This document shows positions 1-42,606 of a stretch of DNA of 42,606 nucleotides, in pieces. The translations under genes were made by a program, and so were the position numbers. Numbering within the stretch: position 1 is the first letter of the stretch; the number at the start of each line of letters is the position of its first letter. The stretch covers positions 1 to 42,606 of the forward strand of contig JAPPNA010000102.1 in the NCBI GenBank assembly GCA_028873925.1, in the 5' to 3' direction. Under the pieces are notes generated by a model. It was not told where the DNA came from and searched no databases. It was given only the letters and a program-made list of their open reading frames with translations. Origin of the DNA: Bacteroidota bacterium (lineage in GTDB: Bacteria > Bacteroidota > Rhodothermia > Rhodothermales > Bin80).

Positions 1-55
1 CGATCGTGCCCACATTCACATGCGGCTTCGTCCGCTGAAATACTTCCTTTGCCAT
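1..55 (-). CDS. tuf: Elongation factor Tu, N-terminal end (partial)
   Basis: Only the first 18 codons are inside the window. Read on the minus strand from an ATG at 55, they give MAKEVFQRTKPHVNVGTI, which matches the conserved start of EF-Tu just before the P-loop. EF-Tu is the GTPase that delivers aminoacyl-tRNA to the ribosome. It lies 40 nt downstream of fusA on the same strand, completing the classical str order rpsL-rpsG-fusA-tuf. The rest of the gene lies beyond base 1. Confidence 0.9.
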   Translation of the reverse strand, partial: MAKEVFQRTKPHVNVGTI

Positions 56-95
56 TAGCGTAACCTGTTAATTGTGCCTATTGACCGGGGCCCTC

Positions 96-2216
96 TCAGC
101 CCGCTTTACCGTAACTGGACAGAATTACCTTCTCAGCCACCGATTTGGGGGCCGGTTCATACGACTCAAACTGCATCGTGAAGATGGCGCGCCCCTGCGT
201 AATGGACCGCATGTCGGTTGAGTAGCCGAACATTTCGGACAGGGGCACCAGTGCCTTGACGACGCGGGCCTCCTGGCGCTGATCCATCGAGGCGATGCGG
301 CCGCGGCGACTGTTGAGATCGCCGATGACCTCTCCCATATACTCTTCCGGCGTAACCACTTCCACGTTCATGATGGGCTCCATAAGGACCGGCCTGGCCC
401 GACGGGCCGCACTTCGGAAGGCCATCTGGCCTGCAATCTCAAAGGCATTCTGATCCGAATCCACCTCGTGGTGTTTTCCGTCAAACAGCCTTACGCGGAT
501 GCCTTCCACCGGATACCCGGCCAGCGGTCCGTGTGCGCTTGCGGCCCTGAGACCTTTCTTAACACTCGGAATAAACTCTCTGGGAATGGCCCCGCCTACG
601 ATCTCGTTTTCAAATTCAAAGCCGGTGCCGCTTTCATTCGGACCGATTTCAAGCTCCACGACCGCAAACTGACCGCGCCCACCCGTCTGTTTCCTGTGGA
701 TATACCGCTCAATTACGCTCCTCTGGAAGGCTTCCCGGTACGCCACTTGCGGCTTGCCGACATTGGCTTCCACCTTGAATTCACGACGGAGCCGGTCCAC
801 AATGATTTCCAGGTACAACTCGCCCATACCGGCAATCAGGGTCTGGCCCGTTTCCGCATCAACGGACACCTGGAAGGTCGGGTCTTCCTCCGCAAGCTTC
901 TGAAGACCCGCCGAAAGCTTGTCGCTATCCGCTTTGGTGTTCGGCTCAATGGCGATGCGGATCACCGGATCCGGAAAGTCCATCTTTTCCAGAATCACCG
1001 GCCGTTTCGGATCCGACAGCGTATCGCCGGTACGCACATTCTTGAGCCCCACGGCCGCCGCGATATCACCAGCCTCCACACGGGAGACATCTTCACGGTG
1101 GTTGGCATGCATAAACAGCAGCCGCCCGATACGTTCCTTGCGCTCAGTGGTGGAATTGTAGACCTGCATGCCCTTGTTGAGCACCCCGCTGTAGACCCGG
1201 AAAAAGGTCAGTTTGCCGACATACGGGTCCGTAGCGATTTTGAACGCGATGGCGGCAAAGGGATCCTTGGGCTCCGGATTACGGGCCATCCGCTCGCCGG
1301 TCCGCGGGTTCACCCCCTCTATGGCAGCCACATCAAGCGGGCTTGGCAGGTAGTCCACCACCCCGTCCAGCAGACGCTGGACACCCTTGTTCTTGAATGC
1401 GGAACCGCAGAAAATCGGGGTAATGTCCAGATTCAGGGTAGCCTGGCGCACCGTAGCACGGATCTCTTCCGGCGTGATATGCTCACCTTCCAGATATTTC
1501 AGCAGCAGATTGTCGGAGTACTCGGCCACCGCTTCCAGCAGCATGATGCGCCAGTGACGGGCCAGCTTCTGCAGATCCGGCGGAATCTCTATTTCATCCC
1601 AGGTGGCACCCTGTGTATGATCATGCCAGATTATGGCCTTATTCATGATCAGATCAATGACACCACGGAACAGCCGCCCAGTGCCGATCGGGATCTGCAC
1701 CGGAATCGGATTGGCCTTCAGCCGCTCACGCATGGAGTTGAGCGCACCAATAAAGTCCGCACCCGTCCGGTCCATCTTGTTGACAAAGCCGATGCGCGGC
1801 ACCTTGTACCTGTTGGCCTGCCTCCATACAGTTTCCGACTGCGGTTCCACACCGCCTACGGCGCAGAACAGGGCCACGGCTCCGTCCAGCACGCGCAGCG
1901 AACGCTCCACTTCAACGGTAAAGTCCACATGCCCCGGCGTGTCAATAATATTGATGCTGTACTCCTGATCGGACTTCTTCCAGAAGCAGGCTGTCGCTGC
2001 ACTGGTAATCGTGATGCCGCGCTCTTTCTCCTGCTCCATCCAGTCCATGGTGGCACCACCTTCATGGACCTCGCCCATCCGGTGCAACCGGCCGGTGTAG
2101 AACAGTATCCGCTCCGTGGTGGTCGTCTTGCCAGCATCAATATGGGCCATAATGCCGATATTGCGTCGCCGACGAAGCCGGGTATTGGTGAGAGTATCCA
2201 TTGGACGTACCGCCAT
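96..2216 (-). CDS. fusA: Translation elongation factor G
   Basis: A 706-residue translational GTPase that drives ribosomal translocation and, with RRF, recycling. Visible motifs are the G1 P-loop [10 protein letters not shown] near residue 25, a switch II DTPGH, and an NKMD guanine-specificity motif. Full EF-G domain content follows, with the domain IV/V stretch ending near the C terminus. The length is normal for EF-G (about 700). The ATG at 2216 overlaps the rpsG stop by one base (TAATG), which suggests translational coupling. A second in-frame ATG five codons downstream would also leave an intact protein. No clear Shine-Dalgarno sequence precedes either start. It is part of the rpsL-rpsG-fusA-tuf operon. 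Confidence 0.97.
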
Positions 2217-2683
2217 TAGAATCGGTAGTGGGCAAATGCCTTGTTCGCTTCCGCCATTCGGTGGGTGTCGTCCTTCTTCTTGACGGCCCCGCCCTCGCCG
2301 CGGGACGCGGCATACAACTCACTTGCCAGTCTCCGGGCCATGGAAGGCTCCGGGCGGTTGGCCGCCGCCTTGATCAGCCACCTGAATGCCAGCGCGGTGC
2401 GCCGTCCGGGGCGCACCTCCGACGGCACCTGATAGGTAGCCCCGCCGACACGCCGGCTGCGCACCTCTACCAACGGTGCCACATTTTCCACCGCGCGGCG
2501 GAAAACCTCAAGCCCCTCTTCACCGGAGCGGTCCTGGATAATTGAGAACGCATTGTAGACGATGCCCTGCGCCACCGTTTTCTTGCCGTTCAGCATGATG
2601 TAATTGATGAACTGCGATACCTGAGCATCCTGGAACTTAGGATCAGGCACAATAGCACGCCGCTCAGCAGATCGTCTACGCAT
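2216..2683 (-). CDS. rpsG: 30S ribosomal protein S7
   Basis: A 155-residue protein of usual S7 length with the typical MRRR start, a central [11 protein letters not shown] segment and a C-terminal NKAFAHYR segment. S7 is a primary binder of the 3' major domain of 16S rRNA and lines the tRNA exit site. It sits 43 nt downstream of rpsL and overlaps fusA by one base, as expected for the str operon. In E. coli S7 represses this operon translationally. Whether that holds here cannot be judged from the sequence. Confidence 0.97.
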
Positions 2684-2726
2684 GGAATTGATTCGGATGG
2701 CCGTGTGCGAAAAGGCACACAGACCG

Positions 2727-3101
2727 CTATCTCTTTGGTCGCTTAGCCCCGTACTTTGACCGGGACTGTAACCGGTCCTGAACTCCAGAGGTGTCCAACG
2801 CCCCCCGCACGATGTGATACTTCACACCCGGCAGATCCTTCACACGACCACCCCGAACCAGAACAATAGAGTGTTCCTGCAGATTGTGCCCCTCGCCGGG
2901 GATGTAGGCGATGACCTCAATCTGATTGGTCAGGCGGACCTTAGCTACCTTTCGCAGCGCGGAATTGGGCTTCTTGGGCGTTGTCGTGTACACCCGCGTA
3001 CAGACCCCCCGGCGCTGGGGGTTCCCCTGGAGGGCCGCCGCCTTGGTCTTTTTGACCTTCGGCCGCCGCCCGGTACGCACTAACTGCTGAATTGTAGGCA
3101 T
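2727..3101 (-). CDS. rpsL: 30S ribosomal protein S12
   Basis: A 124-residue S12 of normal length, part of the decoding centre. The conserved [11 protein letters not shown] loop, which holds the lysine altered in streptomycin-resistant mutants, is intact. So is [13 protein letters not shown], which contains the aspartate methylthiolated in many bacteria. On these residues the ribosome should be of the streptomycin-sensitive type. It is the first gene of the str operon, with a candidate promoter about 70-100 nt upstream of the ATG. Confidence 0.97.
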
Positions 3102-3171
3102 AGGTCACTTTCCGGTAGTGCTGCGTGATTTCACCCCGCAGGTGCCAGATTTCAATTTAACTACAGCTTTA

Positions 3172-3203
3172 CAAAGTACGAACGAATCGATGCAAAGTGC
3201 AAA
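3172..3203 (-). promoter_or_regulatory. Candidate Bacteroidota-type promoter of the str operon
   Basis: On the minus strand a TTTG (3203-3200) is followed 21 nt later by TACTTTG (3178-3172). This is close to the Bacteroidota sigma-A pattern TTTG-N19-21-TAnnTTTG, although the -7 box is one base short of consensus. A second TTTG lies at 3196-3193. The site lies about 70 nt upstream of rpsL, in the only sizeable gap before the operon. Confidence 0.4.
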
Positions 3204-3270
3204 TAGTTTTTATGCAGAATTGTAAAATTTCCGTGAATTCCCGCAAATCTGCCTGAAATGCCCCCTTTTT

Positions 3271-5217
3271 TCAGCCGCCGGTGTCCTGTCCGTTGACTGA
3301 AACGTACTCTCCGTAGGGCCGCTTGCCCAGGACGGAGACCAGCTCCTGCGGCCCCAGCACTTCCTTGTCCAGCAACAGGAGCGCCAGTTCCTCCAGCTTA
3401 TCGAGCTTTTCGGTGAGCAGATTCATGGCGCGCGTCCGCACCTCTTCAATGAGCTCGCGGACCTCTTCGTCAATCAGTCGGGCCAGCGATTCCGAGTACG
3501 GTTTCTCAAACATGGGGCGGCCGTTCTGCTTGGACATATTGAAGCTCACATGCCCCACCTGTTGGCTCATTCCGAAATCCACCACCATGGCATAGGCGGT
3601 CTTCGTGATCCGCTCCAGATCATTCTGAGCACCTGTGGACAGCTGTCCGAACTTGATTTCCTCGGCCACCCGACCGCCGATCATCATGGTCATGCGGTCC
3701 ATGAACGCCTCACGCGTGGTGATATAGCGCTCATCGGGCAGGGACTGTGCATAACCCAGCGCGGCCAGGCCGCGTGGAACGATGGACACCTTGATCACCG
3801 GATCGGTGTTTGGCAGATACCAGCCGGTGATGGCATGCCCGGATTCGTGATAAGCGACGATGCGCTTTTCTTCCGGCTTAATGAGCTTGTTTTTCTTCTC
3901 CAGTCCACCGATCACGCGGCTGATCGCTTTTTCAAAATCATCCAGCTCAATCGCATCCTTTTCCAAGCGGGCTGCCAGCAGCGCCGCTTCGTTGCACACA
4001 TTGGCAATCTCGGCACCGGCGAATCCTGGGGTCTGAGCCGCCAGCACATGACAATCCACATTCTCGGCCAGTATCAGCTGCCGGGTGTGCACCTCGAAAA
4101 TCTCTGCCCGCTCTCTTCGGTCCGGACGGTCGATAAGGATCTGGCGATCGAACCGGCCGGGGCGCAGCAGCGCCGCGTCCAGCACATCGGGGCGGTTGGT
4201 GGCCGCCATGATGATGACCCCTTTGTCCGTGTTGAATCCGTCCATTTCGACCAGCAGCTGATTGAGCGTGTTTTCCCGCTCATCATTGCCGCCCATCATC
4301 ATGTTCCGGCCCCGGCTGCGTCCGATGGCATCAATCTCATCTATAAAGACGATACACGGTGCTTTGCCTTTGGCCTGTTTGAACAGGTCCCGAACGCGGG
4401 CCGCGCCCACGCCCACGAACATTTCCACAAAATCGCTGCCGCTGATGGAGAAGAACGGCACGCCCGCTTCGCCGGCGACAGCTTTCCCCATGAGTGTCTT
4501 GCCCGTCCCGGGCGGACCGACCAGCAGCACGCCCTTGGGCAGCACACCGCCCAGTTTGGTGAATTTCTTCGGATTCCGCAGGAACTCCACCACCTCCACC
4601 ACCTCCTCCTTAGCTTCCTCCAGACCTGCCACATCCCGAAACGTCACCGTCGGCTGACCTAATGATTCAAAGAGAACCGCCCGGTTCTTGCCGATATTGA
4701 GAAACTGGGAACCCGGACCCATGCGGCGTGCCATGAGCACAAACAGCACAAGTATCAGCCCCAGCGGCAGCAGCCAGGTCAGTGCGCCGCCAAGCCAATT
4801 GTCGTGATAGACGACCTCAAACATGACCGCCTCACTCTCATCGTGGCTTTCATTGTGGCTCTTGAGGAACGTAACCAGATCATGATTCTCTGATTTTGTC
4901 GTCTGAAACCTGCCCGATGGCGAAGAAGACGACCACAGACTCCGATTTTGCTCGCCCACGGTACCGGCGAGCATTTCCTGGCCGGTGGCTGTGAGGGTCC
5001 CGCTTACCCGCCGGTCGTTGACTATGGTGAGTTTATCTATGTATCCGGCCTCCACATAGTCAAGAAATACGCCGTAGGCTACCGTCGAGGAGTCAGACCG
5101 GCCGTACTGAAACAGGAGGTTGACCAGGAAGACACCGGCAACGATCAGATACAGCCACATGAGTCTCGGACGGAATGAACCCATCCGAGGCTCCGGATTC
5201 TCGTTACTGGTATTCAT
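3271..5217 (-). CDS. ftsH: ATP-dependent zinc metalloprotease FtsH
   Basis: A membrane-anchored AAA+ protease that extracts and degrades membrane and short-lived cytosolic proteins. Numbered from the ATG at 5217 (648 residues), the order is: a short cytoplasmic start, a first membrane segment at about 20-38, a periplasmic domain, a second membrane segment near 145-165, the AAA module with Walker A GPPGTGKT at 234-241 and Walker B IVFIDEID, and the zinc site HESGH at 457-461. An in-frame GTG at 5265 would add 16 residues. I prefer the ATG because the added part is unlike FtsH starts. The length fits the family. It is transcribed toward rpsL, separated from it by about 170 nt. Confidence 0.96.
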
Positions 5218-6179
5218 GCGGTTGACCACAGCGAAGGCAATCCCGTTATACCCGCCCGTCCGCACGGCGGTTTCTTGGCCGGGATCCTTTTCGGACGATC
5301 TTCATCTCCAGCCTGATTCGCGACCTCGGACATGTGACCCGCGGACCGGGGCGCGTCTGCCACTCGCGATCACCCACAACTGCGCCGGGGAATGCCGGAA
5401 TTCAGTCCAGAGCGTGCTTGGTTCTGCTACCGGTGCGTTCCCAAGTCTGTACCGCAGTTGCTCGCTATTGCGTAATATCCTGATCCAGCGGCGGTCCGGC
5501 AACATATTGGCGGCAACTTCCGGCACCGGCAAGGCTCATCCTGTCGTGCAGGCCGCAGATTGTGCTGACCCTGAGCCGGATTCACCGCAGTCAATTAGCT
5601 TTGCCAGCTGCAATTCTACCTGAAACCGGCAGCAGCTCTTCCGACAAGTCTGTTGCAAATCAGGACGCTTTTTTATTGGAACGGCATTATCGCCGGATAG
5701 CAATCCATTCAATTCCTGTGGTTTCGGTACCGCCGGCGTGACCATCCGCATAGTCTTGATCACTCCACCTCACTAAATGCAGAGGCGACTGCCCTGCCGA
5801 ATGGCCGGCGGTGCCTGATGGCACTCAACATCGGCCTGCAATGTGGCAACACCTGAAAGCTGCACAGACTCCGGTAGAACAACCCGGACACGTTTCCAAA
5901 CGGCACCTGTACCCGCTGCGGATCGCAATGAGGAGCAATGTGTTCCTTCAGTTCCCGGCTGTTTTCCCACGGGCGGGCGCGTCCGAGCCCATAGCCCGGA
6001 ATACGGGATCCGTGCGGGTGGAGCGGCGCGAATGAGCGGAGGTCCGCCACCTACTGGTGCGGGTGCAAATCTCTCGCGCCTAGGGGCCAAAATGCCGGAC
6101 CGCAGTTTGCCACGGCTGACGAATTGAGCGACTGGGCCGATACCTTAATCTACCTTGAGACTGCGGCGTAAGCGGTATC
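5218..6179. other. About 960 nt without a recognisable gene
   Basis: Several short open frames exist on both strands (for example 5302-5532 minus, 5773-6090 minus, 5843-6127 plus). They overlap each other, are rich in Arg, Pro and Ser, and show no domain, signal peptide or homology I recognise. No tRNA-like fold or CRISPR repeat is visible. The stretch separates the ftsH/str block from an accessory patch and may be the remains of lost genes. The promoter of ftsH should lie near its left end. Confidence 0.5.
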
Positions 6180-7673
6180 GTGGACCAGATGCTCGCATCG
6201 GACCGCGCTCCAATGGCTCATAAATGGGCACCGCTTACGGACATTGACGCACCCAACAGTCTCGCAAAGGAAGCCATAAGGGCCCTATCAGGAGTGTGGC
6301 GTGAACATCGGGAGCGATTAGGCAATCGTCCGGCTTACCGGCTTTTTGAGAAAAAGCTGAAGCGGGAATGGGCTATTGAGACTGGCCTGATTGAGAATAT
6401 CTACTCGCTTGATCGCGGTATCACGCAACTGCTCATCGAACGCGGAATCAGTGCTGCGCTAATTCCTCGCCAGATGTCTACGAATCCGGATAAGGTGGTG
6501 GCGATGATCCGAGATCACGAACAGGCAGTGGAAGGTCTGTTCGATTTTGCAACGGGCACCCGGCCCGTTTCAACGAGCTACATCAAGGAGCTGCACGCCC
6601 TGATGACGCGACACCAGGACACAGTTGAAGGAATTGATTTCCTGGGCAGAAGCGTCTCTATTCCACTCAGCCACGGGCAATTCAAGTCACGGCCCAATAA
6701 TCCACTGCGCCCCTTCAGTGGCAGCATCCACGAGTACTGCCCCCCTGAACATGTAGTATCGGAGATGGACCGCCTGATTGAGCTGCATCACGAGCACCAG
6801 GAAAGCGGTATTGCACCGGAAGTACAGGCTGCTTGGCTTCACCATCGATTCACCCAGATTCATCCCTTCCAGGATGGCAACGGTAGAGTCGCACGAGCCT
6901 TAGCCTCACTTATTTTCATTAAGGCTGAATGGTTTCCCCTGGTGGTTCAAAGTCGTGAAAAGGCGGCGTACATAGATGTGCTGGAAGCAGCCGACCGCGG
7001 AGACCTGGCACCACTGGTAGATTATTTTTCCAGACTTCAAAAGCGGACCTTCGTTCGCGCCCTCTCAATTAGCGACGAGGTAAAGAAGGAGCAGCAGGTG
7101 GCGGACAGGATTGCGTCAATAAAGCAGGATATGCAGGGGCGGAGGGATTCACTCGTTCAGGAGTGGGAAGTCGCCAGGTCTGTCGCCGAAGCGCTGCGCG
7201 AACATGCAATTTCGTGTCTCAATGCTGTGGCAGTCGATCTCAAAAAGGAGATGGCTGAGATCTGGCAGCATGCCAATTTCTTTGCTGATTGTGCTGCGCA
7301 GGATGGGGGTCGCAGTCACTATTTTCGCCAACAGATCATCAAGACCGCCAGGGCAATGGATTACTATGCCAACCTGCAGACTCATAAGGCATGGGCGCGG
7401 CTCGTCTTGCCTAATGCTAACCGTACGGAGGTTCTATTCGCCTTCCATGGAATCGGACACGAGTTTCAAGGTGTTTTGGCCTGTTCGGCATCCCTCTTTC
7501 AGCGCGTTGATACCGACGAGGGCGAACGTGAAATCGGACCCGTTATTCCACTGATGGATGAGCTGTTTCTCATCCATTACAATGAATCAGAGGAGGCGGC
7601 TACGGCACGATTTTCCGGATGGCTTGAGGAGGCGCTTGCACGCAGCCTTCGGCTTTGGCATGAATCGATCTAA
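6180..7673 (+). CDS. Fic-domain protein (probable AMP-transferase), class II-like
   Basis: The Fic active-site motif HPFQDGNGR lies at residues 228-236 and is complete. The histidine is the catalytic base and the GNGR part binds nucleotide. A TGLIEN segment at 68-73 matches the inhibitory motif (S/T)xxxE(G/N) placed N-terminal to the Fic core, as in class II Fic proteins, so the enzyme is probably self-inhibited. Family members usually AMPylate a target protein. The target here is unknown. Roughly 200 residues after the core are helical and match nothing I recognise. The frame opens with a GTG at 6180. ATGs at 6189 and 6213 are equally possible, none with a good Shine-Dalgarno sequence. It lies in an accessory patch upstream of an OLD-like ATPase, so a toxin or defence role is possible but unproven. 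Confidence 0.88.
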   Translation: MDQMLASDRAPMAHKWAPLTDIDAPNSLAKEAIRALSGVWREHRERLGNRPAYRLFEKKLKREWAIETGLIENIYSLDRGITQLLIERGISAALIPRQMSTNPDKVVAMIRDHEQAVEGLFDFATGTRPVSTSYIKELHALMTRHQDTVEGIDFLGRSVSIPLSHGQFKSRPNNPLRPFSGSIHEYCPPEHVVSEMDRLIELHHEHQESGIAPEVQAAWLHHRFTQIHPFQDGNGRVARALASLIFIKAEWFPLVVQSREKAAYIDVLEAADRGDLAPLVDYFSRLQKRTFVRALSISDEVKKEQQVADRIASIKQDMQGRRDSLVQEWEVARSVAEALREHAISCLNAVAVDLKKEMAEIWQHANFFADCAAQDGGRSHYFRQQIIKTARAMDYYANLQTHKAWARLVLPNANRTEVLFAFHGIGHEFQGVLACSASLFQRVDTDEGEREIGPVIPLMDELFLIHYNESEEAATARFSGWLEEALARSLRLWHESI

Positions 7674-8100
7674 CCGACCCGGAGTACAACCTGTGAGCCG
7701 GGGCCAGGATCTTCCGAGACGAAGAGAAGCACCTCACCGGATGAGTGGGTGCAGGGACATACGCACTTCGGCTGTTTTCTCGCAGACCCAAGAATTCGGA
7801 TTGCGAGCGTTGATAGGCCGATAGCCTTGTCCAAGGCTTTCCTTTGCGGAATTTTTCCAGATCTGCGTCACCGGCTGCCCATCGGGGATTGGGATCTGTG
7901 CGAAAATTCTGAAATGACCCATCATGTTCGGACTGGACCGCGCCCGCGAATGCTCGTGCCTACTTGGGCACAAATCGTGGATCATGGGTGTATCAGGGAG
8001 GCCAGTTTACGCTGCCTGCACCAGTGGCAGGTGTTCCGACGCAAATGGCAGCCCATTCCGGTGATGCAGAAAAGAGTCGGGCTGATTCCGCAGATACCGC
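7674..8100. other. 427 nt gap with no convincing gene
   Basis: The gap between the Fic gene and the OLD-like ATPase holds overlapping short frames on both strands, such as 7749-8141 plus and 7734-7985 minus. None shows a recognisable motif or signal peptide. The plus frame runs into the ATPase start in another phase and is probably a shadow. I see no clear terminator or promoter. The gap argues against tight translational coupling of the two genes. Confidence 0.5.
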
Positions 8101-9825
8101 ATGATTACCAGGCTTACCATTCGCAATTTCAAGCGGTTTAGCGATGTGGAGATTCCATTGGACAATCCGGTGGTGTTTGTCGGGCCGAACAATTCGGGCA
8201 AAACCTCGGCCATTCAGGCGCTCATTTTGTGGCAGGTGGGTCTGCAACATTGGATCGCAAAGTACGGTGGAAAATCAGCACCGGAAAAGCGGCCCGGCGT
8301 AACCGTCAACCGCCGGGATTTACTCGCCATCCCGCATCCCAATGCGAAACACCTCTGGCGGAATATGCGGGTTCGGCAAGTGGAATACCCTGATGGCAAA
8401 CAGCAGACCCGCAATGTTAGAATTGAGATCATTGTGGAGGGGCGGCATGGCGGGAATACCTGGACCTGCGGCCTGGAATTTGATTTTGCCAACGCCGAAT
8501 CCTTCTACTGCCGACCCTTGCGCCTAGAAAGCGGCCGGAGCCCGAACAGGATGCCCGTGCCCAAGGAGGCTGGCTCCGTACAGATTGCCTACCTCCCCCC
8601 GATGTCGGGACTGTCCCCGAATGAAGCTCGGCTCGACCCGGGCGCTGTCAATGTACGGATCGGCGAAGGGCGTACCGCAGAAGTGCTGCGCAACCTGTGT
8701 TTCCGTGTATGGCAGGAAAACCCGGACCATTGGAATAAAATCGCAGCCAGAATCAGTCACCTGTTCGGAGCGGATCTCAAGGTACCAGCCTATGTGCCCG
8801 GACGTGGAGAGATCAACCTGGCGTACCGTGAACGCGGTATAGAATTTGACATTTCCTCCAGCGGTCGCGGCCTGCAGCAGACACTTCTGATTCTCACCTA
8901 TCTGCAGGCCCATCCGCATTCCTTGGTTTTGCTGGACGAGCCGGATGCGCACCTGGAAATACTCCGCCAGAAACAGATTTACAACCTGATTGCTGAAATC
9001 TCGCGCGTCAGTGGCGGTCAGGTAGTCGCGGCCAGTCACTCGGAAGTTCTGCTCAATGAAGCAGCAGAGAAGGATACCGTGATTGCCTTTATCGGACGGC
9101 CTCATAAGATCCTCAACGGCCGCAGTCAGGTGAGCAAGGCACTCAAGAGTATCGGATGGGAGCACTTTTACCAAGCGGAACAGACCGGTTGGGTACTGTA
9201 CTTGGAGGGTCCTACCGACCTGGATATTCTGCAGGCGTTTGCGCGGAGGGTGGGGCACAACCGGGCAACGCAAGCACTGGAGAGGCCCTTTGTGCATCAC
9301 GTCAGTAATCAGCCAAACAACGCGGCTGAGCATTTTTACGGCCTTCAGGAGGCTTTGCCCGGCCTGAAAGGGATTGCCCTTCTTGACCAACTCCAAGGCA
9401 ATCTTCCCGACTATCGCTCCTTTGAACACCTAACCTGGAGGTGTCGGGAGATTGAAAACTACTTCTGCACCGAAGCCACCCTCATTGCCTTTGCCCAAGC
9501 ACCTGAGACTGCGGTGGGACCTCTTTTTGCGGATTCAGTGCGCCTTGAACGCACCGAGGCTATGCAAAATGCCATCGCTAAGGTGAGCACTGCGTTGGAA
9601 ACACTCGGTCAGGGTGAACTGTGGGGCTCGCAGACCCGGGCGAGCCTCGATGTTCTTGGGCCCGTTATGAAGGCCTTTTTTAAGAATCTGGGGCTGCGGA
9701 ACACCATGGGTAAGCGTAACCTCCACGAATTGGTCCGATTCGTGCCGGATCACGAAATCGATCCCGAAATAACCCAAAAACTGGATGCCATCGCTTCGGT
9801 GGCCGAAGCGGCTGAGGCAGCCTGA
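8101..9825 (+). CDS. OLD-like ATPase with C-terminal TOPRIM-like domain
   Basis: A 574-residue protein. The ABC/SMC-like ATPase part has Walker A GPNNSGKT at 28-35, a signature-like SSGRGLQQ near 250-260, Walker B VLLDEPDAHL with D279/E280, and a switch histidine in AASHSEVLL (H313). After about residue 365 comes a TOPRIM-like part: YLEGPTD with E369, an LLDQLQG strand with D429, and a CREIENYF segment near 449-455. This is the layout of the OLD nuclease family, which includes anti-phage proteins such as P2 OLD and GajA. The second TOPRIM acidic motif lacks a clear DxD, so nuclease activity is uncertain. It stands alone on its strand after a Fic gene and faces the convergent PorW-like gene. 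No helicase partner of the GajB type is next to it. Confidence 0.82.
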   Translation: MITRLTIRNFKRFSDVEIPLDNPVVFVGPNNSGKTSAIQALILWQVGLQHWIAKYGGKSAPEKRPGVTVNRRDLLAIPHPNAKHLWRNMRVRQVEYPDGKQQTRNVRIEIIVEGRHGGNTWTCGLEFDFANAESFYCRPLRLESGRSPNRMPVPKEAGSVQIAYLPPMSGLSPNEARLDPGAVNVRIGEGRTAEVLRNLCFRVWQENPDHWNKIAARISHLFGADLKVPAYVPGRGEINLAYRERGIEFDISSSGRGLQQTLLILTYLQAHPHSLVLLDEPDAHLEILRQKQIYNLIAEISRVSGGQVVAASHSEVLLNEAAEKDTVIAFIGRPHKILNGRSQVSKALKSIGWEHFYQAEQTGWVLYLEGPTDLDILQAFARRVGHNRATQALERPFVHHVSNQPNNAAEHFYGLQEALPGLKGIALLDQLQGNLPDYRSFEHLTWRCREIENYFCTEATLIAFAQAPETAVGPLFADSVRLERTEAMQNAIAKVSTALETLGQGELWGSQTRASLDVLGPVMKAFFKNLGLRNTMGKRNLHELVRFVPDHEIDPEITQKLDAIASVAEAAEAA

Positions 9826-9873
9826 TCCCGCTGGCGTGACCTGTTTCAACCGCGCGCCCAACCCGCAGCAGGG

Positions 9874-12800
9874 TCACAGTTCATCGTCATCCGTCCGGGG
9901 GCGCACAAACACCACCTTTGCATCACCCGGGAGCCGCTCCCCCGCCCGCTGCATCACCATCTCCGCGTCCTGAAGCGTCTCAAACAGCCCCAGTCCAACC
10001 CGGAATTCCACTCCGCGTTCAACGGTGGCCCCGTAAATGTCCAATTTGTGCGGGATGTCGCCGAGGCTGTACTGGAAATTGTTGATGAAGGCCTCGGCCA
10101 TTGCGTGCTCTGGATAGGCTCCTATATATATGGTGTAGCCGCCAGCCGACCAGTCAATATTGCCAAGCGAAGGGTTCTCCATATCGCTCCCCGTTTCTGG
10201 ATCGGGAACCCCGGGTCGCACATCATCCGTTTGCGGCGGCTCATCCTCAGCAGCAGCCAACGCATCCGTCTGCCCCGGCTCTGCCAGTCCCAACGCATCC
10301 GTCTTCCCTATCTCTGCCAGTCCCAGCGAATCTGCGGCGGCCAGCGAGTCGGTGCCCACGGCCAGATTCAATGAGTCCGGTCCTGCCCGTGAATCCAGTG
10401 CCGCGACTTCGATGGAATCCGCAACGAGCATGATATAGTCTGTGGCAATTGCGAGTGTCCGGCCGAATACCACCGAATCCGCCCCGACACTAAGCGTATC
10501 CCGCGCTACCAGAGCCTCCGCCACAACCAGATTCATCGAATCCCCCGGCACATAGTCCTGCAAAAGCACCCATTGCAGGGCATTGACGATCAGCAATGAA
10601 TCCGGTGCCTCCAGCAGCAGCGAATCCCCGGCCACCACCACATCTTCCGCCGTTAGCATGAGTGAGTCACTCCGGATGAATTTGCGGGCAGCCAGGTCTG
10701 TCAGGGTGCGGTGCAATGCAATAGAGTCCGCCCGGGCCTGCGCCAGTGAATCACGCACCGCCAAACGGGCGGCATGAATCTCCTCAAACGCAGCCAGCCT
10801 GCGTTCGGCCCGCTTGAACTGAAGTGAATTGGCATACGTTCGGGTGAGCTGCCGCAGCAGCACGTTAACGGTCAGCGGCGGACGCTCGGGCTGCGTCCCG
10901 GTTGTGTCGTCCAGCACTGCGGCCTGCCCCTGAGTCCCAAAAAATCCCTGGGCTTCCAACATGGAATCCGCCACGATCACGGGTATTGGACCCAGAACAT
11001 CCAGACTGTCCCGGGCTGCCCAGTCCATGAATACTGAACTCGCCCCGTACAAGGCACGCGGTGCCACTTCCGAATTTGGCCAAGTTACTGCCAGATCAAT
11101 CAGATCCGCAATCAAAGTGTCATGAGCGGTGGACTGCCATCGTTCCTCAATGGCTGCATACGCACGGTCCGCCAGGCCCAGCGAGTCAGTCACCAGTCCG
11201 GCCGGCACCGGCAAACCAAGATTTTGGTAGGCCCGCTCGGCAAACTCGGAATTAGGGTAATCGCGGATGATGACCTCGTAAATACCACGCGCCGCAGCGG
11301 CATCTCCCAGCGTGGTTTGCACTTCCGCCAGCGCGTAAAGGGCTCTCTGGGCGACCGGCAGATCCCAGTCATCTTCAATCACCAGCCTGTACCAGGTCAG
11401 GGCGGAGTCCGGCATGTTCATGGACAGAAACAGCACATTCGCCAATTCATACCGCGCCATCGCTCTACGCGTCCGCATGCGCTTCCAGCTCTCCTCATCC
11501 CGCGGGACCTCGGAAAAATCCACAGGCGGCAAGGCAATTCCGCCGGTACCCGAAATTCCCATACCCGCGTCCGCATCGTTGACACCATCTTCGTCGGCTA
11601 CCGCCTCTATGGCCGCCAGGCGGCGCCAGTTGACCGCCAATGGACGGTCACCCCAGATCAGAATAAAGTCCTGCCGCGCCTGCTCCATGCGGACGGGGTC
11701 ACGATGAAACAGAAACCCGGCATCCCCGGTGGCCGCGCTCCCGCCGCGGCCATCGTTATCAACGAATCCCGAACTCACACCGAAGGACGATTCCGCCTGA
11801 CGGCGCTGCATTGCACGTTCTGATTCCGCCATCTCGTCTGCCCGCCGCTGGCGAATCTCAAGAATGACTGCCTGAAAGCTGCTGTCGTCCAGAGATCCCA
11901 GATACATCAGGGAATCAAAATGCGCGAGGCGCTCCGATACATCCGAATAGCTCCCAAACACGCGCGCCAGCTCTGGACCATCCGTGATCGCTCCGGGTGC
12001 CTGCTTGGGCGGTGAAGCAGATGTCTGACGATTGCTTCGGGCGCTTCTGCCCAACGCACTGCCTGCCGTATCAAAATGAGCTGCAGCATACAGGTAATCT
12101 TCCTGAACATCCCGATAATAGGTGCCCAGCGCATAGTGCACCGGCCCCTCCATTCGCGCCCCGCCCCTTGAATTGGGGTCATACAACAGTCGGTCGTAGG
12201 CATCCAATGCTTCATCAAAGCGCCCCAGCGCAATCAATACCCGCCCGCGCATGTAAGCGAGTTCATGACGATGATCATAATTCTTGTCATCACGCTCCAT
12301 CTGGCGCAGCCACCGCATGGCCGCAGTCGCATCCAGATGTTCAACCTGCACGCGAATGGCACTGAGCTGGGCGGCATAGCTGAGCTCATAGAACGGCTTA
12401 TAGGACTGTACGGACTGATACGCTGCTACGGCATCCGCCGGCCGCTCTAGCTGTTCATTTACCTGACCTAGCAGGAACGAGGCCCTGGCTGCAAGGTCTT
12501 TGTCCCGGATCCGATCAAGGCCCGCCTCCAGCTCCGACACCGCCGCCTCCCAATTATCCCGCTGCACATGCAGTTCAGCCAGCGCCAGCCTGTAGTAGGG
12601 CTCCCATTGCTCCGATACGTCCTCCGCATTCAGTGAAGCCTGGAGATGATTGAAGGCATCATCGTACGCTCCGCTGGCAATCAGCGTGCGGGCCAGCCAG
12701 AATCTGGCCTCATCATGCAGCGGAGACTCAAGGGTGAAAATCTCCTTGAATTTCTGCTCGGCACCTACAAAGTTGAGCGTGAAGAACCACGCCTTACCAA

Positions 12801-13122
12801 TGATCAGGATCGCATCGTCTACCCATTTGGAATCCGGATATTTCCTAAGCAGGTCCGAACTCTTCAGCACCGCATCCTCAAACGGCTGACGCTGCGTAGT
12901 GGCCTGTTCGCTGCGTTTGAACATCGACAGGAAGACATCCTGGTCAATCGGCTGATCATCCACCCGATCCTCAAAGGCCCGAATCCCCTCCTCCAGCGCC
13001 CGCTCGGCATTGTAATAGGTGTTGTAGTAGGCCGAGAAATTCTCCATCGGCTCCTCCAGGAAGGACAGGCGGCCGCAACCCGCCCATAGCAGCACTACCC
13101 CCAACAACCCAATGACGCGCAT
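9874..13122 (-). CDS. PorW/SprE-like TPR lipoprotein with C-terminal SPOR domain
   Basis: A very long exported protein (1082 residues from the ATG at 13122; the frame also has an ATG at 13131 and a TTG at 13134). It starts with a lipoprotein signal ending in LLWAGC, then an asparagine- and tyrosine-rich segment (FSAYYNTYYNAERAL) typical of PorW/SprE-like proteins. Many TPR-like helical repeats run to about residue 690. A low-complexity stretch with repeated Asp-Ser-Leu follows to about 985, and then a SPOR-like domain (YTIYIGAYPEHAMAEAF onward) at the end. In Bacteroidota PorW/SprE proteins assist type IX secretion and gliding, and SPOR domains bind denuded peptidoglycan. It starts only a few bases after the pyk stop, so the two are probably co-transcribed. 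The family call rests on the N terminus and layout and is moderate. Confidence 0.65.
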   Translation of the reverse strand: MRVIGLLGVVLLWAGCGRLSFLEEPMENFSAYYNTYYNAERALEEGIRAFEDRVDDQPIDQDVFLSMFKRSEQATTQRQPFEDAVLKSSDLLRKYPDSKWVDDAILIIGKAWFFTLNFVGAEQKFKEIFTLESPLHDEARFWLARTLIASGAYDDAFNHLQASLNAEDVSEQWEPYYRLALAELHVQRDNWEAAVSELEAGLDRIRDKDLAARASFLLGQVNEQLERPADAVAAYQSVQSYKPFYELSYAAQLSAIRVQVEHLDATAAMRWLRQMERDDKNYDHRHELAYMRGRVLIALGRFDEALDAYDRLLYDPNSRGGARMEGPVHYALGTYYRDVQEDYLYAAAHFDTAGSALGRSARSNRQTSASPPKQAPGAITDGPELARVFGSYSDVSERLAHFDSLMYLGSLDDSSFQAVILEIRQRRADEMAESERAMQRRQAESSFGVSSGFVDNDGRGGSAATGDAGFLFHRDPVRMEQARQDFILIWGDRPLAVNWRRLAAIEAVADEDGVNDADAGMGISGTGGIALPPVDFSEVPRDEESWKRMRTRRAMARYELANVLFLSMNMPDSALTWYRLVIEDDWDLPVAQRALYALAEVQTTLGDAAAARGIYEVIIRDYPNSEFAERAYQNLGLPVPAGLVTDSLGLADRAYAAIEERWQSTAHDTLIADLIDLAVTWPNSEVAPRALYGASSVFMDWAARDSLDVLGPIPVIVADSMLEAQGFFGTQGQAAVLDDTTGTQPERPPLTVNVLLRQLTRTYANSLQFKRAERRLAAFEEIHAARLAVRDSLAQARADSIALHRTLTDLAARKFIRSDSLMLTAEDVVVAGDSLLLEAPDSLLIVNALQWVLLQDYVPGDSMNLVVAEALVARDTLSVGADSVVFGRTLAIATDYIMLVADSIEVAALDSRAGPDSLNLAVGTDSLAAADSLGLAEIGKTDALGLAEPGQTDALAAAEDEPPQTDDVRPGVPDPETGSDMENPSLGNIDWSAGGYTIYIGAYPEHAMAEAFINNFQYSLGDIPHKLDIYGATVERGVEFRVGLGLFETLQDAEMVMQRAGERLPGDAKVVFVRPRTDDDEL

Positions 13123-13134
13123 TCCACCCATCAA

Positions 13135-14574
13135 CTATTGTACACGGCTGACATGAACCATATTGGTGGGCCCTTTCCGACTCAGCGGCATACCCGCACA
13201 AACCACCACCGGATCCCCCTCACGTACCAATCCCTGGCTCAACAGAATCTCATGTGCCAGTCGCACGCCTGCATCCGTATCATGCTGGAAGGGAATCGCG
13301 AACGCTCGGGTACCCCAGAGGACACCCAATTGTCCCACAACTTTCTCCTCATCCGTAAAGGCATAGACCGGGATTCGGGGTCTGTGCTTTGCCAATGCGC
13401 GGGCGGTAGCTCCCGATGAAGTCAGACAGACCATCGCATTGGCACCCACATGCGCAGCAAGCTCGCAGGCCGTCAGAGTAACGGCATCCGTTATATTTCT
13501 GGCATCCACGACCCGGTCCAGCCCTTCAGGCAGTCCGCGGCGTTCCAGAGGGAGGGCCTGCCAATGGCGCTCCGCAGACGCGATGATCCTAGACATGGCC
13601 TGAACCACGCGCGCAGGATCAATGCCCACAGCCGTCTCGCCGCTTAACATAACCGCGTCCGACCCGTCCAACACCGCATTGGCGACATCGCTGGCCTCCG
13701 CCCGCGTAGGCGTACGCGACCGTATCATGCTCTCCAGCATCTGTGTAGCCGTTATGACAGGTTTGCCAGCCAACAGACACTTATGGATAATGGACTTCTG
13801 GGCCGCCGGGACCTCCGCCATCGGCATTTCTATACCCAGATCGCCGCGGGCCACCATAATGCCATCACTGACGGCCAGAATTCGGTCAATACAATCCAGC
13901 GCCTCCGGCTTTTCGATCTTCGCAATAATGGCCGCGCGGGAGCCTTTACGACTTAACCAACGACGCAAATCCACGATATCCCGTTCGTTGCGCACAAAGG
14001 ACAGGGCAACCAGATCCACACCCAAGTCCAGTCCCACCCTGAGATCTGTTTCATCCTTGGGAGTCAGTGCAGGACCGCTGGTCCGAACGCGCGGGAGATT
14101 GACACCCTTGTTGGAAGTCAACTCACCCCCAACCTCTACCTGCGCCTCCACCGTGCGGCCTCGGATGCCAATGACTCTCAGCTCCAGACGTCCATCGTCG
14201 ATCAGAATGCGTCCGCCGGCGGATACATCGCTGGCCAGCGCATCGTAGCTGATCGAAATGCGCTCGCAAGTGCTCTCTTCCAGCGGCTGGCAGGTCAGCT
14301 GCACCAACCGCCCCGGCTCCAGCGTGATACTTCCTTCCTTTACGACCCCAACCCTGATACGCGGGCCCTGAAGGTCCTGCAGAATCGCTACCTGCCGTCC
14401 CTGACGCTCAGCTTCCTCGCGCACCCGCCGGGCAGCCGTTCGATGGTCCTTATGGGTGCCGTGAGAGAAATTGAGGCGCACCACATCCGTCCCCGCGGCG
14501 ATAAGGGCAGCAATAACCTGCCGGTCCAGAGAGGCCGGGCCGAGCGTTGAGATTATCTTCGTGTGTCGTCGCAT
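13135..14574 (-). CDS. pyk: Pyruvate kinase
   Basis: A 479-residue enzyme that converts phosphoenolpyruvate and ADP to pyruvate and ATP, the last step of glycolysis. It shows the expected start (TKIISTLGPAS), the RLNFSHG segment, the catalytic-lysine motif AKIEKPEA, the MVARGDLGIEMP motif binding Mg and phosphate, and ATQMLESM. The C-terminal allosteric domain is present. The length is normal. The ATG at 14574 is in the usual place. It precedes the PorW-like gene on the minus strand and is divergent from the PHP gene; a TATAAT hexamer on the minus strand at 14627-14622 might belong to its promoter. Confidence 0.96.
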   Translation of the reverse strand: MRRHTKIISTLGPASLDRQVIAALIAAGTDVVRLNFSHGTHKDHRTAARRVREEAERQGRQVAILQDLQGPRIRVGVVKEGSITLEPGRLVQLTCQPLEESTCERISISYDALASDVSAGGRILIDDGRLELRVIGIRGRTVEAQVEVGGELTSNKGVNLPRVRTSGPALTPKDETDLRVGLDLGVDLVALSFVRNERDIVDLRRWLSRKGSRAAIIAKIEKPEALDCIDRILAVSDGIMVARGDLGIEMPMAEVPAAQKSIIHKCLLAGKPVITATQMLESMIRSRTPTRAEASDVANAVLDGSDAVMLSGETAVGIDPARVVQAMSRIIASAERHWQALPLERRGLPEGLDRVVDARNITDAVTLTACELAAHVGANAMVCLTSSGATARALAKHRPRIPVYAFTDEEKVVGQLGVLWGTRAFAIPFQHDTDAGVRLAHEILLSQGLVREGDPVVVCAGMPLSRKGPTNMVHVSRVQ

Positions 14575-14665
14575 AAAGCAGCCTGTTCAAGATCCTGCAG
14601 ATTCATTCGGCACAACTGGGCATTATACGCTGTTGAACGCACTACTGGACTATTTTGCCCGAATC

Positions 14666-15790
14666 ATGAAAGCCCTGTTTGCCGCCTTTTCGGTCTGTGT
14701 GCTGACGCTGCCCGCTGCGGCGCAGGATCACCGCGCCATTGAGTTTCCGGATGTGGAGCCATATGTGACGCTGGTGGGTGATTTTCACATGCACACCATC
14801 TTTTCCGATGGCAGTGTGTGGCCGAATATTCGAGTTCAAGAGGCCGTACGGGATGCGCTGGATGCCATCGCGGTGACCGAACATCTGGAGTATCAGCCCT
14901 ATCGCGCCGATATTCCGCATCCCGACCGTAATCGTTCGCACCAGGTGGCGACACAGTCCGCTCGGAATGAAGATCTTATCGTCATCAACGGATCTGAAAT
15001 CACCCGTGAGCTGCCGCCTGGTCACCTAAATGCCATTTTCCTTGAGGATGCCAACGCCCTCGTGGCCGCTCCCGGTGAGGAAGCCCTGGATCCGATGGAT
15101 GTGTTCAGAGAGGCGCGACGACAGGACGCTTTCGTCTTCTGGAACCATCCGAACTGGGTCGCGCAGAGCCCAAGCGGAGTCGCAGTGCTGACCGACATGC
15201 ACCACACCCTCATCGGAGAGGGCTTACTCAGCGGCATTGAAATCGCCAATGAGCAGACCTACTCGGACGAAGCGTTTCAGATTGCTCTTGACCACAATCT
15301 TACGCTGCTCGGCACCAGTGACATCCACGGTCTGGTGGATTGGGAGTTTGATGTCCCCGGCGGTGGCCATCGTCCGGTCACGCTGGTATTCGCAGCGGAG
15401 CGGAGTGCGGATGGCATCAAAGAGGCCCTGGTCGCCAGGCGCACGGTGGTCTGGTTCCGCAACACGCTTATAGGACGCCCTGAGCATCTGATGCCGCTGT
15501 TGGAAGCGAGCATCCAGGTGGCTGCAGCCGAGTACTGGTCCAACAGCTCCGTCCTGCGCGTATCGCTCGCCAACACTTCGGATGCATCGTTGATTCTGCG
15601 GAACATGTCCGCCTACACACTGCACGAATCCGCCAATCTGGTCACGCTGCCGCCGCACGGTGTGATTGATATCAACGTTAAGACCTTGGAGTCACCGGCC
15701 ATGATCACGCTCTCGTTTGAGGTCCTGAGTGCGCTGATAGCTCCCGGTACACACCCTTCCATCCGGCTGGAGGTCTACAGCACCCAGTGA
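14666..15790 (+). CDS. Exported PHP-domain metal-dependent phosphoesterase-like protein
   Basis: A 374-residue protein. The open frame extends back to 14471, but that part is antisense to pyk. The ATG at 14666 gives a clean signal peptide (MKALFAAFSVCVLTLPAAAQ), so I take it as the start. Metal-binding motifs of the PHP superfamily are visible: DFHMH at 39-43, VTEHLE, NGSEIT, FWNHPNW and GTSDIHG. These predict a periplasmic or surface hydrolase with a two- or three-metal centre. The substrate cannot be told. Exported relatives are common in Bacteroidota and Rhodothermota. It is followed 55 nt later by a small lipoprotein gene on the same strand. Confidence 0.82.
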   Translation: MKALFAAFSVCVLTLPAAAQDHRAIEFPDVEPYVTLVGDFHMHTIFSDGSVWPNIRVQEAVRDALDAIAVTEHLEYQPYRADIPHPDRNRSHQVATQSARNEDLIVINGSEITRELPPGHLNAIFLEDANALVAAPGEEALDPMDVFREARRQDAFVFWNHPNWVAQSPSGVAVLTDMHHTLIGEGLLSGIEIANEQTYSDEAFQIALDHNLTLLGTSDIHGLVDWEFDVPGGGHRPVTLVFAAERSADGIKEALVARRTVVWFRNTLIGRPEHLMPLLEASIQVAAAEYWSNSSVLRVSLANTSDASLILRNMSAYTLHESANLVTLPPHGVIDINVKTLESPAMITLSFEVLSALIAPGTHPSIRLEVYSTQ

Positions 15791-15845
15791 TCTGTGACTT
15801 TTTCCGTTCTCGGAGCGTCTTTCCCATACAACAAACAGTGTTCTG

Positions 15846-16286
15846 ATGCGCTATATTGCCCCTGCTTTACTGCTCCTGATCGTTGTCGGCTGCTCAACCA
15901 CGCAGAGCATTCCCATAGAAGATCGCAGCCGGACGTACGATGTCTCCTACGATGTGGCCTTTGACGCAGTGGTGCTGGCCCTGGCCGAACAGGGTTACGC
16001 GGTTGAAGAGGCCAATAAGGAACAGGGGGGCATCAATACTGATTTCCTGCTCCAGGAGTCCTTTTTGAGCTGGTTGAGCAGCTCGGCCAGTCGGATGAAG
16101 GTAACCAGTCTTGTTCGTGACACAGAGGCGGGCGTGCGCGTCATGCTCACCATTGCCCTGCAGGACTCCGATCCAGAAGCTACCGGACCCAATTATTCCT
16201 CCCGTAACCTGAGGGCCAGCCAGGCTCGCCGGGTTTACGATAGTCTGTTCGCCCATATTGAGGCCGTAATGTGGTCGGATAATTGA
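15846..16286 (+). CDS. Small lipoprotein of unknown function
   Basis: A 146-residue protein with a lipoprotein signal peptide ending in LIVVGC, so it should be lipid-anchored at cysteine 16. The mature part has alternating beta and helix segments (YDVSYDVAFDAVVLALAEQG) like small outer-membrane lipoproteins with a BamC- or DUF-type alpha/beta fold. I cannot place it in a named family. It lies 55 nt after the PHP gene, probably in one transcript with it. Confidence 0.72.
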   Translation: MRYIAPALLLLIVVGCSTTQSIPIEDRSRTYDVSYDVAFDAVVLALAEQGYAVEEANKEQGGINTDFLLQESFLSWLSSSASRMKVTSLVRDTEAGVRVMLTIALQDSDPEATGPNYSSRNLRASQARRVYDSLFAHIEAVMWSDN

Positions 16287-17276
16287 CGGTTCAGGAGCTA
16301 TCCGTCAAGATGGTGTCCCCGGTTCCACTTGAGCAGGAGTTCCCGATTCAGTTTACCAACTGCTTTGCGGGCTGCACGGTCTTATCCCCGGAATATTCAT
16401 CACCGTGGTCGCTCCGGCCCCTGAAGCGGCCTTGCATTAGCTCGGAGAGGATTGCCGCAGCGAGCCGGATATCTGGGCCACTTGAGGGTGCAAGCGAGGT
16501 GAATTGTGGTGTTTTGCTGCCGGAATCGACTGGATTTCGGTGCCGAATTCAGCATTATTGCGCCCCAATCCCGCATGTTGATACGCGAAGGTCCGCACAA
16601 ACTCGGATTGCGCCTTCTGAAGCGGGAGGAATTACAGGCCGAACAGCACTTTCCATTGAAACTGTTCAAAGTACGCCCAACCACATACCCACGCCGCTAC
16701 CGGCGTATGGGCGATTTAGAAGATAACACTGCGGCCATAGGACCCGCTCCCGTGTGCCAGGGCAAAGCATGGGGCCAATCAGGTCGCAGCCGACCGCGAC
16801 ACCGGCCGTGCGGAATAGCGCGTTCACGGCTTGGCATCCGTCCTTAACACAGGTGCCAATATCGGACGGTCACATGGAGTAGGACCTGTCCCCAATGGTC
16901 CAACGCCCCCCGGCAAGCACCCTCTGCCTGGTCAGGAAGGCATTTTAATTCCAGACGCACATTCGGGGAAATCAGGATCGCCATGAAGAATCCGTGGATG
17001 AGCTGGTGCCGCACAACTGGAAGAAACTTCCGGTTGGTCGTAGAGATGTACGATGGATATTATCGCTCTGCTGCCTGCTTGACGCTGGACATGGCATACG
17101 ATAACGCCCGATTGATTGCGCGCCCGGACCTCGATTGGCTCCAGCCGTGGCTTGATGGTCAGGCCAATCGGAAGTGTGACAGGTATTTCCAGGTTTTGTG
17201 AATAACTGGCAGAATTCCGTCTCGGAACCAATTCCCGACTTATTCCGTACGGGCATGAGTATACTTGGAGATTCTC
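16287..17276. other. About 990 nt without a convincing gene
   Basis: Short frames are present (16283-16726 plus, 16506-16847 plus, 16400-16684 minus, 16983-17201 plus, 16932-17231 minus). They overlap each other, lack signal peptides or motifs, and match no family I know. A weak hairpin lies near 16690-16711 (CGCCG / CGGCG arms). Together with the broken gene that follows, this looks like decayed accessory DNA rather than a regulatory region. Confidence 0.45.
17267..17270 (+). promoter_or_regulatory. Shine-Dalgarno-like GGAG before the broken M15 lipoprotein gene
   Basis: GGAG sits 6 nt before the ATG at 17277. Good ribosome-binding sites are uncommon in this window, so it supports 17277 as the original start of the interrupted gene that follows. 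Confidence 0.45.
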
Positions 17277-18524
17277 ATGGAGAAGCGCGGAGGTCTTCTT
17301 GCAGCGGCAGCATGGTCATTCTTGGCGTGTGCGGGCTGTGATGCAGGTGGTGATGTCAGCTACCATGCCAAAATTCCATCCGCTCATTCTGTGGTGGCGG
17401 CGACATAGTATTACGAATCGCAGGTGAAGGATGCGCAAATGGGGATTTTCGCTGGTGATCCTGCGGCAGCCGCGCGGAAGGAGATGGTCAGACAGTTTCC
17501 CCCGGCTTGGAACCAAGCCATCACTTAGCGGAGCAGAGCAGGCACCATTTACACGGCCACGTTGATGGGTACCGCAAGGCCTGTACAGGCCATCAGTTCC
17601 GAAAATGTGTCCGTAATTCGGACGCTTATCGTTGAGATGGATGGCAGCACCATAGTTTCCAATGCAAGAATTGTTGATTTCATCAGCGTGGACCCTATTG
17701 CTCGGGAAGACTTTCATCACCTTGCGCGAGGCTGGATTGAGAACGATTATGGTACCTATCGGGTGCTGGTCGTTGAATTCGATTTGATGTATTCCCGTCA
17801 AAAGTCCCAGCTGTATGACCCCGCTGACAGTTCGCTAACGCCGACTGCAGTGAGCCTAAAGGAAATTACGGGTTTGGGCAAGGCCCAGGAAGACCCACTA
17901 TGGTGCTACATATCTGATATTCAGTTTGGACGAAAATGTACATATCTGGCCAGCCGTCCCGATGACAAAAATTGCGTCACAATCGAGGTTTACGTCATTT
18001 GGACCTGCGTGTCCATAGGTGGTACTGGCGGAGACGATAGTAGTGGCGGCGGTAGTGGCGGTGGAGGCAGCGATGACGATGAAGAATCCCAATGTACGGA
18101 GGATCAAAAGGCGATCGCGGCTGAATATGACGACGCGGCATGGCCGTGCGAAAAATTCGTTGATGATGTGACCCACGGAAGGGGCACGCACGGCCACGCG
18201 AAGGGGTATCTGTCAGATGGATATAAGTCCGGCAGGGATGCTGTCTTCTCCTACATGAGCTCCGAATTCGGCGTTTCCGCATGGATCAACTCCGACTGGC
18301 GTTGCCCTGTAGGCAACGCAAAGGTCCACGGCGTACCTGAAAGCACCCACAGGAAGGGCATAGCGGGCGACTTTGGTGCCGCTCGCTTTGACGAGGGGAT
18401 ATGGGAGTGGTTTAACGAGGCGGCGATAGATGCGGGACGCACCTGGAATTCGGGCTTTGACGATGGTAAGTCGGAAAACAGACGATCCCGGAACTACAGC
18501 AGCCATATTCACATCCACTGGTAG
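17277..18524 (+). pseudogene. Lipoprotein with C-terminal M15-like peptidase domain, interrupted by two in-frame TAG codons
   Basis: One phase stays open from an ATG at 17277 to 18524 except for TAG codons at 17406-17408 and 17526-17528. There is no frameshift. The start encodes a signal peptide-like sequence ending in LACAGC. Coding-like sequence continues between and after the two stops. The 3' part has a Gly/Ser linker near 18030-18075, then an M15/VanY-like peptidase signature: HRKGIAGD (HxxxxxxD) and a terminal HIHIHW, which would supply the zinc ligands. The family cuts peptide cross-links in cell walls. As annotated, only the part from the ATG at 17565 could be made, without a signal peptide. 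TAG is an ordinary stop elsewhere here (pyk, coxA, coxB, coxC), so decay or sequencing error is more likely than recoding. Confidence 0.68.
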
Positions 18525-18532
18525 AATTCAAA

Positions 18533-19423
18533 ATGACCGAGACAAGAATCCGGCCCTTTAAAGGGGCCTTAGCTATGGGAAGAACAGTTATGTATGGACT
18601 CATGTCTGGAGCCATCAGAATGTGCATGATCTATTTTCTTGCGTTAGCATTTACAACGCTGCCAACCGCTGCGCAGATGGTGAGTTTGGAAGCAGAACGC
18701 CAGGCGGCTGCGGCTCTTGCGAACGGACAGCTTACGCCGGAGCGGGACCAGGCCCTTGAGCTCGCCCGCTTCCTCGGTCCCCGGGCATCATCGGAGCTGA
18801 AGCTTGCCGTAATTGAGGCAGCCTGGGCGGAATTGCGGGATGAGACAGGTCGGCCCGAGGGATCCGAGGCCGTATTTGACTACATGGACACTGTGTCCCG
18901 GCTGGAAGACCCCCGCGCAATCCCGTTTCTGATTGAGGTCTTGAGCAATGGATCTGGGGCATCGAATGCGCTGGCGGATTTCGGTCCCGCGCTGGTATTC
19001 GCGCCAGTGCTCGCGGTCGTGTCTAACCCGAACGGAGACGCTTACCAAGTCGGAGAAGGCCTTACCACGCTCCGGTTCATGCTTGAGGACGGAGTCTTGA
19101 CCGCCAGACAGACGGATCAGGTGCGCGCCATCGTCAAAGGGCGACTCTCTGAATCACAACATGCCTCCATTGTGCGCGTAACCGTTCGCCTTGCGCTCGC
19201 GCTCAAGGATCCAGAGCTGCGTGCCGTAGTTGAGCGGTTCGTAGAGGACCGGGAATTCGCCGAGTCACTTGTCTCGCAGCGCCTCGCCAGTGGAAACCCA
19301 ATGAGTGATGAGAACCATGCACGCCGGGTCAAGACAATCCAGAAGCGTACACAGGCGATTCTGGATGGCACCGGGGCCAGCATCGGGCCGTTCCGACGCA
19401 AATCATCTGTATCGACCCAGTAA
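18533..19423 (+). CDS. Exported alpha-helical protein of unknown function
   Basis: The open frame gives 296 residues. The first part contains several methionines, and the signal peptide proper starts at ATG 18620 (MCMIYFLALAFTTLPTAAQ), so the true start is probably 18620 or one of the ATGs just before it (18590, 18602). The mature protein is almost all helical, with HEAT-like pairs such as EDPRAIPFLIEVLSN and KDPELRAVVERFVED. This suggests a helical-repeat scaffold, but no named family is recognised. It lies 8 nt after the broken M15 gene and may have shared its transcript. Confidence 0.6.
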   Translation: MTETRIRPFKGALAMGRTVMYGLMSGAIRMCMIYFLALAFTTLPTAAQMVSLEAERQAAAALANGQLTPERDQALELARFLGPRASSELKLAVIEAAWAELRDETGRPEGSEAVFDYMDTVSRLEDPRAIPFLIEVLSNGSGASNALADFGPALVFAPVLAVVSNPNGDAYQVGEGLTTLRFMLEDGVLTARQTDQVRAIVKGRLSESQHASIVRVTVRLALALKDPELRAVVERFVEDREFAESLVSQRLASGNPMSDENHARRVKTIQKRTQAILDGTGASIGPFRRKSSVSTQ

Positions 19424-19513
19424 GGGTCGGGACTTGCAACCGAGGCAGTTCTGCACAGATGGTTGATTCAACGGGGCGATACTGGTCGCAAGGCACGATA
19501 TAGGGAGAATTCG

Positions 19514-19540
19514 TCCCGGATCGTCATGAATAATCCGGGA
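19514..19540 (+). repeat. Perfect 8-bp inverted repeat, possible weak terminator
   Basis: TCCCGGAT at 19514-19521 pairs exactly with ATCCGGGA at 19533-19540 across an 11-nt loop. It lies about 90 nt after the helical exported gene. There is no run of T after either arm, so an intrinsic terminator is doubtful. Confidence 0.3.
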
Positions 19541-19913
19541 TAAGTCGTTTATCACGCTGGCCTGGGCGCTGTCGACCGGCTCGGTGGGCCTGCTGCATCC
19601 GGGCGGTGTCTATGATGACCCCAAAGGGGCCCGGCTCCGCGTCGCACTGTATCCGAGACTGCGGTATCGGTTTCAGTTTGCAAATGAACTCAAGCTGTTC
19701 TCGGAAGTGGACCACCACACAAAGTTCAGCATCAATGTCTATGGGCCGCCACAGGAATACGTCTCTTTTGTGACCGTGGCCAACGCCTTTGACGCGCGGA
19801 CCGTAGATGCTTCGTTTGCACACGACGGATACGGGCCCATTCCCCGTATCAAGACCGACAATAATAAGTGGACCGCCGGGGGTGTCCCTAAACCCCTCAC
19901 CTTAACCGACTGA
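19534..19913 (+). pseudogene. Fragment of a restriction-modification DNA methyltransferase (Eco57I-like family)
   Basis: A frame without a plausible start of its own, open from just after a TGA near 19528 to a TGA at 19911-19913. Its codon use looks like that of a real gene. The peptide contains HPGGVYDDPKG, ALYPRLRYRFQF, NELKLFSEVDHHTKFSINVYG and FAHDGYGPIP. I remember this string of motifs from large class I SAM-dependent methyltransferases of restriction-modification or BREX-like type. The catalytic NPPY part and the remaining several hundred residues are missing. The adjoining bases to 20235 give no clear continuation. It is probably a remnant of a lost defence gene. The family call is from memory. 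Confidence 0.45.
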
Positions 19914-20235
19914 GTCTGGGGCACCGCCGACTAAATGGCCTTGCCGCCATCCTGGCATCCGATACGCGGCCCATTTGCGCATTGCCTCGGAACCTCCAGC
20001 TCTTAAATCCCGGCAGAGCCAGCACCATCGACAGCGGGCAATGTCTGGACGAGAATTATCCGTCTGTCCGCCGTTGGAATACCCCGGTTTGAGATGGCCC
20101 ATATGATCAGCAACAACTCACAATCGGATCTGAGCGCACCAAAACCGGAGGCGTGAGGGATGTCCGACCCTGCGTGAAAAGCCGCTCAGCGGGTGATCCC
20201 ATCTTTGGAGACACGCCCGCCGAGCAGGGTCCCGA
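19914..20235. other. 322 nt without a convincing gene
   Basis: This stretch lies between the methyltransferase-like fragment and the convergent PhoX gene. A frame one base off the fragment stays open to about 20091 and could be frameshifted leftover of the same gene, but I see no family motif in it. No clear terminator is present. A short CCGCT/AGCGG palindrome near 20182-20192 has too small a loop to be convincing. Confidence 0.4.
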
Positions 20236-21564
20236 TTACACCCAGGGGCCCTGGATGGCCAATGTGAGGCCATCATGCTGGATATTGACAAACAGCGTGG
20301 AGCCATCATGGGCGAATGTGGCCCCGGCCAGTTCTGACTCGCTGGTGGCGTTCCGGGCGAACTTGTAAATGGTGCCATCAGGCGTGATGCCGACCAGGAA
20401 CTGCTCGCCTGAGCCATCTTCGCATACGATCAGATCCCCCCAGGGGGAAACCGTCAGATTGTCCGCATTGTCAATTAGGCCCGGATCATTGGGCTCAACA
20501 AATAGTTCCAAGTCTCCTCCCGGCTCAAGGTGCCAGATCTGACCCCGCTTCGCCGCTCCGCCATTGGTGCACGCAAAGTAGACGGCACCATTACCGTACC
20601 ACATACCCTCGCCGCGGGCGAAAAGCGCTGCCCCCTGCTCCACGGCCCTATACCGCAGGTCGTCTTCCGGAGACTCAACATTGTCCAGATCCACCCAACT
20701 AACCGCCATTGGGGCACCTGGAGCCACCAGCGGTTCGGCCCAGTTGCGCGTATCCAGTCCGGGGCGATCCGTCACCCTCAAGGCCTGCAGTCGGCCGCCA
20801 GCCGCCAGATTCATTCGATCACCGGGCAGAAAACGGTAAATGCAGCCATCATTGGTGTCTTCCGTCTGGTAGATCGCGTGCGTCACCGGATCCACCGCGA
20901 CCGCCTCACGATTGAAGCGTCCCATCGCGGTCAGCGGCACCGGACGGGCTATCCCGATCGCAGACGAAGCCGGAACTTCAAACGCATACCCGTGATCCTT
21001 GGCACACACTTCTCCGGCCCGTTCTACAGACTCTTCACAGGTTATCCAGGTGTTCCAGGGCGTGGGACCACCCGCACAGTTCCTTAAGGTGCCCGCAAGA
21101 CTCAGGTGCTGGGACACCAGCTGCCTGTTTTTCAGGTCCCAGACAAAGGTCGTGGTGCCGCCCAGGCAGGGGGCACCCGCCACGCCCGCATCATAAAAAT
21201 CGTCAGGATTCATGCGGCTGAGCAATTCGTTCTGCGCGCCGAACGGGCCCAGCGCGGCATCACTGCCTACGTTGACCTCATGGTTGCGTACTACAATCGC
21301 GTAACCTTCCGGCCCTTCAAACGCGGCCATGCCATCCGGCAGACCCGGCACAACGAATCCGTCAGACATGACCTCCCCAACACGCGATACTACGGTGTAA
21401 CTGAAGCCCTCCGGCAAATCCATAATGCCCGCGGGGTCGGCCAAGAGTGGTCCATACCGCTCCGCGGGAGCCTGGCGACAGCCAGCCAACAGCGTGTACA
21501 ACCCCCCAAACCCAAGGGCGAATGCGCCGGAAAACGCCAGAAAATGACGCCTTGAAACAGTCAT
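20236..21564 (-). CDS. PhoX-family (DUF839) protein, Tat-exported lipoprotein
   Basis: A 442-residue protein of the PhoX/DUF839 beta-propeller family, whose studied members are calcium- and iron-dependent alkaline phosphatases. The twin-arginine motif SRRHFL is at residues 4-9, and a lipobox-like LLAGC ends the hydrophobic stretch, so it is probably folded before export and lipid-anchored. Typical family segments are visible: an early NHE, CAGGPTPWNTWITCEES, EDTNDGCIYRF and DNADNLTVSPWGDLIVCEDG. Ligand residues look kept, but activity on phosphate esters is inferred. It lies 39 nt after the LVIVD gene on the same strand, so the two are likely co-transcribed. Confidence 0.85.
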   Translation of the reverse strand: MTVSRRHFLAFSGAFALGFGGLYTLLAGCRQAPAERYGPLLADPAGIMDLPEGFSYTVVSRVGEVMSDGFVVPGLPDGMAAFEGPEGYAIVVRNHEVNVGSDAALGPFGAQNELLSRMNPDDFYDAGVAGAPCLGGTTTFVWDLKNRQLVSQHLSLAGTLRNCAGGPTPWNTWITCEESVERAGEVCAKDHGYAFEVPASSAIGIARPVPLTAMGRFNREAVAVDPVTHAIYQTEDTNDGCIYRFLPGDRMNLAAGGRLQALRVTDRPGLDTRNWAEPLVAPGAPMAVSWVDLDNVESPEDDLRYRAVEQGAALFARGEGMWYGNGAVYFACTNGGAAKRGQIWHLEPGGDLELFVEPNDPGLIDNADNLTVSPWGDLIVCEDGSGEQFLVGITPDGTIYKFARNATSESELAGATFAHDGSTLFVNIQHDGLTLAIQGPWV

Positions 21565-21603
21565 CAGGTCAGTTGATAGTGGTACTTTCCAAGTGATACC
21601 CGC

Positions 21604-23490
21604 TCAAGGCAGGATCGGATTTTCAACCAGGCGGGTAATCCAGAGCCCGCTATTGAGATCAGAGGTGTAAATATGCCCCTTATGAACCTGGGCCCCCCAG
21701 GCCATGGGCCAGTCAGGCACCATGGTATGCGCATCGGTAGTGCGTAGCACAGCGATTTCGCGGCCCTGTTCATACAGGTTACCGCGCAGCTCACCGGAAA
21801 TATCCACCACCCGCAAGCCGCCCTGATAATAGCCCACATACAGGCGATCTCCTTCCACCCATACATTGTGCGCTCCGGCATCCGGCACCTCATACCGGGC
21901 CACTTCCTCAGGGTTGCGGAGGTCTTCCACATCAAATACATGGATGTACCCGGAGGCCTCAAGCGGCTTGTCCACATCATAGCCATCGGGCCAGATTTCG
22001 TCGCCCACAAACAGATAGCGTCCGTGCCTCCAGGCCACATGGGTATGGCCGATCGGATACGCCCGTCGGCTGACCAGCGCGGGTTCGGTAGGCGTACCCC
22101 CATACGTACCGGCCCCTGCATCAAGTATCACAATGCCATCATCCCAGTATGACAGATACGCATACCCGTCCTGCACGATTACATCATGCAGCGTCTTGTC
22201 GGCCTTGTTCAACCCCCAGCGACCCACTTCCACGGGAATGAGGGGATTGGAAATGTCCAGAATATGCAGATCGTTGGTCCCGTTGTGGCAGGCATATACC
22301 AGTTCCCCCTCAATCCACACATTGTGCACGCCGCCGGTAACAGTCTCGGTGTACTCTGACAGAATCGACGGATGCGCGGGCACGGAAAGATCCAGTAACA
22401 CAATGCCGTTGCGTCGACTGGAAGCCCCTTCGCGCGTAATGATACCGATTCGACTGTCAGCGTTGATCTTGACATCATTAATGCGTCGGGCATCCACCTG
22501 AACAGAATCCGTCAGTTCAGGCCGGGCAGGATCAGTTACATCAAAGACCTTCATCCAGTCATACATGAAGGTGCCCACATAGGCATAGTCACGCCCGTTG
22601 ACCCCCTCAAAGACCCACATGTCCCCGGAATGGTGATGGTCAATCACCCCGCGCCCGGTGGTCTCCAGTCGGGCATCAAAGGTGCGGGGATCAACGTTGA
22701 TCGTAATGGAGCGTGTGATGCTCTCTCCGATGCGGGCCTCCACGATAAAGGTGCCGGACTGTTCCGCCACAAATACGCCGAATTCCTGTTCTGCCGTGAT
22801 GGCTGCCCCCTCTGTGACTTCCCACAACGGCAGCAATCCCTCCACGGTCTGGCCGGAGCCATCCAATGCGCGTACCCGGAAGCGTACCACATCACCCTGT
22901 CGGACAATAAACCGGTTCTGTTCAATCTGATAGGACACCGCCGGATTGGGCACGACCGTTACCGGCAGTCCCGTGCGCAGATCACCCGCGCGAATGGTGA
23001 TTACCGCTTCACCCGGCTCGTGACCACTGACCACCCCGCGCCGATCCACCGTGGCGATGCGACTGTTGCCGGATCGAAAACGTGCGACCTCCACATTTTC
23101 AACCGCGCCGTTGGCGGCAATCCGGCTGACCCTCAACGGAGCAAAGGTGCCTGCCAACACCTGATCCACCGCCAGGTCAGCCTGCAGGCTGGCGGCCGAG
23201 GGCAGGGTGACCTTAATGGTGGCATAACCCGGACGGCCGCCCATAACAGCCACCAGCCGCGCCTGACCCGGTGCCCGGGCCTTTACTTCACCAATAGAGG
23301 TGACATCAGCTATTTCACTGTCGGCCATATACCAACGTATCGGGAGTTCCAGCGTGCCGTCTTCGGTATAAGCGGTGGCCGTGAACGTTTGGGCCCGACC
23401 CACCTCCAGGGTTACTTCCGCCGGCTCAATTTCCACGCGGTCGGGGATGATGACCTGCACAAACAGGCTCAGTACCAATAAAATTTTCAT
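21604..23490 (-). CDS. Exported protein with Ig-like (BIG2) domains and LVIVD repeats
   Basis: A 628-residue protein from the ATG at 23490 (a TTG lies one codon upstream) with a short signal peptide (MKILLVLSLFVQVIIP). The first part, to about residue 265, is built from beta-rich segments of the bacterial Ig-like BIG2 type (VEIEPAEVTLEVGRAQTFTA is the first strand pair). The rest is a run of LVIVD repeats, for example YAYLSYWDDGIVILDAG and LYVGYYQGGLRVVDISG, that should fold as a beta-propeller. Such proteins sit on the cell surface and usually bind partners or ligands. No enzyme function is visible. It is upstream of, and probably co-transcribed with, the PhoX gene, and divergent from the MATE transporter. 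Confidence 0.82.
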   Translation of the reverse strand: MKILLVLSLFVQVIIPDRVEIEPAEVTLEVGRAQTFTATAYTEDGTLELPIRWYMADSEIADVTSIGEVKARAPGQARLVAVMGGRPGYATIKVTLPSAASLQADLAVDQVLAGTFAPLRVSRIAANGAVENVEVARFRSGNSRIATVDRRGVVSGHEPGEAVITIRAGDLRTGLPVTVVPNPAVSYQIEQNRFIVRQGDVVRFRVRALDGSGQTVEGLLPLWEVTEGAAITAEQEFGVFVAEQSGTFIVEARIGESITRSITINVDPRTFDARLETTGRGVIDHHHSGDMWVFEGVNGRDYAYVGTFMYDWMKVFDVTDPARPELTDSVQVDARRINDVKINADSRIGIITREGASSRRNGIVLLDLSVPAHPSILSEYTETVTGGVHNVWIEGELVYACHNGTNDLHILDISNPLIPVEVGRWGLNKADKTLHDVIVQDGYAYLSYWDDGIVILDAGAGTYGGTPTEPALVSRRAYPIGHTHVAWRHGRYLFVGDEIWPDGYDVDKPLEASGYIHVFDVEDLRNPEEVARYEVPDAGAHNVWVEGDRLYVGYYQGGLRVVDISGELRGNLYEQGREIAVLRTTDAHTMVPDWPMAWGAQVHKGHIYTSDLNSGLWITRLVENPILP

Positions 23491-23547
23491 CAACCATTAA
23501 GACAGGTCGGGGGTATACTCCCGCCATCAAACGCAGGATCCGAAACC

Positions 23548-24978
23548 GTGCCCAGGCTCAGCCCCTTCTCCCGTCCCGATCGCCTCCGAATCGTCGGAGA
23601 AGAGGCGCGGTCTCTGGTGGTGCTCTCCGGCCCCATAGCCTTTACGCAGTTGGGACAGATATCCAACGGCTTCATTGATGTGATCATGGTAGGCCGCCTC
23701 GGAGCGGCTGAGCTGGCCGGTGTGGCACTCGGCAATGCTACGTATTTCATGTTTATGCTGATGTGCCTGGGCACATTGCATGCGGTCGGTCCCATGGTTT
23801 CACAGGCATTCGGGGCGGGGGCGCGTGAGCCGATTGCCCGAACACTGCACCAGGCGTTCTGGCTATGCATCTGCCTAGCCATGCCGATAGTAGCCATCCT
23901 TTGGTTTGCCTCGCCAATCTGGACCATCCTGCGTCAGGACACGACTACCATTATACTGGCCCAAGGCTACCTGCGGGCGGCGGTCTGGGGGTTTCTGCCG
24001 TTTCTGTGGTTCAACGCGCTGCGCAATTTTGTGGAGGCGGTCTCCAAGCCGTGGCCGGTAACTCAGATTATTCTGGGCGGCATCGTGCTCAACATTGTGG
24101 CCAATTACGGGCTGATGTACGGCAACTTCGGCCTGCCCCGACTCGGACTGGCGGGTACAGGCTGGGCCACCTCAATTGTCCATCTGGCCATGCTGCTGGC
24201 CATTGCCGTGTACATTCAGTCCCGCCGACAATTCAGCACGCTCCGGGTGTTTTCCGGTCTGGGCCGCTTTGACTTTCGGTACTTCCGCGAACTGGTGCGC
24301 ATCGGCCTTCCGATCGGCGGCGCATACGGGCTGGAGGTGACGTTGTTTTCCAGTACAGCGTTCCTGGTCGGAACCCTTGGACCGGTCGCACTGGCCGCCC
24401 ACCAGATTGCCATCCAGTGTGCGGCAGTAGCGTACATGGTGCCGCTGGGCATCGGCATTGCTACGACCGTGCGTGTCGGACAGAACGTCGGGCGCCGCTC
24501 GGTCGTCCGGGCCACCTGGTCGGGCTTTCTGGGGATGGGCCTGTCCCTGGTATTTATGTCAGGCACCGCCATGATATTTCTGTTTGCTCCGCAACTGCTG
24601 GTCTCCATCTATGTGCCGATCGACCAGCCGAACACTGCGGCCACCGCGGTTCTGGCGATTGAGCTGTTGGGTCTGGCGGCTTTGTTTCAGTTGTTTGACG
24701 GCCTGCAGGTCGCCGCTCAGGGTGCACTGCGCGGCCTGAAAGATACGCGCCTGCCCATGCTGTACTGCTTTTTCGGCTACTGGCTCATCGGCATTCCCAC
24801 CGGACTGATCCTCGGCTACGGGCTGGGTTGGGGCGCGACCGGTTTCTGGTGGGGTCTGGTGACAGGGCTGCTGGCCGCGTCCCTGATGCTGAGCCTTCGA
24901 TTCATCAAGCTTACGCGGACGCGATACTGGCGCAGGAGACTTGGCAGCCGGGAAGAATTTCAAGATTCCGCGAATTAA
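23548..24978 (+). CDS. MATE family multidrug/Na+ antiporter
   Basis: A 476-residue polytopic membrane protein with about 12 hydrophobic segments in two similar halves, normal for MATE (NorM-type) exporters that push cationic drugs or metabolites out against Na+ or H+. The motifs IAFTQLGQISNGFIDVIMVGRLGA (first helix) and the second-half ALRGLKDTRLPM are typical. It begins with GTG. No ligand can be assigned. It is divergent from the LVIVD gene with 57 nt between, and 86 nt upstream of actA. Confidence 0.92.
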   Translation: MPRLSPFSRPDRLRIVGEEARSLVVLSGPIAFTQLGQISNGFIDVIMVGRLGAAELAGVALGNATYFMFMLMCLGTLHAVGPMVSQAFGAGAREPIARTLHQAFWLCICLAMPIVAILWFASPIWTILRQDTTTIILAQGYLRAAVWGFLPFLWFNALRNFVEAVSKPWPVTQIILGGIVLNIVANYGLMYGNFGLPRLGLAGTGWATSIVHLAMLLAIAVYIQSRRQFSTLRVFSGLGRFDFRYFRELVRIGLPIGGAYGLEVTLFSSTAFLVGTLGPVALAAHQIAIQCAAVAYMVPLGIGIATTVRVGQNVGRRSVVRATWSGFLGMGLSLVFMSGTAMIFLFAPQLLVSIYVPIDQPNTAATAVLAIELLGLAALFQLFDGLQVAAQGALRGLKDTRLPMLYCFFGYWLIGIPTGLILGYGLGWGATGFWWGLVTGLLAASLMLSLRFIKLTRTRYWRRRLGSREEFQDSAN

Positions 24979-24991
24979 TCCTTCGATCCCG

Positions 24992-24999
24992 TATATTTG
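24992..24999 (+). promoter_or_regulatory. Candidate -7 box of the ACIII/caa3 operon promoter
   Basis: TATATTTG fits the Bacteroidota -7 consensus TAnnTTTG exactly and lies 65 nt before the actA ATG, so the leader would be about 60 nt. No TTTG is found at the matching -33 position, which lowers confidence. Confidence 0.42.
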
Positions 25000-25064
25000 G
25001 GCCGATGCCGATCCAATTGCGGGTAATGCCGTACATTTAGCCGGCTGAAACTGAGCACAACCGC

Positions 25065-25712
25065 ATGCCTCAAGTATTCCCCAGGAAGGCCAACCGACTG
25101 CCTGCGCTGTCGCTGGCCGCCGTTTCCGTCGGGGGGATCCTTAGTGTCGTCTTCGTGTGGTACTACTTCTCGCCGGAATATACCGATGTGGGGTACGCAC
25201 CGGAGCAGCCGGTCAGTTACAGCCACCGTGTCCATGTGGACCAGTTGGGGCTGGACTGCCGCTACTGTCACAGTTTCGTTGAGATCGCCGATGTCAGCAA
25301 CATCCCGGCTACGGAAACCTGCATGAACTGCCACGGGGTCGTGCTTCCGCAAAGCCTTGACCTGATGCCGGTTCGGGCGAGTTGGGCTGATGACAGCTCA
25401 ATTCCCTGGGTCAAAGTGCATCAGCTGCCGGATTATGCGCAGTTCAGCCACGCGGTGCATGTCAACAACGGCGTGGGCTGCGAAACCTGCCACGGGCGTG
25501 TTGACCGGATGGATGTGGTCAGCCAGGTGGAGCCGATGTCCATGGGCTGGTGCCTGGATTGCCATCGGGAGCCGGAACTTTATCTGCGTCCGAATGAGGA
25601 AGTCACGACCATGGGCTACATGCACAGTGCAGACTACCTGAAGACCAATCTGAACCGCATCCGCGAAGAAGGCATCCGGCCTCCGACCAACTGCAGTGCC
25701 TGCCACTATTGA
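25065..25712 (+). CDS. actA: ACIII subunit A, pentaheme cytochrome c
   Basis: A 215-residue protein with one N-terminal membrane anchor (about residues 12-32) and five CxxCH heme-c sites starting at Cys65, Cys86, Cys139, Cys163 and Cys210. Five hemes is what is known for ActA of Rhodothermus marinus. It passes electrons within Alternative Complex III, the menaquinol:cytochrome c oxidoreductase that stands in for the bc1 complex. It is the first gene of the operon, and its stop overlaps the actB start by one base (TGATG). Confidence 0.93.
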   Translation: MPQVFPRKANRLPALSLAAVSVGGILSVVFVWYYFSPEYTDVGYAPEQPVSYSHRVHVDQLGLDCRYCHSFVEIADVSNIPATETCMNCHGVVLPQSLDLMPVRASWADDSSIPWVKVHQLPDYAQFSHAVHVNNGVGCETCHGRVDRMDVVSQVEPMSMGWCLDCHREPELYLRPNEEVTTMGYMHSADYLKTNLNRIREEGIRPPTNCSACHY

Positions 25713-28700
25713 TGATGATTTCCCTTCCCATTGTCGATTCCCCTGAGGCAGTCCGGCCTGAGCGCCTCTGGCGCAGTCCGGCTCATTTGCGTCAGGACCC
25801 CGACTTTGTGGAGTCCAGCCGGGAGGAGTTTATGCCCGGAGCCAGCAACCCGCCAAGCGGAAGCCGCAGGCATTTCCTGCAGCTGCTGGGAGCCTCCATG
25901 GCACTCGGCGGCCTGGCCGCCTGTCGCCGACCGGTTGAGCATGTGATGCCGTTTGCGGACCGCCCGGAGGAACTCATCCCCGGTGTTCCGCTCCGGTATG
26001 CGACCGCCATGCCGCTGCGCGGCGTTGTGCAGCCGCTGGTGGTCAAAAGCAATGACGGCCGTCCTACCAAAATTGAGGGTAATGCCCAGCATCCGGGCGG
26101 CACCGGGTCCACAGGTGTCTTTGAGCAGGCCTCCCTGCTTACCTTGTATGACCCCGACCGCAGCCGTGTGCTGCTGCGCAACGGCACCGCAACCTCTTGG
26201 GACGACTTTCTGAGCCTCTGCCAGCGACTCCAGTTGGGCAGTCGGCGGGTCGCCGTACTGGCAGCCCCCACCTCTTCACCCACCATGGCCCGGCTCAGAG
26301 CGGAACTTGAAGCAGCGTTCCCGCAGACCAACTGGCTTGAATATCGGGCGGAAGGCATTGATGCCGAGGCCCTCGGGATCGAATCGGCCTTCGGAGTGCC
26401 GTATCGCCCCGTGTACCATTTTGATCGGGCCGATGTCATTGTTAGTCTGGATGCGGACTTCCTGGGACCGACAGCACGGAATTTCCGGCACAATACGCGA
26501 AGGTTTGCCGCAGGCCGGCGCCTGCATGAAGGCAAGAATACTATGAGCCGCCTCTATGTCGCCGAGAGTGCCTACAGCTCCACCGGACTTATGGCGGATC
26601 ACCGGCGCAGGATGACATCCGGCAGGGTGTCCGAGTTGGCCGCTGAACTGGCCGTTGCCCTCGGGCTGCGACAGGGAGACAGCCCCGGAGCCTTCGCCCG
26701 GCAGCTGGCCGGCGAACTTCAGGCTGCACAAGGCAGCGGTATCGTGCTGGCGGGTGAATCGCAGCCGGCGGAGGTCCACGCCCTGTGCGCAGCCATCAAT
26801 CAGGCACTGGACGCTATCGGCCAGACGGTAGACCTGCTGAATACCGCAGCAGGCGCAGCGACGCAGCCGCAAGCACTTGCGGCACTGGTCAGCGATATGC
26901 GCGATGGTCTGGTGGATGTTCTCCTTATGATGGGGGTCAACCCGGTCTATGACGCACCGGCCAATCTGTCGTTTTCCGACGCACTGGAGCGCGTCAGTGA
27001 CTCCATCCATGTGGGGCTGCATGTGGACGAAACGGCACAGCGGAGCACCTGGCATGTTCCAGCCGCCCATTTTTTGGAATCCTGGGGCGACGGACGCACT
27101 TGGGACGGCACGCTGACACCCATCCAGCCGCTCATCGCACCGCTGTATGAAGGGGCCCGTTCGCATAGCGAGATTCTCGGTGCCTTGGCCAGCGGCACCT
27201 TTACCCGAAGTTACGATCAGGTTCGGGCCACCTGGCAGCCGGTGCTGGGGACAGATGATTTTGAAACAGCCTGGCACCGAGTGCTCCACGATGGATATCT
27301 GGCAGATACCGGCTACGACACCATCATTCCCTATGGCGCAGCCCTTACCGGATCAGTTCCCCCAAGCCCCGGAGGTCTTGAACTGGTCCTGCGACTGGAT
27401 CCGACCGTGCTGGATGGCAGCTTTGCCAACAACGCATGGTGTCAGGAACTGCCGGATCCGATTACGAAGATTGTGTGGGACAATGTGGCCATCATGAGCC
27501 CGGCTACCGCACGGGAACTCGATGTGGCCTCAACCTACCGGAAAGGACGGTATGTGGCGGATGTCGTTACACTGTCCGCCAACGGACAGCAGATAGACCT
27601 CCCGGTCTGGGTTCTGCCCGGTCATCCTGACCATTCCGTGAGTGTCAGCTTGGGGTACGGGCGCAATATTGCCACCACACGACCCGAGCGGAAAACCCCG
27701 ATCTGGGACACCGACGATAAGACTGATGTCTATGCCAAAGGCTCCATAGCCACGGGTATAGGGGCCAATGCATATCTGTTGCGGGATGCCCTGGCACGTC
27801 CGGTAGCTAGCGGACTGCAGGTGACCAAGACCGGACGCACCTGGACGATAGTTACCACCCAGGATCACGGAGTCCTGGATGTGGAGGCCCGGCCGCTGGT
27901 ACGCATGGCCACCCTCAGCGAATATCAGGAGGATCCGGAGTTTGCGCTGGCGCACGAAGCCCCTACCCCGGGGTCGGACGAAAAAACCCGCTTTGAGGAC
28001 TATCCGACGCTTTGGGAAGACCGCCACCCTGAGGACTCCCCCGCCTTCAGGGATAGTGACTATTGGCAGAATCAGTGGGGCATGGTCATTGACCTCAATA
28101 CCTGCACCGGCTGCAACGCCTGCGTGGTGGCCTGCCAGGCGGAAAACAATATCCAGGTGGTCGGCAAGACGGAAGTCGGCAACGGCCGGGAGCTGCACTG
28201 GCTGCGTATTGACCGCTATTTCCTGTCGGATGACGGACTTGAAGTCAGCGACGATCCGCAGATGGTGGTACAGCCGATGCCGTGCCAGCATTGTGAAAAT
28301 GCGCCCTGTGAATCGGTATGCCCGGTCGCGGCCACAGTTCACTCCCCGGACGGGACCAACCAGATGATCTATAACCGGTGCATCGGCACCCGGTACTGCG
28401 CCAACAACTGCCCCTATAAAGTGCGGCGCTTCAACTATTACAACTGGTCCAAGACCATTCCGGAAACCGTCCGGATGGCACAGAACCCGGATGTGACCAT
28501 CCGTTTCCGGGGTGTTATGGAGAAGTGTTCATTCTGTGTGCAGCGTATCCGGTCGGCCCAGAAAAACGCCGGGCTTGAGAAACGCCAGCTCCATCGGGAT
28601 GAGGTCGTAACGGCCTGTCAGCAGGCCTGCCCGGCTGAAGCCATCACATTCGGGGATCTCAACGATCCGGGCAGCCGGGTTAGCCGGGAACGCAAGAACC

Positions 28701-28801
28701 CGCGGAGGTACACCATGTTGGCGGAGCTCAATATCCGGCCGCGGGTGTCGTACCTGGCACGCGTCCGCAATCCTGGTGTCATTCCGGAAGACTCCGCCTG
28801 A
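25712..28801 (+). CDS. actB: ACIII subunit B, molybdopterin-oxidoreductase-like iron-sulfur protein
   Basis: 1029 residues from the ATG at 25712. A twin-arginine signal (SRRHFLQLLG) near residues 50-60 is followed by LAAC. The long middle part resembles molybdopterin oxidoreductase large subunits, though ActB carries no molybdenum. From Cys798 on there is a ferredoxin-like domain with four cysteine clusters: CTGCNACVVAC, CQHCENAPCESVC, CIGTRYCANNC and CSFC with a matching CQQACP. The fusion of both parts in one chain is typical of ActB. It is the periplasmic core of ACIII and moves electrons toward the ActA/ActE hemes. Overlap with actA suggests coupling. Confidence 0.95.
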   Translation: MMISLPIVDSPEAVRPERLWRSPAHLRQDPDFVESSREEFMPGASNPPSGSRRHFLQLLGASMALGGLAACRRPVEHVMPFADRPEELIPGVPLRYATAMPLRGVVQPLVVKSNDGRPTKIEGNAQHPGGTGSTGVFEQASLLTLYDPDRSRVLLRNGTATSWDDFLSLCQRLQLGSRRVAVLAAPTSSPTMARLRAELEAAFPQTNWLEYRAEGIDAEALGIESAFGVPYRPVYHFDRADVIVSLDADFLGPTARNFRHNTRRFAAGRRLHEGKNTMSRLYVAESAYSSTGLMADHRRRMTSGRVSELAAELAVALGLRQGDSPGAFARQLAGELQAAQGSGIVLAGESQPAEVHALCAAINQALDAIGQTVDLLNTAAGAATQPQALAALVSDMRDGLVDVLLMMGVNPVYDAPANLSFSDALERVSDSIHVGLHVDETAQRSTWHVPAAHFLESWGDGRTWDGTLTPIQPLIAPLYEGARSHSEILGALASGTFTRSYDQVRATWQPVLGTDDFETAWHRVLHDGYLADTGYDTIIPYGAALTGSVPPSPGGLELVLRLDPTVLDGSFANNAWCQELPDPITKIVWDNVAIMSPATARELDVASTYRKGRYVADVVTLSANGQQIDLPVWVLPGHPDHSVSVSLGYGRNIATTRPERKTPIWDTDDKTDVYAKGSIATGIGANAYLLRDALARPVASGLQVTKTGRTWTIVTTQDHGVLDVEARPLVRMATLSEYQEDPEFALAHEAPTPGSDEKTRFEDYPTLWEDRHPEDSPAFRDSDYWQNQWGMVIDLNTCTGCNACVVACQAENNIQVVGKTEVGNGRELHWLRIDRYFLSDDGLEVSDDPQMVVQPMPCQHCENAPCESVCPVAATVHSPDGTNQMIYNRCIGTRYCANNCPYKVRRFNYYNWSKTIPETVRMAQNPDVTIRFRGVMEKCSFCVQRIRSAQKNAGLEKRQLHRDEVVTACQQACPAEAITFGDLNDPGSRVSRERKNPRRYTMLAELNIRPRVSYLARVRNPGVIPEDSA

Positions 28802-28828
28802 TTTTTCAACTCAACCCGCTAGCGTACC

Positions 28829-30229
28829 GTGACAACGGTCACTGATAAATCTGTAACCCTGCCAGTGGGCGATGAACCTCCCCTGGTGACCGGGAATCTG
28901 GGATTCCACGATATCACCCAACTCGTTTCCTATCACACGGAGAAGCGTCCGCCCTCCGCCTGGTATATGGCATTTGCGGTGTCTTCCACCCTCCTGGCGG
29001 TGCTGCTGGTTCTGATTGCCTACCTGTTCTGGAACGGTATCGGAGTCTGGGGCAACAACAACCCGGTGGGCTGGGGCTGGCCGATCGTGAACTTCGTCTT
29101 CTGGGTGGGCATCGGTCACGCGGGGACTTTGATTTCCGCGATCCTGTTCCTGTTCCGACAGCGCTGGCGCACCGCAATCAACCGCAGTGCCGAAGCCATG
29201 ACACTGTTTGCGGTCATCTGTGCGCTGCTGTTTCCGACGATCCACGTCGGCCGCGTCTGGGTGATCTACTGGACGCTGCCGCTGCCCAACCAGATGGAAA
29301 TGTGGCCGCAGTTCAAGAGCCCCCTGCTCTGGGACGTGTTTGCCGTCAGTGTCTACTTCACCGTCTCGCTCATCTTCTGGTATGTGGGGCTCGTGCCGGA
29401 TGTGGCAACGCTGCGTGACCGTGCGCGGTCAATCTGGCGCCGGCGCATCATGGGCTTTTTATCATTGGGGTGGACCGGAGCCAACCGCCACTGGCGCAAT
29501 TACGAGAAAACCTACCTGCTGCTTGCCGCCCTGGCTACGCCCCTGGTGCTGAGTGTGCACTCGGTGGTGTCGTTTGACTTTGCGATCAGCATTATCCCGG
29601 GGTGGCATACCACCATATTCCCGCCCTACTTCGTCGCGGGTGCCATCTTTTCGGGCTTCGCGATGGTGATGACGCTGCTGATCATTGCACGCAGGGTCTA
29701 CAACATCCAGAATATCATCACGATGAACCATCTGGAAAAGATGGCGATCATTATTCTGGTCACCGGAACCATGGTGGGCTTTGCCTACATCACGGAGTTC
29801 TTTATCGCGTGGTACTCGCAGGTGGAGTACGAACAGTACGCGTTCCTGAACCGGGCGACCGGTCCGTACGCATGGGCTTATTGGACGATGATGTCCTGCA
29901 ACCTGCTGTTCCCCCAGTTCTTCTGGATCAAGCGGTTGAGGCGCAGCATTCCGTTTCTGTTCGTGACCTCCATTATCGTCAATATCGGGATGTGGTTTGA
30001 GCGGTTTGTCATCACCGTAATCAGCCTCCACCGCGACTTTCTGCCTTCCAGTTGGGATTATTTCAATCCGACGATCGTGGATGTCCTGACGCTTGCCGGA
30101 TCGTTCGGCCTGTTTTTGACGCTGTTCCTGCTGTTTTTGCGGTTCCTGCCCATGGTGGCCATGGCGGAAGTTAAGGTGGTCCTTCCGGAAAGTGATCCGC
30201 ATTTCTATGACAAGGAGGACCATGATTAA
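28829..30229 (+). CDS. actC: ACIII subunit C, NrfD-like quinol-binding membrane protein
   Basis: A 466-residue polytopic protein of the NrfD/PsrC type with about ten membrane segments; such subunits hold the menaquinol site. The N-terminal [15 protein letters not shown] and later [12 protein letters not shown] and PTIHVGRVW segments are typical of ActC. The start is GTG at 28829, 27 nt after actB. Its end overlaps the actD start by 8 nt. Confidence 0.94.
30212..30218 (+). promoter_or_regulatory. AAGGAGG ribosome-binding site selecting the actD start
   Basis: A strong AAGGAGG lies inside the end of actC, 3 nt before the ATG at 30222. It favours that ATG over an upstream start at 30192 in the same frame. 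The short spacing is somewhat tight. Confidence 0.5.
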
Positions 30230-30842
30230 GCGGCTGCTGTGGCGCATTAAGGCATCGATGGGGATCTATGAGACCCGTCCCGGCGAGATCTGTGGGCTGC
30301 TGGCGGAATATCCCCACCCCGGTGCCCTGCTAAAGGCAGCCCAGGCCGTGCATGCGTCCGGATACAGGCACTTTGACACGCACAGTCCGTTCCCGATACA
30401 CGGCATGGACAAGGCTATGGGGTTGGGCCAGTCCAAGGTGGGCTACATCACCCTCGGCGGCGGTTTGGCCGGGCTGGCGCTGGCCACCTGGCTACAGTGG
30501 TGGACCTCAGCGGTGGATTATCCGATCAACATCAGCGGCAAGCCGTTTTTTGCGATCGAGCCCTCAATCCCCATCATGTTTGAGCTGACCGTACTGCTGT
30601 CGGCGCTGGCGGCGGTAACCGGAATGCTGCTGCTCAACGGACTGCCCCGGCCCTATAATCCGCTGTTTTATTCGTCTGAATTCCAGCGGGTTACCGATGA
30701 TGCATTTTTCCTCCATATTGCGGCGAGTGACCCTTCATTTGACCAGGAAGGCACTGAACTTATGCTGCGGGAATTAGGCGCACTCAATGTGGAGGCCATC
30801 CACGACCACGGCTATTCGGAACTTCACTCGGCCACTTCATGA
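30222..30842 (+). CDS. actD: ACIII subunit D (DUF3341 membrane protein)
   Basis: 206 residues from the ATG at 30222. The N-terminal cytoplasmic part contains [16 protein letters not shown] and the [19 protein letters not shown] stretch typical of the DUF3341 family. Two membrane segments follow (around [17 protein letters not shown] and the [17 protein letters not shown] region). ActD is a small membrane subunit of ACIII, thought to help proton handling near ActC. It overlaps actC by 8 nt and actE by 4 nt. Confidence 0.92.
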
Positions 30843-31441
30843 GACGCATCGGCTGGCTCCTAACGGTTGCGGTGCTGATGGCCGGGTGTCGGGGCACGCT
30901 CAAGGAATCTCCGCCCATCCATATTAATCCCAACATGGATGCCATGGAGCGGTTTGAAGCGCAGGAGGCGAACGAGTTCTTTGCTGACGGCCGGGCCATG
31001 CGGCCTCCGGTACCGGGCACCGTTGCGCGGGGACTGCTGAAGGAAGATGTGGCATTTCATACCGGACGACAGTCGGATGGCAGCTATGTGGAGGTCATGC
31101 CGATTCCGTTTACCGTAGACTTGGCCCGGCGTGGACAGGAACGCTATGATATTTATTGCGCGGTCTGTCACGGCGTGGCCGGAGATGGCCAGGGCATCGT
31201 GATGACCGGCGGCTACGGATTTGCACCGATCGGCTATCACAATGACCGGTTGCGTGCCATTGAAGATGGCTATCTCTATGAAGTCATCGCACGCGGCGTT
31301 CGAACCATGCCCGCGTATGCCCAGCAGATTCCCGTGGCGGACCGTTGGGCGATTGTCGCTTACGTCCGGGCATTGCAGCGCAGTCAGAATGCCGGTGCAA
31401 ACGATATACCGGAAGACATTCTTCCGGACAACCTGCCCTGA
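30839..31441 (+). CDS. actE: ACIII subunit E, monoheme cytochrome c lipoprotein
   Basis: A 200-residue protein with a lipoprotein signal ending in LMAGC and one heme-c motif, CAVCH, at residues 107-111. A later MPAYAQQI holds a likely methionine ligand. ActE is the monoheme cytochrome through which ACIII can pass electrons to the oxidase. The start overlaps the actD stop (ATGA). Confidence 0.93.
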   Translation: MRRIGWLLTVAVLMAGCRGTLKESPPIHINPNMDAMERFEAQEANEFFADGRAMRPPVPGTVARGLLKEDVAFHTGRQSDGSYVEVMPIPFTVDLARRGQERYDIYCAVCHGVAGDGQGIVMTGGYGFAPIGYHNDRLRAIEDGYLYEVIARGVRTMPAYAQQIPVADRWAIVAYVRALQRSQNAGANDIPEDILPDNLP

Positions 31442-31449
31442 ATCACCGA

Positions 31450-32721
31450 ATGTCTGACACCCTCCAGCGAAGCTCGCTGCTTACGGCTCTCGTAGATCCG
31501 GTAGCCCCCACCACGGTCGGGGACCATGCCTATACCGGAGGCAGCCGCGGCGTACTGATTCTGACGCTCATCGGGATCGCGCTGCTGTCGGTCAGCCTTG
31601 TAGTGGGCTTCAGCGAGCCCTTAAGGGAACAGTTTTACTTCTCCTACCTGATCGGGTGGACCTTCTGCCTGTCTCTGGCGCTCGGATCACTTTTTGCGGT
31701 CATGATCAAACATCTGGTGCGCGCGCACTGGATCGTGGCTCTGCGGCGGATACCTGAAGCGGCGGCGGCATCGTTCCCGCTTTTGGCTATCCTGTTCATT
31801 CCGATCCTGATCGGCCTGTTTGATGCGCACGGTCCGTATCACCACTGGGCGGTGGAGGGAATTGCTGATCCCGCCGACTCCCACTATGACGAGATCCTTG
31901 CCGGCAAAGTCGCTTATCTGAACCGGCCCTTTTTTCTGATCCGGATTGCCCTTTACTTTACCCTTTGGACCTTCATCGCGGGGCGCCTGTGGTGGCTTTC
32001 GCTGCTCCAGGATACCACACGGAATGCCGGAATCTCAGCGCGCCAGCGCCATTTGAGTGCCTGGGGCATACCGGTGACCGGTGTCACGACCGCCTTTGCG
32101 AGCTTTGACATTCTGATGTCTCTGGACCCGCACTGGTTTTCGACGATTTTCGGGGTCTATTTCTTCTCCGGTGCCTTTATGGCCGCATTCGCATTTGTCG
32201 CGCTCTGCCTGATGATCCTGCAGCGCGGCGGGATGCTGAGGGGTGTGGTAACTGCCGAGCATTATCATGATCTGGGTAAGCTCATGTTCGGGTTTGTAGT
32301 GTTCTGGGCCTACATTGCCTTCAGCCAGTACATGCTGTACTGGTACGGCGGTATCCCGGAAGAAACGGTCTGGTTTAAGCACCGGCTTGAGCACGGCTGG
32401 GAGACACATAGTGCCGTCCTTCTGGTGGGCCACTTTATCCTGCCCTTTATCCTGCTGCTGCCGCGCGCGGTCAAGCGCATCCCGCTGCTGTTGGGCATCA
32501 TGGCCGTGTGGCTGCTGGTTATGCAGTGGTTTGATCTTCACTGGCTGGCGATGCCGGTGCTGCATGGGGACCATGCCATGTTTCACTGGCTTGACATAGT
32601 ATGCTGGGCTGCCCTGGTGTGCGTATTCTGCGGGGCCATGTTCTGGCGACTTAGCCGCCATTCCATTGTCTGTTCGGGTGATCCGCAATTGGGCAAATCC
32701 CTGCGCTTTGAAAACGTTTGA
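31450..32721 (+). CDS. actF: ACIII subunit F, NrfD-like membrane protein
   Basis: 423 residues from the ATG at 31450. The frame is open from 31345, but that part overlaps actE in another phase. About ten membrane segments are present. It is the ActC-like second NrfD-type subunit; segments such as AHWIVALRRIPEAAAASFP and FDILMSLDPHWFSTIFG are typical of ActF. It starts 8 nt after actE. Confidence 0.93.
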   Translation: MSDTLQRSSLLTALVDPVAPTTVGDHAYTGGSRGVLILTLIGIALLSVSLVVGFSEPLREQFYFSYLIGWTFCLSLALGSLFAVMIKHLVRAHWIVALRRIPEAAAASFPLLAILFIPILIGLFDAHGPYHHWAVEGIADPADSHYDEILAGKVAYLNRPFFLIRIALYFTLWTFIAGRLWWLSLLQDTTRNAGISARQRHLSAWGIPVTGVTTAFASFDILMSLDPHWFSTIFGVYFFSGAFMAAFAFVALCLMILQRGGMLRGVVTAEHYHDLGKLMFGFVVFWAYIAFSQYMLYWYGGIPEETVWFKHRLEHGWETHSAVLLVGHFILPFILLLPRAVKRIPLLLGIMAVWLLVMQWFDLHWLAMPVLHGDHAMFHWLDIVCWAALVCVFCGAMFWRLSRHSIVCSGDPQLGKSLRFENV

Positions 32722-32724
32722 TTC

Positions 32725-33066
32725 ATGGCTAACCCGTCACAGCCAGGTGCGCGGCCTGCTGTTCAGCACGAGGCTGTTGATGCGCGGCCCATATTGAGCT
32801 TTGTGGTGCTGGTCTTGCTGGGCATGGGGCTGGCGGTCTGGCTCTCCACATTCTGGTTCAAGGCCGAAAATGATCGGGTACGAATGCGCGCCGCCATGGA
32901 ATCCCGATATCCTGAGCTGGAGCGTCTGGAGGTAGCCGGGCGGTCACTGCTGGGACGGTATGCGCTACAGCCTGACAGCAGTTACCTCATCCCGATTGAC
33001 CGGGCCATAGATCTCTTGGCAGGGGAATATCCGACTGATTCATTGTTCACCTCGGAGATGCCCTGA
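32725..33066 (+). CDS. Small single-span membrane protein of the ACIII/caa3 operon
   Basis: 113 residues: a short cytoplasmic start, one membrane helix (about residues 22-44, ILSFVVLVLLGMGLAVWL), then a periplasmic tail ending in a segment with SSYLIPIDRAIDLLAGEYP. A similar short protein with a YxIPIDRA-like motif occurs in related ACIII/oxidase clusters, as far as I recall. The function is not established; a role in assembly or complex contact is inferred from location. It lies 3 nt after actF and overlaps the SCO gene by one base. Confidence 0.8.
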   Translation: MANPSQPGARPAVQHEAVDARPILSFVVLVLLGMGLAVWLSTFWFKAENDRVRMRAAMESRYPELERLEVAGRSLLGRYALQPDSSYLIPIDRAIDLLAGEYPTDSLFTSEMP

Positions 33067-33854
33067 TGACTGCCCGGTTTGTTGTACTGATTGGGCTGCT
33101 GAGCATGCCTGCGTCTGGACAGGTCAAGCAGCAGGCCGAGCGTGTCTACGAGGATGTCGGACTCACTCCCCGGCTGGGCCATACCATTCCGCTGGACCTT
33201 ACCTTTACCGGATCGGATGGCCGGGAGGTGACCCTTCGCGAAGTCTTCGGTCAGCAGCGCCCAGTGGTGCTGACGTTTGTCTATCACACCTGCCCTATGC
33301 TCTGCTCACTGCTGCTGGACGGGGTGACCCGCGCACTGAAGGACATTCCCTTCACGCCCGGGCTGGACTATGAACTGGTAACGGTGTCCTTTGGAGCCGA
33401 CGATACCCCAGAGTCCGCCGCGCACCAGCGAGAGCGCTACCTCAGACAACTGGATCGATCCAATGCGGACTGGCGCTTTTTGACCGGAAGCGAATCTGCC
33501 GTTTATTCACTTACCCAATCTGTAGGTTTTGCGTACAAGTGGGTGGAAGAGCAGCAGGAATATGCACATCCTGCGGCCGTCGTTTTTCTTAGCGATTCCG
33601 GTACAATCACCCGTTACCTTCCAGACTTTGCGCCGCAGACACGTGATGTACGCGCGTCAATCGTGGAATCATCGGAAGGCACCATCGGCACCCTGCTTGA
33701 CCGCGCCTTTCTGTTCTGTTTCCAGTTCGACCCGGCCCGCAATTCTTACGTCCTGGTTGCCACGCGGGCCATGCAGGTGGGGGGAGGCCTAACAGTCCTG
33801 GCGCTGCTTATGTCACTGGGGCTGTTGTGGAAACGGGAATTCAACCAGGCTTAA
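33066..33854 (+). CDS. SCO1/SenC-type copper chaperone
   Basis: A 262-residue protein with an N-terminal signal peptide, a thioredoxin-like fold, and the copper-binding CPMLC (CxxxC) at residues 76-80 with His168 (YAHPAAVVFL). SCO proteins insert copper into the CuA centre of subunit II. A second membrane helix near the C terminus (GGGLTVLALLMSLGLLW) anchors it in the membrane. It precedes coxB by 9 nt, which fits this job. Confidence 0.92.
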   Translation: MTARFVVLIGLLSMPASGQVKQQAERVYEDVGLTPRLGHTIPLDLTFTGSDGREVTLREVFGQQRPVVLTFVYHTCPMLCSLLLDGVTRALKDIPFTPGLDYELVTVSFGADDTPESAAHQRERYLRQLDRSNADWRFLTGSESAVYSLTQSVGFAYKWVEEQQEYAHPAAVVFLSDSGTITRYLPDFAPQTRDVRASIVESSEGTIGTLLDRAFLFCFQFDPARNSYVLVATRAMQVGGGLTVLALLMSLGLLWKREFNQA

Positions 33855-33863
33855 GACGCATCC

Positions 33864-34796
33864 ATGGGGGATCAGGGAACTGTCTGGCTGCCTGAAGCGG
33901 CTTCCACCGTAGCGGGGGATGTGGACGCGTTGTTCTACTTCATCCTGTGGGTCAGCACGATCCTATTTATCGGTGTGATCGGCACGATGGTGCTGTTTGC
34001 CTGGAGGTTCCGCAGGCGCAGCAGTCAGGACCGCCCGCAGCCGGTGCGTGAGAACAAGCTCATTGAAGCCTCATGGATAGTTGTGCCGACCCTCCTGGTC
34101 GCTATTGTCTTTGTCTGGGGGTTCCGGGTGTTCCTGGAGCTGGGGATTGCCCCGCCCAACAGCTACGAAATCGATGTCCGCGCGCGCAAATGGAGCTGGC
34201 TCTTTGAATATTCCAGCGGGGCCCAGTCCAGCGAACTGCATGTACCGGTCCATCGGCCGGTAAAGCTGCGCATGATCAGTGAGGATGTGATCCACAGCTT
34301 TTTTGTGCCCGCGTTTCGGGTTAAGGCTGACGTGTTTGCCGGGCGATATTCCTACGTTTGGTTTGAAGCAACACGCCAGGACACCTTTGTTGTGGCGTGT
34401 GCGGAGTACTGCGGGATGGCCCATTCCCAGATGCTGACCCGGGTCGTGGTCCATTCTCAGGATGATTTTGAAAACTGGCTGGCGAATAACGCTGCGGATG
34501 CTGACATGACACCGGCTGAGCGCGGCGAGCGGCTGTACTCGCAGCAGGGCTGTTTTGCGTGCCACTCACTCGATGGCATCGAGCTCACCGGACCCTCCTT
34601 CCAGGGACTGGCGGGATCTACGCGGATGTTCACCGACGGAACTTCTGCCGAGGCGGATGCCAATTATCTGCGGCAGGCGATCGTCAATCCTGCCGCCGAA
34701 ATCGTCCAGGGATACGAAGCGCTCATGCCGGGTACATACAGCAGCCTGAGCGCAGCAGATCTTGACGCGCTTGTGGCCTTTATTGAAGCACAATAG
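33864..34796 (+). CDS. coxB: Cytochrome c oxidase subunit II with fused cytochrome c (caa3 type)
   Basis: 310 residues: two membrane helices, then a cupredoxin domain with CuA ligands His144 (VIHSFF) and C179-AEY-C183-GMAH187-SQM190, then a cytochrome c domain with CFACH at 230-234 and a likely Met ligand in ALMPG near the C terminus. The fusion defines a caa3 oxidase that receives electrons from ACIII without a separate soluble cytochrome. It starts 9 nt after SCO and is followed 2 nt later by coxA. Confidence 0.95.
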
Positions 34797-34798
34797 GC

Positions 34799-36436
34799 AT
34801 GCACGAAGGCTCATATCTAGGTGCCTCCCGGGGCCTCAAGTCGTGGCTGCTCACGACTGACCACAAGCGGATTGGTATTCTCTATGCGGTGGCTATCGCG
34901 GCCTTTTTCCTGTTGGGCGGCATCCTGGCCATTCTGGTGCGCACCGAGCTGACCGCGCCAGGGGAGACGGTCTTCGGACAGGATCAGTACAACCAGCTCT
35001 TCACCCTACACGGGGTGGTAATGGTTTTTCTGGTCATCATCCCGGGAATTCCGGGCATTCTGGGCAACTTTGTGCTGCCGATTCAGATCGGCGCAAAGGA
35101 TGTGGCCTTCCCCCGGTTGAATCTGGCCAGCTGGTACATCTTTATGGCCGGGGCCGTATTGGCCGTGCTGGGCTGGCTGCTGGTCGGCAAAGTTGACACC
35201 GGTTGGACCTTTTACACGCCCTACTCCAGCGGCGCATCCAATGCCGTGCTCTGGCTGACCTCCGCCGTATTCGTGGCGGGATTTGCCTCGATCTTCACAG
35301 GGCTGAACTTTATCGTTACAGTCCACAAGATGCGGGCTCCGGGCATGACCTGGAACCGGCTGCCGCTTTTTGTGTGGGCCATTTACGCCACCGCTATCGT
35401 CCAGGTCCTGGCCACCCCGGTGATCGGCATTACTATGGTGCTGCTGTTTTTGGAGAAACTGCTTCAAATCGGCATTTTCGATCCGGCTCTGGGCGGTGAT
35501 CCGGTGCTGTTCCAGCACTTTTTCTGGTTCTACAGTCATCCGGCGGTGTACATCATGATTCTGCCCGCCATGGGCATTATCAGTGATCTGATGGGCACCT
35601 TCTCCCGGCAGCAGGTATCGGGCTACACATTTATCGCGCTCTCGTCGGTGGCGATTGCGTTTTTGGGCTTTTTGGTGTGGGGCCACCACATGTTCGTGGC
35701 CGGGCAGAGTGCCCTGTCGTCGATCATCTTCTCAATGCTCACTTTTCTGATCGGCATTCCCACCGGCATCAAGGTGTTCAACTGGGTGGCCACCATGTAC
35801 AAGGGGTCCGTGTGGTTGCAGACCCCGATGCTGTATGCGCTGATGTTTCTGTTTCTGTTCACGATCGGCGGGCTGACCGGAATCATGGTCGGTGTACTGG
35901 CGGTGGATGTACACCTGCACGACACGTATTTCGTGGTGGCGCACTTTCATTATGTGATGATGGGCGGCGCATTGATCGGTCTGATCGGGGGGCTGCACTA
36001 CTGGTGGCCGAAGATTACCGGTCGCCTGTACAATGAAACCGCCGGCCGCATTGCGGCCGTGCTGGTGTTTATCGGCTTCAATCTGACGTTTTTCACGCAG
36101 TTCATACTGGGCAGCCGAGGCATGCCCCGCCGCTACCATGACTACAGCGCGCTGATGGATGTAATGCCGGAGGCGGCCATGCTGAATTTGGCCTCCAGCC
36201 TGGGATCTTATATCCTGGCGGCGGGCCTGGTGATGATTCTGGTGTACGCGCTGCATTCACTTTTCAGGGGCAAATTGGCATCAGCCAACCCATGGGGTGC
36301 CTGCACTTTGGAGTGGACACACACGGGTCCGGTGCCGGATGCGCACAACTTTCATGAGACACCGCTGGTCACCCGCGGGCCGTATGATTTTCATCTGGCC
36401 GATGATGTGTTCGGTTCTGACGAGGAAGATTCGTAG
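34799..36436 (+). CDS. coxA: Cytochrome c oxidase subunit I (A2-type)
   Basis: 545 residues, about 12-13 membrane helices. Heme and CuB ligands are visible: His71 (LFTLHG), His247 within [11 protein letters not shown], His296-His297 (WGHHMF) and His382/His384 (VAHFHYVM). At residues 245-251 the motif reads YSHPAVY, without the glutamate of A1 oxidases; the Tyr-Ser pair is the A2-type proton-channel signature known from R. marinus and other caa3 oxidases. It reduces oxygen to water and pumps protons. Tight spacing to coxB and coxC. Confidence 0.97.
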
Positions 36437-36445
36437 ACAACTTAA

Positions 36446-37096
36446 ATGAGTCAGGCTGCAGGTACGCTGAAGCATTATTTCGTCACCTCTGAACAGCAGT
36501 TCGATGCGGCGAAAATGGGGATGTGGCTCTTTCTGGTCACGGAGATCCTGCTCTTCAGCGGCATGTTTGTGGCCTACGCCGTGTACCGCGCCTGGCATCC
36601 CGAAGTGTTCGCCCATGCCAGCGAACTTCTGGACTGGCGGCTGGGCGGGCTTAACACGCTGGTGTTGTTAGCTTCCAGCTTCACGGTGGCATTGTCCATC
36701 CATTTTGTCCAGAAGGGGCAGAACAGGAAGGTCGTGGTATTGCTCCTGATAACATTGTTGTGCGTGGCCATCTTCATGGTGATCAAGTACTTTGAGTACA
36801 CCGGCAAATTCGCTCACGGCATTTTCCCGGGGGCCGGTTATGCGCCCCACGGGGAGGCTTATGCCGAATACGACATCCCGTTTGCCCCGCAGTTTTTCAG
36901 CATCTACTTTATCATGACGGGCATCCACGGAGTCCATGTGCTGGTGGGCATGGGGCTGTTTGTGTGGCTGGTGACCCGTGTGGTTCGGGGGCATTTTTCG
37001 TCAGCCTGGTACACGCCCGTTGAGCTGACCGGATTGTACTGGCATCTGGTTGACATCATCTGGATCTTTCTTTTTCCGCTGCTCTATCTGATATAG
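36446..37096 (+). CDS. coxC: Cytochrome c oxidase subunit III
   Basis: 216 residues with the five to seven membrane helices of subunit III. Family segments include AAKMGMWLFLVTEILLFSGMF, FIMTGIHGVHVLVG and GLYWHLVDIIWIFLFPLLYL. It stabilises subunit I. It lies 9 nt after coxA and is followed by a single base, then the subunit IV gene. Confidence 0.95.
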   Translation: MSQAAGTLKHYFVTSEQQFDAAKMGMWLFLVTEILLFSGMFVAYAVYRAWHPEVFAHASELLDWRLGGLNTLVLLASSFTVALSIHFVQKGQNRKVVVLLLITLLCVAIFMVIKYFEYTGKFAHGIFPGAGYAPHGEAYAEYDIPFAPQFFSIYFIMTGIHGVHVLVGMGLFVWLVTRVVRGHFSSAWYTPVELTGLYWHLVDIIWIFLFPLLYLI

Positions 37097-37097
37097 T

Positions 37098-37733
37098 ATG
37101 GCCCAGGGTCATCACATTATTCCGATTCGGACGCTGGCGGTGGTGTTTGCCGTACTGGTGGCACTCACCATCATCACCGTGATTACCGCCCGGATCGAAC
37201 TGGGGGTGGCGAATGTGCCGCTCGCGCTGGCTATTGCCGGGTCCAAGGCCTTGCTGGTGGCGATAGTCTTCATGGCCCTGAAGTACGATAATCAGGTCAA
37301 TGTGCTGGTACTGTCTCTGGGCGTATTGTTTGCCGTGGTGTTTCTGTCGCTAACGCTGGCGGACACGGAGCTGCGCGGCGTGCTCGGCATTACGGACGCG
37401 GGCACTACGGTCATAGCTGTTGAGGCGGAGGAAGTGCTTCAGGAGGAGCCTGTTCCCGTCGCAGCCTACCAGGCACCCGAAGAGGTCTATCAGCGCTATT
37501 GCATCACCTGCCACTCACTGGATGGTACGGTAGGTGTTGGCCCGTCTCTGACGGGCCTTACTGACCGCCAGCCGCCGGATTCAATCCTGCAGTCCATTAT
37601 GGATCCGGACGTGATCGTTGTCAGCGGCTATACAGGTCTGGTGATGCAGGCCACCCTGAACGGCTTGGGCTTCTACACGAATGTCTCGGATGCCAGTGTG
37701 GATTCGCTGATTGCCTGGCTGGGCGACCAGTAG
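37098..37733 (+). CDS. Oxidase subunit IV fused to a cytochrome c domain
   Basis: 211 residues in two parts. The first about 100 residues hold three membrane helices of the small oxidase subunit IV (prokaryotic COX4) type (IRTLAVVFAVLVALTIITVI, then LALAIAGSKALLVAIVFMAL). The second part is a class I cytochrome c domain with CITCH at residues 135-139, a GVGPSLTGL segment, and a methionine in GLVMQATLNG. It is the last gene of the operon. This gives the oxidase two attached cytochrome c domains, one on subunit II and one here. The fusion is real unless a frameshift or assembly error joined two genes; the frame is continuous with no overlap of a second start. Confidence 0.88.
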   Translation: MAQGHHIIPIRTLAVVFAVLVALTIITVITARIELGVANVPLALAIAGSKALLVAIVFMALKYDNQVNVLVLSLGVLFAVVFLSLTLADTELRGVLGITDAGTTVIAVEAEEVLQEEPVPVAAYQAPEEVYQRYCITCHSLDGTVGVGPSLTGLTDRQPPDSILQSIMDPDVIVVSGYTGLVMQATLNGLGFYTNVSDASVDSLIAWLGDQ

Positions 37734-37764
37734 CCGGGCGACACTGTGCTGGGAGTATTGAGGG

Positions 37765-38800
37765 ACCGTACAGGAAGAGTGGCCCCGCACATGGATCGTA
37801 TCAAAAGGCGATGTGCTCGGTATAACGATTGTATGCGGTGAATCCGCACCGCATATTCTGTTGCATTAGAGATGCCCGAGGCCCACTGTGAATTGTGAAA
37901 CGCAACGGTCCAAGTTTCTGGATGGTTGTGTGTCTGGATTTTGCAAATTGAAACGCCGTACAGATGCCGGTGAAATTGAAGCTGACCACTCAATCAGGCC
38001 CTGCTGATGCCCGCAATTGACTGGATCACGATTAAGGGCTTCAAGAGCCTTGCGTCCATTGAACGGCTGCCGCTGCGCCAAATCAATATTCTCATCGGGG
38101 CGAACGGGGCCGGAAAATCCAATTTCATTGAGGCGCTTGATCTATTCCGAGCCACCATTAATGGCGAGCTCCTCCGGTTTGTGCTGCATGCAGGCGGAGC
38201 CGAGCCGTTACTCCACTTCGGAAAACGGAAGACTTCTGAGATTCATCTTCAATGGTCCCTCCAGGATGAGCGGATCCATTACGAAATTGAATTAGGGGTC
38301 AACCAGGGGAACATCCTGGAAATCCTTAAGGAAGTCTGCACCATCAACGGATTGGACGATCAAGGCCAGCCGCTGACCACCAGAATCAACCTGCCCAGCA
38401 CCAGTGCAGGAGTCAATTATCATCGCGACAGCTCTAAACCGGTAGCATCTGTGAGGGCCTACTTGGAAAAGATGTGGGTCTATCACTTTCACGACGCGGG
38501 TAATCTGTCGCCCATGAAAAACACGCCGAGGCTCCACGACAATCGGTTCTTACATGCCGATGGCGCTAATCTGGCAGCATTCCTGTATCTCCTCCGCGCA
38601 CGGTATGAACATGCTTATGATGCCATACGGTCCACGATACGGCTGGCAGTTCCGTTCCTGGAGGATTTCAAACTGGAACCGGTGAAGCTCAACCCCAACA
38701 CCATTAGGCTGGAATGGAGGCATCGAGGCTCGCGGCATTCGTTTGACATATCGTCCTTATCCGATGGTACCTTGCGCTTTATCGCGCTGGTCACATTGCT
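37765..38800 (+). repeat. Long direct repeat, copy A (5' flank plus first two thirds of ATPase)
   Basis: Nearly the same sequence is found at 40055-41122. It starts with ACCGTACAGGAAGAGTGGCC, runs through the upstream flank and about 265 codons of the ATPase. At the protein level there are only about eight differences in this stretch. Within the flank, copies differ by a replaced segment (about 49 nt here against about 81 nt in copy B). Identity drops sharply after 38800. Confidence 0.92.
37881..37921 (+). repeat. 41-nt direct repeat, copy 1
   Basis: Identical to 39550-39590 (begins GCCCACTGTGAATTGTGAAA). In copy A of the long repeat it replaces the segment found at the same place in copy B. 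The other occurrence forms the broken end of the first DUF4276 gene. Confidence 0.9.
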
Positions 38801-39161
38801 CCTGCAGCCACCGGAAACTCGCCCGCCGGTCATAATGCTCGATGAGCCTGAGCTTGGTCTGCACCCTATGGCCATCGATCTTCTCGCTGCGCTCATTGAC
38901 CGAGCGTCTGCTGGTGCTCAAATCATTGTTGCGACACAGTCCTCTCACCTCATTGATCATTTTGACCCGGAGGATGTCGTAGTTGCCGACCGTGTGAAGG
39001 GGGCGACGATGCTTTCCAGGTTACAGACGGATAAACTCAAGGGATGGCTTGAGGAGTATAGTCTCGGCCAGCTATGGGAGAACAACGAATTTGACGGGTG
39101 CCCATGCCTGAGACCGCTTGATGAGCATCCATACCAGCCCACGGCTGCTGGTCCTTGTTGA
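38007..39161 (+). CDS. AAA ATPase of the ATPase/DUF4276 module, copy A (C-terminal frameshift)
   Basis: 384 residues. Walker A GANGAGKS at 31-38, an SLSDGTLRF signature near 252-260, Walker B VIMLDEPELGLHP with D279, and an ATQSSHLIDHF switch segment. This is a RecF/SMC-like ATPase of the kind seen in OLD- and PARIS-type systems. Compared with copy B there is a one-base deletion near 39103-39108, so the last residues change to CPCLRPL and the frame runs on about 14 codons, overlapping the next gene by 41 nt. If the base were restored, the stop would fall at 39119-39121, overlapping the DUF4276 ATG (TGATG). The ATPase core is intact, but its partner is truncated, so copy A is probably not functional. 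Confidence 0.8.
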   Translation: MPAIDWITIKGFKSLASIERLPLRQINILIGANGAGKSNFIEALDLFRATINGELLRFVLHAGGAEPLLHFGKRKTSEIHLQWSLQDERIHYEIELGVNQGNILEILKEVCTINGLDDQGQPLTTRINLPSTSAGVNYHRDSSKPVASVRAYLEKMWVYHFHDAGNLSPMKNTPRLHDNRFLHADGANLAAFLYLLRARYEHAYDAIRSTIRLAVPFLEDFKLEPVKLNPNTIRLEWRHRGSRHSFDISSLSDGTLRFIALVTLLLQPPETRPPVIMLDEPELGLHPMAIDLLAALIDRASAGAQIIVATQSSHLIDHFDPEDVVVADRVKGATMLSRLQTDKLKGWLEEYSLGQLWENNEFDGCPCLRPLDEHPYQPTAAGPC

Positions 39162-39567
39162 AGGCATGACGGAGTACAATTTTGTCAATGCCATCTTGAG
39201 GGCACACCTATATTCTTTAGGGTTTGGGCCTGTAAACGCACGCCTGTTGGGCCCTCGTCAGGAAAGATCACGCCGCGGGGGTATCTGTGGCTGGCATTCT
39301 GCACGATTCGGAATTGTACGTCACCTGAAAGAAGACCGAACATGCTTCATTTCTACCATGGTGGACTATTATGGGCTACCGAGTAGTGGTCACAAGGCAT
39401 GGCCCGGTCGAGCTGCGGCCTCAAGTATCGATTTCAAACGAAAAGCCGGGGTTGTTGAGCATGCCACCCTCAATGACGTTCAGAATACCTTGGGCAGCAG
39501 GTTCGATCCAATTCGATTCTTGCCCTTTGTCATGATGCACGAATTTGAAGCCCACTGTGAATTGTGA
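39121..39567 (+). pseudogene. DUF4276 protein, copy A, truncated
   Basis: 148 residues from the ATG at 39121. It carries the family start (LLVLVEGMTEYNF), the RRGGICGWHSARFGIVRHL segment, the TMVDYYGLP motif and MMHEFEA. It then diverges right after HEFEA and ends in four foreign residues, HCEL. The break coincides with the 41-nt repeat at 39550-39590. About 95 C-terminal residues present in copy B are missing. Family members are predicted TOPRIM-like partners of AAA ATPases. Loss of the end probably inactivates it. Confidence 0.8.
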
Positions 39568-39590
39568 AACGCAACGGTCCAAGTTTCTGG
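39550..39590 (+). repeat. 41-nt direct repeat, copy 2 (breakpoint of DUF4276 copy A)
   Basis: Identical to 37881-37921. Its first bases continue the DUF4276 reading frame, and the rest supplies the foreign stop. The sequence after it differs from that after copy 1, so it marks a recombination or insertion junction. Confidence 0.9.
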
Positions 39591-40054
39591 CTCCTTGCGG
39601 CCATCCTACCCCGGGGTGATCCGATGCCGCCTCAGAAGGTCAGGGCGATGCCGTGGTGAATAAAATGGGGTCATGGATGCAGCGTACGCCCGCGACCCCG
39701 ATCAATTCAGTGGTGGTGCCCCGCAGGTCCCGAATCCCCGCCGCCGCGCGCGGATCAATAAACCCAAGAACGCCGCCAATCAGAGTGCTGAACATTCCGA
39801 AAATAAGGACATTAAAGGTAATCAAGGCCCGTCAAAATGACCCCACCCCGACAGGCTGCAGCTGACCTCAAAGTGTCTCATTTTAGCTGGCACAGCCCGT
39901 TTCTTCGTGGCTGGCACCCTGATCACTGACGGACTCGGACATCCACAACTGAAGCTACCCTCTTCGCACAAGGTACCACACTACCCGAAAACAGCCCGAA
40001 CCCCCCGCCCATGGACCACCGGATCCGGCCTCATCATCAGTTTTCCGAATGCAT
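39591..40054. other. About 460 nt spacer between the two modules, with a possible gene fragment
   Basis: This stretch joins the broken copy A to the repeated flank of copy B. On the minus strand 39640-39825 gives a 61-residue peptide with a hydrophobic start (MITFNVLIFGMFSTLIGGVL) and a soluble end. It may be the start of a broken membrane-protein gene, but I cannot name the family. No transposase, terminal inverted repeat or target duplication is evident. The plus-strand frame 39907-40131 looks spurious. Confidence 0.4.
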
Positions 40055-41122
40055 ACCGTACAGGAAGAGTGGCCCCGGACATGGATCGTATCAAAAGGCG
40101 ATGTGCTCGGTATAACGGTTGTATGTGGTGAGTCCGTACCGTAGTTTCTGTTGCATTCAGGGATGCCCGAGGTATCTAGTCCCATGACCCGCAAAATTTA
40201 CGCAGGCTGCCGGGGGTGCTTAATCGGCATCGGAGCAGTAGCTGGCTGTCTGTGTCTGGATTTTGCAGATTGGACCGCCGAACAGAAGCCCGTGAAATTG
40301 AAGATGACCACTCAATCAGGCTCTGCTGATGCCCGCGATTGACTGGATCACGATTAAGGGCTTCAAGAGCCTTGCGTCCATTGAACGGCTGCCGCTGCGC
40401 CAAATCAATATTCTCATCGGGGCGAACGGGGCCGGAAAATCCAATTTCATTGAGGCGCTTGATCTATTCCGAGCCACCATTAATGGCGAGCTCCTCCGGT
40501 TTGTGCTGCATGCAGGCGGAGCCGAGCCGTTACTCCACTTCGGAAAACGGAAGACTTCTGAGATTCATCTTCAATGGTCCCTCCAGGATGAGCGGATCCA
40601 TTACGAAATTGAATTAGGGGTCAACCAGGGGAACGTCCTGGAAATCCTTAAGGAAGTCTGCACTGTGAACGGATTCGACGATCAAGGCCAGCCGCTGACC
40701 ACCAGAATCAACCTGCCCAGCACCAGCGCAGGAGTCAATCATCATCGCGACATCTCTAAACCGGTAGCGTCTGTGAGGGCCTACTTGGAAAAGGTGTGGG
40801 TCTACCACTTTCATGACGCGGGCAATCTGTCGCCCATGAAAAACACGCCGAGGCTCCACGACAATCGGTTCCTACATGCCGATGGCGCTAATCTGGCAGC
40901 ATTCCTGTATCTCCTCCGCGCACGGTATGAACATGCTTATGATGCCATACGGTCCACGATACGGCTGGCAGTTCCGTTCCTGGAGGATTTCATACTGGAA
41001 CCGGTGAAGCTCAACCCCAACACCATCAGGCTGGAATGGAGGCATCGAGGCTCACGGCTTTCGTTTGACATATCGTCTTTGTCGGATGGTACCTTGCGCT
41101 TTATCGCGCTGGTCACATTGCT
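40055..41122 (+). repeat. Long direct repeat, copy B
   Basis: Counterpart of 37765-38800. The offset between copies is 2290 nt at the left end and 2322 nt inside the ATPase; the difference is the replaced flank segment (here about 81 nt between GATGCCCGAGG and TGTCTGGATTTTG). The match stops abruptly in the ATPase gene after CACATTGCT. Confidence 0.92.
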
Positions 41123-41447
41123 ACGTCAGCCGTTGGAGCTTCGCCCGCCTGTCATTCTATTGGATGAACCCGAGCTTGGTCTGCATCCCGCTGCGCTTGT
41201 GACTCTCGCCGCGCTGATCAAGAAGGTGTCTATTGCGACACAAATCGTGCTTGCGACTCAGTCGTCTCAATTCGTAGATCATTTTGATCCCGAGGATGTA
41301 TTGGTCGTAAATCGTTCGGGAGGAGCGACGACTCTAACACGGTTACGGTCCAATGGGCTGCAGGAGTGGCTCAAAGATTACTCTCTGGGCCAACTGTGGG
41401 AGAAGAACCACTTTGGAGGGCGCCCGATTCCTGAATCCGTCGGATGA
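40329..41447 (+). CDS. AAA ATPase of the ATPase/DUF4276 module, copy B (intact)
   Basis: 372 residues with Walker A GANGAGKS at 31-38, the SLSDGTLRF signature, Walker B VILLDEPELGLHP and an ATQSSQFVDHFDPED segment. The first 265 or so residues are almost the same as copy A. The last third is clearly different (for example AALIKKVSIATQIVLATQ against AALIDRASAGAQIIVATQ). The gene ends with a TGA that overlaps the DUF4276 start (ATGA), the normal coupling in such pairs. It is a RecF/OLD-like ATPase that I expect to act with the following protein. Defence against phage is likely by analogy to ATPase-TOPRIM systems, but not shown. Confidence 0.88.
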   Translation: MPAIDWITIKGFKSLASIERLPLRQINILIGANGAGKSNFIEALDLFRATINGELLRFVLHAGGAEPLLHFGKRKTSEIHLQWSLQDERIHYEIELGVNQGNVLEILKEVCTVNGFDDQGQPLTTRINLPSTSAGVNHHRDISKPVASVRAYLEKVWVYHFHDAGNLSPMKNTPRLHDNRFLHADGANLAAFLYLLRARYEHAYDAIRSTIRLAVPFLEDFILEPVKLNPNTIRLEWRHRGSRLSFDISSLSDGTLRFIALVTLLRQPLELRPPVILLDEPELGLHPAALVTLAALIKKVSIATQIVLATQSSQFVDHFDPEDVLVVNRSGGATTLTRLRSNGLQEWLKDYSLGQLWEKNHFGGRPIPESVG

Positions 41448-42163
41448 GCGGATCAGTCACGCCACGGCTGCTGATACATGTTGAGGGGCAGACTGAGGAG
41501 AATTTTGTCAACGAGGTCTTGGGACCTCACCTAATCACGCGTGGATTGCACAGCGTTGGGGCCCGCCTAATCGGCAATCATCAGGAACGTATTCATCGGG
41601 GTGGAATCAGAGCATGGAGTACTGTTCGGAATGACATCGTGCGTCACCTCAGGGAAGACCGCACCTGCTACGCTACAACTATGGTGGACTATTATGGGCT
41701 TCCAAAACGAGGCCGCAGAGGTTGGCCCGGTCAAGATGCCCCCGATAACGCAAACGCCATCCAGAAGGCAGAACTGGTAGAGAGTGCCATTACTCAAGAT
41801 ATTCGAAATCATTTGGGGGATCGGTTTAATTCCCGACGATTTATACTGTTTGTCATGATGCATGAATTCAAGGCCCTCCTGTTTAGCAACTGCAGTATTA
41901 CTGCCGATGTCCTTGGTGTGCCCAGCGCTGGCCCCTGGATGTGGAGTATCCTGGAGAGCTTTCAAACTCCAGAGGAAATCAACGACTCGGCAGAAACAGC
42001 TCCATCAAAACGCATTCAGAAACTCGTAGGCGATTTTCAGAAACCGGTCGATGGGATTCTCGCGCTAATGAAGATTGGTCTGCCAGCCATTCGAACCTCA
42101 TGCCCTCATTTCGGCGACTGGCTCGGCAAACTGGAGCAGCTGGCTGTTGGACAACCCCCTTGA
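41444..42163 (+). CDS. DUF4276 protein, copy B (predicted TOPRIM-like partner)
   Basis: A 239-residue protein with the complete DUF4276 pattern: an N-terminal strand LLIHVEGQTEENFV (E14, E18), RGGIRAWSTVRNDIVRHL, TTMVDYYGLP with D82, and MMHEFKALLFSN with H140-E141. These acidic residues are spaced as in TOPRIM-like nucleases; the fold assignment is from what I remember of the family and is not certain. The gene overlaps the ATPase stop by 4 nt. Together they form a two-gene module similar in plan to split OLD or PARIS systems. Confidence 0.86.
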   Translation: MSGSVTPRLLIHVEGQTEENFVNEVLGPHLITRGLHSVGARLIGNHQERIHRGGIRAWSTVRNDIVRHLREDRTCYATTMVDYYGLPKRGRRGWPGQDAPDNANAIQKAELVESAITQDIRNHLGDRFNSRRFILFVMMHEFKALLFSNCSITADVLGVPSAGPWMWSILESFQTPEEINDSAETAPSKRIQKLVGDFQKPVDGILALMKIGLPAIRTSCPHFGDWLGKLEQLAVGQPP

Positions 42164-42274
42164 CCGATGATGCGGCTGCAACGGAACGAATCGGCCATCA
42201 CTGATCCCGACTGCTGCCATTCGTGATTTCACCAGGGAGATTCACAGTTAAGTGCCCTGACCCGAAATGGCCAA

Positions 42275-42606
42275 TTATTTCACCTTCAGGTTCCCGCCTA
42301 AGTTGTCCCACTCGGTTACTCGGCGCGTCCCCAAATCAATATTTATTGAGCTCAGACCGTACCGCCAAGTCTCGTACCCTAAAAACTCATAGGTATCAAT
42401 TGAGCTGGGAGTACCCTGAACCTGCAGCACTATGTCAGCATGAGATCCGCGCGTGAATGCTACCGCCCCCTGCGTCTGACGCTCGGGCTGTAACTGCACC
42501 TTCAGGTTCCCGCCCAAGTTGTCCCACTCAGTTACTCGGCGCGTCCCCAATTCAATATTTATTGAGCTCAGACCGTACCGCCAAGTCTCGTACCCTAAAA
42601 ACTCAT
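42275..42606 (-). CDS. C-terminal end of a protein with 72-residue repeats (partial)
   Basis: The minus-strand frame is open from the window edge to a TAA at 42275. Its last part shows two copies of FLGYETWRYGLSSINI followed by LGTRRVTEWDNLGGNLKV, exactly 72 residues apart. The second copy is nearly the same as the first (3 changes in 110 bases). WxYG and WDN-type repeats like these are found in exported Bacteroidota and Rhodothermota proteins, but no function is known to me. The start lies beyond the window. It is convergent with the DUF4276 gene. Confidence 0.65.
   Translation of the reverse strand, partial: EFLGYETWRYGLSSINIELGTRRVTEWDNLGGNLKVQLQPERQTQGAVAFTRGSHADIVLQVQGTPSSIDTYEFLGYETWRYGLSSINIDLGTRRVTEWDNLGGNLKVK
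42281..42606. repeat. 110-nt direct repeat at 216-nt spacing
   Basis: Bases 42281-42390 recur at 42497-42606 with three differences. The 216-nt period is 72 codons, so the repeat keeps the reading frame of the partial gene here. More copies may lie beyond the right edge. Confidence 0.92.

Follow-up and report, generated by a model that had tools for sequence, protein, structure and literature searches.

The DNA analyzed here, referred to as the window, is a 42,606-nt stretch of a Bacteroidota genome (contig JAPPNA010000102.1), in which a cytochrome oxidase operon (SCO, COX2, COX1, COX3, and COX4, with cytochrome c) is followed by two HEC-01 modules. As a preliminary description had reported, each of the two neighboring modules pairs an ATPase gene with a DUF4276 gene (Table 1). 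The shifted end noted for the copy A ATPase gene was traced to a 1-nt deletion near position 39104 relative to copy B, which alters the last residues alone. No other defense genes adjoin the modules, their neighbors being the oxidase operon and housekeeping genes, and the local site itself is not a defense island. Within the window, no tRNA or tRNA attachment site and no Rfam RNA were found, and promoter and terminator scans gave results no better than those with shuffled sequences.

Table 1. Features of the tandem HEC-01 locus (positions in the window)
Feature	Position	Strand	Remarks
Upstream region of copy A	37765..38006		~92% identity over 103 nt to 40055-40157, upstream of copy B
IS30-type end remnant, 62 nt, upstream of ATPase A	37882..37943		~12 copies in genome
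Putative homogenized tract, copy A	37929..38800		30 mismatches vs 40251-41122
Copy A HEC-01A ATPase, 384 aa	38007..39161	+	ATP motifs intact (Walker A, signature, Walker B, switch)
Copy A HEC-01B (DUF4276, predicted TOPRIM), ~148 aa, ends after HEFEA	39121..39567	+	Truncated; lacks C-terminal helical domain
IS30-type end fused to truncated DUF4276-A	39549..39590		Terminal sequence recurring in genome
Spacer of repeats (IS/repeat debris)	39616..40053		Same repeats at many other genome places and contig ends
Putative homogenized tract, copy B	40251..41122		Partner is 37929-38800
Copy B HEC-01A ATPase, 372 aa	40329..41447	+	Predicted SMC/Rad50-type head; every ATP motif intact
Copy B HEC-01B (DUF4276, predicted TOPRIM), 239 aa, full length	41444..42163	+	4-nt overlap with ATPase B
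AAG codon, Lys143 of DUF4276-B	41870..41872	+	Glu in 47/48 homologs

By sequence comparison, each module is a member of HEC-01, a known family of candidate defense systems in PADLOC. Both ATPases matched the HEC-01A model over nearly its full length (E values of 4.2e-122 for copy A and 1.2e-121 for copy B) as well as the Pfam family AAA_21 (2e-32 and 1e-30). The HEC-01B model covered positions 14 to 227 of 230 in copy B (1.8e-68) and only 14 to 137 of 230 in copy A (2.6e-27), and the Pfam DUF4276 profile was similarly matched at full length in copy B (6.6e-45) and at positions 1 to 105 of 192 in copy A (6e-15). The motifs GANGAGKS (31), LSDG (251), and DEPE (279-282) are common to both ATPases; together with the predicted fold, they mark the ABC/SMC-type ATPase with Walker A, signature, and Walker B that characterizes the OLD family. 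Fold matches of the ATPase model were to SMC/Rad50, AriA (8v46; Z of 19.4), and PtuA (Z of ~19). The order of the genes, ATPase and then DUF4276, is that of HEC-01: 54 DUF4276 reading frames had an ATPase directly 5', and 4 did not, 3 of these being second halves or pieces of disrupted genes and 1 another case (L036). The remark that DUF4276 pairs are little studied agrees with the literature searched, where no mention of DUF4276 was found.

The assignment of DUF4276 to an OLD/GajA/AriB-type TOPRIM fold holds at the level of the predicted structure. In the AF2 model of DUF4276-B (pLDDT of 85.7, pTM of 0.85), the TOPRIM and the C-terminal helical domain are both present, with residues 5 to 238 aligned, and the best 13 PDB matches were all OLD, GajA, or PARIS TOPRIM structures, with Z scores of 9.2 to 6.2, while unrelated folds reached at most 5.6. 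The top match was 6nk8 (Z of 9.2; 184 residues at 4.8 A), and others were 6njv/6njw/6njx (8.5 to 8.3), GajA (7.4 to 6.5), the PARIS structure 8ux9 (7.1), and Ts OLD (6.2). The fold call rests on this realigned list, because a plain Foldseek search with the same model returned no significant match (best E value of 0.017); no sequence relatives of DUF4276 were found in the PDB. The preliminary description, which had likened the pair to the ATPase plus TOPRIM-like plan of OLD, Gabija, and PARIS and would have given it up had structure prediction of 41444-42163 lacked such a fold, was borne out on this point by both the DUF4276-B model and the AriA-like ATPase.

The conserved residues of DUF4276 follow a related pattern. 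The TOPRIM Glu (E14) and a second Glu at i+4 (E18) are present in 48/48 homologs, and D82 is equally invariant, although the usual DxD is replaced by D82-x-Y84, the third position being Tyr in 46 of the 48. The whole series of E14/E18, D82, E141/E143, and K200 has the same order as the Bp OLD active-site residues, E400/E404, D455, T506/E508, and K562 (PMC6755086). The spacing of E141/E143 equals that of T506/E508, which includes the metal-B acid on the first helix of the helical domain; the profile alignment was too weak to bear on this pairing, for which copy B has K143. Since hhalign against two OLD proteins of the same genome aligned the VEGQTE motif alone with confidence, E143 is equated with E508 from the order of the motifs and their spacing, and residue 143 is a probable metal-ligand position on these sequence grounds.

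Both effector genes carry lesions. Truncation of DUF4276-A, as first described, was confirmed: it falls at 39549-39551, at the junction with the terminal sequence of an IS30-type element (transposase family HTH_38 plus rve), and ~40 nt of this end are repeated at about 12 sites across the genome. A 62-nt stretch of the same end is also present upstream of ATPase A. Copy B had been called overlapping and intact, and its 4-nt overlap and open frames stood, but residue 143 of DUF4276-B is Lys, whereas 47 of 48 homologs have Glu. Thus, copy B appears intact in its reading frames and not at this conserved residue, so that it is not clearly intact. E143K need not inactivate it, because individual metal-ligand substitutions were tolerated in Bp OLD (PMC6755086). 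With a lesion in each effector gene, the locus may be impaired. The same genome contains two more HEC-01 pairs, C61 and C135, whose frames are open and which retain the conserved Glu. The natural E143K variant could serve as a test of a putative metal ligand.

A comparison of the two copies revealed a mosaic. The upstream region and ATPase codons 1 to 257 are ~97% identical between A and B, after which identity falls abruptly to 60 to 65%. Between 37929 and ~38800, the copies differ at 30 of ~870 nt, the 297-nt stretch 38016-38312 being identical, versus 106 mismatches in the 307 nt from 38801 to 39107, and the mismatch contrast between the two halves of the ATPase has a Fisher p of 4e-40. Synonymous divergence (dS) was 0.076 in the 5' part versus 1.24 and 2.08 in the 3' part, with an omega of 0.17 to 0.22 in every segment, and the 3' divergence between A and B is comparable to that of homologs from other genera and phyla. 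Stronger constraint on the front half of the ATPase was considered as a cause of the high identity and rejected; other homolog pairs run the opposite way, the N-terminal part being the less conserved one in every pair. A second tandem HEC-01 pair, in a related genome, has a similar mosaic, with a high-identity start that includes upstream DNA and an internal patch of high identity.

We propose that A and B are old paralogs, divergent in the C-terminal lobe of the ATPase and in the TOPRIM, and that gene conversion or unequal recombination recently homogenized the promoter region and the N-terminal two-thirds of the ATPase. Subsequently, copy A would have lost its TOPRIM C terminus at the IS30-type end, with copy B carrying E143K. 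It is somewhat unlikely that a third, horizontally acquired HEC-01 module instead recombined in and supplied the present 3' part of A or B, with no conversion between the residents. Such an event would suit the IS debris flanking copy A and the horizontal movement of HEC-01, whose closest relatives in the 3' part include Acidobacteriota and Chloroflexota genomes; however, the 3' tree places A and B together as sisters with weak support (96/80), and the second tandem pair fits repeated conversion. A recent tandem duplication with decay of copy A, in which the identity reflects recent copying and the divergence a loss of constraint, accounts for the 97% identical front halves, the 1-nt deletion, and the truncated effector but is highly improbable and was rejected on synonymous divergence, since a dS of 1.2 to 2.1 with an omega of ~0.2 points to long purifying selection after divergence, the identity boundary at 38800 is abrupt, and the similar 3' branch lengths (0.37 for A, 0.33 for B) argue against accelerated decay of copy A. 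Of the tandem duplication in the preliminary description, the two tandem pairs therefore remain, but the picture of a recent duplication, with B intact and A decaying, does not, given the lesions in both effectors and the recent homogenization of the front halves.

Partial homogenization of old paralogs would also allow a shared sensor with two effectors, although we regard this as speculative and fairly unlikely: conversion would keep the promoter and the N-terminal part of the ATPase, middle insert included, alike, while selection would keep the C-terminal lobe and its cognate TOPRIM different. If true, a single trigger specificity would activate two different nuclease specificities, and a phage that evaded one of them would still face the other. 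What the two mosaic tandem pairs suggest is concerted evolution of one portion of a defense module, with the effector-facing portion remaining divergent; this would give bacteria an easy way to diversify their defenses and yet retain regulation.

The HEC-01 pair is accessory and patchily distributed, occurring in 12/16 genomes of the family (the window's own counted) and in 55/296 genomes of the phylum. In one relative of the same family, it is flanked by hsdS and hsdR within a type I R-M operon; Aeromonas plasmids carry helicase-ATPase-DUF4276-methylase cassettes, an Ideonella plasmid has HEC-01 with R-M/Mrr, and other relatives adjoin Piwi/PD-DExK genes or stand directly behind the S24 repressor of a Mu-like prophage. 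AbiE-like genes follow the C61 copy. Co-occurrence with defense genes, proposed earlier as a check, was often seen as embedding in defense cassettes, and the pair is accessory rather than core. No HEC-01 match was found among phage records, only 2 of 2.9 million viral contigs had one, and no E. coli genome gave a DNA match to an Aeromonas HEC-01. The position after COX4 is free of HEC-01 in 10 relatives, where the downstream genes differ too, so that the comparison is no clean empty-site test. A separate Gabija system is present in the same genome (C113).

Taken together, family, fold, pairing, accessory distribution, and defense context support a defense reading, which the preliminary description had offered as an inference and which HEC-01 membership and the cassettes of relatives now favor. 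We put the probability at roughly three in four that HEC-01 is a split OLD/PARIS-like abortive-infection system, with A and B as partly homogenized, possibly impaired old paralogs. The overlapping genes would encode HEC-01A, an SMC/Rad50-type ABC ATPase, and HEC-01B, an OLD-type TOPRIM nuclease on a chain of its own. The analogy with PARIS suggests that the ATPase most likely forms an assembly, restrains the nuclease, and detects infection; once released or activated in an ATP-dependent step, the TOPRIM would cleave nucleic acid through two-metal catalysis and halt phage growth, probably by abortive infection. Sensing, activation, substrate, and protection are all modeled on PARIS; the literature searched contained no report of phage protection by HEC-01.

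Two other functions were weighed. A toxin-antitoxin-like pair that stabilizes mobile elements, with the ATPase restraining a toxic TOPRIM and phage defense secondary, would explain why plasmid copies lie near partition and TA genes, but it is rather unlikely, as the copies in the window's family are mostly on chromosomes and a location inside an R-M operon is a typical trait of defense systems. The two ideas overlap, because PARIS itself restrains a toxic TOPRIM (PMC12409363). It is quite improbable that the pair serves housekeeping or DNA repair rather than antiviral defense: Rad50, SMC, and RecN share the ATPase fold and the local neighbors are respiratory and housekeeping genes, but the patchy presence, the carriage on plasmids and a prophage, the embedding in R-M operons, and the many broken copies in the family speak against it. 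The split-OLD/PARIS-like reading places DUF4276 among the OLD-type TOPRIM nucleases and makes HEC-01 a testable system with predicted catalytic residues.

Among known systems, Septu/retron PtuA has a related ATPase head, but its partner is the HNH nuclease PtuB and not a TOPRIM. HEC-04/IbfA, which is reported to protect against T4 and T5 (PMC12111858), has the same domain logic and the same "embedded candidate" origin but is one fused ATPase-TOPRIM protein. Gabija GajA and class 2 OLD (6nk8, 6njv, 8sm3) provide the best TOPRIM and helical fold match (Z of 9.2 to 7) and have conserved E..E, D, and K arranged alike, with a putative E counterpart between D and K; however, GajA is a single ATPase-TOPRIM chain with the UvrD-like helicase GajB, whereas two chains and no adjacent helicase are found here. 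PARIS (AriA plus AriB) is a class 4 OLD system with ATPase and TOPRIM as separate genes (PMC10568477), and the present pair resembles it in the split ABC ATPase and TOPRIM and in its fold matches to AriA and to a PARIS complex chain. DUF4276 matched no AriB (DUF4435) model in PADLOC, where its hits were to HEC-01B only, and tRNA cleavage is a PARIS feature. HEC-01 itself (Hma-embedded candidate 01, PADLOC-DB 2.0.0) agrees in family models and gene order, and its relatives are embedded in Hma/R-M type cassettes, whereas the locus described here has two tandem copies that form a mosaic, both effector genes carry a lesion, and the surroundings are an oxidase operon rather than any defense cassette.

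Both ATPase + DUF4276 modules described from the sequence as following an oxidase operon were found in place. A complete cytochrome-oxidase operon precedes them, and a protein kinase gene and then housekeeping genes follow on the 3' side, with no further defence gene among the neighbours of the site. PADLOC identified both genes with strong scores, the ATPase as HEC-01A and the DUF4276 protein as HEC-01B. HEC-01 is already listed as a candidate defence system, and this locus is a further member. The ATPase preceded DUF4276 in all complete homologues found, with one possible exception. ATPase B and DUF4276-B overlap by 4 nt, and the Walker A, signature, Walker B, and switch motifs are all kept in both ATPases. 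The source assembly (3.93 Mb, 185 contigs, 98.6% complete) places the window within a 72.6-kb contig.

Genes of the two tandem HEC-01 modules (copies A and B), with Pfam matches
Gene	Position	Pfam match
ATPase A (HEC-01A)	38007-39161	AAA_21, E 2e-32
DUF4276-A (HEC-01B), shortened	39121-39567	DUF4276, E 6e-15, partial
ATPase B (HEC-01A)	40329-41447	AAA_21, E 1e-30
DUF4276-B (HEC-01B), full	41444-42163	DUF4276, E 6.6e-45, complete

The window also holds another AAA ATPase gene, solitary and OLD/AriA/NsnB-like, between other genes (8101-9825, plus strand; 574 amino acids; AAA_15, E 2e-19; top PADLOC match NsnB, 5e-24). At 42281-42606, two 110-nt repeats, 97% identical and 216 nt apart, encode a repeated peptide (FLGYETWRYGLSSINI...) on the minus strand, without a Pfam match.

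The tandem copies had been read as a duplication with one intact and one decaying member; they form a mosaic and are no fresh duplicate. Base-by-base alignment with copy B gave 30 mismatches over about 870 positions at 37929-38800, with zero differences at 38016-38312, and 106 mismatches over 307 positions at 38801-39107. Between A and B, dS was 0.076 for the ATPase front, 1.24 for its back, and 2.08 over the stretch of DUF4276 that both copies retain, while dN/dS was 0.17 to 0.22 in all segments. The two ATPases are 97% identical over residues 1 to 257 and 64.5% identical from residue 258 to the end. Stronger constraint on the front cannot explain this likeness, since residues 1 to 257 were less conserved than the remainder in every other homologue pair compared (for example, 48% versus 58% between copy B and the homologue L097). 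When set against homologues, the back parts of A and B were 60% identical, hardly more than the identity of either to homologues from another genus (58 to 60%), another family (57%), or another phylum (55 to 57%). A back-part tree joined A and B as sisters with moderate support only (96/80) and similar branch lengths. The simplest reading is that A and B are two old paralogues whose fronts became alike through gene conversion or unequal recombination, with a breakpoint that would fall just past the ABC signature motif.

A second tandem HEC-01 pair, from a distant branch (34 to 36% identical to copy B), occurred in 1 of the 15 other family genomes (G014, contig C80; L040 7311-11574). Its copies share 95 to 98% identity over the upstream region and the beginning of the ATPase and 64 to 78% over most of the remainder, with a 98% patch inside DUF4276. 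Another relative, G005, carries a single-copy homologue at this locus with the same flanking genes. Both G014 copies are only 35 to 77% identical to it in the front part, which argues that their fronts have been kept alike; their remaining parts are about as far from each other as from the single copy. These two cases show that the tandem mosaic recurs; that selection chooses the tract does not follow from them.

The preliminary description had copy A truncated and copy B intact, and the first half of this held, the second for the reading frames only. DUF4276-A breaks off in HEFEA (39549-39551), at the start of a 40-nt sequence that is found about 12 times in the genome and is located at IS30-type element ends (transposase domains HTH_38 and rve); copy A therefore lacks the C-terminal helical domain. 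The same IS30-type end (62 nt) lies upstream of ATPase A at 37882-37943, and ATPase A has a 1-nt deletion at its extreme 3' end. Copy B is full length, but codon 143 of DUF4276-B (41870-41872; motif HEFKALLF) encodes Lys. This position is Glu in 47 of 48 DUF4276 homologues, in the four copies read from plasmids and the one read from a prophage, and in the two further pairs of the same genome (contigs C135 and C61), whose frames are open. DUF4276 genes broken by frameshifts or stops are common in the family (G001, G004, G006, G010, G012, and G014), which fits rapid turnover.

Two side observations concern repeats and stops. Repeat pieces at 39616-39899 recur at more than 20 genomic positions, many of them where contigs end, which suggests mobile elements that broke the assembly. 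In SAR202 bin87, an HEC-01B homologue (L100 7986-8690) is split by one in-frame stop (8346-8348) with an ATG immediately after it.

HEC-01 is patchily distributed, being present in 12 of 16 genomes of the window's family (its own genome among them), 34 of 245 of the class, 55 of 296 of the phylum, and none of 14 reference genomes. In a same-family relative (G013:C121, L049 3375-12763), it sits inside a type I restriction-modification operon, with hsdS on one side and hsdR on the other. On plasmids, it is flanked by helicase and methylase genes (Aeromonas media), lies between methylase and helicase genes with an OLD-like gene adjoining (A. veronii), accompanies restriction-modification, Mrr, and toxin-antitoxin genes (Ideonella), adjoins VapBC (Acinetobacter), or lies near Piwi and PD-(D/E)XK genes (Nostoc); Piscirickettsia, Fischerella, and Scytonema plasmids showed no clear defence neighbour, an HNH endonuclease excepted. 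In a Mu-like prophage (IMG/VR UViG_2767802354_000002, L128 4143-6654), HEC-01 stands immediately 3' of an S24-type repressor, the classic site for genes expressed during lysogeny, and is likely a prophage-borne defence gene pair. AbiEi/AbiEii-like genes follow the C61 pair. The window's genome also carries a complete-looking Gabija system (L168, G000:C113:19000-23500; GajA, E 2e-185; GajB, E 3e-175).

A sequence search of DUF4276 against the PDB found no relative. When the 1000 chains ranked highest by Foldseek were realigned with the AF2 model of DUF4276-B (pLDDT 85.7, pTM 0.85), the 13 best were all class 2 OLD (Z 9.2 to 8.3), GajA (7.4 to 6.5), PARIS (7.1), or class 1 OLD (6.2), with all others at Z ≤5.6, in line with the TOPRIM-like partner proposed earlier. 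Structure, helped by the motif pattern, thus points to a predicted OLD-type TOPRIM, an assignment of moderate strength because plain Foldseek gave no significant E-value. For the ATPase, the model (pLDDT 76.9) matched heads of the SMC/Rad50 type as well as AriA and PtuA. As far as the literature searched shows, both the putative identity of DUF4276 as a TOPRIM and the mosaic tandem arrangement are new.

The metal ligands of Bp OLD are E400, E404, D455, D457, T506, and E508, with K562 (PMC6755086); DUF4276 carries E14, E18, D82, E141/E143, and K200. Residue order and within-motif spacing are the same, whereas the partner Asp of D82 is replaced by Tyr84. From motif order, the profile alignment being weak, position 143 would correspond to E508, a direct metal-B ligand. 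Bp OLD withstood single substitutions and lost processive cleavage with triple ones (PMC6755086); K143 may therefore leave copy B weakened, not dead.

The best-supported interpretation of HEC-01 is a split-OLD abortive-infection system; the observations are an ATPase plus a TOPRIM of predicted fold, the gene pairing, the distribution, and the context. In PARIS, a toxic TOPRIM is sequestered and then released by the ATPase (PMC12409363), and HEC-04/IbfA, a fused ATPase-TOPRIM, protects against T4 and T5 (PMC12111858). By analogy with both, HEC-01 would sense infection and release its TOPRIM, which would then cleave tRNA or DNA.
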